Origin: Lachnospiraceae bacterium
Lineage (GTDB): Bacteria > Bacillota > Clostridia > Lachnospirales > Lachnospiraceae
Length of the DNA: 64,000 bases
Direction of reading: 5' to 3'
NCBI GenBank assembly: GCA_022647575.1
Contig: JALCKY010000005.1
Coordinates: 1-64,000, forward strand
Each line of letters starts with the position of its first letter. Position 1 is the stretch's first letter. The notes under the pieces are model-generated. The model was given only the letters and a program-made list of their open reading frames with translations. It made no database searches and had not been told where the DNA came from. The position numbers and the translations under genes are program-made. Below are positions 1 to 64,000 of the stretch, in pieces.

Positions 1-634
1 AAGCATCGCGGTAATAAAAGAAGAAAGCAGAATCGTCAGGATAGCTCCGGCCGGTTCCACGGCTCCGGAGAGCACTCCCAGGACGAACGCCCTTCCTTTT
101 GTCTCGCCCTCCGAATGCAGCGGCATGGAAATGATCGCGCCTTCCGGAAAGTTCTGGATCGCGATTCCGATTGCCAGGGCAAATGCGGCAGCTGCCGTCA
201 CCGTGGCGCTTCCTTTGAGGAAGGCCGCAAAGACGACGCCGACGGCCATGCCTTCCGGAATGTTGTGCAGCGTCACGGCAAGCACCAGCATCGTCGTCTT
301 GCGGAGCTTGGTCTTCGGACCTTCCGCCTTATCCGCGTTGAGATGCAGATGCGGGATGATGACATCGAGAAGGAGCAGGAAGCCGATGCCGGCCGCAAAG
401 CCGACCGCGGAGGGAATCCACTCAGGCGTTCCCGCTTCCCGTCGCCATTTCCATCGCAGGGATCAGAAGCGACCAGACCGAAGCCGCGATCATGACGCCG
501 GCCGCAAAGCCCATCAGCGATTTTTCGAGCTTCTCGCTCATCGAATTCTTCAGGAAGAAAACCATTGCGGCACCCAGTGCGGTGCCGGAAAACGGGATAA
601 TCAGGCCTATTATCGTGGTATTGACCGGGCTCAT
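1..634 (-). CDS. ZIP family metal transporter, 3'-partial, frameshifted
   Basis: This is a ZIP-type (ZupT-like) divalent metal permease that would import zinc or related cations across the cytoplasmic membrane. The translation shows the two ZIP metal-site motifs, HNIPEG and QNFPEG, within hydrophobic helices, and a His-rich HLHL stretch in the loop before them. The likely start is the ATG at 634 (MSPVNTTIIG), preceded by GGGAG; an in-frame ATG at 649 overlaps that ribosome site. The reading frame breaks near 438-440: one extra base in a CCC run makes a premature stop at 422-424, and the other frame continues perfectly (PEWIPSAVGFAAG) to the window edge, where the C-terminus is cut off. The family call is firm; metal specificity is unknown. 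The gene is divergent from nrdJ. Confidence 0.88.
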
Positions 635-666
635 GTTTTTTTCTCCCATATATGGTGGATTTTGTA

Positions 667-695
667 TTGACGCTTACAAGATGTTGTAGTAATAT
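667..695 (+). promoter_or_regulatory. Sigma-A-type promoter for nrdJ
   Basis: TTGACG, a 17-base spacer, and TAATAT lie 41 bases before the nrdJ start. The spacer contains a small palindrome, TACAA-GATG-TTGTA at 675-688, in the space shared with the divergent ZIP gene. The leader is too short for a cobalamin riboswitch. Confidence 0.6.
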
Positions 696-736
696 TCTCT
701 ATGCAGTTATTTTATCATATTTTAAGGATGGACACA

Positions 737-2986
737 ATGAACGAACAGGAATGGCTTGGAAAAGACAATCAGCTCGGAATCGATATCTGGACAAAGAAAT
801 ACCGCTACGACGGTGAAAACTTCGAGCAGTGGCTGGACCGCATCAGCGGCGGGAACAAGGATCTCCGGGATCTGATCAGGGATAAGAAATTCCTGTTCGG
901 CGGCAGGATCCTCTCCAACCGCGGTCTCTACAAAAAGGGCATCAAGGTGACTTACAGCAACTGCTACGTCATCACGCCTCCCGCGGATTCGATTGAATCC
1001 ATTTTTGAATGCGCTTCGAAAATGGCGCGCACCTTCAGCTACGGCGGCGGTGTCGGCATCGACATCAGCAATCTGGCGCCGAAGGGCTCCAAAGTCAACA
1101 ATACGGCAAAGGTCACTTCGGGTTCCACGTCTTTCATGGACCTCTATTCCCTGGTGACCGGGCTCATCGGACAGAACGGACGCCGCGGTGCCCTGATGAT
1201 CTCCATTTCCTGCGAGCATCCGGACGTCGAGGAATTCATCGGGATCAAGACAGACCTCAAGCGCGTGACGAAGGCCAACATTTCCGTCCGCGTCACGAAC
1301 CGCTTTATGGAAGCCGTCAAGAAGAAGGAGAACTTCGTCCTTTCCTTCACGCGTCCGGAAACGGGCGAGACCCTGAAGAAGACCGTCAGCGCCTATGCCC
1401 TCTTCTCCAAGCTGGCCCAGACCAACTGGGACTATGCGGAGCCGGGATGCCTGTTCTGGGACCGCATTTCCGACTGGAATCTTTTAAGCAAGATCAAATC
1501 CTTCTCCTACGCCGGAACGAATCCGTGCGCGGAGGAGCCTCTGCCGGCCGGCGGCTCCTGCCTTCTGGGCTCGATGAACCTGGCTGCTTTCGTCACGAAG
1601 GAAGGCCAGTTCGATTACGGCGAGTTCCGCCGTGCCGTTGCCGTTTCCATCGACGGATTGAATGAAGCACTCGAAGAAGGTCTTCCGCTGCATCCTCTGA
1701 AGGAACAGCAGGATTCCGTCAGCATCTGGAGACAGGTAGGTCTCGGCATCTTCGGTCTTGCCGACATGCTGATTGCCATGAAGGTCCGCTACGGCTCCGA
1801 AGAAGCGATCCGCCTCTGCGACAGCGTCGGTCGTTCCATGATCAATGCCGCCCTGCAGGAATCTGCCCTTCTGGCCAAGAAATACGGGCCGTTCAAGAAA
1901 TGCAGCATCAAGCAGATCATGGCTTCCGATTTCTTCAAGGCAAATGCCGATCCGGATACGAAAGCCCTGGTTGAGCAGTACGGGCTGCGCAATTCGCAGC
2001 TGCTGACGATTGCCCCGACCGGATCCCTTTCCTCGATGATCGGAATCTCCGGCGGCATCGAACCGATCTTTGCGAACTTCTATGAAAGAAAGACCGAGTC
2101 CCTCATGGGACACGATCAGTACTATAAGGTCTACACGCCTGTCGTCAAGGAATACATGGATGCGCACAACATTCAGGACGACTCCGAGCTTCCGGACTGG
2201 TTCGTGACGGCACAGAACCTGAACTACCACGAAAGAATCGACATGCAGGCCATCTGGCAGACGCACATCGACGCCGCGATTTCTTCGACGGTCAATGTCC
2301 CGGAGAAGTTCACGGTCGACGACACGAAGTCGCTCTACGTGTACGCCTGGGAAAAGGGCCTCAAGGGAATCACGATCTTCCGCGACAAATGCAAGAGGGT
2401 CGGCATCCTTTCCGCCGAACCTGAGAAGCCGGAAGAAAAGAAAGAGGAAAAACCGCAGGGCCTGAAGAGAGGCTATATCCTCGGCGTCAACGACAACGTC
2501 ATCGGCAAGAAGCGCAAGCTGACAACCGGCTGCGGCTCCCTGCACTGCACGGCGTTCTTCGATCCGACGACCGGAGACCTTCTGGAGACCTATTTAAGCA
2601 AGGGTTCGACCGGCGGCTGCAACAATTTCATGATCGGGCTTTCACGAATGATTTCCCTGGCAGCCCGCGGCGGCATTTCCATCGAAGACATCATCGACCA
2701 GCTGGACAGCTGCGGATCCTGCCCGTCCTATACGGTGCGCTACGCGAAGTTCCAGGATACCAGCAAGGGCAGCTGCTGCCCGATGGCGGTCGGCAATGCG
2801 CTGCGTGACATGTATGAAGACGTGCAGCGTGAGCTCAAGGGTCTGCCGGCGGAACCGCACGACAGCGAAAAGAAAGAGCATAACGAACAGGAAGTCCTCA
2901 ATCCCTGCCCGCAGTGCGGCTCGGAACTGGTCTTCGAAGGCGGATGCAACATCTGCAAGAACTGCGGATGGACCAAATGCGACTGA
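737..2986 (+). CDS. nrdJ: Adenosylcobalamin-dependent (class II) ribonucleoside reductase
   Basis: It reduces ribonucleotides to deoxyribonucleotides in the cytoplasm, using adenosylcobalamin to generate the thiyl radical, so it does not need oxygen or a NrdB-type partner. The 749-residue protein carries the reductase barrel motifs: an N-terminal SNCYVI active-site cysteine segment, NPCAEEPLPAGGSCLLGSMN with the radical-region cysteine, and SQLLTIAPTGSLSSMIG of the phosphate-binding loop. The C-terminus holds redox cysteines (CGSCPSY, SCCPMAVGN) and ends in a CPQC...CKNC zinc ribbon, a common arrangement in this subclass. I chose the ATG at 737, with AAGGA eight bases upstream, over in-frame ATGs at 701 and 728; the latter overlaps the ribosome site. 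It is monocistronic, with a hairpin terminator downstream. Confidence 0.95.
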   Translation: MNEQEWLGKDNQLGIDIWTKKYRYDGENFEQWLDRISGGNKDLRDLIRDKKFLFGGRILSNRGLYKKGIKVTYSNCYVITPPADSIESIFECASKMARTFSYGGGVGIDISNLAPKGSKVNNTAKVTSGSTSFMDLYSLVTGLIGQNGRRGALMISISCEHPDVEEFIGIKTDLKRVTKANISVRVTNRFMEAVKKKENFVLSFTRPETGETLKKTVSAYALFSKLAQTNWDYAEPGCLFWDRISDWNLLSKIKSFSYAGTNPCAEEPLPAGGSCLLGSMNLAAFVTKEGQFDYGEFRRAVAVSIDGLNEALEEGLPLHPLKEQQDSVSIWRQVGLGIFGLADMLIAMKVRYGSEEAIRLCDSVGRSMINAALQESALLAKKYGPFKKCSIKQIMASDFFKANADPDTKALVEQYGLRNSQLLTIAPTGSLSSMIGISGGIEPIFANFYERKTESLMGHDQYYKVYTPVVKEYMDAHNIQDDSELPDWFVTAQNLNYHERIDMQAIWQTHIDAAISSTVNVPEKFTVDDTKSLYVYAWEKGLKGITIFRDKCKRVGILSAEPEKPEEKKEEKPQGLKRGYILGVNDNVIGKKRKLTTGCGSLHCTAFFDPTTGDLLETYLSKGSTGGCNNFMIGLSRMISLAARGGISIEDIIDQLDSCGSCPSYTVRYAKFQDTSKGSCCPMAVGNALRDMYEDVQRELKGLPAEPHDSEKKEHNEQEVLNPCPQCGSELVFEGGCNICKNCGWTKCD

Positions 2987-3011
2987 GGTATAAACGTCGC
3001 CTGAACTTCGG

Positions 3012-3029
3012 TTAGTAAGGGGTTACTAA
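3012..3029. repeat. Small palindrome after nrdJ
   Basis: TTAGTAA-GGGG-TTACTAA, a perfect 7-base inverted repeat with a 4-base loop, lies between the nrdJ stop and the terminator hairpin. It has no U-run of its own; its role is unknown. Confidence 0.5.
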
Positions 3030-3036
3030 TGATAAA

Positions 3037-3070
3037 GAAGGCCGTCGGCAGGAAACTGCCGGCGGTCTTC
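3037..3070. terminator. Bidirectional terminator between nrdJ and the fumarase operon
   Basis: An 11-bp stem (GCCGTCGGCAG / CTGCCGGCGGT) with a GAAA tetraloop sits between the convergent ends of nrdJ and the fumarase beta gene. A-rich sequence on one side gives a U-run on the minus-strand transcript; the plus-strand tail is weaker. Confidence 0.7.
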
Positions 3071-3073
3071 GAT

Positions 3074-3613
3074 TTATACGGTCTGCTTTCTTTTGTAGAG
3101 GTCATTTCCCCGGGTATCGATGACGACGACCGCAGGAAAATCCCTGACCTGCATTTCCCGCAGGGCTTCGGGCCCGAGTTCTTCCCAGGCAATCACCTTC
3201 TGGGAAATGATGCATTTTGAGAGCAGCGCTCCTGCTCCTCCGACCGCCCCGAAATAGACGGCGCCGGTCTCCTTCATCGCCTCGATGACTTCATCCGAAC
3301 GCTCGCCCTTGCCGATCATGCCCCTCAGGCCTTTCCGGAGAAGGACCGGCGTATAGGCGTCCATGCGGCCTGAAGTCGTAGGACCGGCCGGGCCGATGAC
3401 TCTTCCGGGCGGGGCCGGTGCCGGACCGACATAGTAGACGGTCGCATTCCGGATATCGAACGGAAGGTCTTTTCCTTCTTCCAGAAGATGCACCATGTTC
3501 TCATGTGCTTCATCCCTTGCTGCATAGACGGTTCCGCTTAATAAGACGGAATCACCGGCATGCAGGCTCCCGGCCGTCTTCTCATCAAGAGGCAGCTGAA
3601 TACGAATCTTCAT
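3074..3613 (-). CDS. Class I fumarate hydratase, beta subunit
   Basis: This is the C-terminal half of an oxygen-sensitive [4Fe-4S] fumarase (or the related L-tartrate dehydratase), which interconverts fumarate and malate with the alpha subunit encoded just upstream. The 179-residue protein has the family segments GRVIGPAGPTTSGRMD and MIGKG, followed by GAVYFGAVGGAGALLSKCI. Its ATG lies within the last four bases of the alpha gene (ATGA overlap), implying translational coupling. It is the last gene of fba-fumarase alpha-fumarase beta. Fumarase rather than tartrate dehydratase is preferred because of the central-carbon context, but sequence alone does not settle this. Confidence 0.9.
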   Translation of the reverse strand: MKIRIQLPLDEKTAGSLHAGDSVLLSGTVYAARDEAHENMVHLLEEGKDLPFDIRNATVYYVGPAPAPPGRVIGPAGPTTSGRMDAYTPVLLRKGLRGMIGKGERSDEVIEAMKETGAVYFGAVGGAGALLSKCIISQKVIAWEELGPEALREMQVRDFPAVVVIDTRGNDLYKRKQTV

Positions 3614-4455
3614 CCGATCACCTCCGATTTATGCCTCGTCACGTGGCAGCTGATGTTGACCGCGACCGGCAGCCCGGCGATATGCGTCGGCAGCACTTCA
3701 ATGTTCACGCCGAGCGCAGTCGTCTTTCCTCCGAAGCCCTGCGGTCCGATATCCAGCCGGTTGATATCCGCAAGAAGTTCTTTTTCAAGATCCGCATAAA
3801 AGGGATCGGGATTCGCCGTATCGACGCCGCGCAGAAGTGCTTTCTTGGAAAGATTGGCGCATTTGTCAAAAGTGCCTCCGATCCCGACGCCGACGACAAT
3901 CGGCGGACAGGGATTCGGACCTGCTTTCTTCACGGTTTCCAGAATGAACCTCCTGACGCCGTCCAGTCCTTCGGCCGGCTTCAGCATGCGGACCGCGGAC
4001 ATGTTTTCAGAGCCGAAGCCCTTGGGACTGACCGTAATCCGGATCTGATCTCCCGGCACGATTTCCTCATACAGCATCGCCGGCGTATTGTCGCCGGTAT
4101 TGCCGCGTCGGATGGGATCCTTCACGACCGACTTGCGCAGGTATCCGTCACGGTAGCCCTGACGCACGCCTTCATCAACAGCTTCGGAAAGAGCATCTCC
4201 CGTGATATGCACATCCTGCCCGATTTCCAGAAAGACGCAGGCCATTCCGGTATCCTGGCAGATGGGGATTTTTTCTTGTTCGGCAATTTCGTAATTTTCA
4301 CGGATCGTATCGAGGACGTCGCACGCCGTGTCCGTACTTTCCGCTTTCCTGCCTTCGGAAATTGCTTCCCGTATGTCAAAAGGAAGCTCTGTACATGCTT
4401 CCATGCAGAGCTTCCTGATGACCTGTGTTATTTGTTTGGATGAAACTTCTCTCAT
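3610..4455 (-). CDS. Class I fumarate hydratase, alpha subunit
   Basis: It is the catalytic, iron-sulfur-binding subunit of a two-subunit class I fumarase, 281 residues. The cysteines expected to ligate the [4Fe-4S] cluster are visible in [20 protein letters not shown] and TFDKCANL, and the substrate-region motif [12 protein letters not shown] is present. The gene starts at an ATG that overlaps the fba stop by four bases and overlaps the beta gene by four bases, so the three genes are probably translated as a coupled unit. L-tartrate dehydratase alpha is the alternative reading. Confidence 0.92.
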
Positions 4456-5390
4456 GCCTTGCCGTTGGAGCCGAGGACTTCGATGATCTTGTGCGTAACG
4501 ATGTCCTTGACATTCTGGCGTGCGACTTTGAGGTATCCTCTCGGATCGAAGAGGCTCGGATCAGCCGCCATGGTCTGACGGACGCCTGCCGTGAATCCGA
4601 GGCGAAGATCGGAATCGATGTTGATCTTGCAGACAGCGGATCTTGCTGCCTGACGGAGCTGCTCTTCCGGAATGCCGATGGCATCAACCAGCTTGCCGCC
4701 GTTGGCGTTGATGATCTTGACATATTCCTGCGGAACAGAGGAGCTTCCGTGAAGAACGATCGGGAATCCCGGGATGCGTTTGACAACTTCGTCCAGGATG
4801 TCGAAACGAAGCTTCGGATCCTGACCCGGTTTGAACTTGAATGCGCCGTGGCTTGTGCCGATGGCGATAGCCAGAGAATCGACGCCTGTCTTGGAAACGA
4901 ATTCCTCAACGTCTTCCGGACGTGTATAGGAGGAATCTTCTGCCTTGACAGCGACCGCATCTTCGATGCCGGCCAGTGTTCCGAGCTCTGCCTCAACGAC
5001 GACGCCGTGTGCATGAGCATACTCAACAACTTTCTTTGTCTCAGCGATGTTGTCTTCGAAGGACTTGCTGGAAGCATCGATCATGACGGAAGTAAAACCA
5101 TTGTCCACGCAGGACTTGCAGGTCTCAAAATCCGGGCCGTGATCCAGATGCAGGGCGATCTCGATATCCGGGCATTCGATGACAGCTGCCTCGACCATCT
5201 TGACAAGATAGGTCGGGTTCGCATACTTGCGGGCGCCCTTGGAGACCTGAAGGATGACCGGGGACTTCTGCTCTTCAGCAGCTTCCGTAATTGCCTGAAC
5301 GATTTCCATGTTGTTGACGTTGAAAGCGCCGACTGCGTATCCGCCGTCATAAGCCTTCTTGAACATTTCGGTGGTAGTTACTAATGGCAT
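4452..5390 (-). CDS. fba: Class II fructose-1,6-bisphosphate aldolase
   Basis: This zinc-dependent aldolase splits fructose-1,6-bisphosphate into dihydroxyacetone phosphate and glyceraldehyde-3-phosphate. The 312-residue protein begins MPLVTTTEMFKKAYDGGYAVGAFNVNNME and contains the class II metal and substrate motifs LHLDHGPDFE, VEAELGTLAGIED, IGTSHGAFKF and LHGSSSVP. The ATG at 5390 has a strong AAGGAGGAA site. It leads the operon with the fumarase subunits, an unusual coupling of aldolase with fumarase. A TATAAT lies about 45 bases upstream. Confidence 0.96.
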   Translation of the reverse strand: MPLVTTTEMFKKAYDGGYAVGAFNVNNMEIVQAITEAAEEQKSPVILQVSKGARKYANPTYLVKMVEAAVIECPDIEIALHLDHGPDFETCKSCVDNGFTSVMIDASSKSFEDNIAETKKVVEYAHAHGVVVEAELGTLAGIEDAVAVKAEDSSYTRPEDVEEFVSKTGVDSLAIAIGTSHGAFKFKPGQDPKLRFDILDEVVKRIPGFPIVLHGSSSVPQEYVKIINANGGKLVDAIGIPEEQLRQAARSAVCKINIDSDLRLGFTAGVRQTMAADPSLFDPRGYLKVARQNVKDIVTHKIIEVLGSNGKA

Positions 5391-5432
5391 AGTATTTCCT
5401 CCTTAAATGTGGGTTAATTAAAAACTGAATTC

Positions 5433-5438
5433 ATTATA
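5433..5438 (-). promoter_or_regulatory. -10 element upstream of fba
   Basis: A perfect TATAAT in the 72-base gap between the phosphomutase stop and fba. No convincing -35 box is seen 17 bases upstream, so promoter strength is uncertain. Confidence 0.5.
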
Positions 5439-5462
5439 ACACGTTCTTCTGCAAAACGCTCC

Positions 5463-6971
5463 TTAAAGTCGGCTCAGCCGGTCATATTTTTCAAAGAAAG
5501 GACGGATTCTTCCCAGAATCACATCGAGGCCGCCTTTCTCTTTTGACTCCAGATTCATCGGCATCTTCGGCTCGTGCAGCGACATGCGAAGCAGGACCCA
5601 GCCCTTCACTTCCGGATCGTCGAAACTGACGCGCACGCCTTCGTAGTTCGGCGTGACGATATGGAACCTTTCATCCGCCGCCGCAAATGCCTCAAAATCC
5701 TTCAGGACCTGCAGTCCGTAGTCACGGAAGCCTTCGCCGGCAATCGTGAAGCGGATTTCCCTGGCCTCCGCCGGCTGTCCGAGATCGGCGATCAGGTCGG
5801 AGATTTTCTTTCCTTCTGCCTTCAGCCGCGCCATTCTGCAGATGATCTTCACGCACAGATAAGCTCCGTCGTCCGAGAAATAATTTTCCTTCAGTGCGCC
5901 GTGACCGGAAGTCTCGATGGCCAGTTCACAGTCTTCTCCGGCCGCGTTGAGCTCAATTCCCTTGTCGATGACGTTCTTGTATCCTCTCTTGAAGCGCAGA
6001 TGCTTCAGTCCCAGCTTTCCGTTCAGGAACTCGGTCAGCTCATCCGATGTCACGGAATCCGTCACGACGGTCGACTTCGGATGCTGTTCCGCGATGATGG
6101 CGGAAATGAGGGCAATCAGCGTATTGCGGTTGGCTTCCTCTCCGTTCCCGAGGACGACGGCCGCACGGTCTCCGTCGCAGTCGAAAATGACCCCGAGGTC
6201 GGCCTTCGCTTCCACGGTCGCCTTACGGATGGCTTCCATCGCGGCCGGGTTTTCCGGATTCGGGATATGGTTCGGGAACTTCCCGTCCGGATCAAGGAAG
6301 ACGGAGCCTTCCGTATCTGCCCCGAGTGCTTCGAGAATGCGCGGCGCAAAGAAGCCGGCTGCGCCATTTCCCGCATCTTCGACGATTTTGAGTCCCTTCA
6401 GCGGATGCTCATAGTCAGCGGCACCCACTTCTTTTTTCATGATTTCCTTCAGATGGCTGCAGTAGGCCGTCAGCAGATCGAACGGCTTTCCTTCGGCCGG
6501 CAGGGACGCGGCCAGTTCTGATGAGGCGGCGTCTTTCAGGATTTCGGTGATTTCATTTTTCTCCAGTCCGCCGTCCTTCGTGAAGAATTTCAGTCCGTTC
6601 CTGTCCGACGGCATATGGCTGGCCGTAATCATGACCGACCCGTCGAAGCTGCTCTCTTTAAGAACGGTCGACAGGAACATCGACGGCGTTGAGACGAGGC
6701 CGCATAAAAAGACCTGTGCACCCTTTGAGCAGGCCCCTTCGCAGGCTGCCTGCGACAGGGAATCTGCGGTGAGCCGGCTGTCGTGTCCGATGCCGATTCT
6801 CAGATCTGCACATGGCTTCCCGGTTTTTGCAGAGAGCCATCCGGTAAAGGCCGCCGCAATGGTTCTGGCTTCGACAGCTGTCAGGTTCGCTTCCCCGTTT
6901 TCCGATGTGAGGGCGATTCCGCGCACGTCGCTTCCGTTCTGCAGTTTCAGGTATTTCTCCGAATTTTCCAT
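5463..6971 (-). CDS. Phosphoglucomutase/phosphomannomutase family protein
   Basis: This alpha-D-phosphohexomutase interconverts hexose-1- and hexose-6-phosphates and would supply sugar nucleotides. The 502-residue protein shows the phosphoserine loop TASHMPSDRNGLKFF (TASHNP is more usual), the metal-binding loop FDCDGDRAAVV, and ETSGHGALKENYFSDDGAY of the sugar-binding region. The ATG at 6971 has GAAGGAGAAG upstream. The gene precedes fba on the same strand with a possible promoter between. Glucose versus mannose specificity cannot be told from the sequence. Confidence 0.9.
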   Translation of the reverse strand: MENSEKYLKLQNGSDVRGIALTSENGEANLTAVEARTIAAAFTGWLSAKTGKPCADLRIGIGHDSRLTADSLSQAACEGACSKGAQVFLCGLVSTPSMFLSTVLKESSFDGSVMITASHMPSDRNGLKFFTKDGGLEKNEITEILKDAASSELAASLPAEGKPFDLLTAYCSHLKEIMKKEVGAADYEHPLKGLKIVEDAGNGAAGFFAPRILEALGADTEGSVFLDPDGKFPNHIPNPENPAAMEAIRKATVEAKADLGVIFDCDGDRAAVVLGNGEEANRNTLIALISAIIAEQHPKSTVVTDSVTSDELTEFLNGKLGLKHLRFKRGYKNVIDKGIELNAAGEDCELAIETSGHGALKENYFSDDGAYLCVKIICRMARLKAEGKKISDLIADLGQPAEAREIRFTIAGEGFRDYGLQVLKDFEAFAAADERFHIVTPNYEGVRVSFDDPEVKGWVLLRMSLHEPKMPMNLESKEKGGLDVILGRIRPFFEKYDRLSRL

Positions 6972-7084
6972 GCTATCTTCTCCTTCTTTCCGAAAAATAT
7001 TCTATCATAGATTCCTGCGGATTCAAAGAATTTCGGGCGCGGTTCAGCACTTCAGCGATTCACCGGTGCTTCCGTCCGCGCGGT

Positions 7085-8476
7085 TCATTTTCTCAGCACG
7101 CAGGAGGCAAGATCGAAGCCTCCCTTCGAGGTGGAAATGATCCGGTTCTCCGAGGCCCGCGAATAGATGCCCGAGAATTTTCCGCCGAAGAGGTAGATGC
7201 CGGTCGTGTTGTAATACTTCCGGAGCTGCGCATCCTTTTCCGTGTAATCGATGTTCCGGGACGCGTAGGGTTCGATGTATTCCTGAAGCAGGTAGTCTTC
7301 CTTCGGGATCTCCGAAAGATGATGTTCCCATTCTTCTTCCGTACAGTCTTTTCCGATGAAAATGTTCCGGGAGCCGTAGGAGCTTCTGGGCTTCAGCACC
7401 CATCTGTCCTTGTTTTTCAGCGCCGTTCCGGCATCGGCAGGCATGATGGTTTCCGGAAGATGCTCTTTCAGAAAATCGATTTCTTCTCCCGTGAGACAGG
7501 CCTGCCCTTCCCTGCTCATGACGGCCGGGAAAAAGGCTTTGTCATGCACGGCCTGCGTACAGAAGCTTCCGAGCAGACAGACCGTTCCCGCCCGGCAGGC
7601 AGCTTTCAGAGCCGCCGACTCCCGGGGATGCGACAGGATATCCGAAGTGACGGCACGCCGATAGATGATGTCAACCTTCCGGCCGGCATATCTTTCCTGA
7701 TCTTCCGCACCGCATTCGCGGCAGACGGCATGTTCCTTTTCCGTCCGTTTCCGGTTTTTCCTGCAGGTCAGCTTCTCTCCGTCGAACTCCAGGTCACGGA
7801 TATCGCAGACCGCTGCATCCGCTCCCAGTTCTTCGAAGCATTTCCGGTATTCTTCAAATTCATCCAGTGAACTGGCATATTCCAGGAAATCAACAATGGC
7901 GACAAACGGCCGCTCATGGGCCTTCTTTGTCTGCGCATAGACCGACAGGTACTGCGCGGCAAGCGAATGAAACAGCTCATAGGATTCGATTTTTCCCATC
8001 ATGCCAAGACTGCGGTAAAGAGAAGTCTTCCGGAATTCCGCATTCAGCTCGCGGTCTTCAATCATCCCGGAGGATCCGTCCGCGTTCAATTCGCAGTATT
8101 TCCACTCACAGGTGCTTTCATTAAAGAAAATGTCGGTCCGCAGGATCGGCAGCAGTGTCTCATATCCCGGGTCGATGCAGGCCAGTTCCTCAAGTTCCGG
8201 GCTGAAGCCGAACTCCTTCCGGAAGCTTTCGCTTTCACGGTAACGGCGGATGACTTTTTCGCAGATCCGCTCCGTCTTCTCCCCGGCTTCTTTCAGGATG
8301 CTTTCCGCCTTTTCGCTGAAGATCTTCGGGATATAGAGGCCGCGGACTGCTCCGCCTTCGACCCTGACGCCGTCCGCAAGAGAACGAAGCATCCGGCGGC
8401 CGTCGGCTTCATTTTCCGCAGGATGATCTGATATCCGGGAACGGCAGAATTCTTCTATTGCTTCTGTCTCAGACAA
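7085..8476 (-). CDS. ATP-grasp ligase, glutathionylspermidine-synthase-like; probable second step of thiol-peptide synthesis
   Basis: This is a 463-residue protein with a C-terminal ATP-grasp-like half (WVLKPRSSYGSRNIFIGKD, DYLLQEYIEPY, then a basic/acidic segment before GIYLFGGKFSGIYSRAS) and an N-terminal acid-rich region with YCELNADGSSGMIEDRE. Proteins of this type sit beside glutamate-cysteine ligases in some clostridia and are thought to add glycine or another amine to gamma-glutamylcysteine; here that is inference from position. The start is TTG at 8476, overlapping the restored stop of the upstream gene and preceded by AAGGAAGGAAAG, so the two are translationally coupled. The substrate is unknown. 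Confidence 0.7.
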   Translation of the reverse strand: MSETEAIEEFCRSRISDHPAENEADGRRMLRSLADGVRVEGGAVRGLYIPKIFSEKAESILKEAGEKTERICEKVIRRYRESESFRKEFGFSPELEELACIDPGYETLLPILRTDIFFNESTCEWKYCELNADGSSGMIEDRELNAEFRKTSLYRSLGMMGKIESYELFHSLAAQYLSVYAQTKKAHERPFVAIVDFLEYASSLDEFEEYRKCFEELGADAAVCDIRDLEFDGEKLTCRKNRKRTEKEHAVCRECGAEDQERYAGRKVDIIYRRAVTSDILSHPRESAALKAACRAGTVCLLGSFCTQAVHDKAFFPAVMSREGQACLTGEEIDFLKEHLPETIMPADAGTALKNKDRWVLKPRSSYGSRNIFIGKDCTEEEWEHHLSEIPKEDYLLQEYIEPYASRNIDYTEKDAQLRKYYNTTGIYLFGGKFSGIYSRASENRIISTSKGGFDLASCVLRK

Positions 8477-9697
8477 GGAGCTTTCCTTCCTTTTTCAGAT
8501 TGGATTCGCAGGCTGCCAGATCCGCGCGGTCCTGACCTTCCAGATTTTCAAGGGCCAGATCCGTCACGTCGCCGATGATCTTTTCAGATTTCCTTCCGCA
8601 AAGGATGCTTCCGCCCCGTCGGCCATGATTTTCCTGTCCGCCGTCTCATACCAGTCGGGATTGCTTTCCAAAAGGTGAGCCGTAAAGCGGCATGCCCGGT
8701 CAAGATCGGCAAAGAATCCTTTAATAAGAAGCATGTACGCGTGCACGGCCGGATAAGGCATGGAATCGGCAACCCGGATTTCCAGGAAGCCCTTCACCCG
8801 CACCATCGGAAAAACAATCGACAGGAAATGTTCCAGTCCCGCGTCATCATAGATTTTCTTCGACATCAGGGATCCCATCGTCTCTTCGGAATAGACTTCT
8901 CCCTTTTCCGTCTCTTCAACAATGACCGGCGCATGCGACAGGAATTCGATGTAATGATCATAGTCCATGCCGCCGTCCCGGATATACGGAAGCACGTCGA
9001 CCCGCAGCGGATCCGTCGCTTCCCAGATTTTCATCCGCAGCAGATGTCCGCTGTAAGGCTTCCCTTCGTAGACCGGTGAATTTTCGGTCAGGAAGGAAAA
9101 CACCGGTACGAGCGTGTAGGCAACGCCGTACTTCTCCCGGAAATTTTCCTCGCAGAAATAGTCGATTGAGAAATGAACCGAAGCCGTTCCCTTCATCATG
9201 TTCGGTCCGAGTCCGTGCAGGCTCTCAAAATACCGGTACATGAGCTCATATCGCTTTTTCGGAATCAGCGGCAGATCGTCAATCCGGTTTTTCGGCTGGT
9301 AGCCGTATGCCTGAAGTTCCAGATTCCGCCTTTTCAGGATCGGCGAAAACTCCGCCATGAATTTCTCATAGACGGCATCGATTTCCGAAATTTCGTGCCG
9401 CGGCGAAACGCTGATTTCAAACTGGGCCGCCGGTTCAATGGTAATGGCCAGATCCTCCCTGGCAAGTCCGATCAGGTGCCCTTCCGAATAAGCCGTTTCG
9501 TCAAAAAAAGGCCTCAGTTCATCGAGGATCGACTCGACTCCCTCAGGTCCGTAGTATCCGACACTCTCACCCGTATCTCTTTCCGTGAGAAACTGCTCAA
9601 GCTCCAGTCCGAAGAGCGGCCTGTCGCCTTTCTTTTTACAGGAGCGGGAAAGAAGTTCCTTCATCCGTTCCCTGTTGATGCGTTCATATTCTTCCAT
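8469..9697 (-). CDS. Glutamate-cysteine ligase, GCS2 family, frameshifted near its 3' end
   Basis: It probably joins glutamate and cysteine to give gamma-glutamylcysteine. The protein has the GCS2-type metal motif FGLELEQFL near residue 30, ITIEPAAQFEISVSPR near residue 110, and GTASVHFSIDYF. As written the frame ends at 8564, but one missing A in an AAAA run near 8585-8590 would let it continue through DVTDLALENLEGQDRADLAAC to a stop at 8469-8471, overlapping the next gene. The second frame is clearly coding, so the full protein is about 409 residues. The ATG at 9697 sits seven bases past a TATAAT, so the mRNA may be leaderless; an internal ATG at codon 12 is the alternative. Confidence 0.82.
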
Positions 9698-9703
9698 ACG
9701 CGC

Positions 9704-9732
9704 ATTATAGCACTCCGCATCTTCCTTGACAA
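9704..9732 (-). promoter_or_regulatory. Promoter of the glutamate-cysteine ligase operon
   Basis: TTGTCA (9727-9732), 17 bases, extended -10 TGC-TATAAT (hexamer 9704-9709). Its -35 box is almost the reverse complement of the -35 box of the divergent acyl-CoA synthetase promoter and occupies the same bases. Predicted transcription start coincides with the ATG. Confidence 0.7.
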
Positions 9733-9754
9733 TTACGTCCTCCGAGCCTATACT
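9726..9754 (+). promoter_or_regulatory. Promoter of the acyl-CoA synthetase gene
   Basis: Perfect TTGACA (9726-9731), 17-base spacer, TATACT (9749-9754), followed by a 50-base leader with AGGAGAA before the ATG at 9811. The -35 box is shared with the divergent promoter. Confidence 0.75.
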
Positions 9755-9810
9755 TTACTTTAATGATTTAACGCGTTTAATCGCGAAATAAGCACAGGAG
9801 AATCAAAAAA

Positions 9811-11451
9811 ATGCCTATTACCAGCCTTCTTGAACAGAACAGCAGACTCTACCCCGAGGATATCGCTCTCGTCGAACTGAATCCGGCGGAGGAAGACGAC
9901 CGCCGCCTTACCTGGCGCGAGTACGACCTCGTAGAAGCCGCACCGGTCGGACCGTACCGCCGGGAAATTACCTGGAACGTCTTCAATGAAAAAGCCAACC
10001 GTTTCGCGCACCTGCTTCTGGAACGGGGCATCAAGAAGAACGACAAGGTCGGCATTCTGCTGATGAACTGCCTGGAATGGCTGCCGATTTATTTCGGAAT
10101 CCTGAAAACCGGCGCCCTGGCAGTCCCGCTGAACTTCCGCTACACTTCGGACGAAATCGAATACTGCGTGAACAAGGCTGAGTGCGACGTCCTAATTTTC
10201 GGAACGGAGTTCATCGGACGTATCGAGGAAATTGCGGAAAAGATCATGAAAAACCGCCTCCTCTTCTATTACGGCGACGCCTGCCCCAGATATGCCGAAG
10301 ACTACACCCGCCTGACCTCGAACTGCTCGAGCTCGAACCCGGACATCGCGATTTCGGACGATGACTACGGGGCGATTTATTTCTCATCCGGCACCACCGG
10401 CTTCCCGAAAGCCATCCTGCACAAGCATCAGTCGCTGATGCACTCCGCGAAATGCGAACAGGCTCATCACGGACAGACCCGGGACGATGTCTTTCTCTGC
10501 ATTCCTCCGCTTTATCACACGGGTGCCAAGATGCACTGGTTCGGCTCTCTGATTTCCGGATCAAAGGCCGTGCTTCTGAAAGGAACCAAGCCGAAAGATA
10601 TCCTTCAGGCTGTATCGGATGAACACTGCACGATTGTCTGGCTGCTGGTTCCGTGGGCACAGGATATTCTGAATGAGCTGGACAGCGGGGAACTCAAGCT
10701 TTCAGATTACAACCTGAAGCAGTGGCGCCTGATGCACATCGGCGCACAGCCGGTTCCGAAAGAGCCTGATCCGCCATTGGAAGGAATATTTCCCGAACCA
10801 TCAGTACGACACGAATTACGGTCTTTCAGAATCCATCGGACCCGGCTGCGTCCATCTGGGTGTGGAGAACATTGAAAAGGTCGGAGCTATCGGCGTTCCC
10901 GGATACGGATGGGAATGCAAGATCGTCGATGAAAATCGGAATGATGTTGCGGAAAATGAAGTGGTCGGCGAACTGGCCGTCAGGGGCCCGGGCGTCATGA
11001 CCTGCTATTACAACGATCCAAAGTCTACCGAAGAAGTCCTTTCGAAAGACGGATGGCTGTATACCGGAGACATGGCCAAGCGGGATGCAGACGGCTTCTA
11101 TTTCCTGGTGGACCGCAAAAAGGACGTCATCATATCCGGCGGCGAAAATATATATCCGGTCCAGATTGAGGACTTCCTGCACGGCTTTGAACCGATCGAC
11201 GACGTTGCGGTCATAGGCCTGGCAGATGACAGGCTGGGTGAAAAAACTGCCGCCATCATCCAGGTCAAAAAAGGGTACACCTGCACGAAGGAAGACATCG
11301 AGAATTTCTGTCTCAAGCTTCCGCGCTACAAGCGTCCCCGCGAAATCATATTCGCCGATGTTCCGCGGAATCCTACAGGTAAAATCGAGAAGCCTTTGCT
11401 TCGTAAAAATACGGGGCTGAAGATCTCGTCGCGGCGGAAAACCAGATCTGA
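9811..11451 (+). CDS. Acyl-CoA synthetase (AMP-forming), two frameshifts
   Basis: This is an ANL-superfamily ligase that activates a carboxylic acid with ATP to acyl-AMP and then acyl-CoA. It has the AMP-binding loop YFSSGTTGFPKA near residue 190, GWLYTGDMAKRD, DRKKDVIISGGENIYP, and the catalytic lysine in NPTGKIEKP. An extra C at 10765-10766 breaks the frame after QPVPKE; the other frame continues as LIRHWKEYFPNHQYDTNYGL. A second break lies in the A-run at 11404-11408: with one more A the protein ends LRKKYGAEDLVAAENQI at 11451, a typical family terminus. As written the last frame instead runs to 11485. Restored length is about 546 residues. The substrate is unknown (fatty or aromatic acid). 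Confidence 0.85.
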
Positions 11452-11486
11452 TTTCATACAAGCCAAGATTAATACAGTAATATGAA

Positions 11487-11524
11487 CAGCGGAAACCCGG
11501 ATGCCGGATTCCGCTGTTTGTTTA
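11487..11524. terminator. Terminator after acyl-CoA synthetase
   Basis: ACAGCGGAA ... TTCCGCTGT stem followed by TTTGTTTATAAAAT on the plus strand. It lies between convergent genes; the minus-strand side lacks a good U-run. Confidence 0.65.
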
Positions 11525-11569
11525 TAAAATAAATTTTCTGTGAAGAACTTTTTTTCGAACTGCTCTTCT

Positions 11570-13612
11570 CTATCCGATGACCTTCCCGTTATTGATCTCT
11601 ACGCCCCACATTGTCGTTGAATTGGGATTGTTTGCCGCTGTCGCACGGCACATGATCCAGTAGCGGCCGTCGCTGAGTTTCTTCCAGTTGTAAGAGCATC
11701 CGATATTTTTGTAAAGTCCCTGAAGCGGAACGCTGACCCATTTTCCTGTATCCGGTCGGTAAATGTACCAGGTAAGATTGACATTGTCCATATCCGGCGA
11801 GCTGAAGGACATTGCAAAATTCAGCGTGGAGGCATTGCGGTCCGGCACATAAATTCCCGGATTGCTGACTGTATTTCCGGTAAAATAACGTGACGCGCCT
11901 TTTTCAGAAATGATGTTTCCGTCTTTGATTGCTCTCCATAAGAAGCCGTAATTACCCGGATGAAGCGGCGTATAGAACATCCAGTTATCAGAAGCGTTCG
12001 ACGTCGTCTTGACGGCAGGGAACATGCTTGTTCCGTACGATGCGGAACTGTAGTCAATGACAGTGCAGGTAAATGTCGTGCCGGATTCCGGCGTCGAACC
12101 GAAGACGGCTCCTGCTCTCATGGTGCGCACGCCTTCTGTCCCGCTCTGGTCCGGAATATAAACTCCCGATATCAGGCTGTTGGAGGACGGACCCGACGGG
12201 GCGGACGGCGAAGAACTGCCGATCAGGCTGTCGGTCCAGGAACTGATTCCCAGGTAGGAAAGATACGAAGCCTCCAGAGAATTGTCCACGTCCATGTGTT
12301 TAAAGACTTCATAGGATGCACGATGATTTCCGGAACTGTCCTCCAGCCCCATTTGCCGGAAGTCCCATCCTGTATCGGTCCATGGCTGGTAGATGCAGGC
12401 ATCGATCATGTCATTTGCTTCTGCTGATTTATAAGTATAATACAATTCGGCAGCCTGAGCCTGCTGTCCGCCGCGCACGTCATATCCGAATTCGGACAGG
12501 ATGATCCGGTGCGTGCTTCCGAAATGATTCTTCACATAGTTCGTAAGAACGCTCAGGTTCGCGCCGGTGATGAATTCGGTATCTTCGCTGAAGGTCGTAT
12601 AGTGAGCGGTTCCGTCACGTCCGGAAATGGCATTCTTCGACCAGAGCAGCCACTGCGACGCATCTTCGGACTGCTCATACGGAACCGGATACGGATGGTA
12701 GGCAAGGTTCCAGTTCCTCCCGGATTCACGGGAAGCAAACCCATCCAGAAAATCTTTTGCCTTGAGACCCTGCGGGCTGGCATTCGAACGGTCCAGCGTC
12801 CAGATATTGTCCAGGCAGACATACGCCTTTGCCTGCGGATTCTGATCCTGAATAGCCTGATACAGAAGATCGAACGACTGGCAGGCAATGGTGACATTGG
12901 TGTTCAGATCATTCGTCCCGCAGAAATTGGCCATATAGGGACTGTTGATCTCGCTTCCGACCATCCAGTTGTTGACATACGGACATTTATAGACCAGATA
13001 ATGAAGCGCGGCACTGATCTTCTGCTGATCGGCCGTCGTGGAAGTATTCAGTGCATAGTAATCATGCCCGGCTTCCCTCCCGCTCGGGAAAATATAGCTC
13101 TGCAGGGAAGAATCGCTCGGCCAGCTCATGACGACCTGCACGGTAATGGCAATTCCCTTGGCGCGTAGTTCCAGCAGACGCTGAAGAGTTGCCGTAAATG
13201 TCGTAATGGATGTCGAATCATTATAATTCTTAAAATAATAAGTCTGATTCTGATAGGGGAAAGCCTCTGCAGGCTTTGTAAAAGTACTTCCTCCGTAGTT
13301 GTAGGAAAAAACAGAAGAAGTACTGATGACGTCATTGAGATCGATATTCATCAGGACATGATCGATGCCGAGATTTCCTGTCGGATCGCTTTCATAATAC
13401 GGTGTTCCCCTGTCCGTCCAGTAAGAGGCGATGATGCCTTTTTTGCCTGTCGGATTCGTGACGATGCCGTAGGAGGAAGCATTCAGAACAGCTGTACCGC
13501 CGACAGGATCCGAGTCTTCCTTTCCTCCGGCAAATGCGGTAAGACCTGTCATAGAAAGAACCATGATGCAGACAAGAAGCAAAGAGATGAGCCGTTTCCA
13601 TGTTTTCTTCAT
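11570..13612 (-). CDS. Secreted DUF5722 glycosidase-like protein
   Basis: The 680-residue exported protein has a signal peptide (basic MKKTWKR, hydrophobic core, AFAG cleavage region near 29). Residues about 50-440 form a DUF5722-type (beta/alpha) barrel resembling clan-A glycoside hydrolases: WMVGSEIN (Glu221, expected acid/base position), AYHPYP (His306) and ILSEFGY (Glu374, expected nucleophile position). Two beta-rich repeats follow, each starting with GVYIPD/GIYVPDR, probably cell-wall or carbohydrate binding. A second DUF5722 gene lies at 50.7 kb. Catalysis is inferred; the substrate is unknown. RBS GGAGGGG precedes the ATG. Confidence 0.8.
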   Translation of the reverse strand: MKKTWKRLISLLLVCIMVLSMTGLTAFAGGKEDSDPVGGTAVLNASSYGIVTNPTGKKGIIASYWTDRGTPYYESDPTGNLGIDHVLMNIDLNDVISTSSVFSYNYGGSTFTKPAEAFPYQNQTYYFKNYNDSTSITTFTATLQRLLELRAKGIAITVQVVMSWPSDSSLQSYIFPSGREAGHDYYALNTSTTADQQKISAALHYLVYKCPYVNNWMVGSEINSPYMANFCGTNDLNTNVTIACQSFDLLYQAIQDQNPQAKAYVCLDNIWTLDRSNASPQGLKAKDFLDGFASRESGRNWNLAYHPYPVPYEQSEDASQWLLWSKNAISGRDGTAHYTTFSEDTEFITGANLSVLTNYVKNHFGSTHRIILSEFGYDVRGGQQAQAAELYYTYKSAEANDMIDACIYQPWTDTGWDFRQMGLEDSSGNHRASYEVFKHMDVDNSLEASYLSYLGISSWTDSLIGSSSPSAPSGPSSNSLISGVYIPDQSGTEGVRTMRAGAVFGSTPESGTTFTCTVIDYSSASYGTSMFPAVKTTSNASDNWMFYTPLHPGNYGFLWRAIKDGNIISEKGASRYFTGNTVSNPGIYVPDRNASTLNFAMSFSSPDMDNVNLTWYIYRPDTGKWVSVPLQGLYKNIGCSYNWKKLSDGRYWIMCRATAANNPNSTTMWGVEINNGKVIG

Positions 13613-13637
13613 TTTCCCCTCCGAAAATAAGAAAGTT

Positions 13638-13661
13638 GTTTTGAAGCTGAACGTTCAAAAC
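13638..13661 (-). repeat. Leader inverted repeat of the DUF5722 gene
   Basis: Perfect 8-bp arms GTTTTGAA / TTCAAAAC with an 8-base loop in the 5' untranslated region, between the -10 box and the ribosome site. It could be an mRNA hairpin or an operator. Confidence 0.5.
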
Positions 13662-13668
13662 TAATTTC

Positions 13669-13697
13669 ATTATACTCCTGCGGTTTCTTCTTTCCAA
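13669..13697 (-). promoter_or_regulatory. Promoter of the DUF5722 gene
   Basis: TTGGAA, 17-base spacer, TATAAT on the minus strand, 57 bases before the ATG at 13612. Confidence 0.65.
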
Positions 13698-13800
13698 TTG
13701 AATTTCCTCTCAGTCACAGCAGGAATTTAAATTGATGCCCAGTGCTCAAAGCTGAATACCGGCTTGTTTATGCGAAGGTGTGAATTTCTGTGTTTTATGC

Positions 13801-13806
13801 TATAAT
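13801..13806 (+). promoter_or_regulatory. Extended -10 promoter of plsY
   Basis: TGC-TATAAT (extended -10) 30 bases before the plsY ATG. The -35 region is weak, which an extended -10 can tolerate. The rest of the 13700-13800 gap shows no other feature. Confidence 0.55.
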
Positions 13807-13836
13807 GAATTAATCGAATTCTGAAAGGGAGAACCT

Positions 13837-14460
13837 ATGCTGGAACGCTTCTGCTGTATTCTGATCGGTTATATCCTCGGATGCATCCTGACTGCTGAAA
13901 TCGTGTCTCATGCCGTGGCAGACAAACCCTGCAGCGAACTCGGAACAGGGAATCCGGGGATGGCCAATATCGCACACTGTCTCGGAATCAAATGGGGCAT
14001 CGCGGTCCTGGCCGGCGATCTCGGCAAGACATTTCTTGCCTGCCTGCTCTGCTTCTATCTGATGAAAATGTCCGGGTACCTGGCTGTCCTCTATGCCGGT
14101 CTCGGATGCATCCTCGGTCACAACTTCCCGTTCTGGCACAAATGGAACGGAGGAAAAGGCGTCGCGGTCACCTGTGCCGCCGTCTTCATCGCCAATCCGC
14201 TGTTCGGGCTGATTGCCAATATTGCCGGACTGATCGTCGTTCTTTTCACCGGCTACCTTCCGCTTGGCTCCGTCGTGATTCCTGCCGTATTTACGGTCTT
14301 CGCCTTTATCCGCTTCGGCATGGAGGCCGGGATCCTCTGCATCCTTTATACACTGATCATGATCTGGAGGCATTGGCCGGGACTGATGACCATTAAAAAC
14401 GGAACCTGTCCGAAGATCAAGCCGTTCAATTTCCTGAAGCATAAAAACAATCCGCAGTAA
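13837..14460 (+). CDS. plsY: Glycerol-3-phosphate acyltransferase PlsY
   Basis: It is an integral membrane enzyme that transfers an acyl group from acyl-phosphate to glycerol-3-phosphate, the first step of phospholipid synthesis. The 207-residue protein has the PlsY signatures in order: ELGTGNPGMANIAH near residue 35 (SGNPG-type), GHNFPFWHKWNGGKGVAVT near residue 90, and a third conserved loop near the C-terminus (WRHWPGLMTIKNG), all between hydrophobic helices. The family length of about 200 residues matches. RBS GAAAGGGAG precedes the ATG. It is monocistronic with a strong terminator. Because of several substitutions it could be a PlsY paralogue rather than the main enzyme. Confidence 0.88.
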   Translation: MLERFCCILIGYILGCILTAEIVSHAVADKPCSELGTGNPGMANIAHCLGIKWGIAVLAGDLGKTFLACLLCFYLMKMSGYLAVLYAGLGCILGHNFPFWHKWNGGKGVAVTCAAVFIANPLFGLIANIAGLIVVLFTGYLPLGSVVIPAVFTVFAFIRFGMEAGILCILYTLIMIWRHWPGLMTIKNGTCPKIKPFNFLKHKNNPQ

Positions 14461-14490
14461 AAAAATCCGGCCACTGCGGCCGGATTTTTT
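14461..14490 (+). terminator. plsY terminator
   Basis: AAAATCCGGCC-ACTGC-GGCCGGATTTT, an 11-bp perfect stem with a 5-base loop and T-run immediately after the plsY stop. Confidence 0.9.
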
Positions 14491-14520
14491 CTGTTCATAA
14501 CTTATGAGATTTTCCGAATA

Positions 14521-14551
14521 AAAACAGCCGGGTCCTTTCGGATCCGGCTGC
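14521..14551 (-). terminator. ppdK terminator
   Basis: CAGCCGGATCC-GAAA-GGACCCGGCTG followed by TTTTTATT on the minus strand, 17 bases beyond the ppdK stop. Confidence 0.85.
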
Positions 14552-14567
14552 TTCATTTTGCATATCT

Positions 14568-17190
14568 TTACTTGTTGTTCAGTGCTGCCTGTGCCGCTGC
14601 AAGACGTGCAATCGGTACACGGAACGGGCTGCAGGAAACGTAGTTCAGGCCCACTCTCTGGCAGAAGTCGATGGTGGACGGATCGCCGCCGTGCTCGCCG
14701 CAGATGCCAAGCTTCAGAGCCGGTTTCGTGGAACGTCCGAGCTTCACTGCCATCTCGACAAGTTTGCCGACACCCTTCTGGTCAAGTCTTGCGAACGGAT
14801 CGGATTCATAGATCTTATTGGTGTAATAAGAATCCAGGAACTTGCCCGCGTCGTCACGGCTGAAGCCGAAGGTCATCTGTGTCAGGTCGTTTGTTCCGAA
14901 TGAGAAGAAGTGAGCTTCCTGGGCAATTTCATCTGCAAGCAGGGCAGCTCTCGGGATTTCGATCATGGTACCTACATGCCAGCGGATATCGGAACCCTTT
15001 TCATCGCGGACCTTCGTTGCTGTTTCAACAATGATGTCCTTGACGAATTTCAGCTCTTTCAGCTCGCCTACCAGCGGAACCATGATTTCCGGAACGATGT
15101 TGTAGCCTTTTTCATTGTGGACTTCGATAGCAGCTTCCATGATGGCACGTGTCTGCATTCTGGCGATTTCCGGGAAGGTAACGTCCAGACGGCAGCCGCG
15201 GTGACCCATCATCGGGTTGAACTCATGAAGTTCATCGCATTTAGCCTTGACCTGCTCAACGCTCTCGCCCATATCATCGGCAAGTGCCTTGATATCCTCT
15301 TCTTCCTTCGGAAGGAATTCATGAAGAGGCGGATCCAGCAGACGGATGGTCATTGGACGGCCCTTCCAGGACTTCATACATTGCCTTGAAGTCACCCTTC
15401 TGATACGGAAGGAGTTCTTCCAGAGCCTTCTCGCGGTCTTCCACTGTCTCGGAGAGGATCATCTTTCTCATATGATGGATTCTTTCCGGATCGAAGAACA
15501 TATGCTCTGTACGGCACAGACCGATGCCCTGTGCTCCGAGCTTGACTGCCTGGGCAGCATCACGCGGAGTATCTGCGTTTGTACGGACCTGCATCGTACG
15601 GAACTGGTCAGCCCAGTTCATGATGCGGGCGAAGTTTCCGCCGACATTTGCCGGAGCGGACTTGATGTCGCCGAGATAGATCTTTCCTGTGGAGCCGTCA
15701 AGAGAAATATAATCTCCTTCTTTGATATGTTCGCCGCCGAGATCGAACCATTTCTCTTCTTCGTTGATCTTGATTTCAGAGCAGCCGGATACGCAGCAGG
15801 TTCCCATTCCGCGGGCAACAACAGCTGCATGGGAAGTCATGCCGCCGCGGACTGTCAGGATGCCCTGTGCCGCGTTCATGCCTTCGATGTCTTCCGGTGA
15901 AGTTTCCAGACGGACCAGGATGCAGCGTTCTCCTGCTTCCTTTGCCTTCTTTGCATCTTCTGCGTTGAAGACTACCTTGCCGGCCGCAGCGCCCGGAGAA
16001 GCCGGAAGAGCCGATCCGAGTTCTTTTGCTGCCTTCAGTGCGTCTTTGTCAAATGTCGGATGAAGCAGCTGATCCAGAGACTTTGCCTCGATGCGGAGGA
16101 CAGCTTCTTCCGGTGTAATCCTGCCTTCATCGACCAGGTCGCAGGCAATGTTCAGAGCGGCCTGAGCTGTTCTCTTGCCGTTTCTGGTCTGCAGGAAATA
16201 AAGATGTCCTTCCTGAATCGTGAACTCCATATCCTGCATGTCGCGGTAATGGTCTTCCAGTTTGTGGGCAATCTTCATGAACTGATCGTAGCACTGCGGA
16301 AGATCCTCAGCCAGCTTTGTGATCGGCTGCGGCGTACGGATGCCGGCAACAACGTCTTCGCCCTGTGCATTGATCAGGTACTCGCCGAAGATGCCGTTCT
16401 CGCCGGTTGCCGGATTGCGGGTGAACGCAACGCCTGTGCCGGATGTATTTCCCATGTTTCCGAAAACCATGGCCTGGACGTTGACAGCCGTGCCCCAGTC
16501 GCCCGGGATATCATTCATGCGGCGGTAAACGATGGCACGCGGATTATCCCATGAACGGAAGACAGCCTTGATGGCTTCCATCAGCTGTTCCTTCGGATCC
16601 TGCGGGAAATCTTTTCCCATCTTCTCTTTGTAGATGGCCTTATACTCGGCGATGACTTCCTTCAGGTCGTCTGCGCTCATCTCATAGTCATACTTCAGTC
16701 CCTTGGCATCCTTGACTTTTGTCAGGATGTTCTCAAAGAACGTCTTGCTCATTTCCATAACGACATCCGAGAACATCTGGATGAAACGTCTGTAGGAATC
16801 GTATGCAAATCTAGGATTTCCGGTCTTCTTGGCGAAGCCTTCGACAGCAACATCGTTCAGGCCGAGGTTCAGGATGGTGTCCATCATTCCCGGCATGGAA
16901 GCACGTGCGCCGGAACGGACAGAAACAAGCAGCGGGTCTGCATTGTCGCCGAATTTCTTTCCCTGCATATCTTCGAGCTTTTCGAGGGCTTTATAAATCT
17001 GGTCCTGAATTTCCTGAGAAATTTCTTTTCCATTATCGTAGTAATTTGTGCAGGCTTCCGTCGTAACGGTAAAGCCCTGCGGAATCGGCAGACCGAGGTT
17101 TGTCATCTCTGCCAGGTTCGCACCCTTGCCGCCGAGAAGATTACGCATCTCCGCGGTTCCTTCACTGAACATGTAAATCCATTTTGCCAT
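14568..17190 (-). CDS. ppdK: Pyruvate phosphate dikinase, frameshifted
   Basis: It interconverts PEP, AMP and PPi with pyruvate, ATP and phosphate; in anaerobes it often replaces or supplements pyruvate kinase. The N-terminal nucleotide-binding domain starts [29 protein letters not shown]; the phosphohistidine domain has [21 protein letters not shown]; the PEP domain has [10 protein letters not shown] and ends [22 protein letters not shown]. An extra base in the GGACGGCCC stretch at 15358-15363 shifts the frame after AMYEVLEG and gives a false stop at 15319; the other frame continues [17 protein letters not shown] without loss. Restored length is about 874 residues, the family norm. The ATG at 17190 has AGGAGGAG. 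Confidence 0.94.
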
Positions 17191-17249
17191 GAATTTCTCC
17201 TCCTGAACTCATTTTGCAATACCCGTCGCTATGGCGGGGTCATGCCATT

Positions 17250-17277
17250 ATTTTAACATAATCCCTGTATTATTCAA
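17250..17277 (-). promoter_or_regulatory. ppdK promoter
   Basis: TTGAAT, 16-base spacer, TAAAAT, about 60 bases before the ATG. Downstream the leader has a GC-rich inverted repeat (ACCC-CG...CGGGT at 17221-17240). Confidence 0.6.
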
Positions 17278-17336
17278 GGAAAAAGGCTCGAAACCGGCCA
17301 AAGAAATCTGCATTTTTCGCGGTACATTCCCTGATT

Positions 17337-17370
17337 GAAAAAAAGAAGGACCGGGAAATGACCCGGTCCT
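17337..17370 (-). terminator. pfk terminator
   Basis: AGGACCGGG / CCCGGTCCT 9-bp stem with a U-rich tail on the minus strand, ten bases after the phosphofructokinase stop. Confidence 0.85.
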
Positions 17371-17379
17371 GTCCTCAGC

Positions 17380-18639
17380 TTATAAAAGTTCCTGGTATCC
17401 CGGCACATAAAGATGTCTCGGGATTCCGTCCACCACGATCGGGGCAACATCTCCCTGAATCAGCGGGCGGACATAGGTAATGAATTCCTCCGTCACATAC
17501 GTGCCTTCCTTGTTGACCCATTCTCTCGGGACAAGACGCTCGTCATTCGCGATCTTGTGAACGTCCTTGACCTCGGTGCCTGCCTGATACGGATCATCGG
17601 AAAGTCTCTGAATGACAACCATCTTTCCGGTATCGCCTTCATCCGCCGCCTTCATGGCTGCACCGCCGACTTCATAGGCTTCAAGAATATCGATACGGGA
17701 AGCACAGTGGCTTGCCGCCCTCTGCAGCGTCGACAGTTCGATGGCACGCGTCTTGCATTTCAGCTTCTCCGCCACAAACTGAGCAAGATATCTGGCGGTA
17801 CCCGTCAGCTGCTTGTGACCGAATGCATCGGTGTAATCCGTGGTGTCTCCGAGCTCGCAGACATATTTGCCTTCCTTCGTTCTGATGCCTTCGGAAACGG
17901 TAATGACGACCGAGCTCTTCTTCGTCAGAATGGACTTGACCTTCTCAAGGAATTTATCCGGGTCGAACGGAAGCTCCGGAAGATAAATGGCATCCGGTCC
18001 CGTGCAGTCCTCGCCTTTGGATAAAGCGGAAGCGCCCGTGAGCCAGCCTGCATTCCTGCCCATGATCTCCACGATGGTAACCTGGCCGTGCTCCGTCTCC
18101 AGGGAAAAACCGTCACGGATGATTTCCTTGACGGAAGTGCCGATGTATTTTGCCGCGGAGCCGTAGCCCGGTGTATGATCCGTCAGGGCCAGGTCGTTGT
18201 CGATGGTCTTCGGGCATCCGACAAAGCGCACGTCGGATCCGGTAATGATGGCATAATCGGAAAGCTTCTTGATCGTATCCATGGAATCGTTTCCGCCGAT
18301 GTAAATGAAGCAGTCGATCTCCAGCTTGTGCAGGATTCCGAAGATCTTCTCGTACAGTTCCTGGTTCTCATGGATTTCCGGAAGCTTGTAGCGGCAGGAT
18401 CCCAGATAGGAAGCAGGCGTCCTCTTCAGAAGTTCCGCGTCAAGTCCCGTCTTGATGTGCTCGGAAAGATCGATGTATCTTCCTTCCATTAGTCCCTGGA
18501 CGCCGTGCAGCATGCCGTAGACTTTCTTATATCCGCGGTCGATGGCGGTACGGTAAACACCCGCAAGCGACGAGTTGATTGCTGCTGTCGGTCCGCCGGA
18601 CTGTCCGACGATGACATTGTGCTTTTCGCGTTCTTTCAT
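17380..18639 (-). CDS. pfp: Phosphofructokinase, probable PPi-dependent type
   Basis: It phosphorylates fructose-6-phosphate at position 1. The 419-residue protein carries two residues typical of pyrophosphate enzymes: IGGNDSMD (Asp118 where ATP enzymes have Gly in GGDGS) and CPKTIDNDL (Lys144 where ATP enzymes have Gly in PGTIDND). The motifs EIMGRNAGWL and TLQRAASHCASRID of the substrate site are also present. It lies directly upstream of ppdK on the same strand, with its own terminator between. PPi made by biosynthesis or by dikinase could feed this reaction, which would also be reversible. Cofactor choice is inferred from the two residues, not measured. RBS GAGGAGGG. Confidence 0.9.
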   Translation of the reverse strand: MKEREKHNVIVGQSGGPTAAINSSLAGVYRTAIDRGYKKVYGMLHGVQGLMEGRYIDLSEHIKTGLDAELLKRTPASYLGSCRYKLPEIHENQELYEKIFGILHKLEIDCFIYIGGNDSMDTIKKLSDYAIITGSDVRFVGCPKTIDNDLALTDHTPGYGSAAKYIGTSVKEIIRDGFSLETEHGQVTIVEIMGRNAGWLTGASALSKGEDCTGPDAIYLPELPFDPDKFLEKVKSILTKKSSVVITVSEGIRTKEGKYVCELGDTTDYTDAFGHKQLTGTARYLAQFVAEKLKCKTRAIELSTLQRAASHCASRIDILEAYEVGGAAMKAADEGDTGKMVVIQRLSDDPYQAGTEVKDVHKIANDERLVPREWVNKEGTYVTEEFITYVRPLIQGDVAPIVVDGIPRHLYVPGYQELL

Positions 18640-18689
18640 CTGAAGTTGCCCTCCTCAATTGATAGCTGGCCTTTTTGGCCCAAATTCAG

Positions 18690-18753
18690 CAAAACTGCCA
18701 TCCGCAGTCATGCAGATGACAGTTATTTTATAACATAGTACCAAAGAATTCAA
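18690..18753 (-). promoter_or_regulatory. pfk leader: promoter candidate and hairpin
   Basis: TTGAAT (18748-18753) and TATAAA (18727-18732) are separated by only 15 bases, so this is a weak promoter call. Below it a 9-10-bp stem (ACTGTCATC / GGATGGCAGT) followed by TTTTGCT could be a leader hairpin or the terminator of the operon ending at 18755. Confidence 0.4.
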
Positions 18754-18754
18754 G

Positions 18755-18994
18755 TCAGTCTTCCGGCTCCGGTTCTTCGCCGTACCCGGTTTCGTGCTCT
18801 TCTTCCGGGGAATCCGGGGCATCGTCGAAGTCCGCGTCATCCGGAAAATCCCGCTCGTCTTCCTCCGCGGGAATTTCCTTCCGGACTCCCGGCGGCATCG
18901 CAGGACCGGGGCCTCCTAAAAAGCGCCCGGTCCCGAAACCGCCATGGTTTCCCTTCCCCTGTAAAAATGAGAAATTTTCTTTCTCAGACATCAT
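18755..18994 (-). CDS. Small acidic protein of unknown function
   Basis: This 79-residue protein has a Gly/Pro-rich first half (FLQGKGNHGGFGTGRFLGGPG) and a very acidic second half rich in D, E and P. It has no signal peptide or membrane segment and is probably disordered. It begins two bases after the stop of the SPFH gene and lacks a good ribosome site, so expression would rely on coupling. I do not recognise the family; the case for a real gene is position and uninterrupted frame. Confidence 0.55.
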   Translation of the reverse strand: MMSEKENFSFLQGKGNHGGFGTGRFLGGPGPAMPPGVRKEIPAEEDERDFPDDADFDDAPDSPEEEHETGYGEEPEPED

Positions 18995-18996
18995 CG

Positions 18997-20298
18997 TTAC
19001 CCGATCGGATTCCCGCAGTTCGGGCAGAACTTCGGCGGCTTCGATGCATCATACTGATAGCCGCACTTCGGGCATGCCGCCGCTGCCGGCTTCGGTTTGC
19101 CGCAGTTCGTGCAGAACTTTCCGGTATTGACCGCGCCGCAGGAACATGTCCAGCTGCCCGCTGCACCTGCCGCCGCTCCTGCGACAGCACCGGCTGCCGC
19201 CTGCGGAGCTGCCTGCTGCTGGGCTGCCTGCTGTGCCTGGCCCTGCTGCATCAGGTTCGCAACATTTCCGCCGCCGAGGTTTCCGGTCATGCCGCCGATC
19301 ATGCCGACGCCTGCAAAACCGTTGACCGCGCCGTTTGCGTTGGCTCCGGCTGCCTGCATTGCCTGTGTCTGGCCCATGCCCATATAAGCGCCGAGCATCG
19401 ACGGATCCGTATAGCCTCTGGTCTCTTCGTACTTGGTGATCTGTTCCTTGGACTTGTCGTCCGCATCCATCATGCCGATGGCAATCTTGAAAATGGAAAT
19501 GCCGCGGGCATCATTCCAGGACTGGTCAAGAAGCGCATCGACATCCGTCGTCAGCTGTGCTTCGTTGGAAGCGATTTCCGTATACGGAATATGCATCTTG
19601 GAAAGTCCGCCTACGCCCTGACGGATGGCTGCAATGGCTTCCGTCTTGATCTGCGGTTCGATATATTCGCGGGTAATGAGTCCGTCGCCGTCATCGCCGG
19701 ATTTGGCAGATCCGATCACTGCGAAGAACTTCGCCGGATCCGTGACCTGGATGGAATACATGCCGTTGCCCTGCAGGGTCGTCGCGATTTTCCAGATCGG
19801 CTTTCCGGTCGTCAGATCGGATTCCCAGTGCTCGAAGACGATGTTTCCCGAGCCCCATTTGAAGCCCTGGATTTCACCGAGGTTGATGTAGAAGACGCGC
19901 TCGGTATTTGTTCTCTGACCGCCGGCCAGGATCTGCTGTCCGAGAGTCGAGGCAAGAGCCTTGAGTCCTTTGTTGGAACCCGTCAGAAGTGACGGTGCCA
20001 GCGATGCATCGAACGTATAGCGTCCCGGTTCTGCACAGAAGTCAACGATGGCTCCGTTCTCGACAAGAATCATGCACTGATTCTCCTGGACATCGATTCC
20101 GGATCCGGATGTGATCATGTTCTCGTCACCGGATCTGTTCTTGGATTTCGGTCCGACGATCTTATTTCCCCGTTTCATGATGACCCCGTTCGACATATCT
20201 CCGCTTTCGAAGTAGTCGACCCAGATGGAATTGGCTGTCGTGTTCAAGCCTCCGCTTATCGCACCGATAACCTCCGCCGCTGCTTTAATAAGACCCAT
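18997..20298 (-). CDS. SPFH-domain protein with C-terminal double zinc ribbon (YdjI-like)
   Basis: The 433-residue protein has an N-terminal SPFH/band-7-like region (residues about 50-290, including ENQCMILVENGAIVDFCAEPGRYTFD and NTERVFYINLGEIQGFKWG), a Gln/Ala/Gly-rich linker near 330-385, and two C-terminal zinc ribbons (CSCGAVNTGKFCTNCG; CPKCGYQYDASKPPKFCPNCG). This is the architecture of Bacillus YdjI, which is linked to PspA-type membrane stress. SPFH proteins usually form membrane-associated scaffolds. The neighbours upstream resemble YdjH and YdjG, which supports the reading. It may have its own promoter in the 157-base gap before it. RBS AAGGAGC. Confidence 0.85.
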   Translation of the reverse strand: MGLIKAAAEVIGAISGGLNTTANSIWVDYFESGDMSNGVIMKRGNKIVGPKSKNRSGDENMITSGSGIDVQENQCMILVENGAIVDFCAEPGRYTFDASLAPSLLTGSNKGLKALASTLGQQILAGGQRTNTERVFYINLGEIQGFKWGSGNIVFEHWESDLTTGKPIWKIATTLQGNGMYSIQVTDPAKFFAVIGSAKSGDDGDGLITREYIEPQIKTEAIAAIRQGVGGLSKMHIPYTEIASNEAQLTTDVDALLDQSWNDARGISIFKIAIGMMDADDKSKEQITKYEETRGYTDPSMLGAYMGMGQTQAMQAAGANANGAVNGFAGVGMIGGMTGNLGGGNVANLMQQGQAQQAAQQQAAPQAAAGAVAGAAAGAAGSWTCSCGAVNTGKFCTNCGKPKPAAAACPKCGYQYDASKPPKFCPNCGNPIG

Positions 20299-20375
20299 AG
20301 CTGCTCCTTTCTTGACCCTCGTTTTTTTCTTTTTATGTGCTGCAGTTGTGTTGCTTTATATAAACTCTTTTGATG

Positions 20376-20433
20376 ATAACCGGATGAGTGAAAGATTCCT
20401 GCCGGTTATTTATGTTAACCGTTTTTATGTCAA
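20376..20433 (-). promoter_or_regulatory. Possible promoter and inverted repeat upstream of the SPFH gene
   Basis: A perfect TTGACA (rc at 20428-20433) is followed 15-16 bases on by TAAATA/AAATAA. Overlapping the -10 is the inverted pair ATAACCGG (20376-20383) and CCGGTTAT (20402-20409), which could be an operator or attenuating hairpin. Confidence 0.4.
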
Positions 20434-20455
20434 CTTCACGGATTCAGCCTGCCGG

Positions 20456-21331
20456 TCAGAAATGGCCTCCGCCTCCCGACATGCCGCCTCCTCCGCCTCC
20501 GGAGAAGCTGCCTCCTGAGAATCCGCCGCCCGAGAAGCCTCCGCCCCGGCTGCTTCCGCCGCTGTCATGCGGAATATGATGGACAATCGTCTGCTTTCCG
20601 AGGAAGACCGAATTGTGCCCGACCTGCTCCGAGTTCAGTGCCTGAACGGCGATCCGCGATGCCGCCGTCGGTTCCGCTCTCCGGTGATTGAGGATCAGGA
20701 TGAGCAGGACCAGGAAGGCAAGCCCGGAACTGATGATGAGGGAAAGCGGGGTCGGTATCAGGGCATATAACCAGTTATCGAACCTGATGACATCGTCTGA
20801 GAAAATCCGGATGACTTCACAGTAGTTGCCGTCCGATGCCGAACTTCTCACATCGGAATAAATCGTATCCGAAAACTTGGTGAATTTCTCGTTATTGTAT
20901 TTTCCCGCACCGCCGGCATAGATGATGCGGTTGTTCATATCGATCACCAGGATTATCCCGTCCGTGCCGAAGCCGGAAACATTTGCATTGTAAAAATCGC
21001 GGGCATAATTCTTGGTCACGGTATCGCCGTAATCCGGATCCTCTGCCGTATTCTTCGTCGTAACCGCAAGGACGGTGCATTTATGGACCGCTTCCGCCTT
21101 CTTCAGATACTCCGTCGCCTTCGCTTCTTCCTCATCCGTCAGGATATCCGCAAAGTCGTAGACCCGCAGGGAATTGTCCGCAACCGTCGGCGCCGAATAG
21201 GCATATCCGTCGGATGCGATCTCGTAGGTTCCGGGATCTTTTCCCGCCGTCGAGTCCGCGGCGAAAACGCCAAGAGGCATCGAAAGCATCAGCAGCACGG
21301 CCAGGAGCAGAAGCATTTTCCTCTTCTTCAT
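20456..21331 (-). CDS. TPM-domain membrane protein (YdjH/YgcG-like)
   Basis: It is a 291-residue protein with a signal peptide (MKKRKMLLLLAVLLMLSMPLGVFA), an extracellular TPM/DUF477 domain (NSLRVYDFADILTDEEE ... GTDGIILVIDMNNRIIYAGGAGKY ... IRIF) and one transmembrane helix near residues 180-205 (PLSLIISSGLAFLVLLILIL). The cytoplasmic tail ends in a Gly/Ser/Phe repeat (GGGFSGGGFSGGSFSGGGGGG). The ATG at 21331 overlaps the stop of the zinc-ribbon gene (ATGA); an upstream in-frame extension is antisense-like and not used. Bacillus YdjH has this domain and position. The function is probably assembly or protection of membrane-stress complexes, by analogy. Confidence 0.85.
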   Translation of the reverse strand: MKKRKMLLLLAVLLMLSMPLGVFAADSTAGKDPGTYEIASDGYAYSAPTVADNSLRVYDFADILTDEEEAKATEYLKKAEAVHKCTVLAVTTKNTAEDPDYGDTVTKNYARDFYNANVSGFGTDGIILVIDMNNRIIYAGGAGKYNNEKFTKFSDTIYSDVRSSASDGNYCEVIRIFSDDVIRFDNWLYALIPTPLSLIISSGLAFLVLLILILNHRRAEPTAASRIAVQALNSEQVGHNSVFLGKQTIVHHIPHDSGGSSRGGGFSGGGFSGGSFSGGGGGGMSGGGGHF

Positions 21332-22482
21332 AGGATCACCCCCAGTACCCGCACGATCATCAGAATAATCTGCGTGATGACAAAGACGCCGCCGAGGATT
21401 CCCAGGATGCGGCCGAGACTCTTCGGAATCTCGCCCATGAGTTTTCCGGTCTGTCCGTTCATGCCGAAAATGTAATTCTTTCCTTTGTATTCGGTGTACA
21501 TCATCCAGACCGGCATCATCGCCGATTCGGTTTTGTCCTCCGACCATTTGAAATTTTCGGAGCGGACCGTCGTCTCGTCAAAATTGCCGGCCTTCGCAAG
21601 CGCCTCGCTGTGGAGGGAAGCCTTCGCCCTCTCCTTGGCGCGTGCTTCATTATCGGAAGCCTTATCGTCCCACCTCTGGGTATAGAAGCCTGCCAGATAG
21701 GCCGGATTGAACGGCTTCATTTTCGAGAAGTCAAACGGCTCGATGGAGTCCATCAGCGTGTTGTCCATTTTTTTCAGGGCATCCGCCGGGATGTGTTCAA
21801 AGTTGCCGGTCACTTCTTCGTCGACCTGGTAGGAGGAAGTTTCGGTATATTCGTTGTCGCCGAGCGTATACATGCGGATATTCTTTCCGAGGACGCTGAT
21901 CTCCGCGTCCCCCTTGAAAGAATAGAGCCAGTAGGGAATGTACATGCCCTTGATTTTCTTGATGTTTTTCTTGTCGGAAAATGCTTTCGGCGTCAGGATG
22001 CTGGAGCGGCAGAGTTTATGATACGCCGCCTCCACTTCGTCCTGCGTCTTGGCGAACGGAACGACATAATCCGGACGGAACTGTCCGGAAATATTTCCCT
22101 CGAGGGTAATGGCCCTGTTGCAGTAAACGCAGGTCGTTGCCGCCGTATCCTTGGAGGTGATGACTTCGGCTCCGCAGTTCGGGCATTTGTAGACGACCAG
22201 ATCTCCGGTGGAATCATCGGTTGCCTTCTCGCCGCCGGCTGCCGCCTGAGCCTGCTGCTCGGACATGCCGTCCTGTTTGGCCTTGTTGATTTCATCTTCC
22301 GAAAGGCCCTGCTTGACGGTCTGGTCCTTCGCAGCGCCCTTTGCCTGATCTGTCTCAGGAACATAGGCATATTCGGACGGATCGAAATCCGACCCGCAGT
22401 AGTCGCAGTGAAGCTTGCCGCTTTTCGGATCAAAGAAAAGCTCGGCGCCGCAGTTCTTACAGCTGTACTTTGCCACTGTCAC
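21328..22482 (-). CDS. Zinc-ribbon membrane protein (YdjG-like)
   Basis: The 384-residue protein has two N-terminal zinc ribbons (CKNCGAELFFDPKSGKLHCDYCG; CPNCGAEVITSKDTAATTCVYCN), a soluble middle region with YIPYWLYSFKGDAEI and PVWMMYTEYKGKNYIFGMNGQTGKLMG, and a C-terminal hydrophobic helix near 355-384. It resembles Bacillus YdjG, partner of YdjH and YdjI. Two GTG codons could start it (22482 and 22476); the second (MAKYSCKNC) has better spacing from AAGGAAGG. It follows glyQS by 32 bases and overlaps the TPM gene by four. Confidence 0.82.
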   Translation of the reverse strand: MTVAKYSCKNCGAELFFDPKSGKLHCDYCGSDFDPSEYAYVPETDQAKGAAKDQTVKQGLSEDEINKAKQDGMSEQQAQAAAGGEKATDDSTGDLVVYKCPNCGAEVITSKDTAATTCVYCNRAITLEGNISGQFRPDYVVPFAKTQDEVEAAYHKLCRSSILTPKAFSDKKNIKKIKGMYIPYWLYSFKGDAEISVLGKNIRMYTLGDNEYTETSSYQVDEEVTGNFEHIPADALKKMDNTLMDSIEPFDFSKMKPFNPAYLAGFYTQRWDDKASDNEARAKERAKASLHSEALAKAGNFDETTVRSENFKWSEDKTESAMMPVWMMYTEYKGKNYIFGMNGQTGKLMGEIPKSLGRILGILGGVFVITQIILMIVRVLGVIL

Positions 22483-22514
22483 ACCTTCCTTCGCCTGATC
22501 ATCTGCAGGACTGA

Positions 22515-23951
22515 TCAGAAACTGAACTTGTCATGGAAATAGGAAGTGAGTCCTTCAATCGGCACTCTTACCTGCTCCATCGTATCACGGTTCCGGACCG
22601 TCACGGCATGATCATTGTCGGAATCGAAATCGTAGGTCACGCAGTAAGGCGTTCCGATTTCATCCTGTCTTCTGTATCTCTTGCCGATGTTGCCGCGGTC
22701 GTCGTATTCGCAGTTCCAGGTTTTTGTCAGCTCCGCATGAATCTTCTCCGCCTGCTCGCCGAGCTTCTTGGAGAGCGGCAGGATTCCGATCTTGACCGGA
22801 GCGATTGCCGGATGGAAATGAAGCACGGTCCGGACGTCGTTCTTTTCCGCATCCAGGACTTCCTCGTCGTACGCTGCGCACAGGAAAGCCAGCACCATGC
22901 GGTCCGCGCCGAGAGAAGGCTCGATGACATACGGAATATATTTCTCATTTGTCTCATCGTCAAAATAACTCATGTCGGCACCGGAAGTTTCCTGATGTCT
23001 TGTCAGGTCGTAGTCGGTGCGGTCGGCAATTCCCCAGAGCTCGCCCCAGCCGAACGGGAACAGGTATTCCACATCGGTGGTTGCTCTGGAATAGAAGGAA
23101 AGCTCTGCCTTGTCATGGTCGCGGAAACGCAGCTCCTCCTCTTTCATGCCCAGTGAGAAGAGCCATTTCCTGCAGAATTCCTTCCAGTACGAAAACCAGT
23201 CCAGATCCGTTCCGGGCTTGCAGAAGAACTCCAGCTCCATCTGTTCAAACTCACGCGTGCGGAACGTGAAGTTTCCGGGCGTGATCTCATTGCGGAAGGA
23301 TTTGCCGATCTGGCCGATTCCGAACGGAATCTTTTTCCGGGAAGTCCTCTGGACATTCTTGAAGTTCACGAAAATGCCCTGTGCCGTTTCCGGACGGAGG
23401 TAGACCGTGTTCTTGGCATCTTCCGTAACTCCCTGGAAGGTCTTGAACATCAGGTTGAACTGACGGATATCCGTGAAGTTATGCTTGCCGCAGCTCGGGC
23501 AGGGAATCTTCTTCTCTTCGATGAAGTCCTTCATCTGCTGCTGGCTCCAGCCGTCGACCGAACCCAGCGGTTCAAGGTCCGAGCCGTAATCTTCTTTTTC
23601 CTTGGCGTTCAGAGGCACCTTGTTCTCATGGCACCAGTCTTCAATGATTTTATCCGCACGGAATCTTTCGTGGCATTCCTTGCAGTCCATCAGCGGATCC
23701 GAAAAAGAGCCCAGATGTCCGGATGCGATCCAGGTCTGCGGGTTCATCAGGATGGCGCAGTCCAGTCCGACGTTGTAGGGACTCTCCTGTACGAATTTCT
23801 GCCACCATGCCTTCTTGACGTTGTTCTTCAGCTCTACGCCGAGATTGCCGTAATCCCAGGTATTGGCCAGTCCTCCGTAGATTTCCGAACCGGGATATAC
23901 AAATCCCCTGGATTTTGCAAGTGCGACGATCTTATCCATTGTCTTTTCCAT
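22515..23951 (-). CDS. glyQS: Glycyl-tRNA synthetase, homodimeric type
   Basis: It charges tRNA-Gly. The 478-residue class II synthetase has the typical start [30 protein letters not shown], motif-2 region [26 protein letters not shown], and motif 3 [13 protein letters not shown], with the anticodon domain at the C-terminus. This is the single-chain alpha2 form. I place the start at the ATG at 23951 ([10 protein letters not shown]) with AAGGGAAG upstream; a longer in-frame start lies inside the preceding gene. The neighbouring recO and era are common companions of glycyl-tRNA synthetase in Bacillota. No T-box leader fits in the 22-base gap. Confidence 0.96.
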
Positions 23952-23973
23952 TTTCCGTCTGTCTTCCCTTCTG

Positions 23974-24606
23974 TCATCTGTAAATAATATATGCAGCCGT
24001 ATCAAGCGTGCCGGAATCATCCGCCGAACCCACCCTTGCGGTTCCATCCTGATTGACTGTGACGCCGGTGCTGCAGCACACGATTTTTCCCGGCACCTTG
24101 ACGAGCAGCGGTTCTTCGAGGATCAGGAGAGAATCGTTCTTTCCCTTCCCGTCCAGAACATTTCCGACTGTCGTCATGTCTCCTTCTGAATCCGAAACAT
24201 CCTTCACCTGCAGCGACCGGTCGATGGTTCCTCCGGATACCGCATCCGCAAGTTTTCCGTCCCACAGCGTCACGCTGTTGAAAACGGCATAGTCTTCGGC
24301 GGTCTTATAGAACATCACGACTTTGGCCGTCTGATTCTTGACTTCGCTGGAATCGAGATAAACCCGTTCCCCGCCGGCCTTCTCATTGTACGTCTCCACC
24401 GCCTGCCGGATTTCCGTTTCCAGTTCATCCGCGTCATAATAGTCCTTGTCGAAGGACTCCACGGAGGATGCCCGCACCGTTCCGTCCGTTTCTATTTCAA
24501 GGGAACTGACGCTTCCGCCCGAAATATGCCCGCAGGCAGAAACCAGGAACGATATCAGGATTATGAGGGCTGCTGCCCTTTTTCTCATACTGTTCTTCTT
24601 TTGCAT
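23974..24606 (-). CDS. Putative lipoprotein of unknown function
   Basis: The 210-residue protein has a lipoprotein signal: basic MRKRAAAL, hydrophobic ILISFL and lipobox VSAC near residue 25, so it is anchored outside the cell. The mature part is hydrophilic and starts with a Gly/Ser linker. I see mixed alpha/beta sequence and no family motif, though the layout ([27 protein letters not shown]) is loosely like small sporulation or germination-type lipoproteins. ATG at 24606 or codon 7 could start. A good promoter lies inside the recO 3' end just upstream, so it may be transcribed apart from recO and could lead the glyQS transcript. Confidence 0.65.
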
Positions 24607-24615
24607 ACCGATTGA

Positions 24616-24644
24616 ATTATACAGGAATCACGAAAGTTCGTCAA
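24616..24644 (-). promoter_or_regulatory. Promoter inside recO 3' end, before the lipoprotein gene
   Basis: TTGACG, 17-base spacer, TATAAT, with the hexamer ending nine bases before the ATG at 24606. The predicted start would give a 2-3-base leader, or use of the internal ATG at codon 7. Confidence 0.6.
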
Positions 24645-25278
24645 TGATACGGAGGCTTTTCAGCGGTCCCTCAACGTAGTGCTTCAGCCTTTTCCGGACC
24701 TCTTCCGTGAATTCCTTCTCGGCCTTTTCCGAGAGGGTGAACGAAAAGAGTTTCGGGAAGGAAGATGCACAGCAGAATCTCATGGCATACCAGGCACTCT
24801 GGTCCAGGGTTCCCTGTTCCTCGGGCGGTGCATAGAAGCCGCTCTCGAAAAGAAGGCGGCATTCGTATACGCCGCGGATCAGGTTCAGGTTCATTTTCCC
24901 GCTCAGGACAGCCCGGAGAGCCACATAGATCAGGTCGACCGTGCCGGAGGCTTCCAGATTCTCCTGGGCAAAAACCGAAGCCAGTTCCAGAAAATAAAAG
25001 CCGTAATAAACGCCGGGCTGGGCCGCGGAAAGCTTTTCAAAATAATCCGCCGTCTGGACGCTCACGAGTGTGTAGGCATTTTTCCCTTCATACAGGGAGA
25101 AGGTTCCGAAGACGAACGGATTGGTCGAAGCAAGAAGCGGACTGTTCTGCCTCCTTGCCCCATGCGCAAAAGAAGTGATCTTCCCGCGTTCGCGCGAAAG
25201 GATCACAACTCTTTTGTCGTATTCGCTTATCGGCTGTGCCTGAAGCACGACGCCGGTCAGGACGACCGCATCTCTCAT
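24628..25278 (-). CDS. recO: DNA repair protein RecO
   Basis: RecO loads RecA with RecR and anneals single strands during recombinational repair. The 216-residue protein has the N-terminal OB fold (VVLQAQPISEYDKRVVILSRERGKITSFAHGARR) and a helical C-terminal half with FFELASV-like helices (FYFLELASVFAQE). It is shorter than the usual 240-260 residues, and the four-cysteine zinc site of many RecO proteins is not visible. It overlaps the era stop by four bases (ATGA), so translation is coupled. Confidence 0.88.
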   Translation of the reverse strand: MRDAVVLTGVVLQAQPISEYDKRVVILSRERGKITSFAHGARRQNSPLLASTNPFVFGTFSLYEGKNAYTLVSVQTADYFEKLSAAQPGVYYGFYFLELASVFAQENLEASGTVDLIYVALRAVLSGKMNLNLIRGVYECRLLFESGFYAPPEEQGTLDQSAWYAMRFCCASSFPKLFSFTLSEKAEKEFTEEVRKRLKHYVEGPLKSLRIIDELS

Positions 25279-26183
25279 TTTTCGTTCTGGTAGCCGAAGT
25301 TCTTCAGCAGCGTATCCGAGTCACGCCAGTCCTTGCGGACCTTGACCCAGAGCTGCAGGTTCACTCTGCCGTCGATCATATCCTCGATTTCATAGCGCGC
25401 GGCGGTTCCGATTTTCTTCAGCATTTCCCCGTTCTTCCCGATGATGATTCCTTTGTGGCTTTCGCGTTCGCAGATGATGGAGGCGTCGATGTCAGTCAGG
25501 TTTCCGTCTTTCCTCTCCTGCATCTGCTCGATTGTCACGGCGATGCCGTGCGGAATCTCATCCCGCAGAAGCTGAAGGGATTTCTCACGGATGATCTCCG
25601 CGACGATCTGCCTGACCGGCTGGTCCGTCACGGTGTCGTCGTCAAAGAATGCCGGGCCTTCCGGAAGATAGCGGTAGACCGTATCAATCAGTTCATCCAG
25701 ATTGGTGTCCTTCAGGGCAGACACCGGAATGATTTCCTTAAAGTCTGCCATTCTTCTGTATGCTTCGATGACCGGCAGGACTTCTTCCTTCCGCACGGTA
25801 TCAGCCTTGCTGATGACAAGGAGCACCGGCGTCCGGATTCCCTTGAGTTTTGCAATGATATTCCTGTCGCCCTCTCCGATGAAGGAGGACGGTTCCACCA
25901 GGTACAGGATCACGTCGGCATCCGCAAGGGATCCCGATGAGACCTGCTGCATGTATTCTCCCAGACGGTTCTTCGCCTTCTCGATGACGCCCGGCGTATC
26001 CAGAAAAACGATCTGACCCTTATCGCTTGTATAGACGGTGCGGATCTTGTTTCTTGTGGTCTGCGGCTTCGGGCTTGTAATGGCAATCTTCTGTCCGATC
26101 AGCGCATTCATCAGAGTGGATTTTCCGACATTCGGTCTTCCGACGATGACTGCGAATCCGGAACGTTTTACTTCATTTCCCAT
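25275..26183 (-). CDS. era: GTPase Era
   Basis: This Ras-like GTPase binds 16S rRNA and helps assemble the 30S subunit. The 302-residue protein shows G1 GRPNVGKST (residues about 15-23), the switch region TTRNKIRTVYT, G3 DTPGV, G4 ISKAD (NKxD-type; here SKAD), and the C-terminal KH domain with GIIIGKNGEMLKKIGTAARYEIE. Length and order match Era. It has RBS AAAGAGGAAAG, follows the M16C gene by 13 bases and overlaps recO. Confidence 0.97.
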   Translation of the reverse strand: MGNEVKRSGFAVIVGRPNVGKSTLMNALIGQKIAITSPKPQTTRNKIRTVYTSDKGQIVFLDTPGVIEKAKNRLGEYMQQVSSGSLADADVILYLVEPSSFIGEGDRNIIAKLKGIRTPVLLVISKADTVRKEEVLPVIEAYRRMADFKEIIPVSALKDTNLDELIDTVYRYLPEGPAFFDDDTVTDQPVRQIVAEIIREKSLQLLRDEIPHGIAVTIEQMQERKDGNLTDIDASIICERESHKGIIIGKNGEMLKKIGTAARYEIEDMIDGRVNLQLWVKVRKDWRDSDTLLKNFGYQNEK

Positions 26184-26196
26184 GCTTTCCTCTTTC

Positions 26197-29158
26197 TTAT
26201 AAAAGACTTTCCGTATGAAGGAACCGTTTCTTCTCTTTCCGGATCATGGCTGCCGACCCGATGACGCAGATATTCCTGTCCTTCAGGACTTCCGCCACGA
26301 TCGGCGCAAGCTTCCGGATATCTTCATCCGTGCAGGAAAGGACTTCGTCCCTCTCCTTCTGTCTCTGCTTCTGCGTAACGCCGTTCATGTACGCCATCAG
26401 GGCAAGTGAATCATAAATCGAAGGCGTGAACGGAATGTCCTGGCCGCTGATCGTCCCGATCACGTATTTCGTCATCGTGTCTTCGTCGGCATGATAATTC
26501 TTCAGATACTCCGGCAGCGCTTCATAGACATCAATGGACTTTCCGAGATTCGGGTCCCGGTAAGTGCGGAAGCAGCCATCGCCTTCACGGCGGAAGTTCG
26601 CTCCGCAGCCGTAGGCACCGCCCTTGACCCGGATATTGATCCACAGATAATCATAATTCATCATCTGGCGCAGCACCTTCATGGCACCCGTATAGCGACG
26701 GGACGGATCACTGAACCTGCCGGCATCCGCTACAAACTGGATCTGTCCGGCTGTCTCAAATCCCTCGCGCAGGTTTCCGAGCGGCCTGAACTTCAGGCGC
26801 TTCGTGATTTTCGTGCCTTCCGGCAGCGAATCGGCAAAAGCGGCCAGCGGTTTTTCAATCTTCGGCATGCCTTTCTCTTCGGCAGTTACCGATACCAGCA
26901 GGTTTTTCTGCGTGAACAGAATTCCCGCCAGTTTCGAAAGCTTCGCGGAAACGGAAGCCGGGTCTTTCTTCATTTCTGCTTCAATGCCGCCCAGGCTTCT
27001 GTAGAAACCGATGCCGGAGGTCGCATCGCCGAATGCCGCATCCGATGAGAAATAAGCCGATGCCCTCATCCCGGCAGAAATATGACCAGCCTGCATCAGA
27101 GTCATCTGCAGCTGCATTTTCGTCTCCATCAGGATTTCCGTAAGCCTCTTGGCATCCCCGTACCGGGAATTGATCACGATTTCCTTCAGGAGCGAAAAGC
27201 CCGTACGCATTTTCGGATACAGGGCTTTCATCTTGAATCCGAAATAAGGACGGCAGCTGCCGGCATCTTTCAGATCGTCATAGACCGAAAGGCCTCCGAG
27301 GATTCCGCCTGTATTGACGCTGATTTCATTGTAGAGATCCTGATAGGAATACTTTTTGGTATCGACATAGCCGATCACGGATTTCAGGAATCCGAGATAC
27401 GGAATCAGTTCTTCCGGCACGCCCGATGCATCAAACAGCGCGGTCACATAGCCGACGCCGTTCGTCTCCATGAAGCGGCTGACCGTCCTGACGCTTCCGG
27501 CCTTTCCTTCCCGGTTCTCCAGGGTTCTTTCCTTTTTCGGGATATCGGATCTTTTCAGGACCGGCAGGCAGGCCAGGTCTTCTTTTGTCTCCTGCTTTTC
27601 CTGGAAAGCAGTCAGATCCTTCGTCTGCTTCACAAGAGCCTTGATTTCTTTATCCGTCAGGGATTTCTTATATTCGTCCAGTTCCCTGACAATGGCTGCT
27701 TCCCGTTTCTGGGCAAGACCTTTCGACGGGACGATGGCCACAAAGGCACTGTAGGTATTCTTCAGGAATTTCTCTTCAATAAGTTTTTCGAAATAACCCG
27801 TTTCTCCGCGGACCGGTTCCTTTTCCGCTTCCAGCCTCAGTGCCCGGTAAGCGGCATTCTGGCAGTAGGCATCGAAGGGCCGGCCGTCATCATAAAGCCA
27901 GGTGTCAAAGGCATCGATGCCGTACATGAGTCCCTTTGGGTAAATTCCGTAGTCTCCTTCCCGGTAGGCAAACTCAAGCGAGCTGATTCCGGCCAGCAGG
28001 GCTTTCCGGCTGATTCCTTCTTCGACCTGCTTTTTCAGTTCCCTGCGGATGATGCGCAGGAACTTCTCCTTGTCGGAAAGATTGGCTCCCTTTGCCACGA
28101 TGGAATAATACGGCTGCAGGATTCCGTCTTCATTTGAACCGTATACATCGGTGCCGACATGGCTGTCGAGAAGAGCCTGCTTGACGGGCGCGCCCGGAGA
28201 AGAAAACAGGGCATAGTCCAGCACGTCAAAGGCGATGCTTTCCTTCAGGTCAAACGGATCCGCCGTCACGGCGTTGAAGGACAGATAGGTATTGTTCTTC
28301 AGCTGCTCATCGTCTTCCACCGGATATTCGCCGACGAAATTCTTCATTTTCTTAAAGGGCTTCTGCGATGCGATTTCCGAATCCACGGCAAGCGCATCGA
28401 AATCCTTCAGATAGTTCTCATCGATCCAGCTGAGCGTTTCCGCCATATCCATATCGCCGTAGAGATACAGATAGCTGTTCGACGGATGATAGTATTTCCT
28501 GTGGAAGTTCAGGAACTCCTCATAGGTAAGCGTCGGGATGACCGCGGGATCCCCGCCGGATTCCACTCCGTACGGCGTGTCGGGAAACAGCACGTTGAAG
28601 GTCTGCCGGCCGAGTACTTCATCCGGTGAGGAAAAGACGCCCTTCATTTCGTTGTAGACCACGCCGTTGTATTCGATCGGATCGGAAGCCTTCTGGAAGA
28701 CGGCGGCTCCAGCCCTCCTGACGGAAAATGTTCTCTTCGCTGTAGATGTTCGGATAGAAAACCGCATCCAGATAGACATTCATCAGATTACGGAAATCCA
28801 CCTCGTTCATGCTGGCAACCGGGTAAATGGTCTTGTCCGGATAAGTCATCGCATTGAGGAAGGTATTCAGGGAGCCTTTTGCCAGTTCAACAAAAGGATC
28901 CTTCAGCGGATATTTTCTCGAGCCGCACAGGACGGTATGTTCGATGATATGGGCGACGCCGGTTGAGTTTTTCGGGGGTGTGCGGAATCCGATCGTGAAA
29001 ACCTTATTGGGGTCGCTGCACGGGATCAGGAGCACTCTCGCTCCGGTTTTCCGATGCCGCAAAAGAATCCCCTCCGCGTGAATGTCCGGAAGGGACTCCT
29101 GCATGACAATCTCATAGGTTTTCAGCTCTTTCAGTTTCCGGATGCTGTCTTTGTTCAT
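26197..29158 (-). CDS. M16C metallopeptidase (presequence-protease-like), frameshifted
   Basis: This is a large insulinase-clan zinc peptidase of about 986 residues that degrades unfolded or short peptides. The N-terminal part has the inverted zinc motif HIIEH (GVAHIIEHTVLCGSRKYPLKDPF), followed by FLNAMTYPDKTIYP. The frame breaks at 28688-28695: after NIFRQEGWSRRLPE one extra base is present, and the other frame resumes with ASDPIEYNGVVYNEMKGVFSSPD and runs to 26197 without interruption. The second half has the RGGAYG-type motif of M16C C-terminal domains (VKGGAYGCGANFRR). RBS AAGGAGGAAAC precedes the ATG at 29158. Confidence 0.92.
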
Positions 29159-29167
29159 GTTTCCTCC

Positions 29168-29812
29168 TTAAAGTTCTGAATAGCCGAAGCCGTTTACAAT
29201 TGCGTCAATCTTCACGCCTTTCGTGCACAGGTCGCATTTCCCCGGCTTGTAGCTGATGTATCCCGGAACGTCTTTCTCCGAGAAAATCGACTTGATCTCG
29301 CACCCGGAAAGCTTCCGGATATTCGAGAAGATCGCACCGATGCCGCTGACCGTTCCGCCGTAGTAGTTGACAGCCTGCGCGCAGGCGAGCATGGTCTCGC
29401 CGGATGTAATGGAAGCCATTAAAATGAGGCAGTTCTTCTGATAAACCTGCTGGCGGTTGTTGTCCCTGAAAATGAACTGTCCGGATCCCGTAAGTTCCGG
29501 ATCGAGCACGTAAATTGCCTTGTGCGTGTTCATGGACAGGATTCCCTGATTGACAAGATCCTCGGCAAGATAGGCGCCGATCAGTTCCATTTTATCCAGG
29601 CAGATGATCGTATCGACCATTGTCGTCAGAAGATATTTCTGTGCCAGCACATCGGCAACTGCTTTCGCATTGGATGATCTGGTCTTCAGATACGTCATGT
29701 CGAAGAATTGGGAAATATGGGAATTCGGTGTTACAAAATGCCCTGAATAAACGTCCAGCGTAATGTTTGCGCTTTCCAATGACTTGATCTGTGAATGTCT
29801 GCTTTCGTCCAT
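29168..29812 (-). CDS. Phosphoribosyltransferase-like protein
   Basis: The 214-residue protein is organised like an orotate-type PRTase: N-terminal helix, HFVTPNSHISQFFDMTYLKTR, and a PRPP-loop-like segment CLILMASITSGETMLACAQAVNYYGG near residues 130-155 (versus VLIVDDVITTGGT). The loop lacks the two acidic residues usual before the ITSG core, so classical PRPP catalysis is doubtful. C-terminal CDLCTKG may bind metal. It lies upstream of the M16C gene, with only ten bases between, and has its own promoter. Pyrimidine salvage is one guess; a regulatory PRTase-fold protein is another. Confidence 0.6.
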   Translation of the reverse strand: MDESRHSQIKSLESANITLDVYSGHFVTPNSHISQFFDMTYLKTRSSNAKAVADVLAQKYLLTTMVDTIICLDKMELIGAYLAEDLVNQGILSMNTHKAIYVLDPELTGSGQFIFRDNNRQQVYQKNCLILMASITSGETMLACAQAVNYYGGTVSGIGAIFSNIRKLSGCEIKSIFSEKDVPGYISYKPGKCDLCTKGVKIDAIVNGFGYSEL

Positions 29813-29852
29813 AAATAATTCCTCCTTCCGGAAGTCAGATGCTTGTATCAGT

Positions 29853-29861
29853 ATTATAGCA
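29853..29861 (-). promoter_or_regulatory. Extended -10 promoter of the phosphoribosyltransferase/M16C/era run
   Basis: TGC-TATAAT on the minus strand, 40 bases before the ATG at 29812, with AAGGAGGAATTA as ribosome site. The -35 is weak. Confidence 0.6.
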
Positions 29862-29892
29862 TATCCTCATTGTCCTGGGTATTTTTTCGGAT

Positions 29893-29919
29893 AAGAAAAC
29901 GGCAGCCCTGCGGCTGCCG
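29893..29919 (-). terminator. nifJ terminator
   Basis: CGGCAGCC / GGCTGCCG 8-bp stem with a 4-base loop and a TTTTCTTAT tail on the minus strand, 23 bases after the nifJ stop. Confidence 0.85.
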
Positions 29920-29941
29920 CTCTCTGAAATGCAGATGATCT

Positions 29942-32900
29942 TTATTCTGATTTCTCCTGTGCTTTTGCCTTGTAAAGTTCGATGAGCTTGTTCAGGTATT
30001 CGTACTTATCCTTCGCTTCGCCCTCTGCCTTGTCGAAGAGCTTTCTTGCACGGTCCGGATTTGCTTTCATCAGAGCGCTGTAACGAACTTCGCCGTTGAT
30101 GAAGTCTTCGTAGGATTCCGTCGGAGCCTTGGAATCCAGCGAGAAGGCATCCTTGCCTTCTTTAGCCAGTGCCGGGTTGTAACGGAAGTTGAACCAGTAG
30201 CCTGCCTTAACGGCCAGTTCTTCCTCTGTGATGGACTTGCCCATGCCCTTGCGGATGCCGTGGTTAATGCACGGTGCGTAAGCGATGACCAGTGACGGTC
30301 CCGGATAAGCTTCCGCTTCAGCGATTGCCTTGACTGCCTGGTTGTAATCTGCACCGATGGCGATCTGGGCAACATAGACATAGCCGTAAGTCATTGCCAT
30401 GCCGGCAAGATCTTTCTTCTTGGTTTCCTTGCCTGCTGCTGCGAACTGAGCCGTAGCGCCGGTCGGGGTAGCCTTGGAGGACTGTCCGCCTGTATTGGAG
30501 TAAACTTCAGTATCGAAGACCATGATGTTGATGTCTCTGCCGGAAGCAAGGACATGATCCACGCCGCCGTAGCCGATATCATAAGCCCAGCCGTCGCCGC
30601 CGAAGATCCACTGGCTCTGCTTTGCAAGGAAGTCTTTCTGTTTCAGGACTTCTTTAGCCGGAGCTGTCTTGGAAGCTTCAAGAGCTGCGACCAGTTCTTC
30701 TGTAGCTGCACCGTTCTCAGATCCGGATGCAAATGTATCCAGATATTTCTGAGCTGCGCTCTTGACCTTGCCTGTGCCCTTGGCAGCAAGTTCTTCAACC
30801 TTTGCCTTGAGGCCGCCGCGGATTGCGCGGTTGGCAAGAAGCATGCCGTATCCGAATTCAGCAGCATCCTCAAACAGGGAGTTATCCCATGCCGGGCCTT
30901 TGCCTTCCGGAGTGACGGTGTACGGTGTGGACGGTGAGCTGTTGCCCCAGATGGAGGAGCAGCCCGTTGCATTGGAGATCATCATATGATCGCCGAAGAG
31001 CTGTGTGATCAGTTTGGCATACGGTGTCTCGCCGCAGCCTGCGCATGCACCGGAGAACTCAAGGAGCGGCTGCTTGAACTGGCTGCCCTTGACGGAAGCT
31101 TCGCCGAATTTCTCGACGACATCCTTCTTGACCGGAGTGCTTACGAAATAATCGAAATACTTCTGGGTCTTGGCACTTGCATCTGCAGCGCTGACCATTG
31201 TCAGAGCCTTCTCGCCCTTCTTGCCCGGGCAGACATTCGCGCAGGAGCCGCAGCCCGTGCAGTCGTATGCGGAAATGCCGATTGAGAAGCTGTATCCCTG
31301 CATTCCCATCAGCGGCAGGACTTTCGTATCTGCCGGAGCAGCCTTGACTTCCTTGTCAGTCAGAGCGAACGGACGGATGACAGCGTGCGGGCATACATAT
31401 GCGCAGCGCTCGCACTGGATGCAGTTGTCGGAATTCCAGCTCGGGATGTTGACGGCAATGCCGCGCTTCTCGAATGCGGAGGTGCCGGCCGGTGTTGATC
31501 CGTCGACATACTCTTTGAATGCGGAAACCGGCAGGTTGTTGCCTTCCTGTGCGGAAACAGCTGTCTGGATCGTATTGACGAACTTGACGGCGTCTTTGCG
31601 TGCGCCCTTGACCTTTGCATAATCAAGTCCTTCGTCCTTGCAGTTCTTCCATGCATCCGGAACCTTGACTTCGCGGTACTGCTTAGCGCCTGCGTCGATA
31701 GCGTCCCAGTTCTTCTTGACGACATCATCGCCCTTGCGGCCGTAGGTTGCCTTGGCAGCTGCCTTCATCAGTTCGATGGCCTTTGCTTCCGGAATGATCT
31801 TTGCAAGGCTGAAGAATGCGGACTGAAGGATGGTGTTGATACGTGTCGGGCCCATGCCGACTTCGATGCCGATCTTCACGCCGTCGATGACATAGAATTT
31901 AATCTTGTGATCAGCGATATACTTCTTGACCTGTCCCGGAAGATGCTTGTCGAGTTCTTCATCGCTCCATGCGCAGTTCAGAAGGAAGGTTCCGCCGTCT
32001 ACCAGTTCCTGGACCATGTTGTACTTGCGTACATAAGCCGGGTTGTGGCAGGCTACGAAGTTTGCCTGTCTGATCAGATACGTCGACTTGATCGGCTTCT
32101 TGCCGAAGCGCAGATGGGACATCGTGACGCCGCCGGACTTCTTGGAGTCATAATCAAAGTAAGCCTGGGCATACATGTTCGTGTTGTCGCCGATGATCTT
32201 GATGGAGTTCTTGTTCGCGCCGACAGTGCCGTCTGCGCCGAGGCCCCAGAACTTGCAGTTGATGGTTCCGGCCGGTGTCGTGACAAGCGGCTTGCCGATC
32301 GGCAGGGACAGATTCGTGACATCATCTTCGATACCGATCGTGAATTTCTTCTTCGTCTTGTTCTTGAAGACGGAGACGATCTGTGCCGGTGTCGTATCCT
32401 TGGATCCGAGTCCGTAGCGGCCGCCGTTGATGCGGACATCCTTGAACTTGGAATCATGAAGAGCTGCGACGACATCAAGGAAGAGCGGCTCGCCTTCGGA
32501 GCCCGGTTCCTTTGTCCTGTCGAGGACGTTGATGACCTTGACAGTCTTCGGGATAGCAGAGATCAGAGCCTTTGCAGAGAACGGACGGTACAGACGCACC
32601 TTCACGACGCCGACTTTGGCTTTTTCATTCTTGACCATGTAATCGATGGTCTCTTCAATCGTATCATTGACAGAGCCCATGGCGATGATAACGGTCTCTG
32701 CATCTCTTGCGCCGTAATAGTTGAAGAGTTTGTACTTCGTTCCGATCTTGGCATTGACCTTGTCCATATACATCTGGACGATTTCCGGCATGTCATCGTA
32801 AGCCGGGTTGGAAGCTTCGGAAGCCTGGAAGAAGATATCCGGGTTCTGGGCTGAGCCCCTCTGGCACGGATGATTCGGATTCAGGGCATTGTCACGGAAT

Positions 32901-33508
32901 TTCTGGATGGCGTTCATATCGGCCATATCAGCCAGATCCTTGTTTTCCCATGTGCGGATCTTCTGGATCTCGTGGGAAGTACGGAAACCATCAAAGAAGT
33001 TGATGAAAGGAAGAGATCCCTTCAGAGCGGAAAGATGTGCGACCGGTGTAAGGTCCATGACTTCCTGTACGGAAGACTCGCACAGCATGCAGGCGCCTGT
33101 CTGGCGGCATGCATAGACGTCGGAATGATCACCGAAAATGGAAAGGGCGTGTGTCGCAACGGCACGGGCTGATACATCGAAAACGCCCGGCAGATGCTCG
33201 CCTGCTACTTTATAGAGGTTGGGGATCATCAGAAGAAGACCCTGGGAAGCCGTGAAGGTCGTCGTCAGAGCGCCTGCTGCCAGTGAACCGTGGAAGCTTC
33301 CTGCGGCACCTGCTTCGGACTGCATTTCCGTAACCTGTACTTCCTGTCCAAAGATGTTCTTTCTCCCGGCGGTAGCCCATTCATCGACATGCTCAGGCAT
33401 GACCGAAGACGGCGTGATCGGGTAGATGGTCGCAACTTCTGTGTATGCATAGGAAGCATGCGCAGCGGCTTCGTTGCCATCCATGGTTAACCATTTCCTG
33501 TTATCCAT
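29942..33508 (-). CDS. nifJ: Pyruvate:ferredoxin (flavodoxin) oxidoreductase
   Basis: It oxidises pyruvate to acetyl-CoA and CO2 with ferredoxin as acceptor, central to clostridial fermentation. The single-chain enzyme is 1188 residues from MDNRKWLTMDGNEAAAHASYAYTEVA, with YPITPSSVMPEHVDEWA in domain I, two 4Fe-4S ferredoxin motifs (CIQCERCAYVCPHAVI; CTGCGSCANVCPG), a proximal-cluster cysteine CAGCGETPYAKL, and the thiamine-diphosphate domain GDGWAYDIGYGG ... TEVYSNTGGQSSKATPTG. The ATG at 33508 is preferred over an upstream in-frame one because AAGGAGGAA lies right before it. It is monocistronic, with promoter and terminator. Confidence 0.97.
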   Translation of the reverse strand: MDNRKWLTMDGNEAAAHASYAYTEVATIYPITPSSVMPEHVDEWATAGRKNIFGQEVQVTEMQSEAGAAGSFHGSLAAGALTTTFTASQGLLLMIPNLYKVAGEHLPGVFDVSARAVATHALSIFGDHSDVYACRQTGACMLCESSVQEVMDLTPVAHLSALKGSLPFINFFDGFRTSHEIQKIRTWENKDLADMADMNAIQKFRDNALNPNHPCQRGSAQNPDIFFQASEASNPAYDDMPEIVQMYMDKVNAKIGTKYKLFNYYGARDAETVIIAMGSVNDTIEETIDYMVKNEKAKVGVVKVRLYRPFSAKALISAIPKTVKVINVLDRTKEPGSEGEPLFLDVVAALHDSKFKDVRINGGRYGLGSKDTTPAQIVSVFKNKTKKKFTIGIEDDVTNLSLPIGKPLVTTPAGTINCKFWGLGADGTVGANKNSIKIIGDNTNMYAQAYFDYDSKKSGGVTMSHLRFGKKPIKSTYLIRQANFVACHNPAYVRKYNMVQELVDGGTFLLNCAWSDEELDKHLPGQVKKYIADHKIKFYVIDGVKIGIEVGMGPTRINTILQSAFFSLAKIIPEAKAIELMKAAAKATYGRKGDDVVKKNWDAIDAGAKQYREVKVPDAWKNCKDEGLDYAKVKGARKDAVKFVNTIQTAVSAQEGNNLPVSAFKEYVDGSTPAGTSAFEKRGIAVNIPSWNSDNCIQCERCAYVCPHAVIRPFALTDKEVKAAPADTKVLPLMGMQGYSFSIGISAYDCTGCGSCANVCPGKKGEKALTMVSAADASAKTQKYFDYFVSTPVKKDVVEKFGEASVKGSQFKQPLLEFSGACAGCGETPYAKLITQLFGDHMMISNATGCSSIWGNSSPSTPYTVTPEGKGPAWDNSLFEDAAEFGYGMLLANRAIRGGLKAKVEELAAKGTGKVKSAAQKYLDTFASGSENGAATEELVAALEASKTAPAKEVLKQKDFLAKQSQWIFGGDGWAYDIGYGGVDHVLASGRDINIMVFDTEVYSNTGGQSSKATPTGATAQFAAAGKETKKKDLAGMAMTYGYVYVAQIAIGADYNQAVKAIAEAEAYPGPSLVIAYAPCINHGIRKGMGKSITEEELAVKAGYWFNFRYNPALAKEGKDAFSLDSKAPTESYEDFINGEVRYSALMKANPDRARKLFDKAEGEAKDKYEYLNKLIELYKAKAQEKSE

Positions 33509-33531
33509 TTCATTTCCTCCTTGATATATTG

Positions 33532-33557
33532 GAAAAAGTACGGAAATATACTTTTTC
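33532..33557 (-). repeat. Inverted repeat in the nifJ leader
   Basis: GAAAAAGTA, 8 bases, TACTTTTTC: perfect 9-bp arms just before the ribosome site. It does not match the Rex site (TTGTGAA-type). It may be an mRNA-stabilising hairpin or operator. Confidence 0.5.
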
Positions 33558-33569
33558 ATGCTGAATAAA

Positions 33570-33598
33570 ATTATAGCACCTCCGATTTTGAATGTCTA
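33570..33598 (-). promoter_or_regulatory. nifJ promoter
   Basis: TAGACA, 17-base spacer, extended -10 TGC-TATAAT on the minus strand, with about 55 bases of leader before the ATG at 33508. Confidence 0.7.
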
Positions 33599-33658
33599 TC
33601 GAAGGTGCCCATTGTTTCATTAAAAATCCACGATATTCAGCTGTTTTCCGGGAAGGAC

Positions 33659-35299
33659 TCAGTCGTCCTGCTCCTCGTCTTCGTTTGTCGTGTAAACCTG
33701 TCTCTTGCGTGCCATCGCATCGGATGCCAGGTACTCGTCGTACGAGCCGACCTTGTCGATCAGTTCCCCGTCCGGCAGGAATTCCATGATGCGGTTCGCC
33801 GTCGTTTCCACGATCTGATGATCTCTTGTCGAGAAAAGAAGAACGCCCGGGAATTTTATCATGCCTGCATTGAGAGAGGAAATCGCCTCCATGTCGAGGT
33901 GATTCGTCGGCTCGTCCAGAATCAGGACATTAGCCGCGGAAATCATCATTTTTGAAAGAAGGCAGCGGACTTTCTCTCCTCCCGAGAGGACCCGCAGGCG
34001 CTTGATGCCGTCCTCGCCGGCAAAGAGCATGCGTCCGAGGAAACCCCTGACATAAGTCGCATCCTTGATTTCGGAATACTGGGTCAGCCAGTCCGCAATC
34101 GTCAGATCCGAATCGAATTCTTTTCCGGGGTCCTTCGGGAAATAAGCCGTGGACGTGGTGATTCCCCATTTGTAGAATCCGCCGTCCGGTTCCATATTGC
34201 CGCTCAGGATTTCAAAAAGCGCCGTCTTGGCTTTTTCATTGACGCCGACAAATGCAATCTTGTCTTCCCGTCCTATGATGAAGTTCAGGTCACGGAAAAC
34301 TTCCGTGCCGTCAATGGTCTTGCTCAGATGCTCGACGGTCAGGACATCGTTCCCGATTTCCCTTTCCGGACGGAAATCGATGTACGGATACTTCCGGCTG
34401 GAAGGAACCATATGATCCAATTCGATTTTTTCCAGTGCGCGCTTACGGGAAGTCGCCTGCTTGGATTTGCTGGCATTGGCCGAGAAACGGGAAATGAATT
34501 CCTGCAGTTCCTTGATCTTCTCTTCCTTTTTCCGGTTTTCTTCCTTCATCTGTTTGAGAAGCAGCTGGCTCGACTCGAACCAGAAATCGTAGTTGCCCGC
34601 GTAAAGCCGGATTTTTCCATAGTCGATATCCGCCGTCTCCGTGCAGACTTTATTCAGGAAGTAACGGTCATGCGAAACGACGATGACCGTGTTCTGGAAA
34701 TTGATCAGGAATTCTTCCAGCCACTCAATTGCGTCCATGTCCAAATGGTTCGTCGGCTCATCAAGAAGGAGGATGTCCGGGTTCCCGAAAAGCGCCTGTG
34801 CCAGAAGGACTTTGACCTTCAGGGGCCCTTCGAGATTCTTCATCAGTACATGGTGGTATTCCGTGCCGACGCCCAGACCGTTCAGCAGCGATTCGGCATC
34901 CGACTCAGCTTCCCAGCCGTTCATCTCTGCGAATTCCGTTTCCAGCTCCGCAGCCCTGACGCCGTCCGCATCCGTAAAATCTTCCTTTGCATAAATCGCG
35001 TCCTTTTCCTTCATGATCTCATAGAGGCGCTTGCTGCCCATGATGACCGTGTCGAGGACGTCATAAGAATCATACTTGAAATGATCCTGTTCCAGGAAGG
35101 AGATCCGGTTTCCGGGCGTCACGGAAATATTTCCGGAAGTCGTATCCAGCTGTCCGTCAAGGATTTTGAGGAAGGTCGATTTGCCGGCTCCGTTCGCTCC
35201 GATGAGCCCGTAGCAGTTTCCCTCCGTGAACTTGATGTTGACGTCTTCAAAAAGAGCTTTCTTTCCGACGCGGTAGGTTACATTGTTTGCTGCAATCAT
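33659..35299 (-). CDS. ABC-F family ATPase (YkpA/YbiT-like)
   Basis: This soluble twin-ATPase protein probably acts on the ribosome as an ABC-F translation factor. Domain 1 has Walker A GANGAGKST and Walker B ILLLDEPTNHLD, but its signature is degenerate (NLEGPLKVKVLLAQ instead of LSGGxxxR). The interdomain linker (residues about 245-320) is basic. Domain 2 has a changed Walker A (GVNEKAKTALF) and an intact signature LSGGEKVRCLLSK with LILDEPTNHLD. These substitutions fit the YkpA/YbiT branch rather than drug-resistance members. The 546-residue gene overlaps the preceding one by four bases (ATGA). Confidence 0.93.
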   Translation of the reverse strand: MIAANNVTYRVGKKALFEDVNIKFTEGNCYGLIGANGAGKSTFLKILDGQLDTTSGNISVTPGNRISFLEQDHFKYDSYDVLDTVIMGSKRLYEIMKEKDAIYAKEDFTDADGVRAAELETEFAEMNGWEAESDAESLLNGLGVGTEYHHVLMKNLEGPLKVKVLLAQALFGNPDILLLDEPTNHLDMDAIEWLEEFLINFQNTVIVVSHDRYFLNKVCTETADIDYGKIRLYAGNYDFWFESSQLLLKQMKEENRKKEEKIKELQEFISRFSANASKSKQATSRKRALEKIELDHMVPSSRKYPYIDFRPEREIGNDVLTVEHLSKTIDGTEVFRDLNFIIGREDKIAFVGVNEKAKTALFEILSGNMEPDGGFYKWGITTSTAYFPKDPGKEFDSDLTIADWLTQYSEIKDATYVRGFLGRMLFAGEDGIKRLRVLSGGEKVRCLLSKMMISAANVLILDEPTNHLDMEAISSLNAGMIKFPGVLLFSTRDHQIVETTANRIMEFLPDGELIDKVGSYDEYLASDAMARKRQVYTTNEDEEQDD

Positions 35300-35895
35300 T
35301 TCCCTTCTCCTGCTCTTCTGTTTTTCCGGCTGACCAGTTCAATCGTTCCCTGTGTAACCAGATAGGTGACGCACGCGATATAGGCGATATCATCATCGAC
35401 TCCGCGCTGTTCCGTCATGAATTCCTCATGTGTCCCGCGCAGGAAATAAATCAGCTGCGCCGAACTTTCAAAATGAACATCCTTGAAGCAATAGCCGTTG
35501 ATAATGCCGGCACGCACCATCGTTTTCAGCGTCCTCTTCAGTTCGCCTTCAAACGTGCAGTGCTCTGCCATGCTGCCGCTGTAATTCGAGTTGTGCGGCG
35601 AGGTAAAGAAATCAGCCACATAATGGATTACCTCGCCGAGGTTTTTCCAGTAGTTTCCGTCCGGCATGTTTTCTCCTTCATAGCCGTCCGTCAGTCTGCG
35701 GATCGACCTTTCGATATCCCCGGACTTGACATCATAGGAATGCTTCGTCACAAGGAAGGAAGGCTTGCAGTCCGGCAGCAGCGAACCAAGGATAAAGGCA
35801 GCCCGGTGCTGCTGAAGATTCAGCTCTTCCGCCCCGTTTGCCTGAAGATTGTCTGCTATAAAGGATGCCAGCAGGATATGGCTCTTCTTTCTCAT
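35296..35895 (-). CDS. Zinc-dependent phospholipase C-like protein
   Basis: The 199-residue all-helical protein starts MRKKSHILLASFIADNLQ and has the spaced His/Asp residues of the zinc-phospholipase C/S1-P1 nuclease fold: FILGSLLPDCKPSF, KNLGEVIHYVADFFTSPHN and AEHCTFEGEL. No signal peptide is seen, unlike the secreted enzymes, so a cytoplasmic role is likely. Function is unknown. I used the ATG at 35895; earlier in-frame ATGs extend into the promoter zone. A related gene lies at 37280-38218. Confidence 0.7.
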   Translation of the reverse strand: MRKKSHILLASFIADNLQANGAEELNLQQHRAAFILGSLLPDCKPSFLVTKHSYDVKSGDIERSIRRLTDGYEGENMPDGNYWKNLGEVIHYVADFFTSPHNSNYSGSMAEHCTFEGELKRTLKTMVRAGIINGYCFKDVHFESSAQLIYFLRGTHEEFMTEQRGVDDDIAYIACVTYLVTQGTIELVSRKNRRAGEGK

Positions 35896-35978
35896 GCCTT
35901 GTATCATAAGCCAGTGCGTCCCTTTAAACAAGTATTTTTTTCAGGGCAGCGCTTATAGTCATTTCAGGGAGAAAGAGT

Positions 35979-35984
35979 TATAAT
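35979..35984 (+). promoter_or_regulatory. -10 element for the small membrane protein/GTPase pair
   Basis: TATAAT 41 bases before the ATG at 36026. The -35 region is weak. The gap is divergent with the gene at 35296-35895. Confidence 0.5.
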
Positions 35985-36025
35985 GAGGGCACGAACCGAC
36001 ATTTGAACGGAAGGGGCGTGTCTCT

Positions 36026-36163
36026 ATGCGTAAGAAAGATCAGATCAGACAGAATACGATTCTCGGCGTTGCCGTGATCATCTTCATGGGAGTGCTTTTC
36101 ATCATGTCCTGGATTAATGAGCGCATTCCTGCAAAAATCTACCGGAAAGGACTGCGGAAATGA
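36026..36163 (+). CDS. Small single-pass membrane protein (45 residues)
   Basis: A 45-codon ORF encoding a basic N-terminus (MRKKDQIRQN), one hydrophobic helix (TILGVAVIIFMGVLFIMSWI) and a short basic tail. It has GGAAGGGG about ten bases upstream and overlaps the GTPase start by four bases (ATGA), which argues strongly that it is translated and coupled. A role as membrane anchor or partner of the GTPase is inference. I do not recognise the family. Confidence 0.65.
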   Translation: MRKKDQIRQNTILGVAVIIFMGVLFIMSWINERIPAKIYRKGLRK

Positions 36164-37296
36164 CTCCTGAACTCAGCACCCAGTCGCTTGTAACGCAGTG
36201 CATGAAGGAAATCAACGAGAAAATCCGCAGCCTGAAGCATCTGAACATCATCGTCGCGGGCAAGACAGGCGTCGGGAAGTCGACGCTGATCAACTATATC
36301 TTCCGCGAGCACCTGGCGGAAACAGGACTCGGCCGCCCGATCACGGAACATCTGCAGCTGATTGAAAAAAAGGACTTTCCTCTCTCCATCTACGATACGC
36401 GCGGACTGGAGCTGGGCAAGCAGACGCAGAGCGAGATTAAAAAGGAAGTCCATGACCGCATCCTGTACGGCATCAAAAGCAGCGATGAGAATCAGGTCAT
36501 CCACTGCATCTGGTACTGCATCAACACTGCCTCAGACCGCATTGAAGATGATGAAGTGGCATGGATCCGCGAGCTGACTGAAGAAGACGGAGGAACCGTT
36601 CCCGTCATCATCGTCCTTACGAAGGCTTTTTCCAAAAAAAGAGCTGCTTCTTTCCGCAGCTTTATCATGAATATGAATCTTCGCGTCTGCGCCGTTGTTC
36701 CGGTGCTGGCGAAAGACTATGAAATTGACGAGGACTACGTCGTCAAGGCCTACGGCGCCGACAACCTGATTCAGGTCATGGGCCAGATCCTTCCCGACAC
36801 GCTGATCCCGACCCTGCACAACGTACAGCTTTCAGCCATCCGCGAAAAAGTCAAATACGCCAGAGGCATCGTCACGGCGACGGCGACTTCCGCCTTCGGG
36901 GAGGGCTTCATTCCCGTCCCTTTCGCGGACGCCGCGATGCTGGTGCCGACGCAGATCTCCATGATCGCGGCCATCACGGCGGCTTTTGGCATAAAGGTTG
37001 ACCGTGCCGTCCTTTCAACCGTCATCACATCCGCTCTCGGCACGACCGGAGCAACCGTCATCGGACGGGCCGTCTCGTCCGGCATCCTGAAAATGATTCC
37101 GGGCATCGGCTCGGTGGTCGGAGGTTCGATTTCCGGCGCCACGGCTGCCATCATCACTTCCGCCCTCGGCGAAACCTACATCATGGTCCTGGAAATGATG
37201 GCACGCGGAGAAATGACGGAAGGCGATCTCAGCTCCCAGAAAGTCCGCAGCCTCATTTCCGAAACCTTCAGGAGCCGTCTCAAAGGGGGAAAATAG
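36160..37296 (+). CDS. GTPase with C-terminal membrane-associated domain
   Basis: The 378-residue protein has a G domain (G1 AGKTGVGKST, residues 33-42; G3 DTRGLELG; a G4-like VLTKAFSKK lacking the usual Asp) and a C-terminal region (about 235-350) of alternating hydrophobic, small-residue segments (AAMLVPTQISMIAAITAAFGI; GSVVGGSISGATAAIITSALGE) like the DUF697/YcjF or IRG-type GTPases. These often tie GTP turnover to membranes. Its start is coupled to the 45-residue membrane protein. The tail overlaps the convergent gene by 17 bases. Confidence 0.78.
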   Translation: MTPELSTQSLVTQCMKEINEKIRSLKHLNIIVAGKTGVGKSTLINYIFREHLAETGLGRPITEHLQLIEKKDFPLSIYDTRGLELGKQTQSEIKKEVHDRILYGIKSSDENQVIHCIWYCINTASDRIEDDEVAWIRELTEEDGGTVPVIIVLTKAFSKKRAASFRSFIMNMNLRVCAVVPVLAKDYEIDEDYVVKAYGADNLIQVMGQILPDTLIPTLHNVQLSAIREKVKYARGIVTATATSAFGEGFIPVPFADAAMLVPTQISMIAAITAAFGIKVDRAVLSTVITSALGTTGATVIGRAVSSGILKMIPGIGSVVGGSISGATAAIITSALGETYIMVLEMMARGEMTEGDLSSQKVRSLISETFRSRLKGGK

Positions 37297-38218
37297 GCGA
37301 CCCTGAGAAATCAAGATCATAATGCAGTTTTTCAATCCGGTGGTTCCGGAACATCTGCGTATAGCGGCCCGTGAGAAGGACCGCTTTTTCTTTGGCTTCT
37401 TCCAGGATGTCCGGAACGCTTTCCGTATGTTCCTCTCCCCTGAGTCCGGTCCATTTCGCATGGCTGAGGTTCAGGGCATCCCATTCCGGCTCCCGGTATT
37501 TGATTCTTGCCATCCTGCGTCTCTTTTCCGTCGGATCCGGCGTAATGACCTCTCCGATCATCCTGGCCGTCTGCGGGATATTGTACTGCAGCGCGACAAG
37601 ATGCATCAGGGAATGGATGCACTCCCGGATTTCCTGCTCCGTTGCCGGAAGGTCATAGACATCCCTCAGCACCGGGACATAAAAGCGTTCGATGGCTCCG
37701 TTCAGCAGACGTCCCCTCTTCAGGTCCAGCCCCCAGGAATAGCGGTCAGAAAGCGGGAAGGTATGGATTTTGTGTCCCGTCCGCTTCTCATACAGGAGCA
37801 TGTCCATGTCCGTTTCGATCTGGGCATGGAGCATCCGGTCGTCGTCATCCGGACCTTCCGCGATCTTCTCCTCGATTCTGGCAGATACATAAGGGTGGAT
37901 CATGGAATCCAGGGCATAGTGACAAATGAATCCGTAGAAATATGCCTGCATGCAGCGCGACAGGGCTGCATTTCCGGCCTTCAGGCAGTTATGCGCCCCG
38001 GCCGAAAACAGCTCGTCAAGATTCTTTTTATGAAGGGTAAAGCCGGCCTCGGTAATCTCATCCCCGCCGGTCACGAAATGGTGGGCCATCAGGATATCCG
38101 GGCCCTGCAGTCCCCAGTTAAAAGCCTTCCGGTAATAAGCGGCCACCTTGCCGGCCCGCTCATCCAGGCTTCCGATCACATCTTCTCCGAACAGGCAGTG
38201 CATTACGAAATCAGCCAT
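37280..38218 (-). CDS. Zinc-dependent phospholipase C-like protein, second copy
   Basis: The 312-residue helical protein from MADFVMHCLFGEDVI has NWGLQGPDILMAHHF, YGFICHYALDSMIHPYV and HAQIETDMDMLLYEKRTGH, the His/Asp/Glu spacing of zinc-phospholipase C-like proteins, and then an extra C-terminal 120 residues absent from the 35.3-kb copy. No signal peptide is visible. It flanks the GTPase on the other side, so the two PLC-like genes bracket that gene pair. Function unknown. Confidence 0.72.
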   Translation of the reverse strand: MADFVMHCLFGEDVIGSLDERAGKVAAYYRKAFNWGLQGPDILMAHHFVTGGDEITEAGFTLHKKNLDELFSAGAHNCLKAGNAALSRCMQAYFYGFICHYALDSMIHPYVSARIEEKIAEGPDDDDRMLHAQIETDMDMLLYEKRTGHKIHTFPLSDRYSWGLDLKRGRLLNGAIERFYVPVLRDVYDLPATEQEIRECIHSLMHLVALQYNIPQTARMIGEVITPDPTEKRRRMARIKYREPEWDALNLSHAKWTGLRGEEHTESVPDILEEAKEKAVLLTGRYTQMFRNHRIEKLHYDLDFSGSPIFPL

Positions 38219-38281
38219 TTCATACCTCCTCAATCCTTCTGTTCATTATAGCAAATCAGGAAAAGTAATCAAAGGCTTTCA

Positions 38282-38310
38282 TTGCGTTCGAAGAAAGATG
38301 GTAGTAAACT
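38282..38310 (+). promoter_or_regulatory. Promoter of the acidic protein gene
   Basis: TTGCGT, 17-base spacer, TAAACT; 31 bases before the ATG at 38342, with GAAGGGGGTG as ribosome site. Confidence 0.55.
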
Positions 38311-38341
38311 GTAGTTACAGATTGAAGGGGGTGACATTCTG

Positions 38342-38860
38342 ATGGGAATGTTTGATTTTCTTAAAAAAGACGATGAAGCCGAAGACGGCTATGATGAAGA
38401 TGAGGAAGCCTATTCCTCCAAGCGCAAAAAAAACGACCGGGGCTCTTCTGTCCGCTCCATTCCGGCTGAAGAATCCGAAAATGCGGACCGGATGGCCGGT
38501 GAGGCCGGTTCCCGCTTTTCAACCGACTACCGTTCTTATCTGAAGATGCAGTCGGAGCAGGCAAAGGAAAACCTGCGGAAACGTACCGAAGCAGCCCGTG
38601 CCATGATCAGTCCTGATTATCACGCACCTGCTGCCGCTCCTGCAGAACCTGCTGATGCCGCACCCGTATCCGCAGATTCTCCGAAGGAAGACACCCCGGC
38701 TCCCGCTGAAGAAGACTATGACAGCGGTTCCGATGACGATGATGAGGTTTCCTCTTCCGCCCATCCCCTCAGACATCTTTTCTCCGGAAAAAATGACGAA
38801 GACGACGATGACGACTACGACGAACTGGATTCCCCGAAGGACGACAGCGACCTTCAGTAA
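38342..38860 (+). CDS. Acidic low-complexity protein of unknown function
   Basis: The 172-residue protein starts MGMFDFLKKDDEAEDGYDEDEEAY, has a central helix with STDYRSYLKMQSEQAKENLRKRTEAARAMISPDY, then an Ala/Pro linker and an Asp-rich C-terminus (DDDDDYDELDSP). The N-terminal MFDFLKK is amphipathic and could sit on the membrane. No signal peptide or known domain. It is expressed from its own promoter and ends in a strong terminator, which supports it being a real gene. Confidence 0.7.
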   Translation: MGMFDFLKKDDEAEDGYDEDEEAYSSKRKKNDRGSSVRSIPAEESENADRMAGEAGSRFSTDYRSYLKMQSEQAKENLRKRTEAARAMISPDYHAPAAAPAEPADAAPVSADSPKEDTPAPAEEDYDSGSDDDDEVSSSAHPLRHLFSGKNDEDDDDDYDELDSPKDDSDLQ

Positions 38861-38891
38861 TCACCGGTCCGGAATATCCGTTTCCATGTAT

Positions 38892-38946
38892 GAAAAGACC
38901 TCCTGTACCCGGCAGCATGTCTGCTCTGTACAGGAGGTTTTTTTTC
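38892..38946 (+). terminator. Terminator with nested hairpin
   Basis: ACCTCCTGTAC / GTACAGGAGGT 11-bp perfect stem, an inner GCAG / CTGC hairpin in the loop, and TTTTTTTT on the plus strand. Confidence 0.9.
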
Positions 38947-38952
38947 GTGCGG

Positions 38953-38998
38953 ATCTGTTTTATTGTTTTACTGTTTACTGTTCCACTGTTTTACTGTC
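38953..38998. repeat. Short AT-rich tandem units after the YfhO gene
   Basis: Imperfect repeats of TTTTACTGT / TTTACTGT in the space between the terminator and the YfhO stop. Low complexity; no obvious coding. Confidence 0.5.
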
Positions 38999-41324
38999 CG
39001 GCTTCTGCGATTTTTCGTGCCGCTGCCGATTTCTTCTTTCTTTTCCGTGCAATCACCAGATATACGGCAGTCAGGAATGCGCAGCCGGCCGAGCACAGGA
39101 TTCCGGTGTTGAGTCCCGGCACCTTATAGGTGAATTCAATGTCATTTGTTCCGGCGCTGATCGGAACGGCCATGAAGCCGTTAATGTCGATGATTTCCGT
39201 AGCCTTGCCGTTCACGGTCGCACTCCAGCCGGAGTCATCCGGAATGGAATAGAAGGCATAGGTGTCCTTTGCCGCCGTGATCGTTGAGCCGAAGGAGGAA
39301 GTGGTCTCGTGGAAATCCTGCGAGCATTCCTTCAGATGGTCGCCGCTGATTTCCTTCAGATAGGCTGTTGTCGCCTCTCCGTCCGTCGTCTCGTCGTAAT
39401 GGCGCAGCACCTGGGAAACCGCAGCTTCCTGATCATCGGGAATGACCAGCGTCTTCAGCATCAGAATGGTCCGGTACGCCATGTTCGTCTCGCCGAATTC
39501 CGTCTCCGTCATGTACGTGTCATAAGTGAATCCGATCGGCGGAACATTGTCGTCTTTATAGACATAGTAAGTGGTATAGTCCCCTTTCACCACCTGAACG
39601 GCATCTTCATTTTCCCGCTCCTCGGTTTCAAAAGTATAGGCCGCGGAAACCAGATTGGCCAGTCCGTCCGGCGCATCCGGACTCTTCACGTCTCTGGAAA
39701 GCCCGAGTGAGGTGTAGAAACGGAAAATGGAACCGGAAACCGTACTGCAGAAATTCGCTTCCGTCGGCAGTCCGTTCGTGAGCGTTTCCGTATTGTCGCG
39801 GTTGGTCCAGCGGTACTCCGGGGTCGTATATTCGATTTTTTTGGAAGTCATCAGGCGGTCGTAGATATGGCGCGCGTCTTCTCCGTGGGCAATCTGATAC
39901 AGGAGAACGGCCCCCGCCGTCGTGCCGATGCAGAACGTGTAAATCAGGATGCAGGCAGCGATGGTCCTTCTCTTCCCCATCCTGCAGAAAATCAGATAGG
40001 TCAGCAGGATTCCCCCGAGACAGACGGCCGTCCACACGCTGAAGACATCATAGCGGTAAATGATGCGGTCCGTCTTATCGCTCCATTTCGCAAACAGAAG
40101 GAAGCAGACGAATCCGACGGCAATGAGTCCGTAAATGATAGAGGCCTTCCGGATCGATTTCTGGATCGGCGTCGGAGACATCAGCGTTTCCTGTTCGCTG
40201 TCCCAGCGGTCCATCACCAGGGCGGAAGCCAGCGCCATCATCAGGATCGGCATGTAATACCAGCGGCAGTACACGCCCGCAAAAAGCGAGAACGCCGCAT
40301 TGAGGATCGGGACAAGCGCCATGACAAGACAGATCTTCAGCATTTTCGTCAGCCAGTGCTTCTTGTTGTAAAGGGCAAAGGCTATGACAAGGACAAGCCC
40401 GACCATCGGCAGGTAGGCATTGCAGGTCGAGAAATTATTGCGGATGACGCAGGACTGGTCGGACATGACTTCGCCCGGGAACAGCACGCCCTTCAGGATG
40501 TAGAGGTAGCGGTCGGCGTTGTAGAGAATGGCCGCGCTTCCTGTATAGTCGCTCTCCACACGGGGGTTCTGGATTGTGAAGACAAACGCCGGCACGAGGA
40601 GCAGCGCCCCGAGTCCGCAGCCCAGAATTCCTTCCCAGGCCGCCTTGCGCATCCTCCGGAATCCCTGCTTCACATTCGGGAACATGTAGCGGACGAAGAA
40701 ATAGATCGCCAGGAAAATAATCTCGCCGATGATGAAGAAATAATTGACGACGGCATTGATGCAGGTCGCAAAAATGAACGGTCCTCTTCTGTCCTTCGTC
40801 ATGAGGTCGTCAAAGGTCAGCATCATCAGCGGGAACAGAAGGACGACATCGTGGAAATGGTAGAAAAGAAGCGCCTCGGCGCTGAAGCCCGAGAAAGCAT
40901 ACAGCATGCTTGCGATCACCGCATATTCCTTCCGCTCGACGTAGCGGCTCATGTATGCGTAGGAAGTCATGCCGGCAAAGGCATATTTCAGGACATAGAG
41001 CCAGCCGACGATATACATGAAATACTTGGACGGGAAAAGCAGCGAGACCCAGAAGGACGGATTGCCCAGGATGTAGAAGGCCATGCCGCCGATGAAATTG
41101 GACCCAAGGTCAAGCGAATAATCCCAGATGACATTTCCGGACTTGATGGCATCATTGGCATACATCGCAAAGGGAATCTGCTGGACATTGAAGTCGCCTG
41201 CCAGTGAGAAAAGTCCGCCCTGATCGATGATCGTCCAGGAAAAGGCAAAAATGCCTGCCAGGAGATTGATCAGGAATGCATATAACAGATAATTCGGCTG
41301 TTTCTTGTTTTTAATCATTTCCAT
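38991..41324 (-). CDS. YfhO family membrane protein
   Basis: A 777-residue polytopic protein with about 13 hydrophobic helices, a long central extracellular region and a C-terminal beta-rich domain ending YSIPDDSGWSATVNGKATEI ... GTNDIEFTYKVPGLNTGI. This matches the GT-C-fold YfhO family. Family members in Bacillota add sugars to lipoteichoic acid or handle other polyprenyl-linked sugars. The N-terminal half has WTIIDQGGLFSLAGDFNVQQIPF, typical of the family. It follows the channel-like gene by 53 bases on the same strand. RBS GAAGGACAG. Confidence 0.88.
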   Translation of the reverse strand: MEMIKNKKQPNYLLYAFLINLLAGIFAFSWTIIDQGGLFSLAGDFNVQQIPFAMYANDAIKSGNVIWDYSLDLGSNFIGGMAFYILGNPSFWVSLLFPSKYFMYIVGWLYVLKYAFAGMTSYAYMSRYVERKEYAVIASMLYAFSGFSAEALLFYHFHDVVLLFPLMMLTFDDLMTKDRRGPFIFATCINAVVNYFFIIGEIIFLAIYFFVRYMFPNVKQGFRRMRKAAWEGILGCGLGALLLVPAFVFTIQNPRVESDYTGSAAILYNADRYLYILKGVLFPGEVMSDQSCVIRNNFSTCNAYLPMVGLVLVIAFALYNKKHWLTKMLKICLVMALVPILNAAFSLFAGVYCRWYYMPILMMALASALVMDRWDSEQETLMSPTPIQKSIRKASIIYGLIAVGFVCFLLFAKWSDKTDRIIYRYDVFSVWTAVCLGGILLTYLIFCRMGKRRTIAACILIYTFCIGTTAGAVLLYQIAHGEDARHIYDRLMTSKKIEYTTPEYRWTNRDNTETLTNGLPTEANFCSTVSGSIFRFYTSLGLSRDVKSPDAPDGLANLVSAAYTFETEERENEDAVQVVKGDYTTYYVYKDDNVPPIGFTYDTYMTETEFGETNMAYRTILMLKTLVIPDDQEAAVSQVLRHYDETTDGEATTAYLKEISGDHLKECSQDFHETTSSFGSTITAAKDTYAFYSIPDDSGWSATVNGKATEIIDINGFMAVPISAGTNDIEFTYKVPGLNTGILCSAGCAFLTAVYLVIARKRKKKSAAARKIAEAGQ

Positions 41325-41377
41325 TCTGTCCTTCTGCAGCTGTATTGAATAACGTGATCCTGCCGTCCGGCGAGGCC

Positions 41378-42514
41378 TCAGAATTTATAGGCCGAAACCG
41401 GCAGTACGATGTTGCCGACGACGACAAAGGCAAGTTCCGTGATGAACATGAGCCGGCCGAATTTCTTCGCGAACTCACGGTCCTCATATTTGCTCCGGAT
41501 GCGGTTGATCATGATAATGGTAATGGCCGTCGTCAGGATCGTGGCGATTCCGAAGAAATTCATTTCCAGAAGCAGCCCCTGCTGCATGGATGGCACTTTG
41601 TTTGCGCCGACCATGATGTTGGCCACGGCGCCGAACAGGGCGGCAGGGATCATGCCCAGAGGATCGACGCGGTGGTAGGTGCAGATGAATAGCGTGATCA
41701 TCGCCCAGGTCATCGTGCCGAACATGGCGATGAAGCACATCAGATAGAGGGAAAAACCGGTCCGGTTGATTTCAATCTGCGTCATGTGTTCGGATATATA
41801 GAGATAGCCGGTATCCTTCAGGGCTTCCGGATTTCCCAGGGAAGAATCGTATTTATAGTCCAGGGCTTCCGTCGCGGAGCGCAGCACCTTAAAACCGGCC
41901 ACTTCGAGATTCGGATTGAGGGTGCTGGCGTCCGTATCCGCCTTGAAGACCACTTCGCTGACGTTGTAGGCGCACTGCAGATACATGCGGAGCTGATGGG
42001 ATTCCAGCGGAAAACGCACCGTCCAGAAAGCCTTGGAAATCGTTGTATCCAGGGAAACCAGCTGATAGTTGCTGTCCCCGTCATGAATATCCTCGATGAC
42101 CTGAAGATGATTGATCGTGCCTTTATAAACGCCGAAATTGTGAGCCATGTCCAGATCCTTGCTCCCCTGCCAGCGGAACCAGACCTCGGCAACCACTTCA
42201 AAATCAGAATCATCCAGATTCATGTCCTTCAGATCCGTAATGTACGTACCGACCGTCACGGTGACCGGACTGGACTCCCCGACGATCTTCTGCACCTGGG
42301 CTTCCGTTTCCGCATCCGGCTTCAGTGCAGATTCCCAGTAGCCTTCCTCCGCATTCTTGTCGCGGATCAGGCCTATGCAGGAAATCAGAAGAAAACCGCC
42401 GACCGCCGCGATATAGATGATAAAAGCGGCCAGCATCATCCGGATATGCTTCGGCGTAAGATGTCCGGTTGCATTTTCCGATCCTGCCGGGATCTCTTTC
42501 TTCTCTTCTGCCAT
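41378..42514 (-). CDS. Probable pentameric ligand-gated ion channel homologue with an extra N-terminal membrane helix
   Basis: Residues 84-250 read like the extracellular beta-sandwich of bacterial Cys-loop-family channels: VTVTVGTYITDLKDMNLDDS, then FEVVAEVWFRW, and the Pro-loop RFPLESHQLRMYLQ at 167-180 (family pattern F/Y-P-x-D/E-x-Q). Residues 248-375 give four helices with family-like joins: IEINRTGFSLYLMCFIAMF (M1), PLGMIPAALFGAVANIMVGANKVP (M2 with the Pro of the M2-M3 loop), LEMNFFGIATILTTAITIIM (M3), and a final M4. An additional helix at 27-50 precedes the sandwich, where known members have a cleaved signal. No Cys-loop cysteine pair, as in other prokaryotic members. A DUF4436-like membrane protein is the main alternative. 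Ligand unknown. Confidence 0.6.
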   Translation of the reverse strand: MAEEKKEIPAGSENATGHLTPKHIRMMLAAFIIYIAAVGGFLLISCIGLIRDKNAEEGYWESALKPDAETEAQVQKIVGESSPVTVTVGTYITDLKDMNLDDSDFEVVAEVWFRWQGSKDLDMAHNFGVYKGTINHLQVIEDIHDGDSNYQLVSLDTTISKAFWTVRFPLESHQLRMYLQCAYNVSEVVFKADTDASTLNPNLEVAGFKVLRSATEALDYKYDSSLGNPEALKDTGYLYISEHMTQIEINRTGFSLYLMCFIAMFGTMTWAMITLFICTYHRVDPLGMIPAALFGAVANIMVGANKVPSMQQGLLLEMNFFGIATILTTAITIIMINRIRSKYEDREFAKKFGRLMFITELAFVVVGNIVLPVSAYKF

Positions 42515-42542
42515 TTCTCACTGCCCCCCTCAGAATACCTGC

Positions 42543-43946
42543 TTAATTCGAAACAAAGAAATCAGCGATTGCCGGAAGCATCTGCTGATTTTCCTCCCAG
42601 ATCAGAGGGAATTCAGAAATGTCCAGCGGCGGATCATTGTAGCTTCCGTCATCCTTGAATTTCCTTCCGACCTCGATGGTCAGCGCCGGTATCTGTACAA
42701 TCTGCATATAGTAGTCGCTGCATCCGCCCGGATTCTGGGAATCCTGGACCGTTGAAAGCAGCTCATAGGCGTCATGTCCCTCCTGGGCAGTCAGCGGATC
42801 CAAAGCCTTCGCCAGGGCATAATCCCGGTTATAGAGGTCTTCGTTGACGCTCTGCATTCCGTAATCGTAATAAATGCTTCTGCCGTGACAGTGGTACGCG
42901 ATCTCGCACACGGTGTTCATGGATTCCGTCAGGGAAATGAGTGCCTGGACCTCCGGCTCCGAATTGGCGCTGGTTCCCGGATAGCGGCTGCAGGAAGGCT
43001 GCTGCGTTCCCATCTCCGTCGTCCATCCGGTCGTCGCGAAGTTGCGGTTCAGATCGACCGACCGTGCATTTGCTTTCCATGTCAGCCAGTATTCATCGAC
43101 GTTGGTGCTTCCTTTTCCCAGCTTGAGATCGCTCTGATAGACGGACAGCAGGTTCGCCTTCAGCGTCTCGTCACGGATGGCATCGATTCCTTTTTCCGAA
43201 ATCATCACGCCGTCCGGATTGATCATCGGAATGATATGAAGGCGGACCGTCTTGAATAATTCGCTGCAGGCTGTTCCGTTGTACTGCGCCGTCGAGTAAT
43301 TCGAAAGGAGATTCTCCAGCTGCTTCATGGCCAGCAGCGTGCAGATATACTCGCGCGCATGCATGGAATACTGGATCACGATATCCTTCGTGGCTCCCGC
43401 ATCTCCTACCACGGCCTCCAGGAGATCTCTCTTGTCCAGGCTTTCCCCGAATTTCCTGACCTGGACGAGACCTGAATATTTTTTCTGAAGAAGATAAAGA
43501 TCTTCTTCCATTTGATCATACGTATAGACGACATTGTCCGTCGCAACGATGTCTCCGTCCGGGACGGCTGCATCGGAAGTATATGTCCAGGCCGCGGAAT
43601 CATCGTAAGAAACCTTGGAGGAATCCGAGACATCCGCGGAGGAGGAAGAAGAATCTGCCTTCGATGAATCAGCGGAAGCCGCAGCGGATGCAGAAGATTC
43701 CGTTCCGGAAGAGACCGTGCCTGCCGCTGATGATGCATCCGAAACAGCAGCCGCGGAATCCGCAGCCGTTTTCTTTCCGCCGGCGCCTTTCATCACCAGA
43801 AACACGATCAGCGATCCCGCCACGACCAGACAGGCTGTCAGAATGATACGCGAAATAAGGCGCCTTCTCTTCCTGCGCCTGATTGCCCTCATGCGTGCCT
43901 CCCGCCTTTTCAGGTATGCCCTGTCATCACGGTTTTCAGACATCAT
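42543..43946 (-). CDS. Membrane-anchored M14 zinc carboxypeptidase
   Basis: A 467-residue protein with a basic cytoplasmic tail, one transmembrane helix (about 31-52), a Ser/Ala/Asp-rich linker (60-120) and an external M14 peptidase domain. Zinc ligands and catalytic residues are visible: QYSMHAREY (His196, Glu199), VDLNRNF (substrate Arg), IAYHCHG (third ligand His) and PALTIEVG (catalytic Glu). Substrate is unknown; wall peptides are possible, since the domain faces outside. It lies 28 bases upstream of the channel-like gene on the same strand and has a promoter of its own. Confidence 0.9.
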   Translation of the reverse strand: MMSENRDDRAYLKRREARMRAIRRRKRRRLISRIILTACLVVAGSLIVFLVMKGAGGKKTAADSAAAVSDASSAAGTVSSGTESSASAAASADSSKADSSSSSADVSDSSKVSYDDSAAWTYTSDAAVPDGDIVATDNVVYTYDQMEEDLYLLQKKYSGLVQVRKFGESLDKRDLLEAVVGDAGATKDIVIQYSMHAREYICTLLAMKQLENLLSNYSTAQYNGTACSELFKTVRLHIIPMINPDGVMISEKGIDAIRDETLKANLLSVYQSDLKLGKGSTNVDEYWLTWKANARSVDLNRNFATTGWTTEMGTQQPSCSRYPGTSANSEPEVQALISLTESMNTVCEIAYHCHGRSIYYDYGMQSVNEDLYNRDYALAKALDPLTAQEGHDAYELLSTVQDSQNPGGCSDYYMQIVQIPALTIEVGRKFKDDGSYNDPPLDISEFPLIWEENQQMLPAIADFFVSN

Positions 43947-43982
43947 GTTTTTTCCGTTTCGTGGTAGTCCGCATATACGGTT

Positions 43983-44011
43983 ATTTTATCTTATCAATCC
44001 TAAAATGAAAA
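43983..44011 (-). promoter_or_regulatory. Candidate promoter of the M14/channel/YfhO run
   Basis: TTTTCA, 17-base spacer, TAAAAT on the minus strand, 37 bases before the ATG at 43946. Confidence 0.5.
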
Positions 44012-44034
44012 GGTTTTCGGCAGATTGTTCACAA

Positions 44035-44988
44035 TTAGACCGGCACGTAATTATCCGGAAGCACCTCGCCCCAGGGCGTCCCTCCCAGGTCAAAGGGCGT
44101 CGACTGATAGACGTAGTAATTGAGCCAGTTCGTATAAAGATTGTTGGCATTGGAGCGCCATTTCAGCAGCGGCCGTTCATTCGGGTCGTCATTCGGGAAA
44201 TAATTCACCGGAATCTCTATCGGAAGACCTTTCTTCAGGTCTCTTTCATATTCCCTCTTCAGCTGCGACCTTCCGTATTCCGGATGCCCCATGACAAAAA
44301 TCTTCCGTCCGTTCTCTGCCATCGCCAGGTAGACGCCGGCTTCATCGGACTGCGCCATGATCGTCAGGCTGCTGCATTTCTCAATATCTTCCACGGACAC
44401 TTCCGTGTGCCGGGAATGCGGAGCCAGAAAGAGATCATCGAAGCCTCGCACCAGCGGCACCTTGCGGTTGTACAGCCTGTGCCAGTAGAGGCCGAACATC
44501 TTCTTGTCCAGTTTCCGCTTGGGAAGCCCGTAGTAGTAATACATGGCGGCCTGTGCCCCCCAGCACAGATACATCGTGGAAGTCACGTGATGCTCGCACC
44601 AGTCGAAAACACCCTTCAGTTCTTCCCAGTAATCGACTTCCTCGAACTCCATCTCTTCGACCGGCGCGCCGGTAATGATGCAGCCGTCGAAATGCTTTCC
44701 CTTCAGTTCATCGAAAGTCTCATAGAAAGAATCCAGGTGGCTCTTCGACGTATGCCTGGAAATATGGCTGGACATCCTCATGAAACGGCAGTCGATCTGC
44801 AGCGGCGTATTGGAAAGCATGCGCAGGATCTGGAGCTCCGTATCCTCCTTGAGAGGCATGAGGTTCAGGATGACGATCTGAATCGGGCGGATATCCTGAT
44901 GGACAGCCCTGTCCTCATCCATGACGAAAATATTCTCTTTTTCCAGTATTTCCCTGACCGGCAGGTCATTCTTCAGCTTAATCGGCAT
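44035..44988 (-). CDS. metAA: Homoserine O-acetyltransferase (MetA family)
   Basis: It activates homoserine for methionine synthesis. The 317-residue protein has the MetA/HTS class I glutamine-amidotransferase-like fold: Cys142 in TMYLCWGAQ, His235 and Glu237 in VMGHPEYG. Residue 111 is Glu (GAPVEEMEF) where the succinyl enzyme of E. coli has Gly; published work links Glu111 to acetyl-CoA use. So I call it an acetyltransferase, although MetA is named for succinyl transfer. The ATG is 11 bases inside the ligA 3' end, so it is coupled to ligA. Confidence 0.92.
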   Translation of the reverse strand: MPIKLKNDLPVREILEKENIFVMDEDRAVHQDIRPIQIVILNLMPLKEDTELQILRMLSNTPLQIDCRFMRMSSHISRHTSKSHLDSFYETFDELKGKHFDGCIITGAPVEEMEFEEVDYWEELKGVFDWCEHHVTSTMYLCWGAQAAMYYYYGLPKRKLDKKMFGLYWHRLYNRKVPLVRGFDDLFLAPHSRHTEVSVEDIEKCSSLTIMAQSDEAGVYLAMAENGRKIFVMGHPEYGRSQLKREYERDLKKGLPIEIPVNYFPNDDPNERPLLKWRSNANNLYTNWLNYYVYQSTPFDLGGTPWGEVLPDNYVPV

Positions 44989-46960
44989 TTTTTATCATCT
45001 CCAGAAATTCATTTTCCGTTATGACCGGGATTCCCAGTTTCCTGGCGGTCCGGTTCTTGGCTGAGCTGCTCATGCTGTCGTTGTTTATGAGATATCCTGT
45101 CTTCTCCGAAACGGACCCGACAACCTTGCCTCCCTTTTCTTCAATCAGGTTCTGAAGTTCTCTCCTGTTTGCGAAATGTTCCAGAGAGCCGGTAATGACG
45201 AAAGTCTTCCCCTCCAGCGGGCGGTCGCCTCCCGTCTCTTCCTTTTCGATCGTAATGACTTCCAGCAGATGCTCCAGCACTTTCTGGTTTTCCTCACTGC
45301 GGAAATAATCAACCAGGGACCCGGCAATGACCGGCCCGATCGATCCGATGGCTGACAGCTCCTCCGCATCCGCCGAACGCAGCGCGCTGAGATCCCCGCG
45401 GTATGTGCGGGACAGCAGCTTCGCATTGGCCAGGCCGACGTTCGGAATCCCGAGTCCGTAAAGCAGGCGGGTCAGATTCGTTTTCGAAGCTTTAGCCAGG
45501 CTTTTCTCAAGGTTTACATAAGATTGTTCACCGAAGCCGTCCATCTCCGTGATTTCTTTCCTGTGCTGCGGGAGGCGGAAGATATCGGCAAACTCATGGA
45601 TGAAGCCGGCGGCGATCATCTTCTCAAGCGTCGCTTCGGAAAGGCCGTCGATGTTCAGGGCATCCCTGCTCACAAAAAGATCGAATCTGCGGATCTTCTT
45701 GGCCTGGCACTCCGGATTCATGCAGTGAAGCGTCAGGACATCCGAACCGCCCTCGGTCCGGTCGCTCTCGCGGATGATCTTTGTCTGGCCGCCGCAGACC
45801 GGACATTTTTCCGGAATCGGAAGATTTCCGCTCTTCGTCAGATCTTCCGCAATCTGCGGAATGATCATGTTCGCCTTATAGACCGTAATCGTGTCGCCGA
45901 TCCCGAGCTTCATTTCCCTAAGGATGCTGATGTTATGCACCGAAGCCCTGCGGACGGTCGTGCCTTCCAGCTCGACCGGATCAAAAACCGCAACCGGGTT
46001 GATCAGGCCCGTGCGCGACGGACTCCATTCAATGCTTCGCAGCGTCGTCTGCGCCAGTTCGTCCTTCCACTTGAAAGCAAAGGCGTTGCGGGGAAACTTG
46101 GCTGTCTGCCCGAGCGACTCTCCGTAGGCAATGTCGTCATAGAGGGCGACAAGCCCATCGGAAGGAAAATCATTATGGACAATCTGTTCCGAAAACCATC
46201 TGACGGCATCGGGAACTTCCGCTGCCGTAACCGTTTTGTATTCCACCACGGTGAAACCCTGCTGCCCAAGCCAGCGGAACTGCTCTTCCCGCGAATTGCG
46301 GAAATCGACTCCGTCCGCCCGGACGAGGGCAAATGCAAAGAAATAGACGCACCTCTGCGCCGTCACTTCCGAATTGAGCTGGCGGACGGATCCGGAGCAG
46401 AGATTGCGCGGATTCTTGTAGCGGGCGCCGACGTCTTCGATCTCGTCATTGATCCGGCTGAAATCGGAATAGCGGATGATGGCTTCCCCGCGCAGGATCA
46501 GCTGTCCCTGATAGGGAATTCTGACCGGAATATTGCGGAAGACTCTGGCGTTGGGTGTCACGACTTCCCCGACGATTCCGTTTCCGCGGGTCACAGCCTT
46601 TGAAAGCGTGCCGTTTTCATAAGTCAGCACGATGGTCAGCCCGTCCATTTTCCAGGACAGAAGGCTTTTATGATCCCCGACGAATTCCGCCAGGACTCCG
46701 ATGTCCTTGGTCTTGTCAAGGGAAAGCATCGGCCTTTCATGGGTTTCCTTCGGCAGTGAATCGCGGATCTCGTAGCCGACATGGGCAGTCGGAGAATCCG
46801 CCAGAACGATGCCTGTACTCTTTTCGAGTCCCTCGAGTTCCGCATAGAGCCTGTCGTATTCCAGGTTGCTCATGATCTCGCGGTCTTCGTTATAATAGGC
46901 ACGTCCCGCCTGATTCAGGATCCCGACCAGTTCTTTCATTCTGTCATTGGCTTCAGGCAT
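44978..46960 (-). CDS. ligA: NAD-dependent DNA ligase
   Basis: It seals nicks in DNA with NAD. The 660-residue protein from MPEANDRMKELVGIL has the nucleotidyltransferase domain with the adenylated Lys104 in SWKMDGLT (classical members have ELKxDG), a zinc finger (CPVCGGQTKI ... LHCMNPECQAKKI), HhH repeats (LYGLGIPNVGLANAKLL; LSAIGSIGPVIAGSLVDYF) and a C-terminal BRCT domain (LEGKTFVITGSLEHFANRRELQ). Start at 46960, with GGAGGGAAACG upstream, overlaps the pseudouridine synthase stop by eight bases. An in-frame ATG at 46993 would overlap more. The motif-I variation suggests a divergent LigA branch. Confidence 0.93.
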   Translation of the reverse strand: MPEANDRMKELVGILNQAGRAYYNEDREIMSNLEYDRLYAELEGLEKSTGIVLADSPTAHVGYEIRDSLPKETHERPMLSLDKTKDIGVLAEFVGDHKSLLSWKMDGLTIVLTYENGTLSKAVTRGNGIVGEVVTPNARVFRNIPVRIPYQGQLILRGEAIIRYSDFSRINDEIEDVGARYKNPRNLCSGSVRQLNSEVTAQRCVYFFAFALVRADGVDFRNSREEQFRWLGQQGFTVVEYKTVTAAEVPDAVRWFSEQIVHNDFPSDGLVALYDDIAYGESLGQTAKFPRNAFAFKWKDELAQTTLRSIEWSPSRTGLINPVAVFDPVELEGTTVRRASVHNISILREMKLGIGDTITVYKANMIIPQIAEDLTKSGNLPIPEKCPVCGGQTKIIRESDRTEGGSDVLTLHCMNPECQAKKIRRFDLFVSRDALNIDGLSEATLEKMIAAGFIHEFADIFRLPQHRKEITEMDGFGEQSYVNLEKSLAKASKTNLTRLLYGLGIPNVGLANAKLLSRTYRGDLSALRSADAEELSAIGSIGPVIAGSLVDYFRSEENQKVLEHLLEVITIEKEETGGDRPLEGKTFVITGSLEHFANRRELQNLIEEKGGKVVGSVSEKTGYLINNDSMSSSAKNRTARKLGIPVITENEFLEMIKNAD

Positions 46961-47762
46961 CCTTTGCGTTTCCCTCCGTGCAGCCTTTTTCAATCAGCGC
47001 CTTGAGTTCCTTCAGTTCTTCATCCGTTACGCTCCGGTGAGCCCCGAGCGGCAGATTTCCGATCTTCAGATTCATGATCCGCACGCGGTTGATCGTCAGT
47101 GTCTTGTATCCCAGGGCTTCGCACATTTTACGGATCTGCCGGTTGAGTCCCTGGGTCAGGACGATGGAGAATTCATTTTCGCCGCGCTTCGTAATCCGGC
47201 ACGGACGCGTCGTAGTCTCCACTTCTGTCTTGGAAGAATCCATGACCTTGATCCGGACGCCCTGCTTCATGGCCTTCAGGAAATCCGGCGTGATCGGTCT
47301 ATCTACGGTGCAGATGTATTCTTTTTCATGATAATTGGCCGCACGCATCATGCGGTTGTTGAGGTCGCCGTCATTGGTCAGAAGAAGCAGCCCCGTGGAA
47401 TCTTTGTCGAGGCGCCCGACGTACGTGACATAGCGTTCCAGTCCGAGGAAAGAGATCACGTTGTTAGGCGTCTTCTGTTCCGCCGTACACACGATTCCCT
47501 TCGGCTTGTTCAGGAGAATGTAAAGTTTCTTCGGATCGGGATTGTCAATCAGATGTCTGTCGACGAGAACATCATCATTTTCCGAAAGACGCATGCCGAT
47601 CAGTTTCTCTCCCGTTTCCGGCAGCATCACGCCGGACCGTACGACGCGCACGCGGCCCATCGCAATCAGGCGGTCGGCTTCACGGCGCGAGCACACTCCC
47701 GCGTCACTGAGGTATTTATTCAGGCGTTTGCCTTTGTTTTCGCTTTTATCGTTCTTTTGCAT
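46953..47762 (-). CDS. rluF: RsuA/RluF-family pseudouridine synthase
   Basis: It converts uridine in rRNA to pseudouridine. The 269-residue protein has an N-terminal S4 RNA-binding domain (KRLNKYLSDAGVCSRREADRLIAMGRVRV) and the catalytic GRLDKDSTGLLLLTNDGDLNNRMM with the nucleophile Asp, then TQGLNRQIRKMCEALGYKT. The latter matches RluF-type enzymes (U2604 of 23S), though RluB or RsuA cannot be excluded. The ATG at 47762 lacks a clear Shine-Dalgarno; a TTG further upstream at 47798 is in frame. The gene overlaps ligA. Confidence 0.88.
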   Translation of the reverse strand: MQKNDKSENKGKRLNKYLSDAGVCSRREADRLIAMGRVRVVRSGVMLPETGEKLIGMRLSENDDVLVDRHLIDNPDPKKLYILLNKPKGIVCTAEQKTPNNVISFLGLERYVTYVGRLDKDSTGLLLLTNDGDLNNRMMRAANYHEKEYICTVDRPITPDFLKAMKQGVRIKVMDSSKTEVETTTRPCRITKRGENEFSIVLTQGLNRQIRKMCEALGYKTLTINRVRIMNLKIGNLPLGAHRSVTDEELKELKALIEKGCTEGNAKDA

Positions 47763-47805
47763 GAGCAATATAGTAACATGAATGGAGCCCGAAATCAAAC
47801 CGTGT

Positions 47806-47811
47806 TATAAT
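47806..47811 (+). promoter_or_regulatory. Extended -10 promoter of the DUF2804 gene
   Basis: TGT-TATAAT, 34 bases before the ATG at 47845, in the divergent space with the pseudouridine synthase gene. -35 not evident. Confidence 0.55.
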
Positions 47812-47844
47812 GAGTTTCAGGAAATTTTACCGGGAGGCGATGTC

Positions 47845-48888
47845 ATGAAAGATGAACATGAAGTGACTAAGCGTCAGGATCTTCTCAGCAGAGGCGGCAC
47901 CGTCAGCGAACCCGGCTGGGCGCGTTCCCTGGTATGGAAATATGACCGCAGCGCCGTCCGTGCGCTTCCGATCCGGATCAAGGAATGGGACTATTACCTG
48001 GTCCGCTGCAGGAAAGGCGCCTTCGCCGTCACGATTTCCGATCTGGGCTATCTCGGCATGCTCTCCGCCTCCTTCATCGATCTGGAAAATGTCACCGAAC
48101 ATACGGAAACCGTAACGGAGCTCCTGCCCCGCGGGAAATACGGTCTGGGCACCGATTCCTCCGATGTTTCCGCCGAAGCGCGCACTTCCCGTGTCCATAT
48201 CCGCTACAGTCAGGATAAAGGCCGCCGCAGGATCCAGTGCTTCTGGCATGACTTCGAAGGCGGCTATGATCTGAAGGCGGATCTCGTCCTTTCGCAGCCG
48301 CCCATGGATACGATGGCCATAGCCACGCCGTGGAAGGATCATCCGAAGTGCTTCTATTATAACCAGAAGATCATGAACATGCCGGCACAGGGTTCTGTCA
48401 TCCTGGGAAAGAAGAAACTGGAATTTTCCCCGGATACGGATTTCGGTATCCTGGACTGGGGCCGCGGAGTCTGGACGTACGACAATGTCTGGTACTGGGG
48501 AACCGGATCCGCCCTCGTCGAAGGGAAGCCGCTCGGCATGAACCTCGGATACGGCTTTTCGGACCGCTCCTGCGCTTCCGAGAACATCTTCATTTACGAA
48601 GGCCGTGCGGAAAAACTCGGCGAAGCCGCCATTGACATCCCGAAAACCGCGGACGGAAAAGACTTTGACTATCTCGGGAAATGGAACATTTCCTCTAAGG
48701 ACGGAAAGCTTTCCGCCGTCTTCACCCCTCTGCTCGACCGGAAGGCCAGGACCGACGTCCTTGTCATCGTCAGCGACCAGCATCAGGTTTTCGGTGTCTT
48801 GAACGGTTCCCTGAAAATGGACAGCGGGAAAGTTCTGCAGCTGAAGGATTATCCCTGTGCGATTGAAAGGGTTCACAACCGATACTGA
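47845..48888 (+). CDS. DUF2804 family protein
   Basis: The 347-residue protein, with no signal peptide or membrane helix, has the DUF2804 pattern: LPIRIKEWDYYLVRCRKGAFAVTISDLGYLG, CFWHDFEGGYDLKADLVL, PKCFYYNQKIMNMPAQGSV, then DWGRGVWTYDNVWYWGTGSA and LNLGYGF. The fold resembles lipocalin-like or AttH proteins. Function unknown. The start at 47845 (MKDEHEV) has GGGAGG upstream; an earlier ATG at 47782 lies before the -10 element and is not used. Confidence 0.82.
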   Translation: MKDEHEVTKRQDLLSRGGTVSEPGWARSLVWKYDRSAVRALPIRIKEWDYYLVRCRKGAFAVTISDLGYLGMLSASFIDLENVTEHTETVTELLPRGKYGLGTDSSDVSAEARTSRVHIRYSQDKGRRRIQCFWHDFEGGYDLKADLVLSQPPMDTMAIATPWKDHPKCFYYNQKIMNMPAQGSVILGKKKLEFSPDTDFGILDWGRGVWTYDNVWYWGTGSALVEGKPLGMNLGYGFSDRSCASENIFIYEGRAEKLGEAAIDIPKTADGKDFDYLGKWNISSKDGKLSAVFTPLLDRKARTDVLVIVSDQHQVFGVLNGSLKMDSGKVLQLKDYPCAIERVHNRY

Positions 48889-48914
48889 GTCCTTCTACCA
48901 CATCTTGTGCTTCT

Positions 48915-48950
48915 GCAAAAGGCCTCTGTACAAGAGGTCTTTTTTTCTTT
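48915..48950 (+). terminator. DUF2804 gene terminator
   Basis: AAAGGCCTCT-GTACA-AGAGGTCTTT stem (one G-U pair) with a long T-run on the plus strand. Confidence 0.85.
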
Positions 48951-48970
48951 TTTTTTAATCTCCCGGCTTC

Positions 48971-48998
48971 TTGAATTTACATAATACTGTGCTATTAT
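48971..48998 (+). promoter_or_regulatory. Deacetylase promoter
   Basis: TTGAAT, 16-base spacer, TATTAT, 22 bases before the ATG at 49021. The spacer and -10 lie inside a palindrome. Confidence 0.65.
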
Positions 48999-49003
48999 GT
49001 AAA
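48976..49003. promoter_or_regulatory. Palindromic operator candidate over the deacetylase promoter
   Basis: TTTACATAATA, six bases (CTGTGC), TATTATGTAAA: perfect 11-bp arms covering the -10 and spacer. That placement fits a repressor site. The cognate factor is not in the window. Confidence 0.6.
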
Positions 49004-49020
49004 CACAAAAGGAGCGCATC

Positions 49021-50646
49021 ATGAATAAAAAACAGCGCAGGCGGAGACGCAGAAGCACCGCCTTATGGATAATCTGCATCATTGCCGCGGTATGCCTCAC
49101 TTCCTACTTTGCCATCAATTCGGGAATCAGTGCAGGCTCCAGAAGCGCGCAGGACTCTGTCCCTTCCAACGGACCGGATTCCTCTGCGGCGGACAAGTCT
49201 CAAGAAGCAGCCGCTTCTTCCCAGGAAACAGAAAGTTCCGATACGGCGCATTCTGACCGGAACAGCGATGCCGCTGAAATCACTTACCCTTGCTGGCTCG
49301 TGGACGAAAACGGCTGGCGCTACCAGACATCTGCCGGCTCTTATGCAGCTGAAACATGGATGAGAATCGAAGGAACCGATTACTATTTCACGGCTGCCGG
49401 CTATATGGCTTCCGGACCCCAGACAATCCGTGACGAAAAATACTTCTTTTCCCCGACCGGGATTTATCAGACAGGATGGCATACCGATACGGACGGTTCC
49501 GTCTATCATCTTTCGGAAACAGGATCTGCCGATACCGGCTGGTTCACGGATACGGACGGAAAGACTTTCCACTTCTCGGAAGACGGAATCCTTCAGACCG
49601 GCTGGATCGATGACGGGGGACATTTCTATCTCAATGCTGACGGAACAAAAGCAACCGGATGGCTGACCATTGATTCCACGGTCTATTATCTGGGAGATGA
49701 CGGCAGGATGCAGACCGGATGGATTGATACGGCCGACGGACATTATTATCTGAATTCCGACGGCGTGCGGCTGAGCGGACTGCAGACCATCGACGGCTCG
49801 GTTTACTATCTGGGGGACGATGGAAAAATGACGACCGGCTGGGTCACCATCGATTCCATGAAATATTACTTTGATGAAAACGGAACACGCCATACGGGAT
49901 GGCTCGAACCCGGCGACGGAAACCGCTACTATTTCAATCAGGACGGAATGATGCGCGTCGGATGGATCAGCATCGACGGCACCTCCTGCTATTTCACGAG
50001 CGACGGTGTGTATGATCCGAATGCGCAGCTGACGACCGTCCCGAGCGGACCGATGGTGGCACTGACTTTCGACGACGGCCCCGGAATCTACACAGACCGT
50101 CTGCTCGATATTCTCCAGAAGAACAATGCTAAGGCCACGTTCTTCATGATCGGGGAACAGGTCGGCAGCTTCCCTTCCCAGATTCAGAGGGAAAAAGCCC
50201 TGGGCATGCAGATCGGCAACCATACCTGGGATCATAAGACGCTCACGCATCTTGACGCGGCTTCAATCCAGAACGAATTTCTTTCCGTCAACAATGCCCT
50301 GAAGGGGATCATCGGCGACGGTGCTTCTCTTCTGCGTCCGCCGGGCGGCGGCTACAATGACCTCGTCAAGGCCAACAGTCTCGGCTATCCGCTGATTACC
50401 TGGTCGATCGATACGCTGGACTGGAAAACCAAGAATGCCCAGACGACCTACGATACGATCTTAAGCCAGGTGAAGGACGGTGACATCATCCTGATGCACG
50501 AGATCTACTCTCCTTCCGTTGACGCGGCAGAGAAGGTCATTCCGGAGCTGATCAAGAGAGGCTACCAGCTGGTAACCGTCAGTGAAATGGCCCAGGCAAA
50601 GGGTGTCAGCCTGGAACCGGGCACAGTCTATTCCAGAATCGGATAA
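49021..50646 (+). CDS. Cell-wall-binding polysaccharide deacetylase
   Basis: A 541-residue exported protein: short basic start, one membrane helix (about 13-33), a Ser-rich linker, about 12 Trp/Gly/Tyr-type repeats (GWxxxDGxxYYLxxDGxxxTGW, as in choline- or glucan-binding repeats) over residues 95-335, and a C-terminal NodB-like deacetylase (MVALTFDDGPGIYTDRLLDIL; GNHTWDHKTLTHL; RPPGGGYND; WSIDTLDW; DIILMHE). The Asp and two His metal ligands are in place. It probably deacetylates peptidoglycan or another surface glycan. RBS AAGGAGCG. Confidence 0.92.
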   Translation: MNKKQRRRRRRSTALWIICIIAAVCLTSYFAINSGISAGSRSAQDSVPSNGPDSSAADKSQEAAASSQETESSDTAHSDRNSDAAEITYPCWLVDENGWRYQTSAGSYAAETWMRIEGTDYYFTAAGYMASGPQTIRDEKYFFSPTGIYQTGWHTDTDGSVYHLSETGSADTGWFTDTDGKTFHFSEDGILQTGWIDDGGHFYLNADGTKATGWLTIDSTVYYLGDDGRMQTGWIDTADGHYYLNSDGVRLSGLQTIDGSVYYLGDDGKMTTGWVTIDSMKYYFDENGTRHTGWLEPGDGNRYYFNQDGMMRVGWISIDGTSCYFTSDGVYDPNAQLTTVPSGPMVALTFDDGPGIYTDRLLDILQKNNAKATFFMIGEQVGSFPSQIQREKALGMQIGNHTWDHKTLTHLDAASIQNEFLSVNNALKGIIGDGASLLRPPGGGYNDLVKANSLGYPLITWSIDTLDWKTKNAQTTYDTILSQVKDGDIILMHEIYSPSVDAAEKVIPELIKRGYQLVTVSEMAQAKGVSLEPGTVYSRIG

Positions 50647-50659
50647 CGAACACAAAAAT

Positions 50660-50699
50660 ACGGCCGCACGGGAATTCCTTTTCCCGGGCGGCCGTTTTC
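50660..50699 (+). terminator. Deacetylase terminator
   Basis: ACGGCCGC(A)CGGG / CCCG(G)GCGGCCGT stem with a TTTTCTG tail, 14 bases beyond the stop. Confidence 0.8.
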
Positions 50700-50702
50700 T
50701 GT

Positions 50703-50757
50703 CTGTCTCATTTCATTCATTTCATTCCGTTCATTTATTTTATTCCGTTCATTCAGT
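50703..50757. repeat. Short AT-rich tandem units before the lectin/DUF5722 stop
   Basis: Imperfect units of TCATTTCATT and TTTATTCCGTTCATT between the deacetylase terminator and the 3' end of the lectin gene. No coding signal. Confidence 0.5.
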
Positions 50758-53700
50758 GGACAAACGATGCCGGCGTGTATCCCGGTATCAGCGACTCCCA
50801 TGTCGAGCCCGGGCTGATGACGACGCAGTACGCTGTCTGAACCCATGCATTATTCTTCCAGTCCATTTCATGGAAAACCGCATAGGCCGGCTTATGCGAC
50901 CCGTCGGAATTGCAGAGGCCGAGGTACCATCCGCCTGCCATTTCATTGGCATCATCCTTCAGCTGATGGACAATGAAATTATCGATATACGGATTCGTTT
51001 CCGCAATGTAGTAGCCGTAGGCAATGGCTGCAGCCTGCTCAGCCTGAAGGTCCTTCCCTTCTGTCGGATAATAGGAACTGAAGCCGCATTCCGAAAGGAT
51101 GATGTGATGGTCGCTTCCGTATTGGCGTACGTAATCGGTCAGTACCTGGATGTTCGACATGGTGATGATCTGCGTCGAAGAATCATCGGTAACAGCAACT
51201 GTCCTGTTCCAGAAGCGGCTGTCCTGCTCCGGTGCGCAGTACGGATGGAAGGCAAGGTCCCAGCTGATAGTTCCTTCGCTGCTCAGCATGGAATTTACTC
51301 CGTCCAGGATATCCTTCGCCGTATAGTAGCTGCTGCCGCGGCTCGTAGTATTCCAGACATGATCCAGGGACGTATAGACCCGTACGTTATTCCAGACGCT
51401 CTTCATGGCAGTATAGGCCATGCGGTAGACGTCCGCATACTGCTGAATGTACTGATCCTCGGAAATGCCTCCGCACCAGTTCCAGTTTACGGGATTGTCG
51501 ACCTCATTTCCGATGACCCAGTTTCCGATCTGGCAGTCCGGATCCGAGAATGCATCTGCAAGGCAGGCGAACAGGGCTTCCAGTTTTTTCCTGGGACCTG
51601 CTTCCGTCGCGTTCATTCCGGCCAGTGTCGCGCCCTGTGATGCCGCATCGCGTCCTGTCGGCGTTATGTACTGCGCATATTCACTGGATGCACCGACTGA
51701 CTGCATGTAGATGACGCCGGTGACTTCCACCCCTGCTGCCGTAAGCTTCTTCACATGATCGATATAGACATCCAGGGAACTGTTGAAGGAATAAGTAACG
51801 CCTTCATACGTATAGTCATAGCCGCTTCCGGAAACCCAGTTCAGCACCGGCATATTCTCCGCCACATGGCTGGCCCCGAGGGAAATCGCTTCATCGATAT
51901 TTCCCCATCTGCTGGTGGCAAGACCTTTCTTGTTGTAGCCTTTCACTCTCGCCGTCGTCTTGGAAGCACAGGCATCCGGATTCTGGATATAATAGCCGTT
52001 GCTGGTTACATGATAAAGTCCGTCTTTCAGGACTGCGGTATAGAACCGGTCCTGCAGGCGGCTGTCCGCACTGTCCTTATTGAGCGAAGCCGTCAGCGTG
52101 AAAGAGCTTCCCGCCGATGCGGATGCTGCCGGCTGGCAGTCCTGCAGCGTCTTTACAGTGGCCGGAATCGCGAAAAGATAGACTTTCCCGTCGTCACTGT
52201 CCGGAAGCACTCCGCTACCGCTGACCTGTACGGTATCAGAGGAAATCAGTGTGCATGAATTCACCTGCTCGGAAGACAGGTACCACTTCTGCGCATCGCT
52301 TCCATTTGACTGATAAGTCTGGATGTTGGTCCTGTAGGCTGTGGAAGCTCCGTTGACATCCAGCACGTAATTTTTGTCCAGCATGGAGTGAATCGTGTAG
52401 CTGCCGTCGATGTTGTCCGTAACAGACCACTGCTGGGCAGCCGATCCGTTGTATTCATACTGCTGGACATTGGCCCCGTTGCCGATCTGGCCGTTCGTCA
52501 CGTCCAGCACCTGGTTCGTTCCCTCATGATAGATGACGTAGACATCGCCCGAAACGTGCACGAAATTAAACTGCTGTGCAGCCGTACGGTTATCATCATA
52601 GAGCTGGATGTTCGCGCCGCTGGAGGAAGAGCCTCCCGCCACATCCGCGACACGGTCCGTGTTCAGGACCGACCGCAGGCTGTAGGTGCCGTTCAGGTCA
52701 TTCTGGGTCCGTTCCTTCAGGGTGAACCGCTGTCCGGCAGAGCCTGTTCCGCTCTCCAGGTCGACATTTGCAAAATTAGTAGAAGATGCCCCATTTACCG
52801 TCAGCGCCATATCCGACTTCAGTGCCGAGAAAAACGTGCAGGTTCCGTCGGCATTGATGACCGCTCTCCATTGCTGGGCAGGCGTCCCGTTGTCGGTATA
52901 GAGCTGGATGTTCGTTCCTTCCGTACTTTTTCCCGAATCGCAGTCCAGGACCTTTCCGGAATCGCTGTTGACGATTTTATAAAGTCCGGATCCGGTGCTG
53001 ATCAGCTGGAAATCCTGCGCGGAAGTATGGTTCATCGAATAAAGCTGGATATTGGCGTGGTCCGCCGTGCTTCCGCCGGCAATGTCCAGACATTTCCCGG
53101 TCGCACACTGAGGGCTGAACAGGCTTTTTTCCGTCGAAACATTCTGGCTGACTTCTTCAAAAGTGAACTTCTGGGCTCCCGTTCCGTTGGAAGTCCAGGT
53201 CTGGATATTGGTCCCGCTGCTGTAAATGGCGCCGGCGATATCCATAACTTTTCCGCTTTTCACAGACACGAACGTATAGGATCCGTCGCTGTTCGCCTGA
53301 AGCTCCCATGACTGGGCCTCCGTTCCGTTCGGCTGATACTGCTGGATATTCGCTCCGTCAGCCGTACTCCCGCCGGCAACATCCATCACCTTCCCGCTGT
53401 TGAGGGAAATGAAGACGTATCCGGATCCGCTGCGCTTTGCCACCCATTTCTGGGCGTTTGTCGCATTGTAGTTGTAAAGCTGTACATTTCCCATATTTGC
53501 AAATGAGGCTCCGCTGACATCCAGCACAAAGGATGACTGCGCATACGAATGAATGACATAGACCGATCCATCCGCCAGCGGCGTTGCCGAAGCTCCGAGA
53601 AGTTCGCCGGCATCCGATGCATCTGCCGTCTGCTGAGAGCCGTCCGCCGTGCTGCCGTAATCCGTCAGTGCATGAATTCTCAGATTTCCGTCACCGGAGA

Positions 53701-54751
53701 AATCCGTCCAGTTGACGCCGTCGGTACGGATAAAGCTCTGCCCTTTTTCCGCAGCTGCCTGCGAAGTAAAGACGGCATTTCCGTTCGAATCGTAGACCGT
53801 CTGATCGGTATCATAAAAAAGATCTTCCGATGCATCCGCAAAATGAATGCAGACAGAGAAAGCGGTTCCCTTTGTCAGGGACACTGCCGAAGCAAGTTTG
53901 ACCGTATGGAATCCGCTGAAGTCCGTGGTGCCGCTCAGGGGCTCCGCCATGGCTGCCGTTCCGGAAGAAGGATCTTCCGGATCCGAAAGACCTGTATAAA
54001 TGCTGATGCTGTAATCCGCACTGTCCTTTGAAGTAAAGAAAGAAACCGCTGTCAGGTTCTCATCATGCTCTGCCGTAAAGACATTGGCCATATCCGAACT
54101 GACCGCTGAAGCTGAAACCTGTCCCGGCGTATAGCGCCCGTCGCCGAGGCCGCCGTCATAGCGGTAGGAAAAACCTGCTGCCGTTGAATCCGGAAGCTCT
54201 GCACAGAGGACTTCCGCTGACGAAATCGAAGCATCGGCATAGCCGGTTTTTGCAATCTCAGCAGAAGAGGCATCCGCACTCCTGACAAGCCAGGCGCCGT
54301 CACCGGAATCATCCCATCCGACAATCAGTTCCGTTCCGTTAAGAAGAACGGCTTCATTTGCCTCAAGTGCCTTCTTGATTCTTGTTTCCGGAGTGACGTC
54401 AGATGCATCGTTCATCCTGAAAAGACTGATCTGCGATGCCCCGTAATCCCTGACCAGGATCATGGCCTGCTGTTCCGGATCCGGCGTATAGAGAGACTGC
54501 CCGTCTTTCTGATAGACCGTCACGGAATCACCTTCGGTTCCGCTGCCGAAGGAAGTACCGGAAGCCGAAGCTTCAAGGGCTGTCAGGCTTAGGTTGAGAG
54601 CGGTGCTCTTATCATGGCCGCCCTGATCCGTCAGATTAAAAGACGACGGAAGCTGATCTTCCGCCGTCGAATTGCCTGCCGCATATACCGGCAGGATTGC
54701 TGATGCTGTCATTACCGCACATAATAGGAATGCTGTCAGTTTTTTCTTCAT
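50753..54751 (-). CDS. Secreted ricin-lectin protein with DUF5722 domain and degenerate papain-like N-terminus
   Basis: A 1332-residue exported protein from MKKKLTAFLLCAVMTASAILPVYAA (signal peptide). Order: a shortened papain-like (C1A) remnant, residues about 34-155, with LPSSFNLTDQG and ELIVGWDDSGDGAWLVRS but without the catalytic Cys segment, the His (HAV.IVGWDD in active members) or the NSWG Asn; a lectin-like domain of the type found in clostridial C1A proteins (about 190-330); several ricin-B-type repeats with recurring ANIQLY...AQ-W (about 380-880); and a C-terminal DUF5722 barrel with VIGNEVDN, AFHPY and ILSECGF (Glu near 1083 and 1221). It is probably a glycosidase-like exoprotein that binds carbohydrate. 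It follows the SH3 gene by 16 bases. Confidence 0.8.
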   Translation of the reverse strand: MKKKLTAFLLCAVMTASAILPVYAAGNSTAEDQLPSSFNLTDQGGHDKSTALNLSLTALEASASGTSFGSGTEGDSVTVYQKDGQSLYTPDPEQQAMILVRDYGASQISLFRMNDASDVTPETRIKKALEANEAVLLNGTELIVGWDDSGDGAWLVRSADASSAEIAKTGYADASISSAEVLCAELPDSTAAGFSYRYDGGLGDGRYTPGQVSASAVSSDMANVFTAEHDENLTAVSFFTSKDSADYSISIYTGLSDPEDPSSGTAAMAEPLSGTTDFSGFHTVKLASAVSLTKGTAFSVCIHFADASEDLFYDTDQTVYDSNGNAVFTSQAAAEKGQSFIRTDGVNWTDFSGDGNLRIHALTDYGSTADGSQQTADASDAGELLGASATPLADGSVYVIHSYAQSSFVLDVSGASFANMGNVQLYNYNATNAQKWVAKRSGSGYVFISLNSGKVMDVAGGSTADGANIQQYQPNGTEAQSWELQANSDGSYTFVSVKSGKVMDIAGAIYSSGTNIQTWTSNGTGAQKFTFEEVSQNVSTEKSLFSPQCATGKCLDIAGGSTADHANIQLYSMNHTSAQDFQLISTGSGLYKIVNSDSGKVLDCDSGKSTEGTNIQLYTDNGTPAQQWRAVINADGTCTFFSALKSDMALTVNGASSTNFANVDLESGTGSAGQRFTLKERTQNDLNGTYSLRSVLNTDRVADVAGGSSSSGANIQLYDDNRTAAQQFNFVHVSGDVYVIYHEGTNQVLDVTNGQIGNGANVQQYEYNGSAAQQWSVTDNIDGSYTIHSMLDKNYVLDVNGASTAYRTNIQTYQSNGSDAQKWYLSSEQVNSCTLISSDTVQVSGSGVLPDSDDGKVYLFAIPATVKTLQDCQPAASASAGSSFTLTASLNKDSADSRLQDRFYTAVLKDGLYHVTSNGYYIQNPDACASKTTARVKGYNKKGLATSRWGNIDEAISLGASHVAENMPVLNWVSGSGYDYTYEGVTYSFNSSLDVYIDHVKKLTAAGVEVTGVIYMQSVGASSEYAQYITPTGRDAASQGATLAGMNATEAGPRKKLEALFACLADAFSDPDCQIGNWVIGNEVDNPVNWNWCGGISEDQYIQQYADVYRMAYTAMKSVWNNVRVYTSLDHVWNTTSRGSSYYTAKDILDGVNSMLSSEGTISWDLAFHPYCAPEQDSRFWNRTVAVTDDSSTQIITMSNIQVLTDYVRQYGSDHHIILSECGFSSYYPTEGKDLQAEQAAAIAYGYYIAETNPYIDNFIVHQLKDDANEMAGGWYLGLCNSDGSHKPAYAVFHEMDWKNNAWVQTAYCVVISPGSTWESLIPGYTPASFVH

Positions 54752-54767
54752 CGCTTCTCCCTGAGAA

Positions 54768-55838
54768 TCAATACGAGACAAAATGTCCTCCTACGTATCC
54801 TTCAACGGAATCTGTCCGGATATGAATCCATCCTGCTCCGGTATCTCCGATGACCGTTACTGCTGTTCCGGATGGAAGATCCGGATAAATGACCCCGTAC
54901 TCATAGCCCGGTCCGGAACGTACATTGCAGGTTCCGTTGAGATGAGCCGGCGTTTCTTTATGCTCTGCTTCATAAGCAGCCTGTGCTGCCGCTTCTTCCG
55001 CTGCCTTCTGGGCATCGGCTGCTGCCTGCTGCTCCGCTGCCGCCTGTGCCTCAGCCTGTGCTTTGGCATCTTCCTCAGCAGCCTGTGCCGATTCATATTC
55101 CGTCTGTACCTGAGCTACCAGGTTCTTGACATCATCCGAATTATTGACAGAATCCACATATGCCTGCATGGCCGAATCGTAGGCATCCGTGATGATTTTA
55201 TAGAATCCGTCTTCTGTCTTTTTGGCATACAGCTGGCTGAGTCCCGGCATGGCCGTATAGGTTCCGGCATCCTGGTATTTATAATAGGCATAGACCAGAT
55301 AGCTGTCCGCTTCCTGGCCGTTCTTCGTATAGGCCGCGATATCGGTGTACGTTGTCTCGTCCGCATCGGCGATCTTATACGCATCATCCTGCGCCAGATT
55401 GTTGACGACCGTACGCATGAGATCCGGATCCCGGTTCTGCAGGGCCGTGTAATACTGCGTGACAAGGTTCGTCACTTCCGGAACGGCATCCTTCTGAAGA
55501 GTTCCGCCGACCGGAGTCGGTTCAGCCGTCGGCGTCGGCGTGGCAGTTGCCGTCGGTGTGGCAGTTGCTGTCGGTGTCGGTGTCGCAGTTGCCGTCGGCG
55601 TGACAGTCACGGATTCTGTTCCGCTGCTGACGGACTCTTTGGATTCCGCCGCGGCAGATGCTGCTTCCGCTGAATCGACAATGCTGTCACTGCTGAAATC
55701 GGCCTTGGCTGTTCTCTGGGCATACGTCTGTGATAGGAACCGGATTCCGAAAAAGAGTCCGGCCAGAACCGCAAGAACTGCAAGAATGAGCAGGATATAC
55801 CTGAGGTTATCCGATAACCATTCTCTGAAATTATCCAA
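54768..55838 (-). CDS. Membrane-anchored SH3b protein
   Basis: A 356-residue protein with one membrane helix (about 13-34), a Ser/Ala region, a TPTATATPTPT linker (residues about 75-108), a central alpha/beta domain (EVTNLVTQYYTALQNRDPDLM ... similar to NTF2- or SH3-partner regions), a coiled-coil-prone Ala/Gln/Glu stretch (about 235-295) and a C-terminal SH3b domain (TCNVRSGPGYEYGVIYPDLPSGTAVTVIG). It likely binds the wall outside the cell. The start is TTG at 55838 with AGGGGGAAAT upstream. It is upstream of and near the lectin/DUF5722 gene, so they may be cotranscribed. Confidence 0.85.
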   Translation of the reverse strand: MDNFREWLSDNLRYILLILAVLAVLAGLFFGIRFLSQTYAQRTAKADFSSDSIVDSAEAASAAAESKESVSSGTESVTVTPTATATPTPTATATPTATATPTPTAEPTPVGGTLQKDAVPEVTNLVTQYYTALQNRDPDLMRTVVNNLAQDDAYKIADADETTYTDIAAYTKNGQEADSYLVYAYYKYQDAGTYTAMPGLSQLYAKKTEDGFYKIITDAYDSAMQAYVDSVNNSDDVKNLVAQVQTEYESAQAAEEDAKAQAEAQAAAEQQAAADAQKAAEEAAAQAAYEAEHKETPAHLNGTCNVRSGPGYEYGVIYPDLPSGTAVTVIGDTGAGWIHIRTDSVEGYVGGHFVSY

Positions 55839-55888
55839 TCTTATTTCCCCCTAATCAAAAATACTCCCGTGTATGACTGACGGTTCCG

Positions 55889-55904
55889 GGATAACCCCTT
55901 ATCC
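55889..55904. promoter_or_regulatory. Palindrome downstream of the SH3-gene -10
   Basis: GGATAA-CCCC-TTATCC, perfect 6-bp arms, placed just beyond the predicted transcription start. Confidence 0.5.
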
Positions 55905-55918
55905 TGGAATCAGCAAAT

Positions 55919-55947
55919 AGTTTACCATAACCGGGGGTTATTTGCAA
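55919..55947 (-). promoter_or_regulatory. Promoter of the SH3/lectin genes with internal palindrome
   Basis: TTGCAA, 17-base spacer, TAAACT on the minus strand. The spacer contains ATAACC-GGG-GGTTAT (55927-55941), and the whole lies within GCAAATA ... TATTTGC arms (55913-55945). Confidence 0.55.
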
Positions 55948-55973
55948 CCGCCGCGTCTGAAATTGCCGAGGCG

Positions 55974-56008
55974 CAAAAAAAAAAAGAAGGCTGACGATCA
56001 GCCTTCTT
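55974..56008 (-). terminator. tRNA-Arg terminator
   Basis: AAGAAGGCTGA-TCG-TCAGCCTTCTT 11-bp perfect stem followed by an 11-base T-run on the minus strand. Confidence 0.9.
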
Positions 56009-56013
56009 CCTAC

Positions 56014-56084
56014 GCGTCTGACAGGAGTCGAACCCGCGCACCCGGAACCGGAATCCGGTGCTCTATCCACTGAGCTACAGACGC
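56014..56084 (-). tRNA. tRNA-Arg (anticodon CCG)
   Basis: On the minus strand: acceptor GCGTCTG / CAGACGC, D arm GCTC...GAGC, anticodon stem CCGGA / TCCGG with loop TTCCGGT (anticodon CCG), T arm with TTCGACT. The CCA end is not encoded. The gene reads CGG codons and has its own promoter and terminator. Confidence 0.93.
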
Positions 56085-56110
56085 ATGGCGCTTCACGGAA
56101 GCGCATAACG

Positions 56111-56139
56111 ATGATACAACAAATCAACCGACAAATCAA
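56111..56139 (-). promoter_or_regulatory. tRNA-Arg promoter
   Basis: TTGATT, 17-base spacer, TATCAT on the minus strand, 27 bases before the mature tRNA 5' end. Confidence 0.65.
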
Positions 56140-56140
56140 G

Positions 56141-56181
56141 AAAAAAAGCATATGGCGAAGCATTGCCCCGCCATATGCTTT
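56141..56181 (-). terminator. Terminator of the CWB2 surface-protein gene
   Basis: AAAGCATATGGCG / CGCCATATGCTTT 13-bp perfect stem with an 11-base loop and a T-run on the minus strand; overlaps the start of the tRNA promoter region. Confidence 0.9.
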
Positions 56182-56193
56182 CGTCAGCCGCTC

Positions 56194-59100
56194 CTACTGC
56201 ATTGCACTGACCAGAGATTTTTCGAGAGGTGCCGACATGGCCGCTTCGCCTCCCATCAGCCATACATAATCCGTTCTTTGGATTACCGTTTTCTGTGAAT
56301 CGTTCAGTTCTTCCGTCAAACCGTTTGCCAGAAGGACGGCACCGCCGTTCATTCCGGCAATCGGTGCACCGACCAGGGCATCCGGGAAATTCTCTCCGGA
56401 CGCCAGGACAACCACCGGAATATCCACATCGTAGTAATGATCGATAAATTTCTTACTGGTTTCGTAGCGATCCTGACCCGAATATCTTTCAACCGAAATC
56501 TCCTTCAGCTGATCTTCCGTTTTGCCCGACACAGCCTGCGCACCGCCTATGATGACAGCATTTTTGAATTTCAGGGCCATTGCCTTCGTCGTATCGGTCA
56601 GCATTCCGTCGGATCCCGTCAGCAGGATCGGAATTTTATGGATATAGGCATAAGCCGATGCCGACAGGGCATCCGGGAAATTGTTCCCCGAGGCGATGAA
56701 ACAGGTATCCGAAGTGCTGTCCTTCATGACTCTTTCCGCAATCCGTTCTGCCGTCTGCATCCTGTCGTCTCCCCAAAGCCGTTCAATATTTCCTTCCGTG
56801 ATTCCGGCAGCAATCAGGTCCTTCTTCACTTCATCGGATATGGCTGCCGTTCCGCCGACAATCGTGACCTGCTCGGTACCGAGTTTTTTAAGCAGCATGT
56901 ACGCCTGTGAGGAAAGCTTCTTCTGTTCCGTGAAAATAACCGGACATTTCATGACGCCTGCAAGCGAGGAAGCTGCCAGCGCATCCGGCCAGTTCTCACC
57001 CGATGCCAGAACGACTGATTTGCTCCCCAGCGGGAAGGCTTCCATGACGCCCTTGAGCATCGTTTCATATCGTGTTGCCCCCCACAGTCTGGTTTCCGTA
57101 TCCGCTTTTACTCGGATCATATAGCTCTTCTTCAGGCCGTAGGGATCTACGCTCAGGTTCAGCTGCGTTGTTCCGACATCGATGGCCGTCAGGGTTCCGT
57201 TTTCAGCAGATGCCACGGACGGGTCATCGACGCTGTAAAGGATCGTTCCGTCCTTGAAATAATCCGTCGGTGCATATTCTCCGGAGAGTTCCATCGTCTG
57301 TCCTTCTTCCAGCGTGATGATATCGGAATCCGCATTCTTCAGGTATACATCTGTCGGATAGTACAGGCCGATTGAAAAGGTATCGCTGTCACTCAGGCTG
57401 CTGCCGTCCTTGTCAGCTGCCCACATCACCGCATTCAGATAACCGTTTGTAAACTGATCTCCCGGAATATCAAGAAGCACGTCAATGATCTGGCTTTCTC
57501 CCATCTTCATCGGCTGCAGGGCGATCTGTTCATAGGGATCCTGTGCCTCATCCGTGCTGTAAAGCAGGTTTTTCCCAATCATCAGCCGGCACTCCCTGCT
57601 TTCGGCATCTGCTTCTGTATAATCTTTGCTTCCGGTATTCGTGACCGTACAGGTCAGATGGAATCCTCCTTCTTCCTGTACGACATTCCTGCTGCTGATC
57701 GTGAACTCCGGTGTGATCTTCAGAGGATCGGCAGCCAGAGTCCCCGTCTCGCTGTATCCGTTTTCAGTAACTTCGCAGATCACTCCCAGATTTTCCGCCA
57801 GCTGAGGCACGGTCCACTGAATCTCTGCATTGCCGGTACCGGACGGCACAATGACATCGTCTGAAAATACCGTACCGATCAGCGAACCTTTCGTTCCGTT
57901 CCTGTTTTCATAAAGGCTGAGCCGGTAGCCGTCCGCATTGTTTAATCCGGTGTTTTTAATCGTGCTTGTCACGGTAATGGAATCGCCCGGTTTCGGAGTG
58001 TCGTCGCTGTACGCAATCGCTGTGACCGCAAGTGAGCCGACTTTCCTGAAATCCGTTGCAACAAGCTTTACGTCGGAGGCGACGTTTCCATTTTCGTTCA
58101 TGGTACCGGAAGCGTCCGTGTCCATATCAAACTGATCGTTGACGATGAGCAGCGTCCCGCTGTCCTGCACGAGCAGAGCAGCTTCATCATTGAACTTACC
58201 GCTGTGCGTAATCTGTACGCCTTCCGACCAGGCTGTTCCTTCGGCGTTTGCGGCATTGCCGGTATACTCGCTTGCAAATACTTCCCTTGACCGCGACTCA
58301 CTGCTTCCTGACGGTGCCTGCAGCCATGCCACATACAGATTTCCATCCTTGTCGGCATAAGGAGTAAAGCTTGAGAGTGTCGGCAGATTATCCTGATCCG
58401 GGCACGTATGGTAAACCCTGGAAGGTATCAGGGCATTGTCGTCTTTGATGCTTCCGTCCGCATTGATGCCTTCTTTCACAAGAACCGAAACATCGATATA
58501 GTCGATCTCGCTGCTGTCTTTCAGCCAGAACAGCAGGGTACTGTCGCCGTTCCGGATGAGCTGCGGCCTGGAATCCGATCTGGCATCGCTCGTGACACGG
58601 ATCGGCAGGTACGTCTTATGCGCTTTGAAATCGTAGAGCTGGATAAACAGTTCGCGGTCTTCCGAATTGGCGGTATTGTTATCCTGGTCGATGGTATAGG
58701 CGTAGACGCCGATGCCGTCATAACTGATCGCCGTGAAATCGGCAATCGCCGGATCTGCCATATTAAAATCGGAAATCGGCGAAGACAGGAATCTCTGTCC
58801 CTTCCACTGTGAAATCATCTCAGGCTGCTTATCAGCTGCCACCTCGCTGTCATAATAAAAATCCGTATCCCATTTGCCGCGCGAGCTGTCATACAGCATA
58901 TAGGTCAGGACGCTGTCATTCTGAGTCGGAAGCACCGTGTTCATCAGGGCCTGCGTATCGTTGTTTCCGGTCCGGGCCGCCGACTTCAGGTAATAGACGA
59001 TCCTGTCCTTTGTTTCCGTATCGCAGATCCCGACCGGCGTGGAATCCATGTATCCGTCATTCGTAAGACGGGTGATTTCCCCCAGAGTGCCGCTTGCTTT

Positions 59101-62100
59101 ATCCATCACGACCGTATATACGTCCAGCGTCTGCAGATAAGCGATTTTTTCGGAAGTCGTGCCGTAAGAACCGTCGGCATCTTCCGTTCCGCTGCTGGTC
59201 CAGGAAATCATGACGGAATCACCGGCGTCGCACAGATTCGGCTGATAATCATTTCTCCCGTCGTTCTGGATGACGGCAGGCTCTGTCCAGGAGGTGCCGT
59301 TGTAAATGCTGTATTTCAGTACCGTATGACTGCTGTCCGAACCTTTGTCCAGGAAAACGAGCAGCGTACGGTTTCCGCCCAGGCTGATCAGTTTGGAATC
59401 CGGATGATCATAACCGTTCTGGTTCAGGATGGTCGTACTGTTTTCCGTTTCAGACGAACTGAGCTTACCGTCTCCCGTATCTGCATTGACAGATCCTCCG
59501 AGCCACTGGGAATCTCCCTCGCTCTGTGTCCGTGTCAGGACCGTTCCCTGCGCAGAATCCGTACTGCTGAGATTAGAGAGCTTGTCCGAATCTACTTTTT
59601 CATAATATCCTGTTTTATAAGTCCCCAACGGGAAATTGACCGGTATGGAGAACAGGAACGTATCAATAGAGAGTCTCGCTCCAAACTGGAAAGACATCCC
59701 GGCACTCGGATATTCCTCGTAGTAACACTGCACAATGAATTTTGCGGTTCCGAATATTCCTCCCCTGACAGCTGCTATGCCGTAAAAACCAATTCCTGCA
59801 TAGGCATAGACATCCAAAGCAGCCTCCACATTCTGATCAAACCTGCATACATCATAGAGAGCCGTATTCCTTTTATAGAAATCCTCCATGGTCATGCTCC
59901 GTCTTACCGGTGCTCCTGCCCCGACATAATAGGTTGCCTTGATTGAACCCTGGACACCGAAGAAAATCGGAATGTGATAGGAGACATAAAGGTTTCCGGT
60001 AGCTGACGCGGCAACACCGGCAAAGATGCCTACGCCTGAATATTCCATCTGGGCTTTTGTCGTACCGGTGGCTTTATCAATAATAAAGGTCCTCCCGAAA
60101 TCAATATACAGCCCGAATCTCATGGTGAAGCCGAGATCCCCGAAAGGAATCTGAAATTTATCATTTCCATCAAAATCCAATTTATCGACGATGACATGCA
60201 GGAAGGAGTCAAATGCCTCCCCTGTTTCCATCGGCTTGCCGTTGTACTTCTTTTTCGCATCCGTGCCGAGCTTAGGAACAAATCCAAAAGTAAATCGTTT
60301 TCCGCCGTTTTCCAGGTCTTCGATTCCGACCTGGATTCCTTTGAACGACAGCGCCGTGTTCAGATGGCCGATGATCGGCAGTGAGGAAAAGAAATCGTTC
60401 GTGTACTGCATATGCTGCTCGAGCGGCTTATTATCCTCTGAAAGGGTCAGGGTCAAGTCGTTAAAAAACGGCCCGATCCTGATTTCTTTCTGGGCATTAA
60501 AATCATAGACGGTCAGAATCACACAGATTTTCTCACCGGCATCGTAAGAACTGCTTGACGCAGAAGGACTGAAATCGCAGGTCCAATAGGAGAATGGGCT
60601 GCTTATTTTTAAGTTTGTGCCCTTCCCGATCTTTGCATGAATTTTCTCACTGTCCGCATTATAGGAATAAAAGTCTACGCCTTTGATGGTTTGGTTCGTA
60701 TGGCCCGGATTGTATATTTCCGCTTCAAGTTTAAAAGTATAGTTTTTGTTGATTGATACGTTTCTTTCAAAATACTTTTCATTCTGCGTCTGTCCGTTGA
60801 TTCTCACCGCCCTGATGGATGAAACCGTATTCACGCCTTTTCTGTTCATATTAAAGCTTACCGCATCGACCCCGTCTTTATACCGGTACTCTTCGTGGTT
60901 TAAGGGAGTAGGTTTCTTTAATTCGCCGTAAAATATTTTATAATCACGGTAGGCCGTATGACCCGATATGGAATAGCGGCACCGTATATAATCACCGATG
61001 ATCCCGGCGAAGGCTTTGGTATCATAAATCCCGTTCTCATCTGAAATTCCTTTGGCGCTGCCGGCCTCGACCGTGACTCCTCCAAGCCCGCTGACGGTAT
61101 CATTCATTCCGGTACCGCTGACTGCTGAATTGGGCATGACAGTCTTTCCGGCGATTGAAAACTTATTGAAGGATTGTTTGCTTGTCAGATAGATAACCTG
61201 TTCTTTTTTGTTACTGTCCGGCTGATAGAAAAACCTGTTCTGGGAAAAGCTTTTATCGGAACCCTTCTCTGTCCAGCAGGTCATCTGGCCGTCAATTGTA
61301 TAAACTTCCAGGACCCAGATATAATCATCAATGATTTCTTCCGGAGTCACCGTGTAAGCCCAATACTCGATTCCTGTTGCTTTGTCCGTATAACTCTGGG
61401 CACCATTTTTCAGGGAACCCTCTCCGCTTCTGAAAAATCTGATATCGTTTTTCCGTATAAGTAATTTAACGCTGTTTGAAGCCTGGCCGATGACAGGTCT
61501 CAGAAGCATCCTGCTGTTTTCTGCGGTGACGCTGATTTCTCCGCTGCTGTCAAGACTGACCTGTTCTTCTGATACTTCCGTTGTTTTCTCATAGGCGATT
61601 TTTGCGATGGAATTCATTGTACAGGATGATTTGTAATCGCTCTTGACTGAAGCAGAAAAAATATACGAATCTCCCATATGGCATTCGTATTCCTGCGCAT
61701 CTTCAGTTCCATCCATCTTCCAGAGTTCACCGATGTCATCCGTCGGAAGCTGCAGATCAAAACCGGAACCTGCAGTGCCGGATGAAACAGGGTGGAGAAT
61801 ATTCTCACTGTCATTGACGCAGATCCGGAACTCACCGGGTTCCGTGCCGGGCAGCAGCCGGAATCTCTGCAGATTTCCTTCCTTTGAATCGGAAAACATG
61901 ATTTCCTTATTCGCTGAGACTTCCAGACTCAGACCGTTTCCGTTGGAAATGGTGCAGATCCCGTCCGATCCGTTTTCGATATACAGAACCTCCGAGGAAT
62001 CTCCTGCCGGCACTGACATAATGGCCGGAGAACTGCTGCCGGCCTGTTCCGCGGTCAGATAATAGCCGCTGCGGGCATTCCTCAATCTATAACGTCCGCT

Positions 62101-64000
62101 CCTGACTGCCGGAATCAGTACCCATTTCTGAGAAGCTCTGTTCGTCTGTTTTTTTGCCGCATAACTTCCGTCTTCCTGGCGGACAATTGCCAGCTTAAAC
62201 GGACTGTCATTTGAATCAGAAATGATATAGCTGTCTCCGTCTTTCGTGAAGTCAAACAGGCCTGCACTTGACCCTAACGGTAAATCAAGTTTTTTTCCGT
62301 CAAGCACACTGGTGATTGTCCACTGATTGTCATCATTTCTGCTCATTGTCCATAACTGGCTTGCGGTACCGCTGGCTTTTTCACCGACTGCATTCCCTGA
62401 TACCGTATCCCTTGTCAGGTATTTGCCTGCGTCCTGATTATATAGGTAATAATCACCCATACTGATGCCCTTTGTTTTTTCCAGACTGCCGGCAGGCTGC
62501 AGCGTCGTCCGGACATCCGCATTATCCGTCGTGATAACCGCTTTGCGATATCCCATGACAGGTATGATGATCAATGGCTTCATTCCGAGCTTTTGCGTGT
62601 AATCATAGAGAAAGCTTTTCGTCAGGACAAAACTGACGCTGGTTGTCCCTTCATCCTGTTCCTCCGTGATCTGTTCCGTAATATTATGTCCGTCTGTAAG
62701 CGTAAGATATCGTATATAGGAATATGCTCCCGGATTCTTCATGCATACGGTGACTGTTTCATTCAGATGACGTATGGCTGTTCCGGTTCCCGATGTATCT
62801 GACTTGTCAAGATAGGTCTGGTTTGCCTCCAGGATACCGGCCGCTGAAAACTTCCTGGTGCTTGTGTTGGCCGCCATGGATCCATCCGGCAGGCGGAACT
62901 GCAGCGGCTGCGGCTGCTGCAGCGTAAAACTGAATTCTTTCTTGATCGGGACGATCTTTTCGATTTCCACATTGAGATCTCCCAATCCGTCATCATTGTT
63001 CTGAACGTCAATCCTCAGGTATTTAATCGGGCTGTCGTTGCGGATAATCTCGCTTCTCATCTTCCATGAGGCCGAACCGTAGCTTTTGATCTCCTTATTG
63101 TCTGCGAACACCTTGATTGTCGCACTGTTTCCGAATGTCGATCCGCCTCCCACTGACCAGGTGATCTGGAATCCATCATATGCTCCGTCACCTCCGAAGT
63201 AATAGGACACGCAAGGCCTGTAGACGGTTTCCCGGTATCTTGCCGGAGCCACTATCTCAAATTTCTGATTTGAGGAATTGTAATAGGAGGATGCGCGGCC
63301 GTATGCCTGCCCCTGACACTCTTTCAGATCAATTGGATTGTCTCCGATTATCCTGCCGTCAGATGCTCCCAGAACAGGATCCGCCGATGAGTCCTCTCCG
63401 TCCGCGGCACCGAGGATTGTTTCATTTCCGCCGTCAGAGTCCGCAGCGGAAGCAGAAAAAGAAGCCGGGTCGATCGTGCATACAGCCTGCGAATGATCCC
63501 CTATCGTACATCCCACAGGATTCGAGAGAATCACATCAAACGTTTTTGCAGCGTCCAGGTTCTGGCTGCTGACCGGTATATTGACCGTACGTTTTGTCGT
63601 TCCGAAAGGAAAATGTAACCGATGCACTGACTTCGGAATAATCAATTCCGCTCTCCGCTGTTTCATTCTGGGTAGTCAGGCTTACGTCCACCGTCTGGTT
63701 GAGGGCTCCCTCGCGGTTGATTTCAACAGTAAGGAATCCGTCCCCGGACGTATAACTGTCTGCGCTCAGGGAGACCACTGCCTGCTCCTGCTCCTCATTG
63801 TCCTGAATGTTCAGTTTGAAGCTTCCGTGTTCCGCATTGATGGTTCCGTCTATCGCTGCAAGAGAAAACTGGGCTATCCGGCTGCCATCCCCGTCAGAAT
63901 TATCGACAGGCTGGATTTTCAGATATTTCGATTTCTCTCCTGCCGCGAATTCAATCGTCGTCTCCGCATTCGTAAAGGCATTCATCATTTCGCTGAGGCC
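56194..64000 (-). CDS. Giant CWB2-anchored surface protein, 5'-partial, frameshifted
   Basis: At least 2600 residues; the N-terminus runs off the window. From the N-terminal side: Calx-beta repeats (DGFLTVEINREGALNQTVDV ... SGIDYSEVSASVTF); a jelly-roll-like region (DGFQITWSVGGGS); ricin-type beta-trefoil-like stretches (YYLYNQDAGKYLTRDT ... RYRLRNARSGYYLTAEQ); a long central region with weak patterns and hydrophobic beta segments; CARDB-type domains (TSTIKNTGLNNADGYRLSLYE); a BIG2-like domain; and three CWB2 repeats at the C-terminus (TRLWGATRYETM ... LASGENWPDALAASSLAG; IERLWGDDRMQTAERI; VERYSGQDRYETSKKF). CWB2 repeats anchor proteins in the wall noncovalently. The frame breaks at 63605-63607: one extra base after VTFSF, and the other frame resumes GTTKRTVNIPVSS. 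Confidence 0.88.

Follow-up and report, generated by a model that had tools for sequence, protein, structure and literature searches.

The 64,000-nucleotide stretch of DNA analysed here (the window), from a bacterium of the Lachnospiraceae, a family common in guts, contains a gene for a homologue of the pentameric ligand-gated ion channels (pLGICs) with an additional N-terminal membrane helix; neurotransmitter receptors of human nerve cells belong to the same superfamily. The recurrent neighbours of such genes are a K+ channel and an ECF-S-like (vitamin-transporter-like) protein; these partner genes are a finding added to the claims of the initial annotation of this DNA, which had overlooked them. 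We consider it probable that the gene encodes a homopentameric, ligand-gated pLGIC with an uncleaved N-terminal helix, coupled in Clostridia to the K+ channel and the ECF-S-like protein.

The open reading frame at 41378-42514 on the minus strand is intact, starts with ATG and encodes 378 aa, as seen in the ORF list and the translation. It is not a chance frame, since it has a relative with 64% identity in a congener species and one with 47% in another genus, and a scan of GTDB genomes yielded 34 loci (L015-L048), mainly from Clostridia. Hydropathy analysis of the protein showed five membrane segments (residues 32-50, 260-278, 286-304, 318-336, and 355-373). The parts of the gene and its two neighbours, in window coordinates, are as follows:

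41378..42514, minus strand: pLGIC (Pro-loop receptor) subunit gene, 378 aa (ORF, predicted fold, profiles)
42326..42454, minus strand: extra N-terminal helix, residues 21-63, hydropathy peak 32-50 (predicted model, hydropathy, alignment)
42272..42313, minus strand: second N-terminal helix, residues 68-81, running into strand beta1 (predicted model)
41765..42265, minus strand: extracellular beta-sandwich, residues 84-250, with the Pro loop F168-P169-L170-E171 (predicted model, alignment)
41762..41764, minus strand: pre-M1 arginine R251 (alignment)
41675..41755, minus strand: M1, residues 254-280, with A263 at the site of Pro in most pLGICs (model, alignment)
41597..41662, minus strand: M2 pore helix, residues 285-306, with D284 just ahead and F294 at 9' (model, alignment)
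41489..41575, minus strand: M3, residues 314-342 (predicted model)
41387..41479, minus strand: M4, residues 346-376 (predicted model)
42543..43946, minus strand: upstream neighbour, M14 carboxypeptidase-like (PF00246, 4.5e-33), 28 nt gap to the pLGIC gene
38991..41324, minus strand: downstream neighbour, YfhO family membrane protein (PF09586, 6.5e-68), 53 nt gap

The Pfam matches confirmed both the M14 peptidase and YfhO, which had been named as flanking the pLGIC gene on one strand; in the homologous locus L015, M14 is likewise upstream and YfhO does not adjoin. A promoter and terminator scan gave four promoter-like signals versus 3.0 in shuffled sequences and five terminator-like signals versus 2.1.

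The assignment to the pLGIC family, made earlier from the translation, is supported by the predicted fold and by profile comparisons. The predicted monomer shows a beta-sandwich extracellular domain and four transmembrane helices, as in pLGICs; neither of the results named beforehand as contradicting the family (another predicted fold or a best profile match to an unrelated membrane family) was found. With the window protein (P0001) as the sole query, no channel family was matched in Pfam and NCBIfam, nor was any chain in the PDB. Neur_chan_LBD and Neur_chan_memb left P0001 unmatched at E up to 10, and this is counted against the preferred explanation; the two models match 4 and 2 of the 26 aligned members, respectively, at E up to 1. 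A match to a Neur_chan model is not a residue-level criterion, and remote pLGIC members can miss it. DUF4436, named earlier as a family to compare, was dropped, since PF14494 was absent from the matches of P0001 and from the whole genome to which the window belongs.

Diagnostic residues were compared in alignment A6, with 26 rows (25 of the 34 loci plus the window), which leaves out L020, L024, L029, and L030 (near-copies), L038, L039, L041, and L042 (broken or shortened), and L047 (partial). The 18-row set A7 further omits L032-L034 and five remote rows. Rows cut at the N-terminus are L003 in A5, L015 in A7, L027 in A6 and A7, and L028 and L016 in A9. According to Table 1, the part of PMC4795631 used as the standard, the Pro-loop proline is the sole absolutely conserved residue of pLGICs. 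The same table lists an acid two residues past it (D 93%, E 3%), the pre-M1 arginine (94%), the M2-M3 proline (88%), and the beta9 aromatic residue (W 71%, F 16%, Y 11%); the M1 14' proline (77%) and the M2 0' basic residue (79%) are not universal. Pro-loop P169, pre-M1 R251, and M2-M3 P308 are each kept in all 26 aligned rows, and the beta9 residue, F208 in the window protein, is F, Y, or W in 26/26 (position taken from the profile alignment). The strand, the pre-M1 motif IEINRTGF, and the M2-M3 proline quoted in the initial annotation are all present in the translation. Its Pro loop is present as well but was misread in one position: residues 168-175 read F-P-L-E-S-H-Q-L, with the glutamine at P+5 instead of P+4. 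The acid following the proline is E171 in the window, and the 18-row set has E in 10, D in 3, and G in 5; this loss in a subgroup (5/18) is counted against the preferred explanation.

The additional N-terminal membrane helix described earlier is present in the window protein (residues 21-63 in the predicted model) and common to its whole group. A hydrophobic N-terminal segment was found in all 21 Bacillota/Actinomycetota rows, including the window, and in the planctomycete and Roseomonas rows. In a tree computed from beta1 onward, a branch with a support of 100/98 separates the 23 anchored rows from all others; the deep order of this tree is unsure because several remote branches are long. Of the two flanks of the helix, the one ahead carries the greater net charge in 19 of the 23 anchored rows (three ties, one reverse), which fits an N-terminus inside. 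From these comparisons, the helix would be retained as an anchor. The N-terminus of a pLGIC sits at the apex of the extracellular domain, so a helix anchored in that same membrane would need to run up the side of the domain. By an estimate from helix lengths and general pLGIC dimensions, helices 21-63 and 68-81 would be about long enough to span the domain height.

Prokaryotic pLGICs are described with an N-terminal signal peptide in passages of PMC549065. A GLIC/ELIC-like pLGIC in which the N-terminal helix is an ordinary cleaved signal peptide, with no extra anchor, seems unlikely for the window protein. Any lone N-terminal hydrophobic helix can act as a signal sequence, and P0001 carries a lipobox-like L-I-S-C at residues 43-46; however, this motif is absent by eye from the other 25 rows of the alignment. 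The linker and helix that follow (64-81) are weakly conserved (16%), which favours cleavage and is counted against the preferred explanation, but the juxtamembrane stretch 51-63 is better conserved (30%) than residues 1-20 (11%). The linker from the helix to beta1 comprises 32-45 residues in 23/23 anchored rows versus 6-9 in four of six other remote rows, labelled by us as the signal-peptide type (L043 has 36, and the L046 value is unreliable, with beta1 misplaced). Long open frames ahead of the helix in L015 and L027 also argue against a signal peptide.

With the window's genome counted, the pLGIC is rare, being detected in 2 of 100 sampled family genomes, 2 of 42 genus genomes, and 11 of 392 order genomes. 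Among 398 genomes across the phylum, the sole credible match was the window's own; a second one (E 9.3e-4) was taken as spurious because of seven stop codons. The non-Clostridia loci of the GTDB scan belong to Enterococcus devriesei, an Acidaminococcaceae MAG, and an Eggerthellaceae MAG, and the remote ones to Myxococcales, Planctomycetaceae, Betaproteobacteria, Sterolibacterium, and Roseomonas. Genus-mate G103 and L015 (Lachnospiraceae bacterium UBA1066) appear to be one genome, as the K+ channel occupies the same contig position in both. No relative was found in viral contigs by single sequence or by alignment. Eight plasmid records were matched (seven Azospirillum and one Streptomyces), and the three inspected encode remote pLGICs whose linker is short, unlike that of the anchored type. 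Two Myxococcales MAGs carry two pLGIC genes in tandem (L044:4805-6870 and L043:5836-7700), 28% identical to each other in L044 and with the second copy in another frame in L043; such tandems could permit mixed pentamers. Broken or shortened pLGIC copies occur in MAGs (L039:5974-6792, L042:6001-6555, L041:6103-6714, and L038:6043-6756) with the partner genes still alongside; L039 and L042 lack, in frame, everything between a point inside M1 and the M3 end. These copies represent either assembly errors or true decay.

A K+ channel gene adjoins the pLGIC gene at 21 loci, and a shortened one does so in L039; in L017 and L019, the K+ channel genes are overlain by longer antisense ORFs. PF00520 (Ion_trans) was matched above the cut-off in the three linked channels scanned and in the channel of the window's genome. 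The K+ selectivity filter was recognized by the pattern T[TV]VG[YF]G and reads TTVGYGD in six aligned channels and in that of the window's genome. The second partner is ECF-S-like, having the S-component fold, with sequence profile scores below the cut-offs: 25.9 of the 30.7 bits needed for PF12822 in the copy of the window's genome, and, for NF045596 (CD3073 family putative ECF S component), 46, 53, and 17 bits in three other copies, which fall well short of the curated 180 bits. In the window's genome, the K+ channel gene (C2:45833-46579) lies beside the ECF-S-like gene (C2:44953-45549) on a different contig from the pLGIC. The same pair is held by the genus-mate, and two Anaerostipes genomes with a pLGIC carry it elsewhere in the genome. 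On contig C2, the pair is followed by a gene for a small membrane protein of 160 aa (L051:4479-4961, minus strand), which precedes thymidylate synthase-like and dihydrofolate reductase-like ORFs (named by eye). In Ohessyouella (L023:7764-9074), the K+ channel and the ECF-S-like protein share one 437-codon open frame, a possible fusion.

Among the 42 genomes of the genus, only the two with a pLGIC exceed 300 bits in one undivided match to the channel profile. The next genome, G125, reaches 283 bits, and its channel was placed in another branch of the tree. G119 has two channel copies with matches split into two pieces (183 + 120 and 175 + 119 bits), so its true score may be close to those of the pLGIC genomes; the copy fetched (L054) has no ECF-S-like neighbour. 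Of the 392 order genomes, the 11 with a pLGIC coincide exactly with the top 11 for the channel, and likewise for the ECF-S-like gene, in a scoring that covered only part of the candidates in many genomes; most of these 11 scores are not independent, because both partner profiles derive from genes adjoining pLGICs, and independent cases are few. Three outlying pLGIC lineages are counted against the partner explanation: E. devriesei is without a partner channel (44 bits; best ECF-S match 57), Acidaminococcaceae has no partner channel (best ECF-S match 58), and the Eggerthellaceae channel (264 bits) falls outside the partner group, with no ECF-S match.

The K+ channel tree was built from 55 of 57 distinct domains of at least 200 residues, including channels beside broken pLGIC copies; the contrast group of 29 rows contains L096, L098, and L099, which are other channels from pLGIC-bearing genomes (G905 and G907). 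The 26 partner-type channels cluster with two from order genomes without a pLGIC (support 95/89), and a single origin of the partner type is possible rather than established by this sequence tree. No ECF-S-like gene was found within about 1.5 kb on each side of 15 other channel loci. A 17-residue S4 window holds 2-5 basic residues in 26/26 partner-type channels and 6 in all 18 placeable others (12 were not placed). There are two in the channels of the window's genome and of its genus-mate. The reduced charge suggests that partner-type channels are less voltage-driven, least of all in these two genomes. L053 and L054 are K+ channels of genus-mates in which the pLGIC was not found; neither has an ECF-S-like neighbour in the fetched stretch, and L053 has a full six-charge S4.

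It is improbable, in our view, that the partners merely share an operon in Clostridia, with no functional coupling. The K+ channel is not linked to the pLGIC in the window's genus, Anaerostipes, E. devriesei, and Acidaminococcaceae, and many linked loci are not independent, since they come from one MAG set (isolates named Lapin). However, the partner pair is retained in the same genomes even if unlinked, partner-type channels largely cluster in the tree, and the genes overlap by 4 nt in several linked loci.

The pore region bears on whether the protein would conduct ions. M2 prime numbers were obtained by an ungapped count back from P308. The M1 14' proline is replaced by A263 (A in 18/18 of A7, P in 1/26 of A6), and the 0' residue is not basic (P285 in the window; P in 17 and A in 1 of 18); both are counted against the preferred explanation. 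Position -1' is D284 and position 9' is F294, each invariant in 18/18. By analogy with animal channels, D at -1' suggests cation selectivity. Mean pairwise identity is 84.3% in the M1-M2 turn, 80.8% in M2, 63-64% in M1 and M3, 45.5% in M4, and 43.7% in the extracellular domain. A non-conducting sensor with the pLGIC fold, which would relay ligand binding through contact with either partner (K+ channel or S-like protein), seems quite unlikely. Such a sensor would agree with the missing M1 proline and 0' basic residue, with the absence of the Pro-loop acid in a subgroup, and with the tight gene linkage to another channel; but of eleven segments compared, M2 and the M1-M2 turn show the highest conservation, which a dead pore would not obviously need and which fits a conducting channel. 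As for the earlier speculation that the adjoining M14 peptidase produces the ligand, it is very improbable: the gene lies on the same strand just upstream, in L015 too, but its cluster occurs in just two of 35 neighbourhoods, those of the window and L015 (YfhO in the window's alone), and these two are congeneric and share a further upstream gene (cluster c19), so the linkage may be plain synteny; M14 was set aside as a functional partner because this neighbour is confined to the genus.

Under the preferred reading, a coupled pLGIC with a retained helix, each subunit would start with an uncleaved membrane helix and cross the membrane five times, with the N-terminus inside and the C-terminus outside. 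A small outside molecule would bind the beta-sandwich domain and open the M2 pore, which would pass probably cations, given the conserved Asp just before M2. Opening would shift the membrane potential or cation balance, the dedicated K+ channel would answer or reset this change, and the S-like protein may supply or sense the small ligand. The most fitting reading of the combination of a pLGIC, a K+ channel, and a protein with a small-molecule-binding fold is a unit that turns chemical into electrical signals or serves ion homeostasis. A more specific model is offered tentatively and is doubtful as a whole: an electrical module of Clostridia in which a five-pass pLGIC with an N-terminal strut rising alongside the extracellular domain to its apex, an S-like protein capturing and presenting a small ligand, and a K+ channel with a worn voltage sensor would form a joint chemical-to-electrical switch.

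The partner genes hint at the function of neurotransmitter-receptor-type channels in bacteria, and the recurrent K+ channel and small-molecule-binding fold provide a concrete, testable setting for it; a five-pass subunit, if true, would give a textbook family an unusual topology. Earlier gene-context work suggested chemotaxis receptors (PMC549065). Among the matches listed from open-licence PMC literature (titles and abstract starts), no pLGIC with an N-terminal membrane helix or a K+ channel/ECF-S neighbour was found. The prokaryotic pLGICs of Tasneem et al. 2004, in the passages of PMC549065 consulted, have the same extracellular beta domain and four helices but differ in their signal peptide; in some, PBP-I, MCP-N, or Cache domains intervene between this peptide and the channel part; PBP-II or Cache genes stand beside some of them, and those passages name no K+ channel/ECF-S neighbour. 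DeCLIC is likewise a bacterial pLGIC with an N-terminal addition; there it is an N-terminal modulatory domain, whereas that of the window protein is a predicted membrane helix. Animal Cys-loop receptors (GABA-A beta3 and GluCl) share about 10% identity with the window protein, which is without the cysteines flanking the Pro loop at the animal positions. Short-chain carboxylates are reported as modulators of GLIC (PMC10859675). Compared with GLIC, the proton-gated pLGIC of Gloeobacter, the window protein adds the N-terminal helix and a linker of 32-45 residues and has E in the Pro loop (G in some relatives) in place of the GLIC-type D; it has neither the M1 proline nor the basic 0' residue, and the K+ channel and ECF-S partners are a further difference.
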